NCBI GenBank assembly: GCA_019188255.1 | Contig: JAETXT010000001.1 | Location: 1,240,001-1,304,000 of the forward strand | Length of the DNA: 64,000 nt | Origin: Verticillium longisporum | Taxonomy: Eukaryota; Ascomycota; Sordariomycetes; Glomerellales; Plectosphaerellaceae | Direction: 5' to 3' | Shown here: positions 1-64,000 of the stretch, piece by piece | How the letters are laid out: each line of letters starts with the position of its first letter | Numbering within the stretch: the stretch's first letter is position 1 | Position numbers and translations under genes: made by a program | The notes under the pieces: generated by a model | Databases searched by the model: none | The model's input: only the letters and a program-made list of their open reading frames with translations | Told to the model about the DNA's origin: nothing

Positions 1-3000
1 AGTTACTCGGTGATCCGATTTTGAAGCTGTAACCCCCCATCATGTACCTTCAGTAGACCGCCAGCGGAATCAGACGGCAAGACAGCCTGCACACGCACCA
101 ACGTTCGAATCGGAAAGAACGTCATCTCTAACGGGAATATATGGGCTGGTGGTGGTGAAGCGTAGTTTGTATGACGATCCAAGTCTCAACTTGGCAAGGT
201 TCCTCGCAACGCCCCTTGCAAGGTCCCTTTTGCTTGAAAAGCAGTATGACATCAGTGAGGTGCGGAACTCCTGCATATGGGCTCTTTGGTGATGCAGGGA
301 AGCTGAAGGAAGGGACAGTTGGAGGGTCGGTTGGTCGAGCCAAGAAATACCCGAACGGTCGAGGTTCGTTGTTCAGGGGTCGATATCACTGACTACCGTC
401 CATAACGCTAGCATGGATCCGCTGCAGGGAAACGATCGCGATCGGCCGCATGTGGCGTGGTTGGTCGGGATGGCGCTGATTGGCGTCGCAAAGTAAAAGA
501 AGGCGTGTATGACGGAGATGCCAAGGGTACGATTAGTACGACGCGATATGCTGGGCATCTCGAACAGGAGAGTCAACTGAAGGCTTCCGGCTGGCATCCC
601 CAAGGCCGTGGTTCACGAGAGGTCACGCAGTCGGGAGCATGAGCGGCATCATTCCGGATGCATGGCGTTGGCGAGGCACAGACGGTCACAGCTGCGCAAT
701 GAAGGTCTGGCGAGAGTTGAGAGCAGTGGGATAAGAGACAGAGGAGCGACAAGCCGCCGAATGCTTCGCCGAGTCGGGGATCCCGCGCGCCGAACGACTG
801 GTGGTGTGTTAGCCTAGTGCCTGGGCGAGTCCACACAAGACGATCCTTCCTCCAAGCAGGGAGCGAAGTCTGTTTTTTTTTTTTTTTTTTTTTTTCCTCA
901 TTTCAATGTACGCAGTCAGCTCGTCCAGAATACCCCGCCAAGCTAGGAGGGCTGGTATCAGACCAAGAGCATGGCAATAAGATGAAGCATTCCCGTGGGA
1001 CGCGGCGTGGAAGCAGCGTGAGGACAATCATAGTGTTGGCCTACAACTGGCGCCTGTTTGATGGCGAATTTTGGCGCTGCTTGGAAGAGCATAAAGCGGT
1101 GAATGCGTTGGGGCGGTAATGCATTGGGGCGTTGAATGTCCATCACCAAGGCCAGGAAGGTGAAGATGGTTTCGCAGGTCAGGGGCGCGGAGAAGAAGCG
1201 GGCCTTGAGGAGAGCAGCGGTCCAGACTGTGAGCACCAACAGTGCTCGATATGTCTTTGGTGACGAATGCCGAGTGTTTGCCAAGCCACTCTGCAAAGGA
1301 TGAAGTGATTAGATGGCTTGGGATGGACAGGAGGTGGTTGGATGGTCGGTGGATGAGATGCTTTCGGACGTCGTAGTCGCTGCCATGTAGTGGTAGTGGG
1401 CCTTGGTGGGGACCGGCCCGCTTGTTGTGCCGATCCGTAGCGCGCCTCGCGCCTGCCCGCCGTCCACAGTGAATGAACGTTGGACTGCACCCCTCCGTCG
1501 ACCTCCCAGTCTATGGCGTTTCCCATCTCTCTCCTTGCAGAAACATCTTTGCTGCTTTCTTCACACCCAAGGAACCCCAACGAGCCAAGGATCATCTCCA
1601 CTCCACCACTTCACGCCTTCCTTCAGGCTCGAGAACGACCTCAGGCTCGAGAACGACCTCAGGCTCGAGAACGACCTCAGGCTCGAGAACGACCTCAGGC
1701 TCGAGAACGACCTCAGGCTCGAGAACGACCTCAGGCTCGAGAACGACCTCAGGCTCGAGAACGACGAGAACGACCTCATGTACAAGTGTACGCATGCTTA
1801 TCAAGGCTCTTTCCCTACACGAATGCAAAAGACCTCTCGGACACGACTGACCCTTGGTGCTTGGCCAACCACTAGCCCTCGAGAACCTCTTGGCTTCTTC
1901 GACTGGGACTACCATCCTTGCGTTTCTCAGCTGGCCGGGCTGCTTGGCCTTGCATTCGTCCCGTTCGCGACTATGCCGACCGGCACACGTCCGGCACATG
2001 TCTGCTCAATTTGTCTCCTGACGATAAGTATGACGTGAGCCAATGCTGACGTAGCCTTGGCAATGTTCGCCGCATTCACCATCTTCTCTACGAGCTCTTG
2101 ACTTCTGCCGTGGACAATGGGATATGCTGACTGCACGCCAGGAACGTCCTACAGCGACTCAGGGCACAAGAGAGGCAAACAAGGCCCCCGGTGCTAAGCA
2201 AGACCTTGGATGTTGTGGCCCATGCTCGACACTGGAAGCAGTTGACACCAGCCATGCTCAATACCCTTGACCGAGGCCACGTTCAATTAAGGTCCCTGGA
2301 GAAGAACCCGCCCGCCCGTCACCGAGCCTCCGCCACTTATCTAACGCCTCGATTGTCTCGGCCGCCGTCTTCGTAGCCTTCTGCGCCGGACCCGGACTAA
2401 ATCTGTAATGCCGCTCGGCTCGAGCTAGGTATTCGAACGGCCGCACTGCATTGGCCGTCCCTCTTATTGCAGTCTCACACTTATGTTTCGCAGCAAGCCC
2501 ACGTCGACTGACCATGGCCTGATATCCACCGCTCAACTTCCGCTCCTGTTGGTCGTCCTGCAGATTACCGGGCGAGGCGACTGGGGCGACTAGAAAGACT
2601 GGAGACATTTGGACAGACAGCCGGCCTGAGAAATCCTTTTTCCCGTCGGGCGCGCCGTCTCACGGTCTCGACTTCAGCGTTTCCACCGTTGGATCCACCA
2701 AAGTACTACCGTTTGGCACGCCAACTCGCCATGCCGCCCACGCACCCCTTCTCCATGGAGGACCAGGCCGCGTTGCGCTGATGGCCAGAGCCGTCACTGA
2801 GTGGAAACCCGTTCTCATGATCATCCGACATCCTGGGCTGGGGGAATGCGGTCCACTTCCCCATGCTCCACCAGGCATGGTTTCTTGGTATCACTCGGCG
2901 TGGTAAACGTCTTCGTCTGGTGTCTTGCCTGTCTCCTGTTTTCGTTAGTACCCCCCCGGTATGATCCCCAGACGACCCTTGACTTCTTAAGGGGTCATCC

Positions 3001-3237
3001 TCCCACCAGAATCTTCCTTGTTCCTTTGCTCTCTTCGTTCACAGTCTTCCCTGTTGTCGAGGTCTTCTTCGTTAAGCCCTCCACAAAATATCCTCATCAT
3101 CATACTTCATCTGCGACTCCTAGGCTAAATCGACACAGACAAGCCTTGACCCCAGGCTTGGGACGTGTTTCAGTCATGCCTCCCCACGTGTTGACGATGA
3201 GGCTCCGCCAACAGACCTCACCAACGACCACCCCCGC
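1..3237. other. Gene-poor stretch without a supported gene
   Basis: Short open frames occur on both strands but none shows a recognisable domain, a consistent intron pattern or a convincing start. A minus-strand frame at about 958-1296 has a hydrophobic stretch, but I could not link it to neighbouring exons. The stretch holds a poly-T tract near 870-895 and an 18-bp tandem array at 1624-1767. The last few hundred bases are the pyrimidine-rich upstream region of the sugar transporter gene. Confidence 0.5.
1624..1767. repeat. 18-bp tandem repeat, about 8 copies
   Basis: The unit CAGGCTCGAGAACGACCT is repeated eight times almost perfectly. The last copy carries an internal duplication of GAGAACGAC. 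The unit length is a multiple of three, so several frames on both strands stay open through the array and give long artificial-looking open frames (GSRTTS or RLENDL periodicities). No flanking coding signal supports translation, so I treat it as a minisatellite. Confidence 0.9.
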
Positions 3238-5184
3238 ATGGGAGGCACCAACACCAGCCGCAGCAGCAGTAACAATGAGCCCATTACTGATGAGAAGGTC
3301 ATGCATCAGAGCGGGCCTGGCGGTCCGGACCGGCGCCGCCGCAGCTCAGTCGCCGCTCTGCTTCAGAACCCACTCGCAGGCTTGACCCAGGACCAGGTTC
3401 TCGCCGACGTCGACAACTTTACTCAGAGTAAGGGTTTGACGGAGTATCAAGAAGTCTTCCGCAAGGGCGCTCTCGTTGCTCAGGTCAACAACCAGGATGG
3501 CGCCTTCGAGCGCATTGACGCACTCGACGAGGACGAGAAGAATGTCTTGCGTAGGGAGCTGACCCACCGCTGGAGTCAGCCCTTTATGCTGTACTTCCTC
3601 TGCACTCTCTGCGCCGGATCCGCCATTGTTCAGGGCATGGACCAGTCAGCCGTCAACGGCGCTCAGGACTTTTACTTCCAGGAGCTCGGCCTGGCAGACA
3701 TGTCAGCAGAGATTCGGGGACTTGTCAACGGTGCCCCCTACCTCTGTTCTGCGCTCATCGGCTGCTGGACGAACCCTTTTCTCAACCACTGGTTCGGTCG
3801 TCGTGGGACCATTTTCATCAGCTGTGGCCTGTCCGTCATTACCGGTTTCTGGCAAGCCGCTGCCAACAACTGGTACAACCTTCTCATCGCCCGCTTCTTC
3901 CTTGGTTTCGCCGTCGGCGCCAAGTCTTCCACCACCCCTGTCTACTCGGCCGAGTCCACACCCAAGACCATTCGTGGTGCCCTCACCATGATGTGGCAGA
4001 TGTGGACGGCGTTCGGCATCGCCCTCGGCACCATTGTCGGCGTCGCCTTCTCTGGAGTGACAATCTTCGGCGAGGAGACTCAATGGCGTTGGATCATGGC
4101 CTCCACCTCTATCCCTCCCCTCGTTGTCATGGTCCAGGTCTACCTGTGCCCCGAGTCTCCCCGCTGGTACATGGAGAAGGGACGCTATGCCAAGGCCTTC
4201 GAGGCAACCTGCCGTCTTCGATACACCAAGGTCCAGGCTGCCCGCGACATGTACTACGCCTACAAGCTGCTCGAGATCGAGAGCGCCGAGCGCGAGGGTC
4301 GAAACTGGAAGGAATTCTTCACCGTGCGAAGAAACCGCCGCGCCGCACAGTCCTCGTGGTTTGTCATGTTTATGCAACAATTCGTCGGTGTCAATGTCAT
4401 CGTATATTACTCCAGTTCGTTTATCCCTTAATCTACAAGCTTCTACGGGTATAAAGCTAATAAGATGACAGTGGAGATGTTCCAGAATGCCGACTTCACG
4501 CGGGACGAGGCTCTTCTCGTCACTATGGGCACCGGTCTTGTCAACTGGTTGTTTGCTATTCCGGCCATTTACACAATTGACACGTTTGGACGCCGCAACC
4601 TTCTGTTGGTCACCTTTCCGTTGATGTCGTTCTTCATGTTCTTCACAGGCTTTAGTTTCCTCATTACCGAGCAAGCTGCGCGTCTGGCCTGCGTGACGAC
4701 GGGTATCTATCTCTTCATGGCTGTGTACTCGCCCGGCGCCGGTCCGGTTCCGTTCACGTACTCGGCCGAGGCATTCCCGCTTCACATTCGCGATATCGGC
4801 ATGTGCAGTGCCACGGCCGTCACCTGGGGCTTCAACTTCATCATCTCCTTCTCGTGGCTTCCCATGGTCGAGGCGTACGGTGACACGGGCGCCTTCTGCT
4901 GGTATGGCACATGGAACCTCATCGGCTGGGTCTTTGCCTACTTCTTCTTGCCTGAGACGAAGAACCTCACTCTTGAGGAGCTCGACAACGTGTTCAATGT
5001 CACGAATCGGGAACATGCCGGGTACTACCTGAAGAAATTACCATGGTACATCAAGAAGCATCTGCTCTTCCAGGACGTCGAGCCCATGCCCCCGTTGTAC
5101 GCTTTTGACCAATCGTCGCCACACGACAAGAAGCACGACCTGGCAGCCGCCGAAGCTTCGCACAATGAAGGCGTTGTGCGCTAA
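3238..5184 (+). CDS. MFS sugar transporter (sugar porter family)
   Basis: Predicted plasma-membrane sugar:proton symporter of about 629 aa. Exons are 3238-4414 and 4472-5184. The 57-nt intron (4415-4471) has GT/AG ends and a GCTAATAAG branch site, and splicing removes an in-frame stop. A hydrophilic N terminus of about 115 residues precedes the first membrane span. Family signatures are visible in order: GRRGTIF after TM2, the RFFLGFAVG..PVYSAE segment, PESPRWY before the central loop, a second FGRRN loop motif, and PETKNLTLEEL after TM12. The MDQSAVNGAQ segment in TM1 resembles a fungal sugar/polyol transporter subgroup, but the substrate cannot be told from sequence. The frame is intact. 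Confidence 0.9.
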
Positions 5185-5818
5185 GCGGTTCAATGGAACA
5201 ACATGGCGGTGGAGAGTTCGCATTTCATTGGTGCGCATGATTTTTTTTGTACTGATATTGCTTGTCTCGATATGACGAGGCGAATATACCGATGGGGACG
5301 AGCTTCTTCATATTCGATATCTCAAAGTTGATGTTAATTAGAATGAAGTCTCGAAATCGCATATGCATGTATGTACTCGATTCAAGGGGCGGGCAGTGCG
5401 AGCGCTTCATCACGCCACGGTGCCTGGCCTTCACCAAAGCTTCGAAGATGCTCTGAAGACGACGCATCGATACGAGCTTCTGGGAAGCCCCGGCACTGTT
5501 CATGAGATTGAAGGTGGTACTGCATTTCTTGGACGGACGACCGACTCTAGGAGGAAGGTTTCAGGGATGATCGATTCTCATTTGGGCCTTCAAGCGGTGT
5601 TGAAATGCAGGTCAATCACACCTCAATGCGCTGACCTTCCGATTCGGGCATCCGTGCCGGACTCTGCACTGCCGCGTCGGCAATGGCGTACGACGATGCG
5701 AAGCCGTTGCGTTTACATGATTGCAAGTATAAGACCCGACAGGTAGAAGACACCCAGGGCATTGAGAGCCGAGTCTCCTCCCTGTTATGTCGAGTCTCAG
5801 GCGCATTCTTTTGACACA
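5185..5818. other. Intergenic region
   Basis: It holds the 3' end of the transporter transcript and the upstream region of the M36 peptidase gene. I see no supported gene; open frames here lack any recognisable motif. Confidence 0.5.
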
Positions 5819-7826
5819 ATGGTCTTGCTGAGCACGTTGCTGTCGCTCGCGGGTCTCGCAGCCGCCCATCCCGCGCGCGGGCCGGCCTCCTCCCCGCAGT
5901 GGAAGAATCGCGCGGCGGCTCTCAGCAACTATCGATTTGGGGCTGCGTCGAATTATACTTCTTTTGACGTCTCACCGGCCAAGGGCTCTCAACGCATCAG
6001 GCGGGAACGTGATGACGCCGTTGACTATGTTGACATTGCGACACGAACACTTCGGGACGCTGTTCCCGGCGCTGCTTTTCGAGTGATAGACGACGCTTAT
6101 GTGGGAACCAACGGTGTTGCACACGTTCATTTCCAGCAGACTATTGGTGGTGTTGATGTGGATGACGCCAGCTTCAATGTCAATGTAAGTTGGATAGGTA
6201 TGGCTTGCAATGATGGGCACGTATCTAATCATGCCCACTGCCATAGATCCTCGAGGACGGGACTGTTCTGTCTTTTGGAAACTCTTTTGCCAAGCGAGAC
6301 CTGCACAGAAGAAACTACGAAGAGGTAGAGCGCGGCCCTCTTGTGGCCTTCAAGAGCGCCGTCGAGCTTTTGAATCTCCCCATCACCAACGCTTCGAGCG
6401 CTACCGCTGAGCCAACGTACGAGGCAGGGCTGTTCGTCATACGAGGTACCAAAGGCTCGTCCGCAGATCCGAAAGCCCAGCTGGCCTATGTCCGACATGA
6501 AGAGACTGTTTTGCTAGTCTGGAGGCTGGAGACCAACATCGATGATAACCAGCTACTCGTTTACGTGGACGCCAAGACCGGGAAGACAATCTCTGGTGTT
6601 TACGATTCTGTGAAGACTGCGAGCTACGAAGTCTAGTAAGTTACTCGGCTTTGTCTTCATCATTGCAAACCGCCAAGCTAACAGGACTTCCAGCCCCTGG
6701 GGATCCGGCAACCCGACAGAGGTGAATCGCAAGCTCGTGGTCAACCCTGAAAATACGGCCTCGTCACCCTTCGGCTGGCATTCCGACGGAGCCCAGAGCT
6801 TTACAACGCTGCGCGGCAACAATGCCTTCATCACCTACCCCGGGGGCAGCACACCCGTCAATTCTCCGTCCCGCGTCTTCTCCTACCCCTACTCGCCAGT
6901 CGCCAGCGGGGAGCGGTACACCGAAGCATCAGCCGCGCAGGGCTTCTACACTGTCAACAAGTTCCACGACATCCTGTACGCTCTCGGCTTCAACGAGCCT
7001 GCGGGCAACTTCCAGACGAACAACAACGGCAAGGGCGGCGCGGCCGGAGACCCCCCTCAACCTCACCATCCAAACCATGACGGGGACGGCCTTCATCACC
7101 GTCCCCGCTGACGGCACCAGCCCCCGGATCCAGATGAGCATCTGGTCCGGTAGCCTCGCGCGCGACAGCGTGTTCGAGACGACGGTCCTCCTCCACGAGT
7201 ACATGCACGGTGTAACGGCCCGGCTTGTCGGCGGCCCCGGCAGCGGGCGGTGCCTCAGCAACATGGACGGCCTCTCGATCGACGAGGGCTTCTCGGACCT
7301 CGTGCCCACGATCCTGCGCGTCAAGCCGGGCGACACGCGCAGCAGGGACTACACCATTGCCGACTGGGTGACGGGCCAGCCGGTGGGGCTGCGGTCGCAC
7401 CACATCTCGACGAGCCTGGCGACGACGCCGTTGACGTTCGAGTCGCTGAACCGCCTCGTCGTCTCGGGGGGCTTCGACCTGGCCACCGTCTGGGCGTCGG
7501 CGCTGTACGACATCTTCTGGAACCTGGCCGACGCGCACGGCATCGGCGGCGTCGACGGCGTCGTGCTCGACGCCGCCGGCGTGCCGAGGGGCGCGCGGTA
7601 CCTGCTTCTCAAGCTGGTTCTCGACAGCGAGGCCCTCATGCCGTGCAACGCGAACCATCTCCAGGCGCGAGACGCGTTGCTGGAGGCCGATCGCGTCCTC
7701 ACGGCAGGGGCCAACCGGTGTGCCATCTGGAAGGGGTTCGCGCGGCGAGGGTTCGGGCAGAACGCGACGGTCGGTAGTGGCACGCAAGGTCGTGTCAATG
7801 GATTTGCGGTCCCGTCTGTGTGCTAG
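5819..7826 (+). pseudogene. Fungalysin-type M36 metalloprotease with one frame break
   Basis: Secreted zinc endopeptidase of the fungalysin family, about 628 aa once the frame break is allowed for. Exons are 5819-6184, 6247-6635 and 6694-7826, with introns of 62 and 58 nt. The first about 16 residues form a signal peptide, followed by an FTP-type propeptide. The mature domain has the zinc site HEYMH (7194-7208; His, catalytic Glu, His) and a downstream Glu in the EGFSD segment (7284-7286) as probable third ligand. In exon 3 the frame shifts at a six-C run (7051-7056). Five C would join the two halves smoothly, from GKGGAAGD into PLNLT. This may be a true inactivating indel or a consensus error. 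Codon bias continues unchanged on both sides, which argues for recent loss or error. Confidence 0.8.
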
Positions 7827-9118
7827 AAGCCTGTATGCGTCATCAACCGGACGTTTTTTTTGCTGCATCAACAAATAAAGTTGGACCTAAAGTGAGAATT
7901 CGCCCGTGTGTCTGCCGTGAACAGGACATAGGCGAGGAGCGGTAGCAGGCTGGAGATATGGTCTGGGCCTGTCTTGTTCTGTCCAGCATGGCTGTTTTCT
8001 AGATATATGCCATGGTATCATTCGATGATCAACACGTAAACTACCATCTTCAGTATCTGCATCAGATAGAACGCTCGGAGTAAAGATGATGATGATTTTA
8101 TTGCTCTTAGATGCGCCGTTCAGTCTCCGTCATAATGGCACATCTTCTTCAATGACCAACGGATTCAAAAAGTCCAGAACCATCGTCGACGACCACTCAA
8201 ATAATGGAGGTCCTGGTGCTTTCAGCCTCGGTGTGCGACGAAGCAACGAGGTCGAAAGCCAGTAGCAACACCATGGTGTTGGTCGCAGTGTAATCTAGAA
8301 ATACCACTAACCCCCGCTGCCAGCTCATTCGCGGCCTGACTACACATTGTCTTGCTCACGATATTCCGAGTTTCTCCTCCTCACCACACTTAGTTTTGTT
8401 CGGCGCCAGTATAGACTCCGCAACGACAGGGTTGGATCGGTTCGGCCCGCCCCGGACGCTACCAGGCCACTCAGGGATTTCCCACAACCAGCTTGCGTCA
8501 CAATTGCGATATGGATCGACGTCGGACACACCTTGCGCCAATCGATAGCCAGAGCAGACTACTCGCTTCCGCCTACGACCCGGCTGTGCTGCCTCCTCGT
8601 GATCATCGGCCCGGCATGTCATTTTACGCCACATGGCTACGGAGGAGGCATGTCAAGTCAAGAGGCCCGATAGAGGAGATGTTCTTGGGTGATCATCAAT
8701 ACAGTTAACATCAGAGACATGAACATTGCTGGCTTGGATCGAGGTCGGGGGAAGGAAAAGACACATTGAAGAGGGTATGGGGGAAACAGACGAAAAAAGA
8801 ACATCAACAAGTCCAACAACAGAGAGTCATGGGCCGTCCCCAAGTCCGAAATGAGGGCTTGCTCGCACAATGAGGATAGCTTGTGCCACCGTCCCACACC
8901 AGACAGTCCAAACATAGAGGCTGCAGCCACACATAGCATCGGGTAACAAAAAGAGACGTACAGAGAGAGGGGGATCGAGAGAGAGAGAGACACCACACAC
9001 GCATGCCACGAAGCATGTAAGATACCGGGACACACCCAAGTCGACGACCGCTTGCACATGCACCACCAATCCATAGCCCTTCCACAAGACGCATCAACTG
9101 GCCAAAACGACAAGCTCT
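7827..9118. other. Intergenic region between convergent genes
   Basis: No supported gene. It contains the 3' flank of the M36 gene, a GA-rich microsatellite near 8966-8990 and the 3' flank of the RNase H1 gene. Short open frames on both strands lack motifs. Confidence 0.5.
7874..7879 (+). terminator. AATAAA polyadenylation-like signal
   Basis: A canonical AATAAA lies about 48 bases after the stop codon of the M36 peptidase gene, on the coding strand. The position fits a 3'-end processing signal; no transcript data are available here. Confidence 0.4.
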
Positions 9119-10358
9119 CTACCTCGGCGGCATCCGCGCGCCGGCGACGGCGAGGTGATCCGCCGCCGTGTTCCCCACATTGTCGGCATGCCCTTTGACC
9201 CAGGTGAAGACGGTGCTCGCGCCCTCGGCCTCGCGCGTCTCGATGAGCTCCCGCACCTCCTCGACGAGGTCGCGGTTCTTCACCGGCTCGCCTTTTGAGT
9301 TGTGCCAGTCCTTCTTCTGCCAGCCCTTGTACCAGGACGTCACGCAGTTGATCGAGTACTGGCTGTCGGTGAAGATCTGCACGTCCTGCTCGTCGGGCGC
9401 GATCTCCAGGGCTCGGATGATGGCCGTCAGCTCCGCGCGCTGGTTCGTCTGCGGCTCGCCCTCGAGGCGCTCGGAGAGATTCCTTTGGTGCCCACAGTCA
9501 GTTTCCGTCCGACGAAATGATCATGATTGGAGGGAGGGGGGGTTAGTCCAGTGCATACCTCGCATCGTCCACGCCAAAGAAAACACCCACCCCCGCCGCG
9601 GCCCCGACCTTGCCGTTCGCCAGACTGCTCCCGTCCGTGTAGATGGCCAGCATGCCCTGGCCGACGGCCTGCTGCGCGCCGCGGGCCGTGGCCGTCGTCT
9701 TCTTGGTCAGCGCGGCGCTGCCGCCGTGGCCCCCCGTCACCTTGGCGACGGTCGCCGCGTCGCCAAACTCCTCGATAAACTCGACGGCCTCGGCCCTCGT
9801 CTCAAACTTTTTGTACTTGGGCCCCTTGCCCTTGGCGTTGAGCCCAATGGCCTTTGCGCCGTCGGCCAGTCCGTGTAGATGCCCGGCTGCTCGCCGCGCG
9901 CCACGGCGTAAACCTTGGCCGGCTGGGGCGGTCCCGAGGCCGGCGGCGCGGGGTTCTTGCCGGCCACAAAGGCGAGCGCGTCGTCGCGCGAGAGGAACGA
10001 CTTGTCTGCGTTTTCATACCGGTTCTCATCAGCTTCCTTTCTTCTCCTTGCCATTTTTTCCCCCTTCGCATGAGAGAAGTCGAGCAGTGGAAGGGCCAGG
10101 GAAGGGAAGGGAAGGGGGGAGGAGGAGAGGGTTCATGAGAGGGATCACCAGGAGCTGGGAGCTCAGGGCAGAGAAAAACATACACTGCGCGCCGGCGAAG
10201 CCGTTAATCTGCTTCTGGCACTCGGGCCACGTCAGGTAGACGCCGGGACGCACGCCCGCGCGCACGGCGTAGTATTTTTGCGCGTCCTTGTCGGTGCGGC
10301 GCTTCTTGGCCGCAGGGGCTTCGGCCAACGTGGCGGTTCTCTTCTTCGCGTCCGGCAT
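9119..10358 (-). CDS. RNH1: Ribonuclease H1 with two hybrid-binding domains
   Basis: Degrades the RNA strand of RNA-DNA hybrids in the nucleus and/or mitochondria. Exons (minus) are 10358-10184, 10005-9559 and 9482-9119, with introns of 178 and 76 nt, giving about 328 aa. Two N-terminal RHBD (caulimovirus-VI-like) modules are visible: YYAVRAGVRPGVYLTWPEC and VYAVARGEQPGIYTDWPTAQ. A C-terminal RNase H fold follows, with catalytic residues Asp in IYTDGS, Glu in NQRAEL, Asp in FTDSQYS and Asp in NTAADHLA. Within exon 2 the frame breaks after PTAQ at 9853-9855 (AAA on the coding strand). One additional A would restore KAIGLNAKG..KYKKFETR, the expected second RHBD end. The start codon is the first ATG after a nearby in-frame upstream alternative at 10427. 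Confidence 0.85.
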
Positions 10359-11352
10359 GATAATGTCGGCGACCCAGCGGGGGAGGATGGGTAGGGAGAT
10401 GCGGAATGGCGCGTCGCTCGCCGTCAAGCTGGTGGCTGTAGTATAGCAACGGAGGGCAGTGCTCCTCGCAGCAGGAGCGGCAGGAGCGGCAGTCGGTCGA
10501 CCTATATGCTGCTGGCGGGTCGCGAGGCTGCGGCGGTTCGATGGCTCTTTGTCGGCGAGGAGGCGATGCGCTTTCGGTAAAGCACCAGGTACAGGTGGGC
10601 GCGGCAGGAGTCAAAGACGTTTCATTCTCAGACGGGATAGCAGAGCAAACAATACTTGCCAGGAATTTCGCTTTCCTACAGCAAGTGTGGATCGGTGTAA
10701 TCGCGCAGACAAAAACGAGTGACGACAGTGGTCCAAGAGGGGGGGGGGTCGGGTCGGCAGGAGGGTCAAGAAGGAAACAAACCAGGCCTTCGTGATAAGA
10801 TAAGAGCCCCCCTTCAAAATGCTTCAGATGCTTGACTCTGCCAAGCAATTCGACAGCGTCCATCACGGGACCATCAATGCCTCAGCTGTAGCCGCCCACA
10901 AGAAGACACACCGGTCGGGCTTTCTTTTTCTTCTCCAAATCAATGTAGAGGGGCATGTGTTGTCCAAAGTAATGTAGAGGGGCATGTGAATTGATGTTCC
11001 TGCACTTTGCATAACCCGCAGCCCTTAATGAGCTGCCTGCCACTACTACAACTGCACTGCAATGGCCTCTCCGGCCTGCTTTGAACAGGCACCATAAATG
11101 TTTCACCTCTACCTCCACCTCCACCTCCCTCCACCTCGTCATAATCACCACACATGAGGATGGAGCCCAGAGGGCTATCTAACCCCTCTGTTTACCCTGA
11201 CAGCCAAAAAAAGAGTATGAACCACAAAGAAAACATGACGCACGGGAGCAAAGAACAATACCGACCCTTTCCCGCCTTGCTAGTCGTTCCCCCGGTGCCT
11301 TGGTCCCAAAGGAACCAAGACTTCTCGAAAACGCTCCGTACAGCCCGTGTTC
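10359..11352. other. Intergenic region
   Basis: It holds the RNase H1 upstream region, a G-run near 10740, and the 3' flank of TAD3. Two nearly identical short segments (ATGTAGAGGGGCATGTG) recur at about 10943 and 10973. No supported gene. Confidence 0.5.
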
Positions 11353-12692
11353 CTAGGCATGGCGCGTGTGTGCGACGGGAGGCAGAGGTTTGAGATTGTC
11401 GCTCAGCTCCCACTCCCAAGCCAGCAGGCTCCAGTTGAGCTCGCGCCTCCAGAAAAGACCAAGCCCGTTCCCGCCACCATACTCAGCGAGTTCAGGCATG
11501 CCCTCTCCGCGCTGCTCCGAGGCGATGCCGCCAGTCAGGGGCATGCGGTTGCAGAACACAATCTTGCCCATGCGCGAGTGAAGCATCGCCATCGAGCACT
11601 CCACACAGGGCTCGTGGGTGGTGTAAAGCTCGAGGCCGTGGCAGAGGTAGCCTTCTGAATTGGGGTGCTCCTCCTCGAAGAGAATCCGCTCCTCTTCCAG
11701 AAGAGGTTGGTCCTGGAAGCAGTCGAATTCCAGATTCGAGTGGACAAACGGCAGCCCAACCTTCTGCCGCTCGTGACGCACCAGCTTTTGGGCGACCATG
11801 CTCATAGCACGAAGCACGCAGTGGGCCATTGGATTGCCGGTGCCGGACCGCGACGGTTCCTGGTGCCAGCGGGCATCCCCAGCAAGACCAACAAGCTCAG
11901 ACTTTCCGTTTTCACGCTGAATAATGACGGCGCCCATGGGCTCGCCGATACCAGCGTCGTACGCAGAGCGTGCAACGCGGTGGGCGAGAGCCATCCAAAG
12001 TGACGTTTCGTCCTTGACAACATCAGAGGCGCGGGCTACCAAGGCGGGATGAGGCCCGAGAGGGTTGTTTTTGCGGTAGACGCAGGGCCAGAATTGCGAC
12101 GACCACATGGCAGCTTGAACCTGTGAGGTGGGGGCGACTAAAGGAATAGGCACCGACTCGAGGAAAGGCTCCTGGCCCATGCCCTCGACTTTGGCCAGCT
12201 CCTCAGTGAGAGCGTCTCGGCTGAATTCAGAGTCCTCGCAGAGCATAATATAGATCCAGCTCGACTTGCCCGTATGGATCTGTCGGCCCTCGGGCGTGGC
12301 GTTCATGAATTGCGTCTTGAGATGGGTGGGCAGGTCGGAAGGTTTTGCGCATCGCCGCAGGTGGAAGAGGCCCTTAGCCACGCCTTCCGGCAGCAGAGTA
12401 CGGAGCAACCTAGATACCATCAGTGACATGGTCACGGCGGTTGTAGCGATGACAGCTTACGTGATGACCTCGTTGGCAGACTTTGTCGGTGCTCTTGTGA
12501 TGAGGCCATGGACGATAGTATGGTCTTGCCGGACCTCAAGGGTGGTCTTCAGCGGGATGAGCACACCACCTCCAAGATGATCCGGTATGAGATCGTTGAT
12601 GAGGGGTGAGGCTGGACGGCATCGGGTCCCGTGAAGTCGGGAATTCGATCAGAGGATGCCTCTGAGGCAGCGGGGAAGTTGCTGCCGTTCAT
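11353..12692 (-). CDS. TAD3: tRNA-specific adenosine-34 deaminase, non-catalytic subunit Tad3/ADAT3
   Basis: Partner of Tad2 in converting A34 of tRNA anticodons to inosine; the pair is essential in yeast. Exons (minus) are 12692-12461 and 12409-11353 with a 51-nt intron, about 429 aa. The deaminase fold shows PMGAVII, then HCVLRAMS, where the catalytic Glu of the HAE motif is replaced by Val as is typical of ADAT3, and THEPCVECSMAML with the two zinc cysteines. The N-terminal segment LIPLKTTLEVRQD..ITRAPTKSANEVI matches the family. The reading frame from the ATG at 12692 fits only if one G/C is missing in the GGGG run at 12603-12606 (plus strand), joining DAVQPHP to LINDLIPDH. A real null is unlikely for an essential gene, so a consensus error is favoured. 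Confidence 0.88.
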
Positions 12693-13605
12693 ACTGTCGA
12701 CGACTTGGCCTCAACGTTGGCTCGGCCAGGCTAGGCAAAGAGACAAAGGTTGCTGAGGGACACAACTGGTCGAGGATGGCAGCAAGCAAGAGGTCGAACT
12801 GACAGCGGAGATGATGCCGATGCTGCCAGGGTGAAGAGGCAGACAGGTAAGACAACACGAGTTGAAATACGTGGATTTGGCGGTTCGACTGGTGCCCTAG
12901 CAGTGAGTAGGTGTTGCCTGGTCAAGGGCAGGAACACGAGTGGCGCCTGCCAGAGTTGTGGTAAGTGATCTTAACAACTGATAACCAGACCTCGTGCCTC
13001 TGAACAGATGCCTCCTGAAACGCCTTTCTTCGTGAAAATGTGGACGGCGAAGAGAGACCAAGGTGATGTGGTTCAGAGTCTTGTGCAGCAGGCGAACACC
13101 ATGTGGACACTGGTATGAACTGCAAGCGAGGTACCTAGGTACGTTGGAAGCGACAGTGGTGGTAGCTTTGACCAGGAGGCAGTTCCACCAACAAGACGGC
13201 AGCGTGGGTAGGAGAAGAGCTCTCAGGTCAACGGCTTCGGCTGGGAAAGTGCTGTGTGGTGATGCAGGAGATGCGAACCATCCAAATCGTACCAGCCGTT
13301 GATGACGATTTTCGATACCGGAATCGTGGCGGGTGAATTTACAATCGAGCAGCGTCACGCAGATCTACGCATCAAGGACTATTAGCCCAGTTTACTCATG
13401 CTCAAAAGCATCGTCTAGAGGGAAATCATCAGGCTCCTACTTTTGCGGTGACGTGAGAGCGGACTTGTCACTTTTGTGCTGCGACAGTCATCTGATTCGG
13501 CTGGAGTCAAACATTTCCATTCTGCCGCCTGTCGTTCCTGCATGAGCCTGCCACCGCCTAAGCTGCTCCTGCCGCCGCTGCTGCTGCTGCTGTTACTGCT
13601 GCTTA

Positions 13606-13645
13606 CGTTACCTACCTACCTACCTACCTAGGTAAGTAGGTACCT
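13606..13645. repeat. TACC tetranucleotide tract with TAGGTA inversion
   Basis: Repeated TACC units run into CCTAGGTAAGTAGGTACC, making a short palindromic low-complexity block. Similar blocks recur in at least nine other intergenic places in the window. Confidence 0.85.
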
Positions 13646-14411
13646 GCCCAGAACGCTCTTTGGGCGGTCAACCGCTGAGTGTGGAGCAGTGGCCGATGGA
13701 ACGTGCCGGGCAGGCTCCACCAGCGGGACTTTCTTCGCCCATCGATCGCACTGACGCAGCAAAACACGTGAAAAGCGAGATCTCGCCGAGATGCTGCGTT
13801 CCATTCTAGTTTTGGCACCTAGCGTCCGCGACACCTCACCAGCCTAGATCCTCTTCCGCGGAGAGCCTCCCGCGGGACGAAACAGACTCTTTGCTGCCAG
13901 ACGGCCACCGCTCGAGGGGACAGCCCGCCTGTTGTCCGAACTTGCACGAACAAACGGACCCAGCAAGACAAGTCCCTGCGAGTTGCAGGGACCCCGAAGA
14001 AGGCTCCATCGTCCCAAGTCGCTTGTTTCCCTTGGCTCGCTTCGTGTTTCTTCCTCGAGGCCCTGTCAGAGAAGATGCAGAAGCAGAAGAAGAAGAAGAA
14101 GAAGAAGCTTGTTTGGTTTTGTCTTTTCTTAGCATCAGAAAGGTCGTGCCCACTGACCACCTCACCTATTCTTACCTGCGGCTGTCGAGCCCCACGCCCA
14201 CAAAAAGATGAGGACCAAACGGTTTGACATGGTGGCTCAAACCAACCTTCTTTCTTGAGACCAGAAAGAACAGAAACCCTCGTTCGCCGGCCGGCTTGTC
14301 CATGCCGCCGTGCGTGGGATAAAGGCTATAGCATGGCAACCCTTGGAACCAATGAGCGGATTCTGCGGATACGGCATCTATTTTCCGCCGCGGCGCTCTC
14401 GCTCGCTTCTC

Positions 14412-14463
14412 CCAGCACTGTAGGCTGCAGGCTGCAGGCTGCAGACTGCAGACTGCAGACTGC
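14412..14463. repeat. 7-bp CTGCAGR tandem array
   Basis: About six copies of a heptamer alternating CTGCAGG and CTGCAGA, giving a run of PstI-like palindromes. It is not in a supported gene. Confidence 0.85.
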
Positions 14464-17400
14464 ACCGCTGCCCGCCCCGTCTCGTCTCATCTCCGATGAC
14501 GGCCAGCGCGCATCGTGTCGTGCGTCGGTGCTAGATGCTAGATGCTAAAATGCCTCTCTGGACCCCTCCTTGTGCCCTAAATGGGGGGGATACCGCTGCC
14601 CCTCTTCTGCAGCTCGAGACCTTCATACCGAGCTGGTGGATCTCTTACTGGAGAGTGTCCTTTCCGGGGGGGTGGGAGAGGGGCTCGTTTCGCGCCAGGC
14701 GCCGTGAAATACAGAAGGCGACCGTGCTTGAACATGCGCTAAAAGTGGGAGATGCAGGGCACAAAATGGCGCCGGCGACCGAGGGCTTTAGCTCGAATCC
14801 ATCGAGGCTGTCTCCACGGCCCGGCGGCGCAACATGCAGGCAGACAAGGGAGCAAGGGGTTGGGAACACACTGTAAAGTGAGGGACAGAGGGGAGAGGGG
14901 CAACAGGGCTTACCAGACTGTACATGGCAATGCAACCACGCTGGAGAGCTTGGGAGATGTGTGGGGGTGCTGAGGTGCCTGCTGGAAAGCCCTCGCTGCT
15001 TTGGGCTTGGTGGTGAGCCCAGTCATGTCGGGTTGCAGTTTGTGCGGTGGATGAGGCTGGTCGCCGCCGGCAGAGCAAACTGTCATTGGGATCTGTCATT
15101 GCCAAGCCCAGCCAACGGTATCATGTCTTACGGGCTTTGCCCTTTGGTCGCTTCGCAAATTGATCCCACCCCCTTAGCTTGTCGATTCGGGCCCTTTGCA
15201 GAACCCCGGAGATGTGAACACGTCGTTCGAGACACCACTATGTCATGACTGTTGTGCAAAGCTGCCCAGATGATGTCTGTTGCGCGCCCGACCCCTTTGA
15301 AGATCGCGTCGATCACAGCGGTGTGCTGCTCCGTTCTTCGGGACGCCTTTGACAACGTGGTCAAACTTTTGGTGGCTCATCTCAACAGCCTCAGAATCGT
15401 GGAACAGGAATCGGGCATTGCGGAGCTGGGGAACGATAACGCGTCAAGGTGGCTCACACGGGGGGCGAGGGCGTACCAGGTAACGGACACCCAGTCACCT
15501 ACCTACCGAGACACAGCAGACGGTGGGCGCGGGTCTCCGGTGGCAGGTGTTTCCGCATTCCTTGGATGGAGGCTGCCCGGGGCGCGCGGAGGTTTCCCGC
15601 CAGCCATGGCAGGGGAGGAGGGGCCAGCCGTTTCTGAAGACACCAAGAAACTTGTCATGACACTAGTGGTGATTGAAGACAAAGCTGTCCAGGTATAGTG
15701 ATCCCATCTCAACACAACACCAACCGGTTCGGCCAGTCTACTTTTAGCCCCCCTCCCCCCTCTGGACGTCCTGGTTGCGGTGCGTCTGCGGCTGCGTCTG
15801 CGGCGGAGGGGGGGGGGCCTGTGCGACTGCAGCGGTTGCAGGCTCACTGGAGGTGACACTCGGGGCTTTGGGACGAAATCTTGGCAGGTGCTTGTGCGGT
15901 GAACTGCGAGATTGGTTCCTGTAGTTGGTCGGATCGGCGTGGAAAGGGCGGATGCAACACTGGTGGCGGGCAGACAAAGTTGGTGAGAGTCAGAGTGATG
16001 AGAGATACTTTAGATAGAGACGATTGTCTCGTTGGGAAGTCTGGGCTTCATACCCGCCCGCTGGGGAGGGCCCCGGTGGAATGCTTTGTGTCTCCCGTTT
16101 CTTGGTTGAGGTCCGCTCCCTGCCTTACTTTAGGTATTTCTGGCAACTGTCAGGGCTTCCCTGTACCAGTAAAGTTCCTTGGTGTTTTGGGTGGAAGAAA
16201 CAACGGGCCGCAAGTGTGTACTCGTATAGGGTATAGTAAGGCAAGGTACTTAGACAACGAGGTGAGGTGGACGAGTCGCAGGCGCTCATCCGCCCACGCC
16301 TCTCCCAGTGCCTCAGTGGCGGTACCTACCGTGGGAGTGACAGCGATCCGGCCAGAGTGAGGCAGACTCAAGATGGAACATGGAACTTGGAACCTGGATC
16401 TGAATCTGGATCTGAGAGGCATGAAGGCCTCTGACCTGACTATCCCATGTTTCCCAATGGGGCTCTTCCTCCACCTTCGCTCAGCTCGCACAGAGCCTGG
16501 GAGCTCGAGGGGGGCGACCCCCATCCCATCCTATGCCATCCCCATATTGTCTCAAGGCGGATGGAGGTGGGCGTCTGTGGAAAGCAAGATGAGGAGCACC
16601 GTAAGCTGGGGGGGCCATCATTGAAGCTCATCAGAGAGAAAGATATTTATCGGCCCTGCTTCCCCATCCCTCCTCCATCAGCGCCCCCCGAGTCCTCGGT
16701 CTTTCACTTCACCCCTTTCTCACATTTCGAGTACCCAAGACACGGAACAGACACAGACACAGACACAGTCTCGCTAGATCTCTCCTGTGTCTGGCCATCC
16801 TCATCACAACGTCTCGCCATCCCAACGCCATCATCTCCCCTCAACAGGTCACATTGTCAGCTGGGCGCACCTAGAGACAGACACACACAACAGTCGCAAG
16901 GCGAAAAAAGGCAGACAAGGGCACCGAAGTCGATCGACCATCGCCCCCTGCCCCCTGCCCCCTGTCATCCTCTCCTTGGCTCTCGCCCTTCCGCCGCTTC
17001 CACCCCTGTATCGAAGCGTACCCTGGTAGGACGTGCCACTCAAGCACCGCAAGACGGGCTGGGATCAACCACGTTCTCCATCGACCTCTCCATTTCTCGA
17101 TTTGGAGAAAAGCCTCACTGGCGACTCCTCATTGGACACAACCCCTTCTCCGCTGTACGGCGCCAGAAGGACCCCCAAAAGCGCCGTCACCGCGCATCTG
17201 ACTCAAGCGGAAGGCAGTCAAGGAAGTGCCTGCCTCAGCGCCTGGGCACCTCCTTCTCCTCCTCCTCCTCCTCAAGCCGCAGAAGGTACCGTTCTGTGCG
17301 CGATACACAGACAGGCACAGCCGGGCAAAGAGGAAAGAAAGACGAGCCACCGACGCCTTAGGTTCCTCCTGCCTGACAAGGACTGCGCAAACACACCACT

Positions 17401-17855
17401 GGAAAACCTTAGCAAGCACCACCTTCAACGTACCTAGCCGTCTAGTTAACCCATAATTTTTTTTCCAATGCCTTCAAGAGTTCTCCACGAAGAGCATCAG
17501 CCAGGTCCGTCCCCCTTCTCCTTCTCTTTCTCCGACTCCTACCAACATTTTTTTTCTCCCATCCATCCCCCAACCCATCTCATCCCCATCTCATCTTTGT
17601 TTGTCCCACCATCCATCCAACCATTCAACGATTCCTCTTGTGAACAATACCACTTCTCTCCTGCATCTCTGCACCTCTGCCCCTACTGCACCTATCGTAC
17701 CTGCCGCATCACACATCGAATCCACCTTGGTTCAAGCTATTACCTACTGCATCGCCTGCCGGAACCGCCAGACCGGAACCCTGAGTAACGAACCCTGCCT
17801 TTTAGTAGACTTCGGTCGCAAACAGGCAAAACAGTCGGCCCTGGCAAAGTTGGCC

Positions 17856-19943
17856 ATGGGTGGCAGCCGCGCATCGCTGTCTCCGTCGCAAACGCCTCTT
17901 TCCTCGTCTCCCGATCTTAATGGCAACGGCCTCAAGGCCCCGAGCTACGACTTGGACTACTCGAGCCTCAAAAATGACGTCCAGCCGCCGCCGTCCTCAC
18001 ACCCCCAGGATGGCCTCCTCCCGCCACCTGCCGTGCCGGTCATGCAACATGCGCTGCGCTCCATGAATGACATCAGCGCCACCTACCCACTGCGCGACCG
18101 CGTCCCCTTCGCCGCCTCCGACACACCTCCGAACCTGCGCAGCGTTGTGTCGACCGCGCCCAACTCCCCACGAGTTGTCCCAAAGAGACAGAATTCCGCG
18201 AGCGCCACTCCGCGCGTCCGCGGCCATGCGACGACACTCAACGTTCCTGGCATGACCAGGTCCCGTGCCTCTCCCGACGGCAGAATTCCCGACCGTGATG
18301 TCGCCGCCAAGATGGTCATCATCATGGTCGGCCTGCCCGCCCGTGGCAAATCCTACATCACCAAGAAGCTGCAGCGCTACCTCTCTTGGATGCAACACAA
18401 CTCGCGCATCTTCAATGTCGGCAACCGTCGCCGTGTCGCTGCCGGAGCGCCAGGCACTTATCATCACAATGGCGTCAAGTCTGTTTACTCTCCGCCAAGC
18501 AACGCAACCCTCGACCCTCCTTCGGCCGCTGCCGAGATTCTCCTTAACGGCAACCCCGCGCCCAGTGCGCAGCCGTCTTCTGAGCCTGTCGAGTTCGACC
18601 TCAACGGCGAAGATCCCCACGACCCAAACGTCGACCAGTCGGCCAACTTTTTCGACCCCAACAACGAAACAGCGAGCAAGATTCGCGAACAGGTGGCCCT
18701 CGACACGCTTGACGAGCTTCTCGACTACCTTCTTCACGGCAAGGGTTCTGTTGGCATTCTTGATGCCACAAATAGCACCATTCACAGGCGTCAGCTCCTT
18801 GTCGACCGCATCAAGGCCAGAGACGACCGACTCGGCATACTCTTCATCGAGAGTATCTGCCACGATAAGGACGTATGTGGCAACCACTCCAAGTTTTGGC
18901 TTCAATCGCGCTGACAAATAGTAGCTCCTCGAGGCCAACATGCGTCTCAAGCTGTCTGGCCCAGACTACAAGGACAAGGACCCCATCAAGTCTCTGGAAG
19001 ATTTCAAGAAGAGGGTCGAGGCTTACGCGAGCGCCTATGAGCCCATTGGCCAATATGAAGAGGATCATGACATGCAGTACATCCAGATGATTGATGTCGG
19101 ACGCAAGGTCATTCAGCACAGGCTCCGTGGCTTCCTCAGCGGTGGCATAAGCTCCTATCTCACAACCTTCAACCTCGCGGCCAGGCAGATCTGGCTCACG
19201 CGGCACGGCCAGAGTGTCGACAACAGCCTCGGTAGACTCGGGGGTGACTCCGAGCTCACGCCCCAGGGCCAGCAGTATGCACTTGACTTGCATGACTTCA
19301 TCACCATGAAGCGCAAGGCTTGGTTGATTGACCAGACGGACAAGATTGCGCAGTCATCCTTCCCGCCTCTCCCTGGTGATCATACACCTCCATACCCCGA
19401 GGTGAACCAGGAATTGACGACAAGAACTTTTGTGTCTGGACCTCCATGCTGAAGCGTAGTGTGCAGACGGCCGATTATTTTGAGGCTGACGAGGAGTACG
19501 ATGTCAAGAACTGGGAGATGCTCAACGAGTTGAATGCGGGTCTCTTCGAGGGCATGACCTACGAGCAGATTGCTCGCGACTACCCCGGCGAGTACGAGAA
19601 GCGGTCAAAGGACAAGCTGCATTACGTCTACCCCGGCGTCGGCGGCGAGGGCTATCTGCAGATCATCGCCCGCTTGCGCGATATGGTGCGTGAGATTGAG
19701 CGTATCACGGACCACATTCTCATTGTGGGACACCGTTCCGTCTGCCGTGTCCTCATGGCGTACTTCATGGAGTTGCAGCGTGAGGATATTGCGGACCTCG
19801 ATGTGCCCCTCGGCATGCTGTACGCGATTGAGCCCAAGCCGTACGGCATTGACTTCCACGCCTACCGCTACAACCCGGAGAGGAGGTCATTTGACGAGCT
19901 GCCCAACTACAAGCCTCGCAAGACGCTTGATCGCAGTGCCTAA
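17856..19943 (+). CDS. 6-phosphofructo-2-kinase / fructose-2,6-bisphosphatase
   Basis: Cytosolic bifunctional enzyme setting fructose-2,6-bisphosphate, the activator of glycolysis. Exons are 17856-18872 and 18925-19943 with a 52-nt intron; about 678 aa. A Ser/Pro-rich N-terminal extension of about 145 residues precedes the kinase P-loop GLPARGKS. An insertion of about 70 low-complexity residues lies between FNVGNRRR and ANFFDPNN. The phosphatase half keeps LTRHGQSVDN (phosphohistidine), the Glu in GLFEGMTYEQI and the second His in VGHRSVCR. The frame breaks at 19412-19413 (GAATT); one more A would restore EIDDKNFCVWTS before MLKRSVQTA. The start ATG is the first in frame after a stop-free leader. 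Phosphorylation of the Ser-rich N terminus is plausible but inferred. Confidence 0.88.
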
Positions 19944-21118
19944 ACTGGCATGCTGGCAATCAATCCGGCACACACCAAACACTACACAACATGACAGACG
20001 AACTGCAGGAGCAGACTTGTACAAATATATGACGACTTTGGGGCGTAATCGGACTGGGATGTTCACGGAATTCGGAAGAACGGGGACTCGGCGCAAAGAA
20101 TATTGCCTGGCATGGCATGTGTCTTTTTCTTCTTCTTCTTTCCTCCATGTCTGGCGTTACGGGGATTAAACAAACAGCAAACCCCCCTTTTTTGTGCAGC
20201 CACGGATACCCACGATGCTACGAGCAATGATCAGGCTGCTTTTTTCTGCGTTTCAGTTGCTTTCAAGACATGTAGAGTACGGTAGCAGCTACAATGGACT
20301 AAAGCTAAATTCTGAAAGTCGGCCCATCGTGGTCTTTGTAGAGAACGTTTCCAATGTGGCGAATGCGTGGTACATAGTTCGAGCAGATGCAAAGCAGTTG
20401 TGCAAGACCCCCTGGCCCAACTTTCAGGCATTGTGTATCGGCATTGACCTCGGCCAACGTACGTTTCCTCTTCACTATTGATGTTCACTGAAAGCTTTTC
20501 CCACAATTGTTTTCTATGACACTGTCGAGTCCTGACTGTCGAGTCCTGACCATGCACCAAGCATCCATCGATCTTGCTACCAAGTAGTGCCAAGCCGTGC
20601 ACGGGTGGGTGAGATGGATGCGTCAAGACTGAGTTACCTAGCTCACCACTGCCCATTATTCTTATTCGTTGATTGAATCGACAGACATTTGCTGGCGAGA
20701 GTTGTGAGCCTTCTCAAGCAAACGCATCATCGCACCAAATGAGCCACACAAGGCTGCTGTGGTGTACTACATGTACCTAGGTAGTATGTACATGTAGCTG
20801 GCCCATACAAAGTAGAGTCTTACAAAGTACCGCTGGAGCTGCCCCGTTGCCTGGTCGCCCCCGCCAATCACAGACGGGCCGGAGCAGCAAAGCAACAAGC
20901 TCCAGCGGCAGGCACAAGGCAGTCCGATTGACGCCCTGAGCTCCCTGCGCTGCCAAAATTTCCCCATCATCCAAACGCGCCTCAGCATTCACAACTACCT
21001 ACCTCACCCAAGCGCGTCCTTGCCATCGCAATTCCCGTCAACCACACCTAGCGGATGCGCGCCACCTGACGAATTGCTAGACTGATGCTCTGAAAAGATC
21101 CTCACCGATACCGAACCA
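19944..21118. other. Intergenic region
   Basis: No supported gene. It contains a CT-rich segment near 20118-20145, a 14-bp direct duplication (GACTGTCGAGTCCT, about 20521-20548), a TACCTAGGTA motif at about 20772-20784, and the NIC96 upstream region. Confidence 0.5.
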
Positions 21119-24100
21119 ATGTCCCTCTTCGGCAACACCTCGAGCGGGACCACAGGCGGCGGTGGGCTGTTTGGCGGCGGCGCGACTGGAGGCTCAACAG
21201 GTGGCGGTCTGTTTGGGCAGCAAAACCAGCAGCAGCAGGGCGCTGCGGCGACGACGACGACACAGAGTTCCGGAGGTCTTTTCGGCGCAAAACCTGCTGC
21301 TCCGACCGGTGCAGGCGGGCTCTTTGGCGGAGGTCAGGCGCAGGCCCAGCAGCCGCAACAAACAACCGGCGGCGGTGGCCTCTTTGGCGGTCAACAAGCC
21401 CAGCCGCAGCAGTCAGGCGGGAGCTCGCTCTTCGGTGCATCCACCCAACAGCCGGCCAGCGCGAGTGGAGGCGGAGGCTTGTTCGGCAAGCCAGCGACGA
21501 CACAACCCCAGCAGACCGGTTCACTGTTTGGCGGCTCGACTCTGCTCGGTGGAGCATCCAACACGCCCCAGACGGGAGGCGCCTCGACCGGTCTGGGAGG
21601 TTTCGGCCTGGGGGCCTCGACAAACCAGACCCCAAGCAAGCCGTCACTTTTCGGCGCCACGACGACCCAGCAGCCTCAGACGACGACAAGCACGAACAAC
21701 TTTGGCGGTGGCTCGAGCCTCTTCAATCAGCAGCCGCAAGCCCAGAACAACCAGTCCCTATCCCAGTCCCAGACGGCCCAGCCATCGGGAGCTTACTTTG
21801 ACAGCCTCTTCGCCAAGACAAAGAAGGAGGCCGATGGAGAGGGTTCGCTCGAGGATCTCCCCAGCCTGCAGCTCGGCCTCGGAGACCTGCGCCAGCGTCT
21901 GAAGAGGCTTGGCTCCAAGCCCCAGGAGAGGGGACTCGATGGCCGCGCTCACTATCTCCTCGCTGCGTCCGGCGTCGATCCTACCCTTGCTGCTAAGGAC
22001 CTTGGGTCTCTGGACCTGCAGACTGGCCGTGTCGAGCGGTCCTCCGGTTACGCCCCCGTCGAGCTTGATGTCGAGACCTACCTCTCCAACCTTCAGTCCA
22101 AGACGACGTTGAGCATGATTGCCGACGGCCTCGAGCGCTCGGCCCGGGACTTTGACAACTTCCTCGAGGACAATGTTACGATGGAGTGGGACGCCCAGAG
22201 GAAGCGCATATACGAGCACTTTGGCATCAAGCCCCGCGAAGAGGCGGTGGGAAGCACGGGACACCGAGACTCTGTCGGCCAGGGCGGCTTCGGTCGCTCT
22301 CGGCGCGGCAAGAACCCCCAGGCAGGCAACCGCACCGGGAGGCAGAGCGTCCTGGGCAAGTCGAACCTCCAGCGCTCCGTCATTGGCACCCCCAGCCGCA
22401 TCGGCACGCACTACCAATCCGAATTCTCTGACGTTGAGCGCTCCGGCGATGGCGGTGGCCTGGCGGCTGGCGGCATCACCACGGACGACAGGTCGCTCCG
22501 GGAAAAGCAAAACAGGCTGGCGGAGAAGATTCGCAACCTCAACTCGGCTCGTCTTATTGCGCACCCCTACGCTATCCTCGCCGAGCTTGCAGATGTCGAG
22601 CAGAGGTCCCACGACCCTCACGCTCCCCATATCGTCGAGGCCTACCGCGCTGTCAGCGAGATTGTGGGCGAAGATCCCGAGGCCGACACAACCATCAACG
22701 GTGCGACGGCCAAGGAGAGGCAGTTTGCAGAGATGTACATGGACGAGTCGGCCAACTCGACAAACGCCGTTGCCATGCGGAAGCGCATCCTCAGCGGCGC
22801 CAACTCATTCTTGGAAAAGCAGTTCCTCCACGAAGTCGAATCTCTCATCGCCAAATACCCCCACGAAGCCAATCTCGGCGGCCGACCCGACATTGTTAGC
22901 AAGATCAAGGCCTACATTCGACTACGATCAGCACGCAAAGATCTCGTCCCCGACAACACCGAGCTGCAACAGGTCAAGGACCAATATGTCTGGGCTATCG
23001 TCTTCTACCTGCTTCGCTCTGGCCACGTGAGTGAAGCTGCCAGGTTTGTGAACGACAACGCAACGGCCTTCCGCAGCATCGACCGCACGTTCCAGAGCTA
23101 TCTTAATGGGTACGCCGCCAGCGACGACAGGCGTCTTAAGCGGAACCTGCAGGACCGCTGCAATGCCGAGTATGTGCAGCGTGTACGCAACGCGCCAGAG
23201 AACTCTATCGACCCCTTCCGGATGGCCTGTTACAAGATCATTGGTCGCTGTGACTTGAACAACCGCAACCTCGATGGCCTCAACACGGACATCAACGACT
23301 GGATCTGGTTGCAGTTCAACCTCGCCCGGGAGGGCGATCGCTCTGTCGAGGTGGCCAGTGAGGCGTATGGTCTGGCCGAGGTGCAGTCGAGCATCAAGGA
23401 GATTGGCGCAAAGCACTTCCCCAAGACGTCGTCGGAAGATTCCAGTGGCAGTTTCGGCATGTTCTTCTACCTGCAAATTCTCTCGGGCATGTTCGAGGAG
23501 GCCATTGCCTATCTCTACCCCTTCTCGTACGTCGACGCGGTGCATTTCGCCATTGCCCTTGAGTACTACGGACTGCTTCGCCCATCTGATCCCTACATGG
23601 CCACGAGCGACCTGCGCAGCCTCAACTCCAGAGACCTCGTTCAGATCAACTTTGGCCGCATGCTCGGCTTCTACACCAAGGACTTCCGCGCCGCTGATGT
23701 CGTCTCTGCCGTGGACTACCTGACGCTTGTCTGTCTCAACATGGACCTGCCGGGCGAGGCGGGCCGCCGCAACGCCAACCTCTGCTGGGAAGCCCTGCGC
23801 GAACTTGTGCTCGAGACGAGAGAATTCAGCAAGCTCATCGGTGACATTCGACCCGATGGCCAGCGGATACGCGGCATTATCGAGGAGCGCGGCTCCCTCA
23901 TCGGTCTGACAGAGGAAAACGACTTTATCAACACGGTGACGATCCAAGCCGCCAGCTTCGCCGAGGAGAACGGCCGTACGACAGACGCCGTCCTGCTGTA
24001 TCACCTCGCCGGCGAGTACGACACGGTCGTGGCCATTGTCAGCCGCGCCCTCAGCGAGGCCATCTCCTGGACATTGGCCAGGACCCCTGAAACTCATGCC

Positions 24101-24710
24101 CGTCAAGCCGCGCGACGCCGGCCAGCAGGTCGAGGCTGGCAGCAGCCTCAGCCTCGCGTCCATCGACGACCCCGTCGAGCTCGCCCGCACCATGATGTCC
24201 ATGTACGAGCGTGACGCCATGTTCCACCGCCGCATCCAAGACCAGAACCGCGTGGCCTGCCGCGTGCTGCTCGAGATGAGCTCCATCAAGTCTCTTGTTG
24301 AGGCGAGCCAGTGGGCCCAATGTCTTGATGTACGTTTATTCTCTCTCTCCTCCAGACAGAAGAGACCCAAGCTGACTCGCCCTTTCCAGAAAATCCGCAG
24401 CCTCGAGATCCTGCCCCTCGAGGCCAACGGCGACCCGGCCATCGTGCGCGCCTACGCCGCCAAGTTCCCGGGCCTCTCTCAGCCCGTGTCCATCAACGTG
24501 CCCAACCTGCTCATGTGGACCGTCCTCGCCTGCACGCGCCAGCGCGAGCAGCTCTCGACCGGCGCCTTCTCTGGCAACGAAGGCACGCGCCGCCTCATCA
24601 TCGAGCAGATGCGCCAGATGGTCCTCGACCTCACGACCTACACGTCACAGCTGCGGTACCGCTTCCCGCCCATGCTGCACGAGGCCCTGGCGAGGGCCTC
24701 GGCGGATTAA
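21119..24710 (+). CDS. NIC96: Nucleoporin Nic96/Nup93 with GLFG-type N terminus
   Basis: Inner-ring scaffold nucleoporin of the nuclear pore complex. Exons are 21119-24329 and 24390-24710 (60-nt intron with GTACGT donor); about 1,180 aa. Residues 1-220 are Gly/Gln-rich with repeated GLFGG and SLFG motifs, the FG type that contacts transport receptors. Then follow a linker and the helical Nic96 domain (for example LERSARDFDNFLEDNVTMEWDAQRKRIYEHFGI). The frame is lost between about 24065 and 24090: upstream it reads SRALSEAIS, and downstream it resumes at LKLMPVKPRDAG. Two missing bases, at TCC/TGG (24067-24068) and in the CCCC run (24084-24087), would rejoin the halves. An unrecognised intron is less likely because no donor/acceptor pair fits. 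Confidence 0.9.
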
Positions 24711-25815
24711 GGGGGTTGCTTCTCGAGGGGGCTGCACGGGGGGGCGGGTGCGAAGACGGAAGAAAACGAGGGTTTACTGCGAAAGGGCCGGCTGGCTTGG
24801 TGTACGACCTGTGTTACTGTATATAGAAGGCAAGCGCAAATCAACGGTGTTGCGCCGGAGTATCCCGTCCCGTTACAGTGCGTGACTTTGCGTTGATCGA
24901 GAAATGATTGTTGATTTGTGTGCCTGAATACTCTTGGAACGCGAAAGGGCATGCCGATGCAAGATCTACTGCTCGGGGCCAAGCACGGATAGACGTAGTC
25001 GCCAACACCAAACCATGCCCAACGCTTTTTGGTTTTTGGTTTTCATCTCGACTGATGCCATATCTATCCCGGCTTTATCACGCTGCATTTTCATCAGGAA
25101 CGTGCAACCACTGGTGGAAGTCTCCTCGGTGCGGTACATCGTGCTCTTCAACGTCAACGTCCTGAACTTGGCCACCTCATCTCTCGACATTGTCCCAAAA
25201 GAAATTTCAACTGATAACAAAAATCTAATAGTGTAACCGCCTTTCAGTCAGAGCCAGCTCCCATCCGAGGAGGGGTTGCACGTACCGTTGTGGAGCGCAA
25301 CCACCCATCCCCACGACCGAGCATCCCACCCCCCACCCAGCAAATTAACCACGAGAATTCAACAAACAAAACGTCAAAAACATACAACACCGAGGATTCG
25401 CTGGTGGTCACCCACCCAACTACTAGTTCAGCCCTTACTGGTTTATCGATGGGAGAGCGGACGGGATCCCGAGCTTTCCAGTAGGTATGGTCGTATGTGC
25501 TTGATCGTGGAGGATGCGCAGGATATGAGGCCTCGAAGGGACGGAACGACGAGGACCGTCTGGCACCCAATGACGGTGAGCACAGGGCAAGGCATGTGAG
25601 ATAGACAGAAGAAGCATGGTTAAGAGAAAAAAGGAGGGTATCATAATGTACAACTTCCTACAGACGAGCAACGCCCGCGCAGGCCTTGCTCTCAGTACGA
25701 CCAAAGCTGCCCTAAAAACTCACTCAGCCATCCTTCAGGCCTAAAGTATCTCGCTTTATCCCCCCAAACGCCAGAGCCCCCGGGACTCCAGACTGTGGAC
25801 CTTGACGAAACCTCC
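24711..25815. other. Intergenic region between convergent genes
   Basis: It contains only 3' flanks of NIC96 (+) and the JmjC gene (-). No supported gene. Confidence 0.5.
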
Positions 25816-28800
25816 TTAGCTGCCTCGAGGCCGTCCCCGGGGCCGCCCGCGACCTCGACCGCGTCCGCCCACGCCTCGCATGCCTCGCACGACACCCCGG
25901 CCGCGGATGGGCCGCACGGCAGGCACGTTGGGTATATCACCGTCGCTGCTGTCGTCATCACTTTCAGAAGCTGGCAGCGAACCGCTGAGACGTTGTGACG
26001 CGTCGTTGTCCCCACCTTCAAAGTCCGAGTCCGAGTGCGACCCGAGGCGAACAACTGTGGGCTTCGAATTGGCCGTCAGCTGGGGTGGCGGGGATGGCTC
26101 TGGCTCGCGCGGTCCAGGAAGCGATTCGACAGACGGAGAGGGAGACGGTGATTCCACCTGGAAGTCTTCATCCTCGTCTTCGTTTTGCCGTTGCCAGCCG
26201 TCAGTCGCAGGCTTCGCCTCGAGAGGGGGCGCCAGGTCCGTCTCGGGGAAGACGTCGTCGGAGGGCACAGGAGTCTTGTGCGCCGCGCCTGCGTCGTCCG
26301 GGGCCGTGTCCGTCGGCGTGGGTGCGCGCGGCGTGATCGAGCTCCTGCTGGCGATCTTGCCGCCCCTCGAGTTGCGGAGGCCACCGCGGTTTCCGATCTT
26401 AAACTTCTTTCCGCGGGCTGCCATTCGCTCCGCCATGGACATCTGCGTCGATGCTTTGGCAGGGGGGGTTTCCTGAGGTTGTATCTTACGGGGACGGCCG
26501 CGAGGACGCTTTACGCCTGGTTCGGTAGCTGCAGGCTTCGGCGCAGGCTTCGGTCCGCTCCTGGCCTGGCGAGCTGCTGACGGCTTGCCAAAGTCACCAT
26601 CGTCGTCATCGTTCACCGCTGAATCATGTGCTGACTCGGCCCCTGAATCGTCGCCAATGTCCACTGCCTTGGTGGCGGGCAGCTCTTCAAGGTCCAGTAT
26701 CTCAGCATCCTCGGCGAGTTGCACGCCCGATCTGCGGTTCGCCCTCGCAGCGCGTCTGCGAGCAGCAAGCTCGACTGCCGAGGGGCCAGCCGGCTTATCA
26801 GAGCTGCCTGTAGCTTCCACAGGATCGAACCTCCCCGATCGCCGTCCGGGACCTCTACGTTTTGGCTCGCCGTCATTACCCGTTGCTTCATGCCCGCCCG
26901 ACGTAGTCTGCCCGAGGAGTTCGCGAACGGCATCCGAGGCCTCAAACAAGGGATCATCTGGTTCTTCACCAAGGACCGGTGGGTCGACATGCTCGCGTGG
27001 CTTGCGTGGACCTGGGTGTGTTATCCACGCTGGTAGCACATCGTCCGGGTCTTCCACAAACGGCTCGTCAGCCTCCGCGTACGGTATCATTGGCTTTGCA
27101 TGGCGAAGAGAGGGCACATTGGCCGGGAACACAGGTTGCTTGTGTTTTCCGGCTTGGTCTTCGGCTTCCTGCGTCAGTTGAGCTGAGGGTTCGACAGACT
27201 CGTCCTCCTGCATGGTCGTGTCCGCGGCTGAGGCGTCAGCGCCGGCCTGTGCGGCGCCGAAAAGGGCAGGGTCCATGGAAGACATCTCAACGTTGTTGTC
27301 TCTTCTCCTTCTTTTGTTAGATTTGGGCCCCATAAAGTCGGGGTCAACCTCGTCCTGCTGCTTGGCCCTTCTCTTCTGAGCGCGAAGCGCCTTTTTGACG
27401 ACTTCAGCCTCTTCGTCAAATACCAAGGCATCGGTCGAGGGCATCTGGAAATGATCGAAAAGAATCTGGTCAGGTCCGTTGTCTTGGTCGTAGTATCCCA
27501 TACCGAGCATGCGCTGCCCGCCGAGCACCACGGGATCCGGGTAGGCAGAATCATCGCCCAAGTCAGCAGTCATCATGGTTTCATCGTGATCCAGTAAAAT
27601 GGTTGGCGGGTCAACTTCGTGATCTGCGTCGTCGGGATCTGGGACGTTCGGGTCGAGATACTGCTGGCCTTCAAAAGCGTGACTCTGGTCGCCGTAGCCA
27701 TTGACCAGCTGACCATGGCCAGTCTGGGGCATGGAAGTTGTGGTGACGTTTGCAATGGCTTCCTCGGCCGCCTGCCCAATGTTATCCTGGGCCTTGGCCG
27801 TATCCGCTTGCTCGCGAAGGTTCTTCATTCTCTTGCTGTCAGTCGTGCGGCCATCTTCACCCATGGCCTTGAGCCAGTTCAAGTTGTGGACCCTAAAGTC
27901 GACAAGTAGTTCGATACTTCGGTCATCGGCGACAGCCTTGGTATCGTGGCCGAGAAGAGTGTTCTTGGGCATGTACGGGTCGCCGAGCTGAGCGCGCCGG
28001 CACGCACCACAATTGCAGATGCCCAAACACTTGGGACACAGCCAATTCTCGTTCTCCAGCACAGATTGCGGCATCATGCGGAAAGCTCGATAGAGTACGC
28101 CGTAGCAGTAGCTCTCCTTGCACTGGGGATTGCTGCAGTCGTGGACGCGGTAGGCGTAATCCTTGTGGCAGCACACATGGCATCGCTTGAGATCACCCTT
28201 CTTGGCCTTTCGCTTGTACTTTTTCTTCTTCTTCTTTGGCCGGCCCTCATCGTCGAGGTCTGGTTCCTGTTCCGACTCGCTCGGTCCAATCTCTACCTCT
28301 GGTTGCGAAATATCTTTGAAAGGGCGTCGCTTGAGTGCTTCCTGACAGATCTGCGCTGTTGACTTTTTGCCCTGGCGGGTTCTTGCAACCTCGAGAGGCT
28401 GCGGAGACAGCTCCATGTCGACAAATCCGTCGTTCTTGATGACCATGGTCCGAAACGTTTCGTAGTCAGTCACCAGAGTGTTCCAGTCAAACTGCTCACA
28501 CCACGTCAAACCAGATTGGCACATGCAAGATCGTCCCATGGCATAGCATCCCATGCAGACATCGTAGGCATCCTCGTCACCCGTGATGAGGGTCCTCACG
28601 CAACTTTTGCAGGTTAGGAAGCGGTTGAAGATATTGCAGCGGCAGTAGGAGCAGATGACGCATGAGTCGAACTCGACAAATTCGACGGCTTGCTCTTTTG
28701 TCGCAAACATTTCGTCCGCCATGATTTCCGCGAACAGGCCGAAAAGATGTCGGAAGTCGCGGGTCAATTGTTGGAAGCGCGGAGAGGAACGGAAGAGCTC

Positions 28801-30021
28801 CTGACCAAAGCCTTCGAAACCCATCATGCTCATCTCGTTCTTTTCCTCTGCCTCCTGCAGCTGTTTGTGATACTTTTTGAGGGTGTAGTAAATGATGGCC
28901 TTGTTTTTGTACTGCTCGTCGCGGCAGACAAGTCGGGCCTTGGGTAGGGCCTCGTGCAGGGCCAGGTCGAGGGTCTCGGCGGTTGTCCTGTTCCAGGCGA
29001 CCTTCATCGTGCGCGTGCCACGGTTCCAGACCTGGTGTGGTGCGAGGGGCGGGATGAGGATGAAATCGCCTGGTCTCTGGTCAACGATGTAGACCGGAAA
29101 GGTGGCCTTCTTCCACGCATTGATCTGGGCAAAATGCTTCTCAATCTCAACGTCGTGGCCCAGCATGGAGAGAAAGTACTCCCGGACAACCTCGCGGTCC
29201 TTGGTCTCGGTCATGAACCAGATGGAGCTTCCTGGCTTTTCTCCGTTTTCGTCGCTAGAAGCTTCGACCATGATGTTTTGTCCCAGACTGGCGCACATTT
29301 CTCTGTGGGCGGGTGTATACGTGCCCTCGTGGCCGATGTAGCACATGAGGTTCTGCGCCCTCATCTCCTCGGGGAGGCTGGACATGAGGTCTCCAGAGCA
29401 AGCAGCGGTAGCCTCGGATGCACCGCCAAAAATGCCATCATTGCGCGTGCCTCCGCCTCCTCTCTCCGTGATGTTCTCATTCATGTAGAAGAGGCTTGGC
29501 GGAATGACCTTCTGCAGTTGCTCTTGCCATTCGGGGGGGCAGTCGATGTCCTTGAGATACAGTCGCTGTCGGCGCTCATCGCGGTAGTTGCTTGGGGTCC
29601 ACTGGTTTGCGAGCTGTTTCATGGATCGCAGGTAATGGCCGGTCGTCATGGGAATGTCGTTCCCAGCTCCAATGTCGCGAACATTCTCTTCTGTAGCACC
29701 TGTCAGCATGCTGTCGCAAGCAAAGTGGGTGAGACGAAAAGACGACCTACGCTTCTTGTCGTACGTCGCCTCGAGCCAGTCTCTGCTGAAGATATCGCGG
29801 GGCAAGACTTCATTCCAGCCTTCAATGACCAGAGGTTTGCCGCCGTTGATGACTTGAAGCATCACCAGCTTCTCAAACTCTTCGGGGCCCAGATTGCGGA
29901 TCTGGCGGGTCGAGATACGAAGGACCCATTCAAAGTTGGCGCATCGATCGACCAAGGCGTAGAGGTCCAAGTCCGGCGATATAGGGTCGAACTTGGCCTG
30001 AGGATGCATCGAGGTTGGCAT
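25816..30021 (-). CDS. JmjC-domain chromatin protein with cysteine-rich zinc domain and AT-hooks
   Basis: Probable nuclear 2-oxoglutarate/Fe(II) oxygenase or its pseudoenzyme relative acting on chromatin. Exons (minus) are 30021-29751 and 29690-25816; an in-frame 60-nt intron (29750-29691, GTAGGT donor, GCTGAC branch) is stop-free and could be retained. Length is about 1,381 aa; an in-frame ATG at 30057 would add 12 residues. The JmjC core has the iron-ligand pair His and Glu in TPAHREMC and the second His in APHQVWN. A CxxC cluster (CVICSYCRCN..CKSC) follows. Then comes a 4CXXC_R1-type domain (CHVCCHKDYAYRVHDC..CPKCLGICNCGAC). The C-terminal 600 residues are acidic and disordered, with AT-hook cores GRPRK and GRGRPRGRPRG at the very end. 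Substrate and activity are unknown. Confidence 0.88.
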   Translation of the reverse strand: MPTSMHPQAKFDPISPDLDLYALVDRCANFEWVLRISTRQIRNLGPEEFEKLVMLQVINGGKPLVIEGWNEVLPRDIFSRDWLEATYDKKRRSSFRLTHFACDSMLTGATEENVRDIGAGNDIPMTTGHYLRSMKQLANQWTPSNYRDERRQRLYLKDIDCPPEWQEQLQKVIPPSLFYMNENITERGGGGTRNDGIFGGASEATAACSGDLMSSLPEEMRAQNLMCYIGHEGTYTPAHREMCASLGQNIMVEASSDENGEKPGSSIWFMTETKDREVVREYFLSMLGHDVEIEKHFAQINAWKKATFPVYIVDQRPGDFILIPPLAPHQVWNRGTRTMKVAWNRTTAETLDLALHEALPKARLVCRDEQYKNKAIIYYTLKKYHKQLQEAEEKNEMSMMGFEGFGQELFRSSPRFQQLTRDFRHLFGLFAEIMADEMFATKEQAVEFVEFDSCVICSYCRCNIFNRFLTCKSCVRTLITGDEDAYDVCMGCYAMGRSCMCQSGLTWCEQFDWNTLVTDYETFRTMVIKNDGFVDMELSPQPLEVARTRQGKKSTAQICQEALKRRPFKDISQPEVEIGPSESEQEPDLDDEGRPKKKKKKYKRKAKKGDLKRCHVCCHKDYAYRVHDCSNPQCKESYCYGVLYRAFRMMPQSVLENENWLCPKCLGICNCGACRRAQLGDPYMPKNTLLGHDTKAVADDRSIELLVDFRVHNLNWLKAMGEDGRTTDSKRMKNLREQADTAKAQDNIGQAAEEAIANVTTTSMPQTGHGQLVNGYGDQSHAFEGQQYLDPNVPDPDDADHEVDPPTILLDHDETMMTADLGDDSAYPDPVVLGGQRMLGMGYYDQDNGPDQILFDHFQMPSTDALVFDEEAEVVKKALRAQKRRAKQQDEVDPDFMGPKSNKRRRRDNNVEMSSMDPALFGAAQAGADASAADTTMQEDESVEPSAQLTQEAEDQAGKHKQPVFPANVPSLRHAKPMIPYAEADEPFVEDPDDVLPAWITHPGPRKPREHVDPPVLGEEPDDPLFEASDAVRELLGQTTSGGHEATGNDGEPKRRGPGRRSGRFDPVEATGSSDKPAGPSAVELAARRRAARANRRSGVQLAEDAEILDLEELPATKAVDIGDDSGAESAHDSAVNDDDDGDFGKPSAARQARSGPKPAPKPAATEPGVKRPRGRPRKIQPQETPPAKASTQMSMAERMAARGKKFKIGNRGGLRNSRGGKIASRSSITPRAPTPTDTAPDDAGAAHKTPVPSDDVFPETDLAPPLEAKPATDGWQRQNEDEDEDFQVESPSPSPSVESLPGPREPEPSPPPQLTANSKPTVVRLGSHSDSDFEGGDNDASQRLSGSLPASESDDDSSDGDIPNVPAVRPIRGRGVVRGMRGVGGRGRGRGRPRGRPRGS

Positions 30022-30781
30022 CTTGAGCGTCGAGCGTCCTGGTGGTGCGATCACCACATCACAGGAGGCTAGATGTGCTGACGATTTGGTTCGCCTGGTG
30101 GCAATTGTGCACAGATGTTTGCGTTCGCGTGTACAATTGACGCGTCGAGTGGTGTTCCATCGGGCGATCTGATATCGTGGTGTTGTTTGCGACAGGTTGC
30201 AATGCGATCGTAGGGAAAGAATAAAGTGGCAGTTGACGTTGTCGCGTCAGGAGTCTTGGGAGACCGAAGACCAATGGGAAATGCGCCGGTGGTGGTTCGG
30301 CGGGGTGCAGCCATGAGCAGGGGTCCCTTAGCCCAGAGCGTACCTTTTCAGGTGCCATGTACAGACGCACCTTATCTTTTAGGTACCTTACCTTAGGTAC
30401 CCATGTAGGCACCTTCGTCCTACCTTAGGGAAGTAGGTACCTCAAAGTACGTACCTGAGAATGATAGTTACTTCGCCGTAAGGTGACGACCCAGAGGCAG
30501 ACACTTCGTTCACCTAAATGGATTTGAACATTCCCTAAAGATCACCCGACTCACGGTGTTGCGACAGGCGGTAGCACTGGTCACCAGCATAATCACATAC
30601 TCAACGAACTCATAGTCCATGGCCAGGATGTTTTGAGAATTATGAGCTATCTATCGAAATAAAGCAATCCGGACTCGCATCATTCCTGCGCTCAGGAAAA
30701 AAACACCAGAACACATACGTTTATGTATCCTCCAACCTCGGACATGTCTCGTGCTGACCAGTCTTGAACCAATCACCATCC
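30022..30781. other. Intergenic region
   Basis: It contains the JmjC gene upstream region, a dense block of TAGGTACC/GGTACCTTA motifs at about 30378-30455, and the 3' flank of the next gene. No supported gene. Confidence 0.5.
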
Positions 30782-31892
30782 TTACAGGGCAGCAACCAGC
30801 CCGACGCCAGCCAGAGCCGCGACGGTCCAGACAGCCATCACGCCTCCAGCAGCCCCCCAGTTGCCCGCAGAGCGCACCGCCGACGCACCGCTCTCTTCGA
30901 CCGGGTCGGTGCTCCCTCCAGTGGTGCTGCTGCTCGGGGCGGCGTTGTTGGTCTCGGCAGCGCCCTTGTTGAAGAGGATGACGGCAGGTGTGCCCTTGAC
31001 ACCAACCCATGGGCCATCTGGGTAGTACTCCTCGTCTGGTCCCTCCGGTCCAAAGGTGTACGCAGCAGTAGACGGCTCACCGTACGTCTGGTCGGGATCG
31101 GGGATGGGGAAAATATAGGTCTGGGTCGTGGTGGTCCCTTGGTAGTCCCAGGTCATCGTCGTCGTTGTTGTCAGATATGTTTCCGTTACGGATGCTGACC
31201 CCGAGGCGAGGGGCGTCGAGCTCGTCACGCAGCCGGTCGAGCCAGCGAGCTCGGAGACGGGAAAGTTGGTGTGGCACGTGTCCATCTGCAGGTTCATCGT
31301 GTGATCGCTGTTCGGGTGCGGAACGCATCATGTCAGCCCTCGGCTTCGTGCTTGTAGGTCGGTGGGTTCAGAGAGGGAGGAGGCAGTGGACGTACCTGGG
31401 GCAGCAGATGATGGCCGTCTCCCGCGGCTCAAGGGCGGACGTGATTTGGTTGGCGAGGAAGTTGCCCGGCGGCATGGCGCCCTCGGGCTCACCGAATTCC
31501 GTGAACGCCGGAGCGAACGCGCCGGTGACGCTGGCCGAGCCGTTGAGGGCAGCCGCCACCCCGGCCGTCTCCCATCCCGAAGGACAGTGGTAGCCGGGCG
31601 AGTTGTAGAAGATGGGCAGTCTCGCCTCGGCGGTTGGCGTTGGTCCCGCTGCATCGGAGAGCCATGTCCAGAGTTCATCCCGCTTTTCGCCAAGCGGCAG
31701 ACATTCGTTGTCGCTGGGTCCTGTCTCGTTGCGGCATTCGCCTACAACAGCCCATGGCCATGCTGGAAGACCAGAAGGAGCAGCGCCTCTCAAGCCAAAG
31801 TCGCTGGTCGCACAAGATTCTGGGGCGGTGAAGGTGGTGGTCAGAGGCCCGACGTTGATCAAGGTCAACAGGTTGACAGCGGAAGAAGGCAT
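30782..31892 (-). CDS. Putative GPI-anchored or membrane-attached surface protein, function unknown
   Basis: About 340 aa from exons (minus) 31892-31396 and 31307-30782 (88-nt intron, GTACGT donor). The protein is rich in Thr/Ser/Pro with cysteines near the start and middle (ESCATSDF, HCPSGWE, IICCPSDH, DTCHTNF), a TTTTTMTWDYQGTTTTQTY segment and a C-terminal hydrophobic helix (AAGGVMAVWTVAALAGVGLVAAL) with no tail after it, as in GPI-anchor signals. The chosen ATG lacks a clear signal peptide. An upstream in-frame start in the same open frame would add a hydrophobic stretch (FPLSIICLAIT) just before it, so the true N terminus is uncertain. No named domain is recognised. Confidence 0.65.
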
Positions 31893-33247
31893 CGTAATGG
31901 CTAGGCAAATAATTGATAGAGGAAATTGGTATTGGAGAATGAGTTCGAAGGGTGTCCCGATGCTCTCAGTGTGCTTGCTGTGGTCAATGTGAAGAAGTGT
32001 GTCTTCAAAGTCCATAGTCATGATGTCGTCGGCGCCAGGTCCCCTCTTTATATTGCAACTTGCTACGAGCCCATGTTCACGATGAGGCCTCTCTGCTTCG
32101 CGCTGCGGCGGCCGAGTTGCGGCACGGTTTGAGCCTTTGAGGCAGCGCACTGCACCGACACCCAAGCAGCCACGCTCCGCCTCGCAGGGCCTCCCCAGCT
32201 GGCCATGGGGGAAATGAGCAGTGTGTAGAGTACCCCAGCATTTGTCGCCCCGATCTGGGGGTTGCCAAGTATTCCTTCTTTCTTTCATGTTAGTCTTGTA
32301 CAAAAGTTCCTGTAATCCCGCGGGGCGCGTTGCTTCACACTCTGTGTACAAGCCACCACCAGCCGCGCCTTTCTTACGTGACCCCAGCAACCGGTGCTGT
32401 CGTGAGCTCATTCTCCTGAGGCGGTGGGCCTCATTCTGGCGGTCAGCACTCCAAGAAGCCGGGGATTCAGTTGCCCGTACGGAGCCACGGTCCGGAGCTG
32501 CACAGCAATCGGCAGCAATAGCCGCCCATCTTGTTCCTTCGATGATTGAGGCGCAGCCTATTGTAGGTGTGCGTAGTCTCGCCAGGGAGGCATCCGTCGG
32601 CGCAACGAGCCCCTCTCGATTGCCATGCAATGCAGTCATGTGACACCCAAAGGCATGGGCATGGGCTTCCTTTTATGTGCTGCATTCTGTCGGATTCACG
32701 ATGACCAGTGCTATAACTGATGGCCAGAAGAATAACGAGCCCTGCGATGGCTCCGAACCGGTGATGGGGCGAAACAAGACAGGATGCTCTGTGGTCAGAG
32801 CAAGCAGTCTGATATCCATCAGTCAACCATTGTTGCAAAATGTCTGGCCGAATTCTTGTCGAGTTTCAGGAACTCTTGAAGGAGCCGAATCTCGTGAAGG
32901 AGCTGAATGTCTTGAAGGTGCCGAGATTTACGCGATATCTTGGTTCGTCGCTAGGTAATTAGCCAGGTACGATAAGAATGGAAACCAGCAAAGTCGTAGG
33001 CACGGACCACTTTGTCGATTTGGGATCAAATGAGCAAAGTCCATACCATCTACATTCTTGACCAAAACTGACCTTGGCGATACACGATTTGAATTCACAA
33101 CCGCCATCGGCTTGCGTGTGCTCACATCAGTCTGGCTGGGGGGCGATGAACGGTTCTCTCCTTCTGTGCATGTACCGGTAACTGTGAGTGGCTCTTCTCC
33201 GCCAGATTCCCCTCCAGCAACTGACATTGATAAGTGTTGTCGTGAGA
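31893..33247. other. Intergenic region between divergent genes
   Basis: The minus-strand frame of the preceding gene stays open for several hundred bases upstream but without a recognisable motif. A short imperfect repeat of TCTTGAAGGAGC(C/T)GAAT lies near 32870-32925. No supported gene. Confidence 0.45.
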
Positions 33248-34461
33248 ATGGTTAGACTCCCTGTGAGCCCAGCATGGGCGGCTCGTGGACTACAAGCTCG
33301 CGCGTTTTCACTTTCGTCTGGGAGAACACCCGCCAGTCTGGCACTACGGCCATACAGGAAACCCCAGACAAGCATTGTTCAGCGGACCCTGAACTGTCCG
33401 CCGGCGCTCGTTTCTCTCACCCCAGCAAGATGTGCTACCACTGCTGTCACCCCTGACAGCTCACCAGTTCCCCTGGCTGAGCCCGTATACACGCCACCGA
33501 CAACGGGCATCCTTTCTGTTCTGCCAAAGTCATGGGTCCCCTACGCAGAGCTCATCCGTATCGACAAGCCAACCGGCACCTACTACCTCTTCTTCCCCTG
33601 CCTCTTCTCAACCCTCATGGCCGCACCGATGGCCATGCCCATGGCCAGACCGCTGACCGTCCTGGGAACAACCTTCCGCTCCTTCCCCGGCGCTCTCATC
33701 ATGCGCGGCGCCGGCTGTACCATCAACGACCTGTGGGACCGCAACCTCGACCCCACGTCACTCGCACGCGCTTCCGCCCCATCGCCCGCCGCGCTGTCAC
33801 GCCTTTCAACGCTCTCGTCTTCACCGGTGCCCAGCTGTTCGCGGGTCTCGGCATCCTCCTCCCCTCCCCGCTCCAGTGCCTCTACTACGGCGTCCCGAGC
33901 CTCCTCTTCGTCGCCTCGTACCCCCTCGCCAAGCGCGTCACCTACTACCCTCAAGCCGTCCTCGGCCTGACCTTCTCCTGGGGCGCCATCATGGGCTTCC
34001 CCGCCCTCGGCGTCGACCTGCTCGCCAACAGCGCGGCGCTGACGGCCGCCGCCTGCCTCTACTCGTCCAACATTGCCTGGACGGTGCTGTACGACATGAT
34101 CTACGCCCACATGGACATCAAGGACGACGCCAAGGCGGGCATCAAGAGCATCGCCCTCAAGCACGACGCCGACACGAAAAAGGTCCTCACGGGCCTGGCC
34201 GCTGTCCAGATTGGCCTGCTCGGCGCCGCAGGCGTTGCGGCCGGCGCTGGCCCTGCCTTCTTCGTCGGCAGCTGCGGCGGCGCGCTCGTGACGCTCGGCA
34301 TCATGATCAAGCGCGTCAACCTCAAGAGCGCCAAGGACTGCTGGTGGTGGTTCGTCAACGGCTGCTGGATCACCGGCGGCGTCATCAGCATGGGCCTCGG
34401 CATGGACTACGCTGTGCGGTACGCCGCTGACGACGAAGACAACAAGGCGATTGTGCAATAG
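33248..34461 (+). CDS. COQ2: 4-hydroxybenzoate polyprenyltransferase (ubiquinone biosynthesis)
   Basis: Mitochondrial inner-membrane UbiA-type enzyme that attaches the polyprenyl chain to 4-hydroxybenzoate. About 404 aa, no intron seen. An Arg/Ser-rich N terminus is a typical mitochondrial presequence. The first Asp-rich motif is NDLWDRNLD and the second is YDMIYAHMDIKDD; several hydrophobic helices follow. The frame breaks immediately after NLDP at the CCCC run 33751-33754. One additional C would give the conserved HVTRTRFRPIARRAVTP. Because both halves are fully conserved and the gene is needed for respiration, the break is probably a consensus error. It is convergent with the uS12 gene. 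Confidence 0.9.
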
Positions 34462-34809
34462 ATGCGATAGACCTGTAAGACTTTTGTGACTGTAATGTAT
34501 CACGTTGTACCTGTACATCATAACCACGCCTGCTTCTCTCGTTCGTCATTCATCACCATCGATGGCACGTTCAGTATCATGTCTCGTCGCCGTGCAGAAG
34601 CAAAATTTCCGTGCCTGGTGTTCAATTGTGACACCTCGCCACAAGCAGGTGGACGTTTATGATCTTGTTTCATTCATCGACCAAATGTCTGCCTTCCGAG
34701 AGTATCAGGACCGTGACCGAATGATCCATGCCCAATGCAAAGCGTGAACTCCAAGTTGCCGAAATTTTCCGTTTCTCCTTCCACGCGACGGCGCTTGCGA
34801 GCCGACCGT
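34462..34809. other. Short intergenic region between convergent genes
   Basis: It holds 3' flanks of COQ2 (+) and the uS12 gene (-). Nothing else is seen. Confidence 0.5.
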
Positions 34810-35351
34810 TTACGAACGGGGCTTCTCCTTCTTCTCCTTCCACAGGGCGAGCAGACCAACACCGGAAACCTTGACGACCTTGAAGCGGACACCGGGGATA
34901 TCACCCTTGGCCTTGCCCTTGCGACCGAAACCGGCGAGCAGGACCTCGTCGTTCTCGTCAACGAAGTTGAGGCAACCGTCGTTGGGGACTGGACAGAGCG
35001 TTAGAATCATGTCTTGTGCAAACGATGAGGTTTTCCAGGCCACGCCAGCGGGCGCGCGACTCTCTATCTCCCTCCCGTCTTTCAGAGCGTGGGGTGTATC
35101 ATACCGAAAGCGGTGACCTTCTTGCCGTTCTTGATCAACTGAACACGAACGCACTTTCGGATGGCCGAGTTGGGCTGCTTGGCCTCGACACCGACCTTCT
35201 CGAGGACGATGCCCTTGGCGTGGGAGGAGCCACCGAAGGGGGAGGACTTGAAGGCGGTTCCCAGAAGACGCTTCTTGTATCCCAGATCCGCCCAGCACTG
35301 TTCCTTCCTGTGTAGGCGCAGCTTGCGCGCCGCGTTGAGTCCACGAGCCAT
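34810..35351 (-). CDS. RPS23: 40S ribosomal protein uS12 (Rps23)
   Basis: Decoding-centre protein of the small ribosomal subunit. Exons (minus) are 35351-35105 and 34988-34810 with a 116-nt intron; 141 aa. Nearly invariant blocks are present: [56 protein letters not shown] and the KEKKEKPRS end. The Pro in VPNDG is the residue hydroxylated in other eukaryotes. The family usually starts MGKGKPRGLN; here the ATG gives MARGLN. Either the first few codons lie in an unrecognised upstream exon (no acceptor fits) or the N terminus is really shorter. It is divergent from the unknown gene at 35896. Confidence 0.95.
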
Positions 35352-35895
35352 AGTTGCTGCAGCACCGAGATGTTAGTGATTCTTTGCTCTTGTGTGTGGT
35401 GCTTTTTTTTTTTTCCGCCTCCTTGTTGTTGGAGGATATGATGCGAGACGGGGCGGCGGCGATGAAAAAGGGACAGAAATTCGATCGTTCGAGAGCAATC
35501 GGTGCAGAGGAGGCGACGGGCGTTCGACAGGGCGTGCGTACGTACCGATTTAGTTAGGTATCGCGGGTGATGACTTGGTTGATGGGTGGTGACTGGGCGT
35601 AGGCTGCGAAATGTCAGGATACTGGGAGCTTTCGTCGCTGTAGCGGAGCCGAAAGGAAATTCTGTAGGGTTTGACGACCCTAGAGGGGTGGCTTGGGCGA
35701 AGCAGGTCACGTGTATGATAAGATAAGCTAGGGTCAATGATGCGGAGAGTCGGTCGACGGTGCGGATCCCTCAGGTCGCCGTGCGTCATCCAATCATGGC
35801 AAGGATTCGTCGCTACTCTTGCAGCCGACACCCAACCCCAATCCCATCGTCGACCGGAACCTCTTCCCAGTCCCCCGCCTCCCGTTCCCAGTGCG
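35352..35895. other. Shared upstream region of divergent genes
   Basis: A 544-base region between the uS12 gene (-) and the gene at 35896 (+). It contains a T-run near 35404-35414. The plus-strand frame is open from 35737, so the downstream gene could start earlier. No other gene is seen. Confidence 0.45.
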
Positions 35896-36810
35896 ATGCA
35901 GTCGAGTTTCAGCAAGGTGACTAGCTCATCGACGTCGGACCGGGCTTGGGACGTCACAGGCGATGTGCAAAATGGCGGCACTCCCCCGCTGAACAGGACG
36001 AAAAGCAAGCAACGGGACCCTCCGCCCGCGCTGTTCCTCCATCCGTCACCCGCTGCGTCGCATGTCTCGATCCCAGGAATCCCCCTTGCGGCCACCACCT
36101 CGGCCGGCGTGTCTTCTCTACCTCAGCAGCAAGCGACCTCACACCAGCGGAATGGCTCTCTCACAGTCTCGGCGCCCTCGATCAACCGGCCGGCCGTCGC
36201 TCTGGGTAAGCAGGAGAGCGTCCGCAGCGCCACCGACAGGACAGATGCCTTGTGGGCCGAGATGCAAGCCACTCTCGAGGAGGTTGAGCTCTCTGCGTCT
36301 GGCGGAACGCATGTGTTTGGGCCCGATCATGATCGTAAACTGGCGGACCTACGGGCTGCGCAGATTTCGCTCGCGCAAGCCTGGGCGCGTAGCGAGGCCG
36401 ACGATGCCATCGGCGTAGGCCACCGCGATAACGGCGCTTTCACGGCGGCTGGCGCCGACGAGGTCAGGAACCTGAAAAGTGCGGTCCTGGGTGACACGAC
36501 CACCGGGAAGAGCGGTGACGGGACAGATGCCGGCCGCAGCACGGCGGGAACGGGCAGCGCAAGGCCCGGGAGTAGCGGGATGGGCACGGAGCGATTAGGC
36601 GCTAAGCTCGAGGAGGAGACCGAGGCCGACATTCTGCTGGCAAGGAAGCGACGTGAGGCGAACGATCAGTATTTCCAGCGGGTCAATCGAGGTGTGTTGG
36701 ACGTCGTTGCTCGGCTGGAAGAGGTTGCTGTCGGCATGAGAGCCGTTGAACAGGAAAGCAAGGATATCTGGGGTGAGACCGAGAGCGCTCCGGGGAGCGT
36801 GAGAACCTGA
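35896..36810 (+). CDS. Hypothetical protein with helical C terminus
   Basis: 304 aa in one exon; not recognised. The first about 110 residues are Ser/Pro/Thr-rich and look disordered. The rest is Ala/Glu/Arg-rich and predicted helical, in two blocks (about 115-180 and 230-300: ADILLARKRREANDQYFQRV, VLDVVARLEEVAVGMRAVEQ), suggesting a coiled coil. An in-frame stop-free extension reaches 35737, but the ATG at 35896 begins the more protein-like part. No catalytic or zinc motif is visible. The shared promoter with the uS12 gene says nothing firm about function. Confidence 0.6.
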   Translation: MQSSFSKVTSSSTSDRAWDVTGDVQNGGTPPLNRTKSKQRDPPPALFLHPSPAASHVSIPGIPLAATTSAGVSSLPQQQATSHQRNGSLTVSAPSINRPAVALGKQESVRSATDRTDALWAEMQATLEEVELSASGGTHVFGPDHDRKLADLRAAQISLAQAWARSEADDAIGVGHRDNGAFTAAGADEVRNLKSAVLGDTTTGKSGDGTDAGRSTAGTGSARPGSSGMGTERLGAKLEEETEADILLARKRREANDQYFQRVNRGVLDVVARLEEVAVGMRAVEQESKDIWGETESAPGSVRT

Positions 36811-37416
36811 ACGATTTCAACCTCAGCATTGCGTAGGCGCTAAGGAGTTTGAGTTGGGGTCTGTCTTGCTCTGTAGTCTTCGTCCTCTATTCAGATCTTG
36901 TATTCCCGATCGTGTCTATCACTGGAGTACGCACTCATCAACTTGACTCCCCTCGACAACTTAGGCTCACACAGCGAAAGCCTAAGTTCCATAAAGTTTG
37001 GTGTCAGTGTTCCTACCTTTACACCCTGATGTCTGACTTGGATCACAGCCAGTCCAATACAAACACTGGCCATGTCCAACAGACCTTGAGGATCTGAACA
37101 GGTAGCACACTCTAGCACAGCACAGCGACAGTAGCTGCCGAACGGCGAGCGACGTGTAACATGTGACCGTCAGAAGAGTGTCGCTAACACATCATCCAGT
37201 GTACCACAACATCACCAGGAACAATGCAGATGAGGTATCTGAGTGTATTGAAAGGAAATATCCGAGTAGAACTGGCTACTTCATCTCCCTTCCCCGAAGC
37301 ACTGACAAGTGAATCAAGTGCGAAGCCATAACCCATTCATAACGTGCCCAGAGAAACCAAACGCCGACATAGTCCGAATTGAGGGACAGCTGCAAAAAGG
37401 AAGCTCTCTCTGAGGC
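36811..37416. other. Intergenic region between convergent genes
   Basis: 3' flanks of the 35896 gene (+) and ATG8 (-). No supported gene. Confidence 0.5.
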
Positions 37417-38046
37417 TCAAGCAGTCTCGCAGTCGCCGAAGGTGTTCTCGCCAGAGTAGCTAATGTAGAGGAAGCTTCGAACATGGTTAGTCCCTGAACC
37501 TGGGCAATGAGGGGAATGGAAAAACGTACCCGTCCTCGTCCTTGTGCTCCTCGTAGATGCTGCTCATCAAGGCAGCCGTGGGTGGCAGGACCTCATCGAC
37601 GAAGATGAAAATGGCCTTCTCCGGGGAGAGCTTGATACGCTTCCGGATGACGTAGACGAACTGACCGACGGTCAGGTCCGCGGGCACCAGATACTTCTTC
37701 TTATCGATGGTGGCGATGTCGGACTTTTCCACCTTCTCGCAGATGACCTGTTGAGAGCGCGGTCAGCTTTGCTTTTCTTCATCATAGGGGACGCCGTCGC
37801 GGCCGGGCACCAGTGATGATAAGACGGTGCTTATCAGTCGATGGCCGACGCCGACGATGCCCGCCCATGCATAACATGGGAGGTCGACACAGCGACGAAG
37901 ACGACGTCGTCGCCTCGTCGTATCGACTGAGGAATAGAAGAGAGGAGACCACATACAGGAATACGGTCCGAGTACTTCTGACGAATGCGCTCGGCCTCAG
38001 CCTTACGCTTCTCGAAGGGGTGCTCGTCCTTGAACTTGGATCGCAT
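37417..38046 (-). CDS. ATG8: Autophagy ubiquitin-like protein Atg8
   Basis: Ubiquitin-like modifier conjugated to phosphatidylethanolamine on phagophore membranes. Exons (minus) are 38046-37957, 37747-37530 and 37474-37417 with introns of 209 and 55 nt; 121 aa. The sequence starts [20 protein letters not shown], keeps [20 protein letters not shown] and [12 protein letters not shown], and ends [12 protein letters not shown]. Atg4 would cut after the Gly in TFG, removing DCETA. The intron after IP is longer than usual for this window. All intron phases are consistent and the frame is intact. Confidence 0.97.
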
Positions 38047-38117
38047 ACTGTCGGTTGTGGTTGGGGTCGTTGCAGCTGTTGACAGGTCCGTCGATCGAAA
38101 AGGGTGCAGCAGAAGGG

Positions 38118-38125
38118 CTTATATA
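38118..38125 (-). promoter_or_regulatory. TATA-box-like element upstream of ATG8
   Basis: TATATAAG on the minus strand lies about 72 bases upstream of the ATG8 start codon. The position is compatible with a core promoter element; no experimental start site is known here. Confidence 0.4.
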
Positions 38126-39017
38126 TGATTTCGTGGTGATGACAGATGGGTATCGGAGAAAGATGTAGAAGAGAAGGTTAGGTAGAAGAGGTACGTTTGC
38201 GAAGGGGAGAGGTAGAGTTGGGTTGGTTGCCGCCTGGGACCTGGACGACCTGAAGGGGCGGTGTTCACTGAAGGCGGAAGGCGGGCGGCGCGGGGCTGGC
38301 AGGTGACTAATTACCAAGCTAGTCCAGATCCGATCTGGTGCGGGGATATCGGTGAGTGGTCACCAGCACCAGCACCGCTGCCTGGCGAAGCGGTGCCATT
38401 GTGGCAGCTGGAATGGGAATCCGAATTACATGTACTATCAAGCTTGGCTGCCAGCTGGACTCGTAGCGTCTACTGAATGAATGCATTCTTTCACGAAATA
38501 CGCCTCTGTAGGCCTCCAAACCTCCCCGAGGACAGCGATATGAACGACGCATTGTGCACAGGCCCCACGCTGGTGGACCGAGGATTGCATGGGGGGGGTG
38601 GCGGCTTTGAGTGCTCGTGAACCGTCAAGACGAGGCAGCTGACTCTTGCAGGAGTCACCGGTTTGGACGCCTGCTGTCTGCACGGGATCTAGCATAACAT
38701 TGACGAGGTGCGATGTGCCATCATGGAGCATCACAGTGTAGGTTTTCTCGTTTGCTAGCCTTACACGGGGTATTCAGCGAAGGACAGGAGGCATACATTC
38801 GAAGCCGTTTGATGCATGTCGAAGCATGCATGTCATTCATTGCCTCCTCGCACTCACACCATCAGGACTCATGGCCGTGACACGGTGACGCAATCAACGA
38901 TGGCCATTCGTGCTTTCGGTACGTACCTACCTAACTGTCCTGTACCTGCACCCGTTGACGCTGACATAATAACGCTGTCCCCTTTGTGCCCTGGCAGCCT
39001 GGTAGGTATAGCGGGGA

Positions 39018-39249
39018 GACAAAAAGAACGACGGATTTTTGTTATGAGAAATACCGATTTAAGTTTCAAAATACTATTATAAAATAATTGTAATAGCTAT
39101 TAGTAATCTGAATAGCAGGCGCTATAGATTCAGTAAAGCTCTACAAGTATTATCAAAATCATTATTTATAGTGATCTATAGAGTAAGTAATAGAGGTAAG
39201 AAAACTATGTGTTTTTATGTGGAAACGGAAATCCGTCGTTTTTTTTGTC
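39018..39249. mobile_element. MITE-like element with 21-bp terminal inverted repeats
   Basis: A 232-bp island of strongly AT-rich DNA in a GC-rich window is bounded by inverted repeats. The left end is GACAAAAAGAACGACGGATT(T) at 39018-39038. The right end at 39229-39249 is its reverse complement with one mismatch (20 of 21 bases). There is no coding capacity, which fits a non-autonomous DNA transposon. I find no convincing target-site duplication directly outside the repeats, so the superfamily is unassigned. Confidence 0.8.
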
Positions 39250-39647
39250 GCGTGACTGTACCTAGGAACCTAGGTACCTAGCGTCCAGTCGAGACTGTGT
39301 CCTGTCACCCAGTTCCGCGGTTCATCACCCCACCATCCCACCAGCCGATTCAATGCCGAACCACAGGCTGGCGGCCTGGGGTGGTCCAGGGCCCCTGGGC
39401 CAAGCCACGTCGCCCAGGGGTCCAGCTCCGTTCGAGCTCTTCCCTCTGCATGGCTCCCGGCTTTCGAACATTCGATTTCTTGCAATCCAACCCACCCGAC
39501 TGGCTGATCGTTTTCAAGTCGCACCCATCAGAAAGCGGCCAACCGCATTTGCACTTTGAAAGTGGTCTTATGTTGAGACCATAGCATCGTTCGATCATTG
39601 ACCTTTGTTTGCTCCCATTCTTCGTCTGTATTTAAATCCCCTTCGCG

Positions 39648-40901
39648 ATGGCCTCCAGGTGGCAAGGGCGGAAGCTCTTCACCCAGCTCTCTGCCCAGTC
39701 GAGGATCGCCACGAAGCAACAGCAACAGCACTTGAACCGATATCCCTTGCGACTCGGTGCTCGATTCAAATCGTCCGAACCCCAATTGACCGCTCAGAAA
39801 TCTTCGTACACACCTAACTACTTGCTCATCTCTGCCGTCGGCCTGTCCCTTGCTGGTACTCTTGGCTACAAAATGGTACATGCTGCCGATCCCCTTCCGC
39901 CATCCTCCCCCGAGCCAGGTGCTGACCTTTCTCTACCCCAGGCTGTTCAGGAACCCGACCAACTCGACGGCCCTACCCTTGCCGAGCGCGATGCCCTGAC
40001 CAAGAAGGAGGCGGGCGTCACCAGCGACGCCCCGATGCGCCTGCGAATGGAGAAGTTCATCAAAGAGCAGCAGGACGAGATTGTGTGGGAGCTGCAGAAG
40101 CTCGACGGCGCCAAGTTCCGAAGGGACGAGTGGAAGCGCGCCGAGGGTGGCGGCGGCATCACCTGCGTTCTCCAGGACGGAAACGTCTTCGAGAAGGGTG
40201 GTGTCGGCGTCAGTGTTGTCTACGGTACCCTCCCCAAGGCCGCTGTCGCCAAGATGCGCGCCAACCACAAGAACATGCACCTCGACGAGAACATTGACGC
40301 GCTCCCCTTCTTCGCGACTGGTCTCAGCATGGTGCTGCACCCCAAGAACCCCATGGCGCCGACGGTCCACCTGAACTACCGATACTTTGAGACGTCGCAC
40401 CCCGACGGTACGGCTCATGCATGGTGGTTCGGTGGCGGCAGCGACCTGACGCCGGCGTACCTGTTCGACGAGGACGCCGTGCACTTCCACAAGACGCTCA
40501 AGGAGGCGTGTGACAACCACGACAAGGACTACTACCCTCGCTTCAAGAAATGGTGTGACGAATACTTCTACAACAAGCACAGGGGCGAGTGCCGCGGTGT
40601 GGGCGGCATCTTCTTCGACGACCTCGACGAGACGGAGAAGGACAGAGAGAACACGTTTGCTTTTGCACAGGACTGCCTCAAGTCCTTCCTGCCCGCGTAC
40701 GTGCCCATCATTGAGAAGAGAAAGGACATGCCCTTCACTGAGCAGGAGAAGGAGTGGCAGCAGATTCGCAGGGGCAAGTACGTCGAGTTCAACCTGGTCC
40801 ACGATCGCGGCACGGCGTTTGGCCTCAACACCCCAGGGTCCAGGGTGGAGAGCATCCTCATGAGTCTGCCACTAACTGCGCCGTGGGACTACATGCACTA
40901 G
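39648..40901 (+). CDS. HEM13: Coproporphyrinogen III oxidase, oxygen-dependent, with premature TAG near the C terminus
   Basis: Converts coproporphyrinogen III to protoporphyrinogen IX in heme synthesis. 417 codons, single exon. An N-terminal Arg/Gln-rich presequence and a hydrophobic segment ([18 protein letters not shown], about residues 57-74) resemble a bipartite signal to the mitochondrial intermembrane space. Family blocks are intact: [68 protein letters not shown]. The frame stops at TAG 40899-40901 after WDYMH, but it continues in the same frame for 21 codons ending VLRNPKEWV and TAA at 40965-40967, which is the normal family C terminus. So the stop falls 22 codons early: a mutation, an error, or a recoded stop. 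Confidence 0.93.
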
Positions 40902-40967
40902 CCTGAGCCAAAGAGACGTGAGCAGAGGCCGGTGCAAGTTCTGAGGAACCCTAAGGAGTGGGTGTAA

Positions 40968-41423
40968 AGGCGCGGCGCACTGGATTTCACTTGCGATTGT
41001 AACACCAAAAAAGTATTTCAAGGCTGTAATGACATTGGCACGATATAAACTTTGCTAGAAGATTTTGTATGTTCAATTTGAAACTCAATTCTGGGTTGGA
41101 AAGAGGATGATAGCGTACAGTCCAGCTTATGTGTTGCACTGTCCGAATAGCGCCGTCTCACCCATGGCCGTAGGTTTGGTGGCTACCATGATCTCCAGCA
41201 CATCAACCTGACCACATTTCGACTTGTACAATGTCTTGCTTCACAACTAAATGTAGTATGGCCTTGGACTCGTGACGCAGGATGGGCCACTGATTACAGA
41301 ACCAGACAACATCTCATAGCGCCTCAAGTCAAGCCAGGCTCCTGGCCTGTATCCTACATACAACTCATCATCTCCTAACGCCAGGACATCTACCTCATCC
41401 AAACTCATGACGCATCCCGAAGC
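40968..41423. other. Intergenic region
   Basis: 3' flank of HEM13 and upstream region of the SWIM protein gene; nothing else recognised. Confidence 0.5.
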
Positions 41424-42080
41424 ATGACACTCCCAACCCCCGGAGCAGTGCTCACCTCTCTGCTCAACACGATAACCTCCGTCCCAGCCCCAGCAACCAG
41501 CCCCAACACCGCCCCATCGAACCCCCTTTCTCGCCTCCCGCCCGCCATCCGGCCCCTCCTTGCAACCCTGCACGTCCTCTATCCAACCCTCCTCCTGCCA
41601 GCTCTGGACCTCCTCGACCGCTCTCTCGTCACCCGCGTGCTTCCCGAGCGAGCTGTGCAGGGCGAGACGGCCGAGACGGCCGAGAACGAGGCCGCGGCCT
41701 TTTACCTCGTGCGCTCGGCGGCCGCGACTTCAAAGCGCAACGCATACGCCGCGACGCTGTCAGCGCCGTACATTGTGCATCTTGACGCGTGGAACTGCTC
41801 GTGCGCTAATTTTGCGTATGAGGCGTTTCCAAGCAGCGTTGACGGGGACGAGGATATCCTCGGAGCCGGGACGGACGTGGACGGCTCGGCACATGAAGAG
41901 GCGGTCGAATGGCGATTTGGCGGCATGAGCTCTGATGGACGGGACAGCGGCGCGGCTGTGCCATGCTGCAAGCATCTCCTGGCTAGTCTACTGGCTGAAC
42001 GATGGAAGGTCCTGAGGAGTCATGCTGTCGAGAGGCGAGTCTCCAGAACAGAGATGGCGGGCATGGTAGCTGAAATATGA
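41424..42080 (+). CDS. SWIM zinc-finger protein, possible Sws1/Shu2-type factor
   Basis: 218 aa, one exon. The C-terminal half has a CxC...CxH SWIM signature: CSC in NCSCANFAYEAF, then after an acidic loop of about 55 residues PCCKHLLASLLAERW. The N-terminal half is Pro/Leu-rich with a helical region (LLATLHVLYPTLLLPALDLLDRSL). Size and layout resemble the small SWIM proteins (Shu2/Sws1) that pair with Rad51 paralogues in homologous recombination. The loop is long and similarity outside the zinc ligands cannot be judged here, so the assignment is tentative. Convergent with RPN8. Confidence 0.7.
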   Translation: MTLPTPGAVLTSLLNTITSVPAPATSPNTAPSNPLSRLPPAIRPLLATLHVLYPTLLLPALDLLDRSLVTRVLPERAVQGETAETAENEAAAFYLVRSAAATSKRNAYAATLSAPYIVHLDAWNCSCANFAYEAFPSSVDGDEDILGAGTDVDGSAHEEAVEWRFGGMSSDGRDSGAAVPCCKHLLASLLAERWKVLRSHAVERRVSRTEMAGMVAEI

Positions 42081-42407
42081 AATCAAACACTGGTCCCTAC
42101 TGCACCATGGCACTGGATCACGGCAGTCTACGGGGCAAGAGAGAGGGTCGTCACGGTTTGCTCAAATCAATGCTTTCAGTTGTACAGTGTGAGGCGCGCA
42201 GCCTCAATGCCGACATGGCCGCGTCCACCACTGGTGTTGGCTGATCCTGGCCAACCTCTTCCTTCCGGACGCCAAAGTGTATCATGACAAGCCCGTATCG
42301 CCTGCCGCGCCGTCCTGCCCGGTCTATTTTGGCCCCGCGGCGCCTTACCCGCACCTGTGCGCCCTATCGCTCCCGGCACCGGGGCTTTGCCCTTCGTGTC
42401 GAGATGT
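42081..42407. other. Short intergenic region between convergent genes
   Basis: 3' flanks only; nothing else recognised. Confidence 0.5.
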
Positions 42408-43586
42408 CTATTTCTTCTTCTCCTTGGTCTCCTTCTCCTTGTCGGAGCCCTCCTTGCCATCGCCATTCACGCCATTGGCAGCGCCGTCCTTCTTCTCGTC
42501 CTTGTCGCCGTTGGCCGCCTCATCCTTCTTCGCCTCCTTGTCCTCCTGCTGCTGGCGGTTCTGAATCTTGTTCTCGATGAGATCGTGGAAGGCCGTGATG
42601 GCACGGATGAGACTGCTAAGGTAGATTGCCATGAGCTGGTCGTTGGTCTTGACGCCCATCGCATATGAGAGTTCGCTGCCCGCGGGCTTGGTGCTGCCGT
42701 CGGCGCTGGCCTTGGGTGTGGATAGGTTGGGCAGGAGGTTGAAGACGTCTTGCAGGTTGCCGAGAATGGCGTGGTTGACGGGCAGCTGGCCGTCGAGAAC
42801 CTTCTGGAGATATGCGCCAATGTCACGGAGACGTAGGTGCAGCCCTTGCAGGGACTGCAGCTGGTTCGTTATCCGCGTGGAGAGGGTGCCAACGGCGACG
42901 TCGCGAATGTCGCGAAGGAGATGCTCAACGCCGTTCGCTTCCGCCTCCTCGGCCTCGATGATGGAGGGGGTGTGTACAAAGGTCCTGGATGTTGTGGTGC
43001 CATCCTTTCTCTGGTCAGCAAGGGCCTTTCTAGCAGTGTCGTGTACACTTACATCCTTGATCTCCTCTACCGCAAAGTACGCATCTGTGGGCACACCAGA
43101 CTCCTTCGGCTGAACATCGATAATGACAAGGAGGGGGTTTGGTGTGTATCGCTTAAACAGCTCGTTGATCTCCAAATCTGACGCACGCAGCTTGGGTCCG
43201 GAGTGGTACCACCCGATCAGCTTCTCCTTCGCATTGACCTTCTTAAACATATCGTTCATTCCCTCGACATAGTTGTGGTCCAGGAACCATACGGAGGGGT
43301 CTTTCTCATCCTCCTCGAAGGGCACTGTGTCGATGGTTTGTCAGCCCTGCGATCATTCCTGGCGCTCTCACAGGAATCAGAAGCCAAATTCCGACTCACC
43401 TGCGAAGCTGTTCGACACCCTGACGTTCTTTCCATCGTTCTGACCCAACAGCACACCAACGACTCTGCGCTTGGAGCCCTTGAACACAGCACGGTTGTAA
43501 TGATCGACGGCGGAGAGGAGGACGAGAGGGGCGACGGAGACGTTTCGGGTAACGAGAGAGAGCGTGTCTGCTGTGGTGGCAGGCAT
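42408..43586 (-). CDS. RPN8: 26S proteasome regulatory subunit Rpn8 (MPN domain, non-catalytic)
   Basis: Lid subunit of the 19S regulatory particle, dimer partner of the deubiquitinase Rpn11. Exons (minus) are 43586-43400, 43324-43053 and 43004-42408; about 351 aa. The second intron is only 48 nt, a multiple of three and free of stops. Splicing gives [14 protein letters not shown], the family sequence, whereas retention would insert 16 residues. The MPN fold is visible ([32 protein letters not shown]) but the JAMM zinc ligands are incomplete, as expected for Rpn8. The tail (last 45 residues) is highly charged, Lys/Glu/Asp with Asn-Gly repeats. Divergent from ADK1. Confidence 0.95.
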
Positions 43587-44866
43587 GGTGGGTGGTTTGA
43601 GTCTTGGTGCAGCAGTGAGGAGGTGGTTTGGTGGTTGGCGAGAGGGAGAGATGGTGATGGTAGTGCGGCGGCGGTTTTCGATATCGTTGGTGGTGTTGTC
43701 GTAACTTGATGCTGCCTTCCGCCTTGCGCCCAGCTCAGAGCTCTCAGAGCAGCTTAGCGCACAAAGGGAGCTGTAGCGCGAGGTCACGTGTCGTGCAGGG
43801 GGCTTGTGATTAAGTAAGCTTCGGGCATCTGGACCGGGCAAGTGATCAAGGTGCTGGCTGGGTACGTGCCTAGGTACCTCAACGGTATCTCATGGCAATA
43901 TGTAAAGTCCTCGATGTCATCCTGAGCGAGTCGTCGTGTTCACGTGGGCTTGCATGTTATCCATGCATACAAGTTTGTGCATACAGCAAAGCAGAAATCG
44001 AAGCATGGTCGTCTTGTCTGGCTTTCTGACACGCAAATGATCATCAATAGGCATGTGAGAAGCCAATGCCGGCACCACATACCGATGGCACGACCTTGAC
44101 GGCCTTGATGCCAACCCCATTCGTGCGGGTGTGTGTAATAATGTCGCACCCGCCAGCAATGCGGTGGTGACCTCATACCAACCTTATCCGTGCTTCTCCC
44201 GAAGAACCGAACGGATTATCCGAGTGCTAACCAGTCTGACCGAACCTCGGCGCAGAGGAATGTTCAGTGGGGGGTCAGGGCCAATAGCGACGGCGTCGCT
44301 GTAACGGAACAGCTGGCAGGCGGGAATACGGAGGCTATAGCGCGCAACAACAGGGTGAAACAGCCGGACGACCGCTGTCGAGCTCCACTGTATTTTTGGG
44401 CGCCCCACATGCTTCCCCACCCGTCACGTCTGGGTACGCTCAACGCTCGCTGCGGGTGGACGGTGGACGGTGGACGGTGGATGGTGGAAAGCCAGAGCCA
44501 CCGTCGCAACAATAGAGATCCCAGCCCGGCAGGCCCCTGGTCCCTGCTCGGGTGCGACTGGCTCGCTGCTCTGGTCCGGCCGGTGCACAGGTACACAGGC
44601 AGACAGAGACAGGTAGGTGCATGAGAACACAGCTCCTAGTCCGGCCTTAACCTTCGACCTTGGTTACCTGTCGTCCAGTGCTCAACACCATCCAACCCTC
44701 TGCCAATTTATTCTTTTCTCACCCTTCTCCTCCCCACGACTATACACGACTCGGTCCTCCCACCTCCTCCCCCTTCTGTGCCTTCAATTAGCTCCTCCTT
44801 CCCTTTCGAGACACACTTTCGCAACTCTGCCTCGGTACGGCCTCGTTCACTCGAAGCTCTGCAACA
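43587..44866. other. Intergenic region between divergent RPN8 and ADK1
   Basis: It contains a TACGTGCCTAGGTACC block at about 43862-43878, a short GGACGGT array at 44459-44487 and a pyrimidine-rich leader before ADK1. No supported gene. Confidence 0.5.
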
Positions 44867-45906
<1,040 letters not shown>

Positions 45907-47213
45907 GCGGGTTGCCCCAGGCAGCCCGTCTCCCCCTTGAATCCCCTGCCACCACTGGAAGCAGGACCCGCGTGAATGGGAGGGGAGAAATGGTCGGAAG
46001 CAACGGAGGAGAGTTGAGGAGCACGATGCGAAGTTTCCTGGATGTCACGCCCGGCACGGAGGGGGAACGGCGCTTCATTTTGTTCGTTTTGACGTCCATG
46101 CCTCCGGATTGAGGCGTTGGACAAATGGGCTGCTGCACCGGGAGCCTGCGCTCGTCTCTGCCGGGGGGTAGCGACGGAGTATGTTCATTGTACTTGTCCG
46201 GGAGACCCTCGGCCACCATCACGCCTTGTATGTATCACTGTCTCACTAATAAACCGAATGGAGGTTTAAGGATGAACTCTTCTGCCATCTTCTGCCTCAT
46301 TGCGATGTGCTGGAGTGCGTGCATGTACTCGGATTCGCTGCTGCACCGTAATCTGAGTCTGGCCATCAGGTTTAGTTCAGTCCTTGTCGTGATGCTCTCT
46401 AGCAACATCAAGCACATGAACTACTTGACGAAATACCCTCTTTGACAGTTATGTACTGTCCTAAGAACTCGGACAGAAACTCATTCTGTAGACCAGAGTC
46501 CTTGGGTCAAGGAGCGTGTTTTGAACTGCACCCTGACACTCATATCCCGCGCGTCCAACCCTACCTAACGCGAGGGTATGGACGGGTGAGCCACCTTGAC
46601 CTGGACATCGCATGTACACCATCTTGTCCATGCAGTAAGGATTACTAGACCTCTGACCAAAGGGCAACATGAATTTGTCAAGCAACTTTGAAGTTTACTA
46701 GGAACCCCAAGGTCGGCACGCGCGCCGCCAAAACATCCCAGGTCATCCCAAGGCCCATGTCACTGTGAACAAACATGACCATAACTAGATTTTACACGCA
46801 ATGGAGTGGTTATTTACGTCTGGTATTGAATGTGGGGGTATTATTTCTATCTCCTTCCAGACCTCCCAAACTCGACACTCTAGCAGAACAACTCCAGAGA
46901 AGAAATGGCAACCCAGGAACGTGCCGCACGCCAGAGGAATGCGACGAAGCCAGCTACCGTCGATGAGGAGAAACAAGAAAGCAGGGCGGTTCAATTGATG
47001 ACGGAGCACGCGGTCGGCGCCAACTCCACAAGATGCGGGTGATTCCGTTGAAAAAAGTGCCTAAATGTGAAGTTTTCGAGAGGCTGAAATGGGATTTTGG
47101 GGGGGGAAAAGGAACGCTCTAATGCGATGAGTGATATGATAATGATGATCGTGGTATAAGGGAAGGGCTGGAAAAGGTCGTAAAGTCAGGTGCGTTACGC
47201 TTGACGGTCAAGC
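45907..47213. other. Intergenic region between convergent ADK1 and Hook genes
   Basis: No supported gene; several short open frames without motifs. Confidence 0.5.
46248..46253 (+). terminator. AATAAA polyadenylation-like signal
   Basis: A canonical AATAAA about 340 bases after the ADK1 stop codon on its coding strand. It would imply a long 3' UTR, so the link to ADK1 is tentative. Confidence 0.25.
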
Positions 47214-50200
47214 TCACTTCCTAGGGGTAGCTGGACATAACAATACTATCAGCGAGTGTGTTCTGCCGCGGCTTAGGGTCCTGGCGCGGCGTCGCGGAGA
47301 CGACCGCATCATGCTTGGAAAAAGCAGGGCTTGGCCGTACCATTGACCATCTGGCGTTGTTTGTTGAGCCAGCTGCGCGGCACATCGTTGCGTCTTTGCA
47401 GAACGACGTGGTTGCTCTGCAACCTGCTCGTGAGATCGTACCACGCCGTGGCGATGAGCGCGTTCTCGCGCTGTAGGTTCTTGATAATCTGGTCGCTCTG
47501 GGTCTTCAGGTCGCAATTGTCAGCGTCCAATTCTCACGTGGATGAAGTAAAGACCCGGATTTTGAGAGAGAAAGACGGGGATTTTTTGGTGCTGTCTAGG
47601 GAAAGGGGGGGAATTCTGGGGAGCAAAGTATCGTCCAGTGTATACCTTTTGTGCCAGTGCGGCGCCGCCATCTGTTGAGGCTTTGAGCTTACGCATAAGG
47701 TCGTGCCTGTCGCGTTCGGCTTTCTCGAGTTGCTGGAAAACGTCATGTCAGTCCGTGATCCATACATTCGTGAGTTATGATGCCCATCAAATGTGCAGCT
47801 TCCACTTGAAAGTACAGGCATCCACCGGCATCTACCAGAGCAGTGACCCCCAAGAGCTACGCTTCTCTTGTGGGACGCTGCTGTGGATAGACAACCAAGA
47901 CGTGGGCCGTTCCTTGGGTTTGGGGAGTATCGGGTTGAAGCCTTGAACAGGGGCAGGAATGCCTGATCCTGCCTTTCCCATGCAAGCTGGGGGGTGTACG
48001 GACGAAAGGGAGAGCTTGGGGGCGGTCATCGTGAAGGCTGGTTCTCGCGCCAGCGGGTGTCTGTCCCTGACAAGGGCAGCGGGAGGACGGGCTGGCAAGA
48101 TGCTACTACGGGCCTGCTTGCACGTAGGCGGCCTTGCGGGCTGCCCGGGGAGGCGGGTGCTGTTGTCGGGGTAGATGGCGATGTGGTCTCGCGTGTATCT
48201 CGACTGGACTGAAAGAGGGCAACTCACCTCATTGCGCTCCTTGAGCCGGTCACGCAGCTGTTGGATCTTCTCCAGATATTTGGACGAGTCTTGACCAGCG
48301 CCCTGCTCCTTGACGGTGTCGAGATCCTTTCGAAGCTCGTCCTTCTCGAGGAGGGCTTTGGTCAGTGCCTTTTGCGCCTCCTGCACGTCCGTGGTGGCGT
48401 TCTTGTGGTCGGTTCGCAGCGCCTCGAGCTCCTCGTGCAGCGAGCCGGAGATGAGCTTGTCGGTTGCCTTGAGCTCTTCGAGCGCTTCTATACTATCCTT
48501 CTCGACGGCTGAAAGGTCAGTCTTCACACTCAACAGTTCGCGGTCACGGTCCGCAATGCGGTTTCGCAGTTCTGTCGCCAGCTCAATGTGTTGCTTGAGC
48601 TCCAATTCCGACTTCTTCTGCTGTGCGACGAGTTCGGTGTAGGCCCTGGCGGTGAAGAACTCCTGCGTTAGCATTGCCACGTTGCCGCCGGCGGGGAACA
48701 GGGCATCCATCTTTTCGACATACTTTTCGTCCGTCATGTCGCGCAGCAGTGACTGGACCTGTGCTTCCGCCACGGTGTGCTTCTCGTGAATATCGTTGAA
48801 ATTCTTCTGCAGCCGGTTGCGCTGCGCGCGCTCTTCCTCGAGCTCCCTGCGCAGGCGTGAGTTTTCTGATCCGGAGCCCATGCTGCTGCGCAGCAGCTGA
48901 TTCTCAGCCTTGAGCCGTGAGATCTCGAGGCTCAGATTGGGCGCCACGTCCTTTGCGTTCTCGAGCTCCTCGTCGAGGTTGAACCCGGCGCCCCCAGGGC
49001 TCGACGGAGACTTGTTCCCGGCGCCGTGGCCACCCGTGCTGATCTGCTCCTGCAGCTCGCCGATGAACATCTCGTCGGCCTTGCGCTGCGCGCTGAGAGA
49101 CTCGAGGTGTTCCCTGAGCGCGATCATCTCGTTGTACTCCTCCTTCCGCTTGTTGTCCAGCTCGATAAGCTGGACCTCGTAATCCTGCATCTTCTCGGCG
49201 TACTTGTCGTTGGCCAGCTCGAGGGCGCGGTTCCTCTTCAGGACCTTTTCGTACTCGAGCAGGTCGCGCTGCATCTCCTCCTTTTCGTAGCGCAAGTTGT
49301 CGAGCTCGCTCTGCATCTTGCTGCTCGCCTCGAGCTTCTGCTTGTAGCGCTCGACCATGTTGGCCTTGCGGCCGAGCTCCTCGGCGCGGTAGCGCAGCTC
49401 GTTGACCTCGTCCTGGAGGACGTCGCCGCGGGCGGCCCTCGTCTTGAGGGCGGCCATCTCGGTCTGCAGACGCTCCTTGGCGATGCGCATGTCCTCGAGC
49501 TGGCCCTCCTGGGTGGCGATGAGCTCGTCCTGCTCGCGGATCTTCATCTCGAGGTTCCGGATGACCTGGTCGCCGGCGCCGCTGTGCATGCTGCGCACGT
49601 CCTCGAGCTCGCTCGTGACGCGGGCGGCCTCGTCCTTGAGGTCGTCGTAGCTCTCCTGCAGGTGGGCGAGGCGCGTCTCCATGTCGGCGAGGTTCTTCTT
49701 CTTCTTGTCGAGCTGGGCCATGAGGCTGGCGTTCTCCTCTTCGAGGGCGAGGTCCGGGTCCCGCGCCTCGACGGCCACGTCGTGGGCGTCGTCGGTGCCG
49801 GCGGCGGCGAGGGCCTCCTCCATGTCCGTCTTCATCTCGACCGTGATGCGCTGCAGCTGCGACAGGGCGGCGCCGTCGGTGATGTCGCGCGTGATGCGGG
49901 TCACGTAGCGCTCGTTGTTGCTGCCGAGCATGGCGACGGCGAACAGGAGCGCCAGGAGCTGCAGGGAGACGGCGGTTAGCACGCGCTGGGTGGGCTTGGT
50001 CGAGCACATGGGGCGGTCGTGGCCTACCTTGCAGATGCCCTGGGCATCGGGGCTCGAGGCGATGGCGCGAAAGTCGGCGATCCTGGCCTGGCGGCTGAGG
50101 CCGGGACACTCGCGGAGGATCAGGCGGGTGAGACCTTTGTAGACGCTCTGGAGGTTCTTCTTGTTGGCGAGCCACCGCTTGTCTTCGGTCTGGACTTCGG

Positions 50201-50348
50201 AGGGGTCGTAGCTGGTGTCGAGGTCGACGAGGATCTGCGAGAGGAGGACGCCATCATGGAAGTCGTCCATTGTCTCGGCCTTCTTGTCGAGGGCAAAGGT
50301 GTTGGCCCATTGCAGGAGCGCGTCCTGCGCGCCCTTTGTGAACGTCAT
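47214..50348 (-). CDS. Hook-family dynein/endosome adaptor
   Basis: Links early endosomes to dynein/kinesin in filamentous fungi (HookA/Hok1 type). Exons (minus) are 50348-50028, 49958-48228, 47732-47646, 47532-47341 and 47230-47214; about 782 aa. The N terminus is the calponin-like Hook domain (residues 1-150: ALLQWANTF..DFHDGVLLSQIL, then LLALLFAVAML). A very long coiled coil follows (about 180-700), broken near a Gly/Ser segment (STGGHGAGNKSPSSPGG). The C terminus is LQRENALIATAWYDLTSRLQSNHV..WLNKQRQMVN, ending in ATPRK from a 17-nt last exon. The 69-nt first intron is in frame and stop-free. Intron 2 is 495 nt, unusually long. Exon 3 to exon 4 needs one extra base, most simply a fifth A in the AAAA run at 47647-47650. 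Confidence 0.9.
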
Positions 50349-52408
50349 GTTTGTGTGGTTGATGTGTGTGTGTGTGTGTGTGCTGGGTCGTATGGTGGGC
50401 GGGCCGAGGGGAAAGACAGGAGGTCGTGTCCCCTGTCGTCAAGACTCGTCGTCGTCGAAGAGCCAATGTGTTGGATGTCTTCAGCGAAGGCCTGATTCCA
50501 TGTATGCAGCGAATGTTGACGGCGATGGCATGCTCGGCATCAAGGAGACTGCTGCTGTTGGCGGGTGTTATCTAGTAAAAGGCCATTCGTCAGGAAGGGA
50601 GGGAGGTCCGCAGAGCAGACGTCAGAGTTGGTGTCCAGAGTCAGTAGGTGAACAATGGGGTTGAAGAGGGTCGTCGTGCTGGGTCACCAATGTTGTTCGA
50701 GGGGACCGAGACGAGGGACAGGGACGATACGGAGGGTCAACGAGCAAGTTCGGGTCCAAGCTCTTTCTTCTTATCGATTACGCTGTTCTGCACAGGCAGC
50801 TTGTCAGAGGCAGCTTGTCTGAGGCAGCTTGTCAGAGGCAGCTTGTCTGAGGCAGCTTGTCTGAGAGGCAGCTTGTCTGAGAGGCAGCTTGTCTGAGAGG
50901 CAGCTTGTCTGTAAAGGCACGTTGGGTTGTGTCGCGGTGCCAGAGGTGCCCCCTACAATTATCCAAAGTGTCCGAAACAATGGGTGACACTCTGCACAAG
51001 GTTGAGGCGAGGCGACACGAGAGGCCAGGGATCCCATGCCATGACTCGACTAGGGGACCAAGGCCAATAATGGCGTCGCATCAAGGGGGGGGACCTGCAT
51101 GACATGTCGTGGGCTTGCTGCCCAGTGCCGGGGACCCTTCTGTGTCTTCTGTTGTCTTGTCGTGAGGTGCCCTCGCCTGTAGGTGCTTCTGCTGTTTGTC
51201 AGTCCCCCACGCATCTCACATCGCACCGAGCTGAGCAGGACGCCGAGCTGAGTTGAGACTTCAGTTACAAGGTATCTCGAGTGACGGCACATCACAGACG
51301 CCTTGTTCGTTCTTTTCCCTTTTCCAGCTGAAGAACAAGCAACACACACACACACACACGCACACACCAGAGTCTTCTTCAGCTCCCACCCCCGGCCTGT
51401 CGAACAAAGGCAGAGTTTCCCGCCGGCCCTCCCGTCAAACAGCACCATCGCCCCCCCCGTCATCCGCTCTCCCCCATGCTACCTACATGTACGCTCTGGC
51501 CCCTCATGGCCCCTAGCCACTTTGCGTAGATGAGGCAAATGTCAGGATACCGCCTCCCCCCCAAGGTCTTGCAGAAATCACATCTGTGTCAAACAAAGAC
51601 TAAAAGAAGGAAAGAGGCATGCCTATTTCCGGTGGGTGTCACGCCGTACCGAACCTGTCAACCATCCGAGCTCTCCGTCCCTTCTCCCCTCTATCCCTGG
51701 GCAGAAGGATCGCGGAGCTCTCGGCCGCTGAGTATCCCAGGTCCTAGGTCGAGTCGAGCCGTGTACTCCATGTCATCATCGTGGGGTTTGGGAGAGAGGA
51801 ACACCGGGAGGGGGCACGTTAGCGGCCGATCCCGCCTCTGCCTCCTCCACAAGCACGCTCATCATCGACGCCCAGCCGTCATGCTTACGGTCTGGTCGAT
51901 TCCTTCCATACGCCGGTTCCTCTCACAGGTGAACACCATCAGCCTTCAGATGGCCGGTGATCGCTTGAGCGGCAGTCTAGCTGCTCGATTCAATCACTGG
52001 CATGATCCCTTGGTTTCGTAGCGGCGCATCGACAGGCCCAACGAACCATGCCACCGCTCCCTCAAACGATAGGAGCAAACCTTCTTTGATGCCATGCGGT
52101 CTGAGAGTGTAACACTGCATGAACACGGGGACGATGCTCAGGACAAAAATACATAAAAAAAAATCAAGTGCCCGTCTATTCGTCGAGCCACCAAGGGTTC
52201 GATCCGGTTCAGTTCGATCAGGTATCTGCTAAAAACGCCCCAACACCAGTACTTCCCATGCTAAGCGAATGAATGTGGTTGTACTCCCCAGGCCGTCGAT
52301 GGCATCGCACGTGTCATCGTTGCGTCGAGGCCCGTTCCCCAATGATTTCGACGTCCCTTTTTGTCCATGCTCCAGAGCATGCCGTCGTATGTGTCTCGCT
52401 TCGCCCTT
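50349..52408. other. Intergenic region with minisatellite and microsatellites
   Basis: It holds the Hook upstream region, a TG/AC dinucleotide tract near 50366-50381, the GGCAGCTTGTCTGA array at 50793-50911, and an AC tract at about 51341-51362. No supported gene. Confidence 0.5.
50793..50911. repeat. Minisatellite, 14-16-bp unit, 8 copies
   Basis: The core GGCAGCTTGTC recurs eight times with spacers TGA, A or TGAGA, alternating in a regular order. It lies upstream of the Hook gene and is not in a supported coding region. Confidence 0.9.
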
Positions 52409-52814
52409 TTAGTTGTCCTTGTTCTGGTATGTCGTCACAATCTGGTCCTCCTCGACCTTGAGGCCGGCGTCAAAGGCGGAGACGGCCTCGACGACCTTGG
52501 CAGGCGCGATGGCGTCAAAACCACTGTCTTGTGTTAGCATTCCATTCGCACATATCGTTTCTCGTAGCCTAAAGGATTGACGAGGGGACGGTGTCGATCG
52601 CGCTCGTCGGGGCGTAGGCGACGTACCGGATGAGGGTGCTGTAGACGTGCGTGACCTTGCCACCGGCTTCAAGGATGGCCGACTTGGCCTTCTCGATCAT
52701 GGCGTCGGTAGTGGTGTCGTCCTGCGCCCAGACGATGATGTTCTTCATCTGGTCGACGGCCATGGCGCCGGGCACGATGGCGAGGGCGGCAACGAGGAAC
52801 GAAGAGGGCTTCAT
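52409..52814 (-). CDS. Small secreted I9-type peptidase inhibitor / propeptide-like protein
   Basis: 100 aa from exons (minus) 52814-52627 and 52523-52409 (103-nt intron). Residues 1-19 (MKPSSFLVAALAIVPGAMA) form a clear signal peptide. The remainder has the ferredoxin-like inhibitor I9 pattern: MKNIIVWAQDDTTTDAMIEK, a helix, GGKVTHVYSTLIRGFDAIAP, then VEEDQIVTTYQ. Stand-alone I9 proteins in fungi inhibit subtilisin-like serine proteases; the yeast protein (Pbi2) lacks a signal peptide and acts in the cytosol/vacuole. Here the signal peptide suggests entry to the secretory pathway. The target protease is unknown. Confidence 0.85.
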
Positions 52815-54711
52815 GTTGATGGTGGGTGTCTTGGGTGTTGGGTAGGTGAGGTAGTCGTCGGGGTCTTCTAGGTCGTCTTGAGCTTCGCGATCGAAAGGAT
52901 TCTCTTGATGTTTGGATTTTAGCGCGGATACGGCAGTTCGAGGTGCGGTTGGGATGGCTTTTTATTGTTGGTATGGTAGGTGAGGTGATTCAGGTGAAAT
53001 GGCTGGCGGCGAGGGAAGGTTCAGGGTCAGGTGTCACAGCAATCATGAATTGGGGGGGCGGCCATGGATGGATGGGTGGATGGCTGGGTGGGTCCTGTTC
53101 CATCATGGTGGACCTATCCGGAGCCAGAAGGCTTTGTCATGTGCAGTCCGCTAACGGGATCCGGCCACTGACGTCGCCGCCCTCGTCGGGCAGCCTTCCC
53201 GGGTCGGCAGGTCCTGAGATCCAGAGGGCAAGGCAGCCGTGGAAGGAGAACACCACTACGTGTACGGGGCAGGATATGGCTCCGCCTTCCCGCTCCTTCC
53301 GTCTGTGGTGATGCGCATCTTGTTAGGTACCTACCTACCGTAATGTACCTCCTTAGGTACTATGATGCAGTGTCGAGAGGCGATGCCACCCAACACTTTT
53401 CTTGGCGGCACAACTTTAGCTTGTGGCCCATTTCAACGAGGCGGAGTCGACGCCGACCGACATGCAGTGCAGGCAGCCATATTCCCAAGCTATTCGATCC
53501 AAGGCTCCATTCTAGAAGGACCGTTTCCACGTCTCGTTGCCCGAGCATGCCGGCAAGTGAGTCGGATGCTGTCCTCTGCATCTGCTCGCGGTCGATGTGT
53601 GGTGGGACTGGTGTGGTGTGTTCAACTTGCATTCTGTCTTGCTTATAATTTTTGCCTGAACAATCTCATGACGGGAAAATAGTGGCTTCAACCTGTGAGA
53701 TGATATCCCTGATATTCAAGAAGCCATGGCCTAGGCGTTGTCGTCTACTATGATAAGGCCAATGTCGGTCTGTTCCGTCTTGGGCTGATGCTTACCCCAC
53801 GTCGCATTTTCCAGGGAACAGGCTAAGATGGCGAGTGAGAGCTACAGCCTGTATTGCCTTGACAGCGGACTGAGGAAGTCCTCTCATCATGGGATTGCGC
53901 CTCAAGACATGGGATTTACGTTCATCAGCTGCTACAGACGCCTTTGGGAATGAACAACGATCACCCCAGCACCCTTCGTAGCAAAATGAGAGGCAGAGCT
54001 CTGTACGAGTAATAGAAGGAGGGCCCTCCTCAAATCCTGGTAGCTTCACAACCTTGACCAGACGGACTCGTGTTAAGTTCACGGACCGTTCTGTGAAGGA
54101 CTATACAACATGTTCGTCAAATGCACCTGCCTCAAGACGATGTTCTAAGGATACTGTACCCAAAATTGGGAGGAGCCTGGAAGTCAACCCACGACAAGAC
54201 ACACACTGGCCGCCTGCGTGCCCCATGCCATGGCCAGGCTTCTGGCTCGCATGACCCTTTGTCCGGATTCAAGAAAGGACCGGCCAGCTCTGGCACACAT
54301 GCACTGGCGACTCTCCGTCCATGAAGGAACATAGAATTGTGTTGAGCTTTGTGGCTCGTGGGGTCTGGCATTGTCTCGGCTGCGTCCTTTATCCCGTTGC
54401 TTGACCGCAATAGGGCCAGAGCATGTTCGCCATGACGACCAGTGCTTTTCCTTTGGATTTTCCTTTGGATTTTTAAAAGGAATGATCTGGCACGTCCATG
54501 CCTCTGACCTCGAGATCATGTTCTCTCTACGCATCTCTCACAATATCGATCAGTCACGTCAATCAAACCCCTACCCCAGGAGGCTCTGACTACACCACGA
54601 GCTTTCATCATCATTTGCTTTTGTCCGATATCAGCAAGCCCCCTGGCAATTCTCGCTCGCAATGATTGCAGGATTCAGCAGATATCATTAATACCAGGCT
54701 CTCGACGCAGA
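52815..54711. other. Intergenic region
   Basis: It contains TAGGTACCTACC motifs at about 53325-53358 and moderately AT-richer DNA at 53640-54700. No supported gene. Confidence 0.5.
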
Positions 54712-54933
54712 ATGAGCTTCCAGCACATGACAGATACTAGCACAATTGCCAGGGACGACAAAAAAGACAGACACAAGGACAAGAACCACGGTGGGAAGAA
54801 AAAGATGGCCGAGGACATCATCATCGCCGCCAACCTCTGGCAGCCCACGCTCCGCGACCTCGACGATGTCGATGAGATGGTCAACAAGAAACGCCGTGCC
54901 CCCAACGTCGACCCCCGGACTGGCGAGGCTTAG
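54712..54933 (+). CDS. Hypothetical protein, frame continues past an in-frame TAG to 55215
   Basis: The ATG frame encodes 73 codons: a Lys/Asp/His-rich start (DDKKDRHKDKNHGGKKK) and a helical segment (MAEDIIIAANLWQPTLRDLD), then TAG at 54931-54933. The same frame then stays open for 93 more codons to TGA at 55213-55215, with a Pro-rich block (PPYTAPPSPTFEGSPT) and a Trp/Tyr-rich tail (GGWRYGWDEESGRWVAWYLI, GVLGIPQFPGINLGRGH) that looks like protein. Full length would be about 167 aa. I do not recognise a family. It could be a short real protein plus coincidence, a nonsense allele, or a transcript whose UAG is recoded. Confidence 0.5.
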   Translation: MSFQHMTDTSTIARDDKKDRHKDKNHGGKKKMAEDIIIAANLWQPTLRDLDDVDEMVNKKRRAPNVDPRTGEA

Positions 54934-55215
54934 CACGCCCACAATCAACGGGACGCGGCTCTGCCGCCGTACACGGCCCCGCCCTCGCCGACTTTCGAGG
55001 GTTCACCGACCATACAGACGCCTGTCGTCCGGAGGATCCCGACCCCGCCGCCTCTGGGGGGGTGGCGATATGGTTGGGACGAGGAGTCGGGTAGATGGGT
55101 TGCGTGGTACCTCATTGATGCATACTGGTACAACCAGTGTCCGGTGCCAGGCGTCCTCGGAATCCCCCAGTTTCCTGGCATTAACCTGGGACGTGGTCAT
55201 CGACGAGGACACTGA

Positions 55216-55897
55216 TGGCTTTTTAAGAAGGCAGATGAATGGTGAGTTCTGAGCTATAGAGAAGGACGTTCGCAGTCAATTTCATCTTGCTGAGCATGGC
55301 GACAGACAGGCGATGATGAACGGAGTGGTCTCAACCCGGGTGGACAGACATAGGTGGGGCAAGATGATGGAGATGGAGGATCGTTGCTGGCCTGGTGTGA
55401 CTCGGATGAAAGAGAAACTCAGATCGGGATACTACGGGACTACGGGAGAATACACGAGGTCTAAGAGTAAGGTACCTTACCTTGAGGCAGGTAGGTAGCT
55501 ACCTATCTAGGTATGCGATGGAATGGGAGTGCTTCCTCGAATACCAGGAACCAGGAACACGTGCCATTGGTCAATGGGCCAGGTACGTACCGTTCCAGGC
55601 ACAGCCAGTCGTCGAGCGCGCCTCCCCACGTGGGAGCTCACGCCCCAACCACAATTGTACTTGGGCATCATCGTGGGAACGACGACCGAACTTTCCGCCA
55701 GGCTATCCTTCAATATCATCAATAGTCCCCAGAGACGGCCTCAAAACGTGTCCATAGTGCCATTTGTTCGCCTTGTTCCGAAATTGCAGATGCAGCAGCG
55801 GAGCACCGCCGACGCACGTGGTGACCTTGTCGCCAGCACCTTGGGACCCTGATGAGGAGGCGAGTGTAGAGAGGCCGTTGAGCATAAAAGCGTCACC
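55216..55897. other. Intergenic region
   Basis: It holds a GGTACCTTACC..AGGTAGGTAGCTACC motif block at about 55470-55515 and the upstream region of the histidine phosphatase gene. No supported gene. Confidence 0.5.
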
Positions 55898-57823
55898 ATG
55901 TCTTCGTCTCTGGGCGCCGGAACCATGAGATCAACAAGCCTCTCTTCACTGATCAGGCTCACCCTACTCTGCCTTGGCATCTTCCTCATCGGCACCTACA
56001 CCACGCAACACATCATGGCTCTCTGGTCCAAGACTGGCCCCATCCTGGGCGCCCTCGCAGTTGCCGGCTCAGCCGTGTCAGCACAGTCCATAGATGTGAG
56101 CTGGCATGCGCCGGCCAAGTCCCAGGTCAATGCCAACTTCACCGAGGTGCTCAACGGCGAGGGCAAGTGGGGGTTCATCTATGATACCTCTGAGACGCCA
56201 ATCGACAAGTACGGCACGTACAACTGGTGTAACATGCCCCACGTGCGCAAGACGGAATATGTCAGGCCGTCGGATGACTTTGAACTGAAATATGTCGAGC
56301 TGGTGAGCCAAGTTCTGGGAATTCTTTACTTGACAAGACGACTAATTCTGTACCAGATCCACCGTCACCACAAACGCACGCCGTACTCCTCCAATGCCTT
56401 CCCCGTTGAGTCCTACCAGTGGAACTGCGATGAGCAGGGCCTCTTCTACTTTGGAGAGCGTCTGGACGGCAGCAACTCCGCAGCCAAGACGTACTGGAAG
56501 GTGTACATCTCGCCCGTCAACCCTTTCGTCCCTGCCGGCTGGATCGGAACCTGCCAATTCCCCCAGATCACGGCTCAGGGCCTTGACGACTCGTATGTCC
56601 ACGGCGTCGATCTCTTCGGCGTTTATCACGATCTTCTGGGTTTCCTGCCCAGCCGCAACGACCCCTCGTGGCACGCGAAGGTCCAGTACCGCGTCACCAC
56701 CAACCAGATCACTAGCCAGGTCGCCGCCCTCCTGATCAAGGGCATGTACGACACGACATCGCCGCAGGGCCTCAGCATCCAGGCGTCGGGCGTCGACTCC
56801 CTTGAACCTCAGTACAGCTGCCCTGCCGGCTCGTCCCTCTTCCGCCGCATCAAGTCCGGGAGCAACCCGGCCTGGGGGAACCACCTCCGCGCCGCGGCCC
56901 CGCTCTACTCGGCCCTCGACACCATCTCCGGCGTGCCCGCCTCCAACGCCGGTTTCCACAACTCCTTCGACCCCTACTACGACAACCTCTCGGCCCGCCA
57001 GTGCCACGACAAGCCCCTGCCCTGCAGGCTCGTCAACGGCCGCAACGACACGTCGGCCTGCATCAGCCAGACCCAGGCCGACACCGTCTTCCGCATCGGC
57101 CACTGGGAGTACTCCCAGATCTACCGCGACAGTCCCGACTCGCTCGCCGCCAGCACCGCGACCTACGGCGTCTGGGCCGCCGAGCTGGCGGGCCACCTGC
57201 GCGCCGTCGCCGCCGGTGACGCCGCCGCCGCCAACGCCCCGATCTACAGGCACAACGTCGCCCACGACGGCTCCGTCTCGCGCCTTCTGTCGCTGCTGCA
57301 GATCGACCACATGGTCTGGCCCGGCATGGGCGCCGAGGTCGTCTTCGAGCTGTACCAGAAGAAGACGACGAAGAAGCAGAGCGGTACCGCCTCGTCCCAG
57401 CCGGCACCGACCGTCGTCGCGCCCGGCTGCAGCCGGAACAACTGCCTGCGCCAGATGATCCGCGAGTCGGCCTCGGCCTCGGCCTTTTGCCCTGGCTTCA
57501 CGGCCCAGGAGACGGCGACGGCGTCGCCGCTGCCGACTTGGATCGCCAACTGCAAGGGGGACGCGGCCGCTGTCAAGTCGGCGTGCGCGTGCGTCGTCGC
57601 GCCGACGGCGACGGTCTCCACGACGCCTACGGCTGCGCCTACTGGTGCGGCGGGGAGCGAGAGCGGGTGGTATGTGCGCGTTCTGTTTGGCGGGCAGGTG
57701 TTCAAGTCGTCGAGCCCGACGCTCGGCGCCATTGACATGATCCCCGTGGAGACGCTGCTGGGATATATTGACGGCCTCGTTGGCAAGGATGCTAGTCTGG
57801 TCAGGGGCAAGTGCACCGCGTAA
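55898..57823 (+). CDS. Secreted histidine phosphatase (acid phosphatase family, branch 2)
   Basis: Exons are 55898-56302 and 56357-57823; the 54-nt intron (56303-56356) is in frame and stop-free. Two starts are possible. The ATG at 56015 gives a classic signal peptide (MALWSKTGPILGALAVAGSAVSA) and about 584 aa. The ATG at 55898 adds 39 residues with a membrane span. The active-site block is IHRHHKRTPYSSN, matching the RHGxRxP type with His in place of Gly. The C-terminal proton-donor motif is probably HNVAHDGSVSRLL. Many Cys pairs and Asn sites suggest an extracellular enzyme. The C-terminal 130 residues are Ala/Thr-rich with four cysteines. The substrate (phytate, other phosphate esters) is undetermined. 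Convergent with BET4, 145 bases apart. Confidence 0.85.
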   Translation: MSSSLGAGTMRSTSLSSLIRLTLLCLGIFLIGTYTTQHIMALWSKTGPILGALAVAGSAVSAQSIDVSWHAPAKSQVNANFTEVLNGEGKWGFIYDTSETPIDKYGTYNWCNMPHVRKTEYVRPSDDFELKYVELVSQVLGILYLTRRLILYQIHRHHKRTPYSSNAFPVESYQWNCDEQGLFYFGERLDGSNSAAKTYWKVYISPVNPFVPAGWIGTCQFPQITAQGLDDSYVHGVDLFGVYHDLLGFLPSRNDPSWHAKVQYRVTTNQITSQVAALLIKGMYDTTSPQGLSIQASGVDSLEPQYSCPAGSSLFRRIKSGSNPAWGNHLRAAAPLYSALDTISGVPASNAGFHNSFDPYYDNLSARQCHDKPLPCRLVNGRNDTSACISQTQADTVFRIGHWEYSQIYRDSPDSLAASTATYGVWAAELAGHLRAVAAGDAAAANAPIYRHNVAHDGSVSRLLSLLQIDHMVWPGMGAEVVFELYQKKTTKKQSGTASSQPAPTVVAPGCSRNNCLRQMIRESASASAFCPGFTAQETATASPLPTWIANCKGDAAAVKSACACVVAPTATVSTTPTAAPTGAAGSESGWYVRVLFGGQVFKSSSPTLGAIDMIPVETLLGYIDGLVGKDASLVRGKCTA

Positions 57824-57840
57824 GGAGCGGGGGTGGTGGT

Positions 57841-57846
57841 AATAAA
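57841..57846 (+). terminator. AATAAA polyadenylation-like signal
   Basis: A canonical AATAAA 18 bases after the phosphatase stop codon, on the coding strand, within the short gap to the convergent BET4 gene. Confidence 0.35.
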
Positions 57847-57968
57847 CATCTGTTGGCATGTACAGCATGCTGCCTTGTATTAAACAACATTGCGCTCAAA
57901 TTGTATCTACTTTGATCATCTCATCATGTCAACTCGTAATCGTACACCGTACCAAGTCCACACGATTA

Positions 57969-59468
57969 TCAACGCAAGCTATGCGCCCGCTCGAAATCAT
58001 CCCAGCGTCCCTTACGCATGGGGTCCAGCTTCCGCAGCTTAGCGAGCCACCCCTGCAGCTCAGCCCTGTCGGTCTCAGTTTCCTCGCGCCCTTCAAGTCG
58101 CGCGAGGGCCGGCGTGTAGTCCATGAGCGCCTCATATGCCAGCTTGAGATCGTCGTCGTAGTCTTCGAGAAGGTCCTTAATGTTGTCGATCTCGCTCTGC
58201 AGGATTGGCACCTTGTCTTCGGCGCCAAGGTTGGGCGCAATCGTCTGCTTGCCTACTGGTTCCGTCATGTTGAGGACCAGGAATTGGTGATAGTACCAGC
58301 AGGACTGGTCTTCCGGCCCGACGTCGAGGGCTCTCCTCACCAACGAAAATTCTGCACCCTGTCAGCTTTGCGAACCAAGTGTGACAAGGTATCCGCAAGG
58401 GCGAGAGATGCCTACCCGCATCCAGAAAGGCCCGCCTCTCCGCGTCATTGAGCCCCCTCTCGTTCAGCAAGCGCGGGATGACCCGGCTCCGATGATGCCA
58501 GGCGGAAAAGTTGGATAGACCGGCGCTGATCATGCGCTCAGTGTACGCAAACTCGGCCTCTGACATTGTGCTGCCGGCGAGGGCCTCGCTCTCTAGAGTG
58601 CGGACGACGTGGCGACGGTAGCCCCAGGCGTGAAAGTTGCGCTGGTCCTTGGTGAGCATCAGGGCGACGAGACCGAGCTCCTCGTCCCAGACGCGGCGGG
58701 CGGCGGCCACCGGCAGCAGCTCAATGGCCTGCTGCAGCAACCATAGGCGGTAGTTCCAGATCCAGTAGCACTTTGGGTTAGCCTTGATGAGGGGAAAGGT
58801 AAACTGCAACTCGGAGCGCAGCGTGTCGAGGACGAGTGCGTTGTGCTTGTCGTCAGTTTTGTCGTCAGTTTTGTCGTCAGTTTTGTCGTCAGTTTTGTCG
58901 TCAGTTTTGTCGTCAGTTTTCAGGGTTGCGTTGGCCTCGGGAACCGCAGCGCCAGGGGCCGGGCTCCCCTCAGCTGTTGTACCACTCCTCCCACTCGAGG
59001 GGTGTGGAAGGGACGCGGGGGCTGGCTGGGTCGCGGCCGAGCCAGAGGGCGACCATGCGGCGGAGGACGTTGGCGCTGTGGAGTGTGTGGAAGAAGTCGC
59101 GGACGGCGCCGACGGCGATGGCCCAGGCGAGCGTTTTGACAAGGAGCCACAGGTTAGGCAGCGCCTGCGGACGTTCCATGCCGTGTAGTGTTCGGGGTTG
59201 CGAGCAAGGAGGTCCGCCGTCAGGGACAGGGTCGCGGGGTCGGCGAGGGCGGAGGAGTCGTTGTTGGCGGCAAGGAGGCGGGCGTCGAGGTCGCGGTAGG
59301 CGGCAATCTTGTCCTGGTCGGCTTGGTACTGAGCTGGCGTACGGGCGCGGGACGTGCGGGCTACGCCGTGCTTTGGGCGTGCGTCAGCTTTATCGCGATG
59401 CTTGGCAGAGCGGGTGATTGGGATGGCGTGGTAGTGATGTTGATGGGGGGATTGCTTACGCTGGCCAT
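57969..59468 (-). CDS. BET4: Rab geranylgeranyltransferase alpha subunit
   Basis: With the Bet2 beta subunit and Rab escort protein, prenylates Rab GTPases. Exons (minus) are 59468-59460, 59370-58416 and 58351-57969; the first exon encodes only Met-Ala-Ser. About 448 aa. Prenyltransferase alpha repeats are visible: NPEHYTAWNVRRR, NPKCYWIWNYRLWLL, QRNFHAWGYRRHVV, NFSAWHHRSRVI, DQSCWYYHQFLV. Between the first and second repeats lies an insert of about 85 residues, Ser/Pro/Ala-rich, ending in six perfect TDDK units. Introns are 89 and 64 nt. No frame break is seen. The insert is expected to be a surface loop. Confidence 0.93.
58848..58919 (-). repeat. 12-bp in-frame tandem repeat, 6 perfect copies, in BET4
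   Basis: GTCGTCAGTTTT (plus strand) is repeated six times without a mismatch. It encodes (TDDK)6 on the minus strand within the low-complexity loop of the Rab prenyltransferase alpha subunit. The perfect identity suggests recent expansion and length polymorphism. Confidence 0.95.
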
Positions 59469-60618
59469 GGCAGAGATGAAGAGGGAGCTTCCAGCAAGAG
59501 AAGGTGTCAAGGATAAAGTCACGGCAGAACGGATCGACAAGGTGCCACTGCGGGCGAGGGTGGTCGGATCCGGATTATGCAGCAGAATCGGGACGTTGGC
59601 GGACTTGTCGGACTTTGTCAGACGGTCCTGGGTGTTTGGTACTAGGCGGGAAGTAAATGTGACAGTGCCAGGGATTCCCCACGCCCACGGATGCCCACCT
59701 CGTCATGTCACAGTGCTGCCAGTAACAGTCACCCCACCTCTCCTCACCGGCCGGTTAGGTACACCGAGGCGAGAGATGCTGGTTCAGGGGGCCCAAGCTC
59801 CCTGTTCGACAGCACGAGTTCAATAATCAATAGGTGTCGATCTTGATGCAAGACAGCCTTGCCTCGGGGTGCTGTGCCATGTCCTATGGTCGGTTTCTTG
59901 TGGTGTTTTAATGATATGCACAATATTGGAAAAAAATAAAAAAAAGAATTGGCCCCATCTGGTGATAGAGGGCAAGACGCTTCCCGGAGACGCCTTCCAG
60001 GAAGTCAGAGCCAGGTGAACCTTCCCGACTGATATCCGTACCTACCTCACCTACCTAGGTAGGTAGGTACCCAGTAAGGGAGGTATTGAACCAGGAGGTA
60101 AGGCAAGTACCTTAGATTCTGGTATGTGACTGCAGCACCCACCGAGTATGTTTCATCTAGGGCTTCGGCAAGCTAGTGATCAGGTACCTCGCCTACACTG
60201 TCGCCGTCATGGCGCGCTGCCTGAGAAACTGCACTCGGCCACATCTCTTGCAGAGCCCGCCCGCCTGTCTGATGTCTTCCTCATCCTCTTCCATCCCTCA
60301 TGCCCCTACAATCGTCTCCTCTCTCTCTTCTTCTCCCTTTCCTAGTTCCGTTGTCCGACGCGTGCTCATACATTTCCCGCCATCTCGCCACGTTGGTATG
60401 CGAGGTGGATTTGCTCACCGACGCCCCAACCAACACACACTATAGATTTTGACTTTGTTATCCGTATGATCAGTCATTCTTTCTCTCAACACCGTACGGG
60501 CCCAATCTGAGGTGTTTGGGCTCTTCTTTCGTGACTCGGTGATCAAGGCATCCACACACCTTTCTCTACCGCCCGCAGGCTAATCGGTTTGCCGGTGACG
60601 AACAAGCCGACCTTGGCC
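59469..60618. other. Intergenic region between divergent BET4 and AMA1
   Basis: It holds an A-rich stretch at about 59930-59950, a dense TACCTAGGTAGGTAGG block at about 60040-60113, and a CT-rich leader upstream of AMA1. A plus-strand open frame at 59188-59826 is antisense to BET4 and unsupported. Confidence 0.5.
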
Positions 60619-63098
60619 ATGGGACCAGCTCCCCGCACCCCGCGGTCCCGTCGAATTCGGGGGCTGGCCAGACTAGCCCACCCCTTTGACAGTCCAGCCG
60701 ACTCGGGCTACGGTTCCTCTGAGTGCTCTTCGCCGGAGAAGAGAGCCCACCAGGACGATGTCCCAGAATTCCCTCCTTACTGTCTCAACTACGACTTTGT
60801 GTGTGACGGCTCCGGATCTTCAGATAAGCACGAGTCTGATCACGAGTCTGATAAAGAGCCCGAGGTTGAACCCACGCCCACGAGAAGACAGACTCGAACC
60901 AGATTGCGTACCGGCATTCCCGCAAACTTTCACTCCAACAAGGTGGTCCGGCCAAAACCGAATCGACAATATACAAAAGGGTCCCTGAACCTGCCAGACC
61001 GCTTCATACCACGATGGAAAGCGTCCGCACCCATCTCTATCACGTACCGTACCTCCAAGCTCGTCGATGACTTGACAGCCTCTGAGAGGCTTTTACGCAA
61101 CCATCATGCCTCTCCTGACGTCTTTCTGCACCGAGCGACCGCCAATGCCCCCCCTTTGGCCTCAGACTTCCGCTACGTCTCCCGCATGGAAGAGGCGCCA
61201 AGTAGGAGATTTCAGCACCTGCCCCACACTCGAAACGGCTCGCTAATAGCCACCCAAGTAGGAACGACAATCGTCCCTATGCCGGAGAACCGACGCATCT
61301 TCAGTACGAGACAGCTCAGCCACGGTACAGTTTAGGCTATCGGTGGCGTGGCTCCCAGTGGCACGGCCATCGACAGTGGTCGTGGCCACCTCATTCGAAC
61401 TGGTACCAGCGCTCGATTTCACTATAATGCATTTCCGAGTCTGAAGAACTCGACATATCCGAGAGACGTCGAACAACATGAAGCTCGCCTTGCATATGCC
61501 CTGAACATTGATCAGGCATCAAAGATTTTTGGTTTCAGTGACAAGCTGCTCAATCCCCCACACACTGGTATGCAGACAATGGGACGCAAAAGAAAAACGA
61601 CGTGGAACGGTACAGAATGGATTGAACCACATCACTCCGGGAGTAGGTTGGCTTCCTATTCCTCTCAGACTATCAGACTGACCATACTCGGAGCAGGGGC
61701 ACGGGCTTCTCGAATCGAGCGCAGGCTGCCTTCAGCCCCGTTCCGTGTGCTTGACGCCCCCGATCTCCGCGATGACTACTACTGCTCAACGCTGGCCTAC
61801 TCGGGGACTTGGAACGTCCTTGCGGTAGGGCTGGGAGGCACGCTGTACTCATGGTCTAGTCGTCACGGAGTCATGCCCGTAGTGCGTGGGCCCGACTCCC
61901 CCTGGCTGACTTCGGTTTCTTTCTCCTCGGAAGAGGGAGGCAAAGGAATACTTGCCTACAGTCGATCGAGTGGCTACTTTGCCCTGACGTCTCTCAATAG
62001 TCATCTTCCACGCTTCGAGATGACGCACCCGTTCCCGATCTGCTGTGTCAGCTAGCGGCCGACGTGCACACTGCGGCTGTCGAAGCATCCCACAAACCCG
62101 CCACGGAGGTCTCCACTGAGGACTTGATCGTAGGCGACGTCTTGGGACATATTTACTACTACGTTGTGGAGTGGCCAGAAGCGTGGGAAGTGGCCCGCGA
62201 TGACTGGCCTGGCTCCATTACGCTGGTAGCTAAGATTTCTGCCCATGCTTTGCAGATCTGTGCATTAGTCTGGTCCCCCAACGGTCAAGTCTTTGCGACT
62301 GGTGCCAATGACAACTATTGCTGCTTGTTCGAGGTCAACAAGATCCTACAACCACAACGACACCAGGGTTCAGTCTCGCCGACGGTACGGAAGCGGAGGC
62401 AGTCATCGGAAAGCATCGGCAGTGAGTTGTATGACCTGCTAATACAAAATGAAGGAAGGGATGAAGAGGCATTTCAACTTCTTAGAGACGGTACCAGCAT
62501 CCGGACCGTCCGAACCTCGCCTGATGAGGTGCCGCAGTTCGGACCCGGTTCAGAGACGCATCGCTGGATCCACAGCGCCGCCGTCAAGGCGATTGCCTTT
62601 TGTCCATGGCAGGACGGCCTCGTTGCGACAGGGGGCGGCTCCAATGACCGATGCATACACTTCTTCCACACCAAGACCGGCACAGCTCTCGCAACCATTG
62701 CATGTGCGGCGCAGGTGACATCACTCATATGGTCCACGAACCGGCGTGAGATTGCTGCCACTTTTGGCTATTCACAACCCGAACATCTGTTTCGTATTGC
62801 CGTGTTCAGTTGGCCTTCGTGCGAGATGGTCGGCGTGGTCAAGTGGGAAAAGGGCCACAGAGCGCTCAGCGCCATTGCGTACCCTGGCGGTCCCAAGGGA
62901 CTGTGTCGTGACCGAGCAAGAGAGCGCCCAGCAGAGGAAGGCGGCATTGTCGTGGCATCGAGCGACAATACCATCAAGTTTCACGAAGTCTGGCAAGCGG
63001 CGAAGAGGGTCATGGTGGGAGGCAAGGGAATGCTAGGAGGAAGTGATATCCTCGAGGGACTTGAGGGCATGTACAAAGAGGGAGATATCATTCGCTAA
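60619..63098 (+). CDS. AMA1: Meiosis-type APC/C activator (Cdc20/Fizzy family, Ama1-like) with two in-frame TAG codons
   Basis: WD40 substrate-recruiting activator of the anaphase-promoting complex, of the type used in meiosis and spore formation. About 826 codons from the ATG at 60619. An N-terminal disordered region has the C-box DRFIP (about residues 127-131) and ERLLRNH. WD-repeat blades run from LAYSGTWNVLAVGLGGTLYSW to the end. The last two residues are Ile-Arg, the IR tail that docks on the APC/C. The frame is interrupted by TAG at 61333-61335 (codon 239, in GTV-stop-AIGGVAPSGT) and TAG at 62053-62055 (codon 479, in ICCVS-stop-RPTCTLR). Both fit Trp, the second matching a WD-blade SWRP pattern. 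One missing C at 62097-62099 is then needed to reach TEVSTEDLIVGD. Everything else is conserved, so this is not a decayed gene. Confidence 0.8.
61320..61346 (+). other. Predicted hairpin presenting the first AMA1 TAG in its loop
   Basis: Bases 61320-61327 (CCACGGTA) pair with 61338-61346 through eight pairs, one a G-U wobble, with a single bulged G. This leaves a ten-base loop CAGTTTAGGC that holds the TAG. An alternative perfect seven-pair stem (61318-61324 with 61347-61353) also keeps the TAG in the loop. Manual pairing only; no energy was computed. Confidence 0.5.
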
Positions 63099-64000
63099 GG
63101 GGTGATGAAGTCGCGTCTCTTTGATCAGATATTCTTTACAGCGCACGCGTACTGAGCCTTGGATGGAGAAGCAAGCTTGTTAGGAGTAAGAATGATATAG
63201 TGTATTCGTACCTGCTCAGCCGCGCTTCCTCTCCGTTGTGTCCTTCTGAAATATACAAAGGCAACCGTCTACTAGCAGACATACACAGGTGAACAGGAGG
63301 CAAGAGTGCAGAGGGTACTTAAGTGTAAATTTCTGAAAACTGGCCGCCAACGAGGAAGGCGGGCTGCCTGGCTAGGAGCTCAGATCAACCCTCGTTGGTG
63401 GGGTGGAGTTTGTTGTGGCATTTATATAGATTCACCTCATAGGCACCACGTTCAATTCCCGCCAGCGCCTATTCCAAAAAAACAAATGACCGACAACTCT
63501 GATTCACCGCGACGCTGATTCACCGCAACCGATGCAGACTCACCGCAACCGATGCAGACTCACCGCAACCGAGCAGACTCACCGCGACCGACGCAGACTC
63601 ACCGCAGCCGAGACGCAGACTCACCGCAGCCGAGACGCAGACTCACCGCGACTGACGACAAGAGATGTAGGTTGGGGCAACAGACGCTGGGGCCCCTTCC
63701 GAACTCTTTTGTATTTCGACCCTGCTGCGAAAGAAGCAAGCAACATGTTATGTTTCACGGCAGGAATAGCATGATGTACAATGTTTGCCGATCCTCGCGC
63801 TCGGGCGAAGAACAGCCTGCCATGTTACTACCATGTATACCTGAGATGCTGAAAACGGCCGACTGGCAGTGTGATATCAAAGACCAAGAAACAAAACAAA
63901 AGATCCCTGCGATGTGCGCCAGACTCCTAGCCATGCTGTGTGTAGGGGATTTGGGGAGGGTAGGATAGGGGGTACGTGTGTATGCTGCGTATAGGGCCAG
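63099..64000. other. 3' flank of AMA1 and tandem-repeat DNA
   Basis: No supported gene. It holds the tandem array at 63500-63655 and, before it, a short segment with a tRNA B-box-like GTTCAATTCC at about 63449 followed by an A-run. Open frames across the array lack motifs. Confidence 0.45.
63500..63655. repeat. Tandem repeat with core GACTCACCGC, about 8 copies
   Basis: The core GA(C/T)TCACCGC recurs eight times, followed by variable AACCGATGCA, GACCGACGCA or AGCCGAGACGCA spacers, with unit length about 15-21 bp. Copies become more alike toward the middle. No gene is supported across it. Confidence 0.88.

What the first reader, a model, noticed from the sequence alone, without database searches (positions are those of the whole stretch)
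61333..62055. AMA1 carries two in-frame TAG codons at positions fitting Trp: candidate A-to-I edited stops in a meiosis gene
Seen: the Ama1-like frame is interrupted twice, both times by TAG (61333-61335 and 62053-62055), with conserved family sequence on both sides. The second lies in a WD-blade pattern where Trp is expected (VS-W-RP). The first sits in the 10-base loop of a manually found hairpin. Known: in Fusarium and Neurospora, A-to-I mRNA editing in sexual tissues turns UAG into UGG (Trp) and restores full-length proteins (PUK1-type events), with editing favoured in hairpin loops after U. I recall AMA1 being among reported targets but cannot confirm it here. Inferred: the gene makes full-length Ama1 only during sexual development. 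Two stops in one transcript make unedited or partly edited mRNA inert, a tight developmental lock on an APC/C activator.
Basis: partly seen in the sequence, partly recalled or inferred. Interest (0 to 1): 0.88.

Follow-up and report, generated by a model that had tools for sequence, protein, structure and literature searches.

The report
Editable stop codons in Verticillium AMA1
A meiosis gene in a hybrid plant-infecting fungus, likely Verticillium longisporum, carries two stop codons inside its coding sequence in both of its copies, yet the protein sequence beyond them has been conserved, so the stops are likely erased by RNA editing, a process tied to sexual reproduction in related fungi, although the genus has no known sexual stage.

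Summary
The two in-frame TAG codons (61333-61335, 62053-62055) are real. The gene is an AMA1 orthologue. The genome (72.01 Mb, 16 contigs) fits the hybrid Verticillium longisporum PD589 and holds a second AMA1 copy with both TAGs. Relatives have Trp at site 1 (98 of 103 with a residue) and Trp or Phe at site 2 (78 and 37 of 116). Between the copies, coding sequence beyond the first TAG is under purifying selection (32 synonymous, 19 non-synonymous; pN/pS 0.19). A V. nonalfalfae gene model skips the two stretches that hold the TAGs. Introns, read errors and old pseudogenes explain this poorly. Premature-stop correction by A-to-I editing, published for Fusarium AMA1, explains it well; no RNA was seen, so editing is inferred. 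A second meiosis gene, SPO22, also has a TAG where Trp scores best. Interest lies in the host: a genus without known sex that conserved an apparently editing-dependent meiosis gene.

The parts
60619..63098 (+). AMA1 coding region, ATG to TAA, as assembled: frame 1 to about 62106, frame 3 after it
   Evidence: Pfam WD40_CDC20-Fz 179 bits (below its cut-off of 200) on the read-through second copy
61333..61335 (+). TAG 1 (codon 239), Trp-conserved position between the C-box-like motif and the propeller
   Evidence: Trp in 98 of 103 homologues with a residue there; also in L007 at 1772
62053..62055 (+). TAG 2 (codon 478 of the second copy), at the end of a predicted propeller strand (473-478)
   Evidence: Trp 78, Phe 37, Leu 1 of 116 homologues with a residue; L007 at 2489; model pLDDT 93 for residues 471-480
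62103..62112 (+). frame change: window copy one base shorter than the homoeologue; real lesion or assembly noise
61320..61346 (+). local hairpin with the TAG 1 adenosine in its loop
61643..61696 (+). predicted intron, 54 nt, GT...AG, frame-neutral, holds neither TAG; matches extra residues absent from the orthologues compared
   Evidence: coordinates; orthologues lack these residues
61202..61258 (+). possible optional intron, 57 nt, GT...AG, frame-neutral; absent from protein P0237
11353..12456 (-). Tad3-like deaminase subunit (the non-catalytic partner of the published editing enzyme in F. graminearum); HCV where an active deaminase has H-x-E
   Evidence: sequence; PF00383, 37.8 bits; the H-x-E motif is recalled

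Best explanation
Both copies of AMA1 in this hybrid Verticillium genome (likely V. longisporum) carry two in-frame TAG codons at positions where relatives have tryptophan or another aromatic residue, and these stops are likely corrected to UGG by A-to-I mRNA editing at an editing-competent, presumably sexual, stage. Shown: the codons, their presence in both copies, the residue in relatives, and selection on the protein beyond the stops. Inferred: the editing itself, its enzyme (Tad2-Tad3 with the cofactor Ame1), and its stage. Without editing, translation would end at residue 238, leaving an N-terminal piece with the C-box-like motif but no WD40 propeller and no Ile-Arg tail, so hardly an APC/C activator; with only the first stop edited, the product would end early in the propeller. 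[quoted passage not shown] graminearum needs for normal ascospores (its meiosis itself is reported normal without it), would be made only where editing runs. The parental lineages are inferred to have made full-length protein for most of the time since they separated; whether the present hybrid still can is open.
For: Both TAGs in both homoeologues. Trp in 98 of 103 at site 1; Trp/Phe in 115 of 116 at site 2. pN/pS 0.098 between the two TAGs (17 synonymous, 5 non-synonymous), 0.30 after TAG 2 (15 and 14), 0.194 for everything after TAG 1 (32 and 19; binomial p 9e-9). The V. nonalfalfae model P0001 skips both sites, and those skipped stretches evolve like coding sequence (7 synonymous and 5 non-synonymous, p 0.01; 7 and 0, p 7e-5); false introns are a reported annotation artefact at edited stops (PMC11169179, passages; also PMC4817773). 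In the family's reading frame all stops before the terminal TAA are TAG in both copies (2 in the window copy, 3 in the second), each with U before and G after the A. AMA1 is an edited gene in F. graminearum. Machinery: Tad3-like gene in this window and on C9; DUF726 genes with the MV pair reported for Ame1 on C8 and C16 (signature from PMC11087585, passages). SPO22, the other meiosis gene named with AMA1 in that paper, has one copy found here, with a TAG at L011 2347-2349; of seven residues tried there, Trp gives the best SPO22 profile score (172.0 bits against 168.1-169.0).
Against: No RNA data were available. The window copy has a further frame change and the second copy a third TAG at a Glu-to-stop position that is not Trp in relatives. 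Site 2 is not in a stable hairpin loop (2 of 7 folds) and lacks the preferred +2 G; site 1 lacks A/G at +3 and +4 (preferences), and with 30-base flanks the window site 1 is in a stem. The C16 copy of the Ame1-type gene and the C1 copy of MAT1-1-1 also look frame-broken. Both MAT alpha-box loci found are MAT1-1, so mating within the hybrid is not expected. 20 of 28 polarised amino-acid changes fall on the second copy's branch, which could mean relaxed constraint there. The SPO22 position lies outside the best-scoring profile stretch (residues 1-246; the TAG is residue 283), so that support is weak.
Confidence: 0.72

Rival explanations
1. AMA1 is a decaying pseudogene in an asexual lineage; the stops are ordinary nonsense mutations.
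For: No sexual stage described for the genus; window copy frame-broken, second copy with a third TAG; more derived changes on the second copy's branch.
Against: The two TAGs are shared by both copies, yet sequence beyond them stayed under purifying selection; no TAA or TGA among 825 codons of the second copy; both on Trp/aromatic columns. It may still be true of the present hybrid.
Confidence: 0.13
2. Introns remove both TAGs in the normal mRNA, as the V. nonalfalfae gene model says.
For: P0001 has such a model.
Against: The skipped stretches hold conserved family residues (Trp 98 of 103) and change mainly at synonymous sites (7:5 and 7:0). The better-looking intron, 61643-61696, holds neither TAG.
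Confidence: 0.05
3. Translational readthrough of UAG, or vegetative editing as reported for CHE1, makes full-length protein without a sexual stage.
For: 33 hyphal editing sites including one premature stop are in print for F. graminearum (PMC11169179, passages); readthrough would also explain the selection.
Against: Readthrough does not explain why both stops sit on Trp/aromatic columns; reported hyphal editing is rare and averages under 5.5%.
Confidence: 0.09
4. The TAGs are sequencing errors.
For: The likely source assembly is Nanopore-based (PMC8406199, section read), and one-base indels are frequent between the copies.
Against: The same two substitutions stand in two separately assembled chromosomes, P0237 from another source ends exactly at TAG 1, and P0001 avoids both sites.
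Confidence: 0.01

Closest known systems
F. graminearum FgAMA1 (FGRRES_10728), premature-stop correction editing
   Same: Same gene; in-frame UAG corrected to UGG in perithecia; automated annotation avoids the site with a false intron.
   Different: Here two stops, at other Trp codons than the one that models of the F. sambucinum group appear to skip (near the Trp of TWLTSV; inferred, not read in a paper; group names recalled); host genus without known sex; no RNA proof.
F. graminearum PUK1 (UAG UAG) and its N. crassa orthologue
   Same: UAG codons inside a conserved frame; in F. graminearum two in one transcript, both needing correction.
   Different: PUK1 stops are tandem and shown edited at 91 and 99% (PMC11156358); here they lie 720 bases apart and editing is untested.
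Cdc20/Cdh1 APC/C activators (best PDB match 4ui9 chain R, 7e-33)
   Same: C-box-like motif, WD40 propeller, Ile-Arg tail.
   Different: Meiosis-specific Ama1 branch; long N-terminal part; last C-box Arg is Trp here; interrupted frame.

Membership tests
Premature-stop correction (PUK1-type) A-to-I edited genes | UAG inside conserved coding sequence at a Trp position | tested here: met
   (site 2 is Trp or Phe)
Premature-stop correction (PUK1-type) A-to-I edited genes | U at -1 and G/A at +1 of the edited A | tested here: met
   UUUAGG and GCUAGC contexts
Premature-stop correction (PUK1-type) A-to-I edited genes | Edited A in a hairpin loop (about 62% of F. graminearum sites) | tested here: inconclusive
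   site 1 yes in 5 of 7 (window) and 7 of 7 (second copy) folds, site 2 in 2 of 7 in each; at 30-base flanks window site 1 is in a stem
Premature-stop correction (PUK1-type) A-to-I edited genes | Downstream sequence selected as protein | tested here: met
Premature-stop correction (PUK1-type) A-to-I edited genes | A-to-G change in sexual-stage RNA, absent in hyphae | not testable with these tools
   no RNA reads on hand
Premature-stop correction (PUK1-type) A-to-I edited genes | Tad2, Tad3 and Ame1 present | tested here: inconclusive
   Tad3-like and Ame1-type genes found; which PF00383 hit is Tad2 was not resolved; C16 Ame1-type copy looks frame-broken
Ama1 APC/C activators | C-box (DRFIPxR-like), Cdc20-type WD40 propeller, C-terminal Ile-Arg (motif definitions recalled) | tested here: met
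   D127 R128 and I824 R825 nearly invariant, but the C-box reads DRFIPRW in both copies; WD40_CDC20-Fz 179 bits, under the curated 200; propeller strands 391-790 in the model
Pseudogene | Neutral evolution beyond the first stop | tested here: not met
   pN/pS 0.194, p 9e-9; says nothing on the time since hybridisation

The most novel reading that the evidence does not exclude
Verticillium has kept an AMA1 gene that can only work through sexual-stage mRNA editing, with two stops to be cleared, and selection held the protein beyond those stops in both parental lineages; this would be a molecular record of cryptic sex in a genus regarded as asexual, and A-to-G at 61334 and 62054 would be a sensitive marker for catching it.
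Probability: 0.4. Interest if true: 0.82.

Novelty: new variant of a known kind. Interest (0 to 1): 0.6.

Why it matters
Whether Verticillium has sex is an old dispute, argued from mating-type genes, recombination and intact meiosis genes (PMC4152335 and PMC4226480, passages; PMC11077750, listing only). PMC4226480 lists a V. dahliae AMA1 orthologue, VDAG_01235, and the term 'stop codon' does not occur in it. A meiosis gene that apparently needs sexual-stage editing, yet stayed under selection past its stops, is a different kind of evidence and gives one cheap test: look for A-to-G at two positions in any RNA data. It also suggests that different lineages place the stop at different Trp codons of the same gene, as if editing-dependence of AMA1 were gained repeatedly (three models of the Fusarium solani group skip site 1, Colletotrichum camelliae skips site 2, F. 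sambucinum-group models skip a third Trp, indirect).

Tried and rejected
Repeat-induced point mutation as source of the TAGs: dinucleotide indices of both copies (TpA/ApT 0.64 and 0.70) are near that of the whole window (0.59), and 10 CAA, 10 CAG and 17 CGA codons of the second copy stand unmutated.

Reading the window frame change as proof of recent gene death: dropped, because of 15 other stretches compared, 10 also show frame-breaking length differences (two of the 10 are overlapping pieces of one gene), several in genes that look essential, though some may lie in introns or outside the true coding part; gene names there are recalled by eye.

A first placing of the SPO22 TAG at profile position 247, still in the notebook, was wrong: one search showed no stop there, and one search put it at residue 283 (L011 2347-2349). 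The Trp preference was then retested with seven residues.

Assigning window and C9 copies to parents A1 and D3: not resolved. The V. nonalfalfae protein is slightly closer to the window copy.

Search with the C-terminal piece returned 1128 hits, of which 120 are listed; none of those listed is a named Verticillium protein. The RID/DNA methylase search showed no stops in the matched stretches. PMC10776026, which may treat the evolution of stop-correction sites, is not held. Paper searches in the held library: Verticillium with A-to-I, RNA editing and stop codon, 1 paper, a Fusarium review (AMA1 passages read); Verticillium dahliae with RNA editing and AMA1, 4 papers, one of them looked at in passages, the others off topic by title and not opened; Colletotrichum with premature stop codon and A-to-I editing, none; VDAG_01235, 1 paper (passages). 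None of what was seen reports these sites.

Full report
What is there. The window's last 3.4 kb hold an AMA1 orthologue on the + strand: ATG 60619, TAA 63096-63098. From the ATG, frame 1 meets TAG at 61333, TAG at 62053 and TGA at 62125. Family sequence runs through both TAGs.

Where it comes from. The assembly holding the window is 72,013,526 bases in 16 contigs. That fits V. longisporum PD589, a hybrid of parents A1 and D3 (72.0 Mb, 16 pseudochromosomes; PMC8406199, sections 5 and 16 read). The best-scoring protein match is V. nonalfalfae (P0001), and MAT1-1-type alpha boxes occur twice, as reported for V. longisporum (PMC3063834, passages). The naming is an inference.

The second copy. AMA1 has one close homoeologue, C9:3024530-3025531 for the matched part, in a syntenic block that spans the window at 88-93% identity. 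It has TAG 1 and TAG 2 at the same codons, an unbroken frame across the place where the window copy changes frame, and a third TAG (L007 2903) where the window copy and V. nonalfalfae have Glu. So the two shared TAGs are most simply older than the split of the copies; the frame change and the third TAG each belong to one copy.

What stands there in relatives. In an alignment with 120 listed homologues (of 152 found), site 1 is Trp in 98, another residue in 5 and a gap in 17; site 2 is Trp in 78, Phe in 37, Leu in 1, gap in 4; the third site is a variable linker position, Trp in none. Several models lack the sites: V. nonalfalfae skips both, three Fusarium solani-group models skip site 1, Colletotrichum camelliae keeps Trp at site 1 and skips site 2, and F. 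sambucinum-group models skip a third Trp (group names recalled). Some of the 17 gaps at site 1 are fragments. False introns at such stops are a described annotation artefact (PMC11169179, passages). This is indirect: no DNA of these species was on hand.

Selection beyond the stops. Comparing the copies codon by codon with TAG counted as Trp: codons 1-238, 23 synonymous and 19 non-synonymous changes; 240-477, 17 and 5; 479-825, 15 and 14; all after TAG 1, 32 and 19 (pN/pS 0.194, p 9e-9). The last 165 codons have 4 and 0. Eleven non-synonymous changes crowd into codons 601-660; the nine that could be polarised in codons 606-652 lie on the second copy's branch. The predicted intron 61643-61696 was counted as coding in these sums. 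Within the window, 98 stops have at least 70 open codons on both sides; 61333 alone is also a stop in the homoeologue with pN/pS under 0.3 on both sides. TAG 2 could not enter that scan because of the frame change. This comparison is the core of the argument: it implies that ribosomes passed these stops for most of the time since the copies diverged.

Context of the stops. Both A's have U before and G after. Site 1 also has U at -2 and G at +2, but C and U at +3 and +4; site 2 has C at +2 and G at +3 and +4 (preferences). Folding supports site 1 in most flank sizes, though not at 30 bases in the window copy, and hardly site 2. In the published models sequence matters more than structure (PMC9600606, passages).

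Structure. The predicted model is poor overall (mean pLDDT 59, 37 sequences) but good over the propeller, residues 391-755 apart from a linker. Residue 478 closes a strand there; residue 239 lies in a low-confidence N-terminal stretch despite being nearly invariant. Truncation at TAG 1 would keep the C-box-like DRFIPRW (its last Arg is Trp here) and lose propeller and Ile-Arg tail; truncation at TAG 2 would keep a small part of the propeller.

Machinery and other targets. The window itself encodes a Tad3-like deaminase (11353-12456, minus) with Val where the catalytic Glu would be, as stated for FgTad3 (PMC11156358); its homoeologue is on C9. DUF726 hits form three pairs; one pair (C8, C16) shows MV near the reported Ame1 position, one residue nearer the nucleophile Ser than in the paper's numbering; the C16 copy looks frame-broken. 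SPO22, reported edited alongside AMA1 in F. graminearum, was found once here, with a TAG at L011 2347-2349; Trp there scores 172.0 bits against 168.1-169.0 for six other residues, but the place is outside the best profile stretch, so this is a lead.

P0237, a 219-residue protein from environmental or archive assemblies (8 members, 5 contigs), matches the window's N-terminal part in 218 of 219 residues, the odd one being the junction residue, ends exactly at TAG 1 and lacks 57 bases bounded by GT and AG. If it derives from RNA, it is an unedited spliced transcript; its source could not be determined.

Judgement. Editing-dependent AMA1 is known. New here are two stops in one AMA1, at codons that other lineages seem to use singly, in a genus without known sex, with selection data that imply passage of the stops. 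Whether the present hybrid still makes the protein is open: it carries MAT1-1 twice, and both copies have one more interruption, of which the window's may be assembly noise.

Noticed in passing
L011 2347-2349 (C15:224588-224590): SPO22/ZIP4-like gene with an in-frame TAG where Trp gives the best profile score of seven residues tried; only one copy found in this two-copy genome.
   Followed up: partly
window 11353-12456 (-): Tad3-like deaminase subunit gene in the same 64 kb as AMA1; its C9 homoeologue has a TAA just upstream of a likely start Met.
   Followed up: partly
L010 (C1:6850152-6850439) and L009 (C10:4214545-4214976): Two MAT1-1-1 alpha-box genes; the C1 copy appears frame-broken, and HMG boxes lie a little over 2 kb away at both loci.
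   Followed up: partly
L007 about 2870-3020: Cluster of substitutions, mostly non-synonymous, including the third TAG, in a linker of the second AMA1 copy; the polarised ones are on that copy's branch.
   Followed up: partly
window 24066 and 24087: Two one-base length differences 21 bases apart in a Nup93-like gene (name recalled by eye), suggesting residual indel errors in the assembly.
   Followed up: partly
window 54931-54933 (+): Another TAG conserved in the homoeologue with moderately low pN/pS on both sides (0.44 and 0.32).
   Followed up: no
window 63480-63650: Imperfect tandem repeats (about 20 bases, ACTCACCGC...) downstream of AMA1, seen by eye.
   Followed up: no
L013 (C1:4046443-4047501): DUF726 gene copy with a TAA inside the matched domain, perhaps an intron; not checked.
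   Followed up: no
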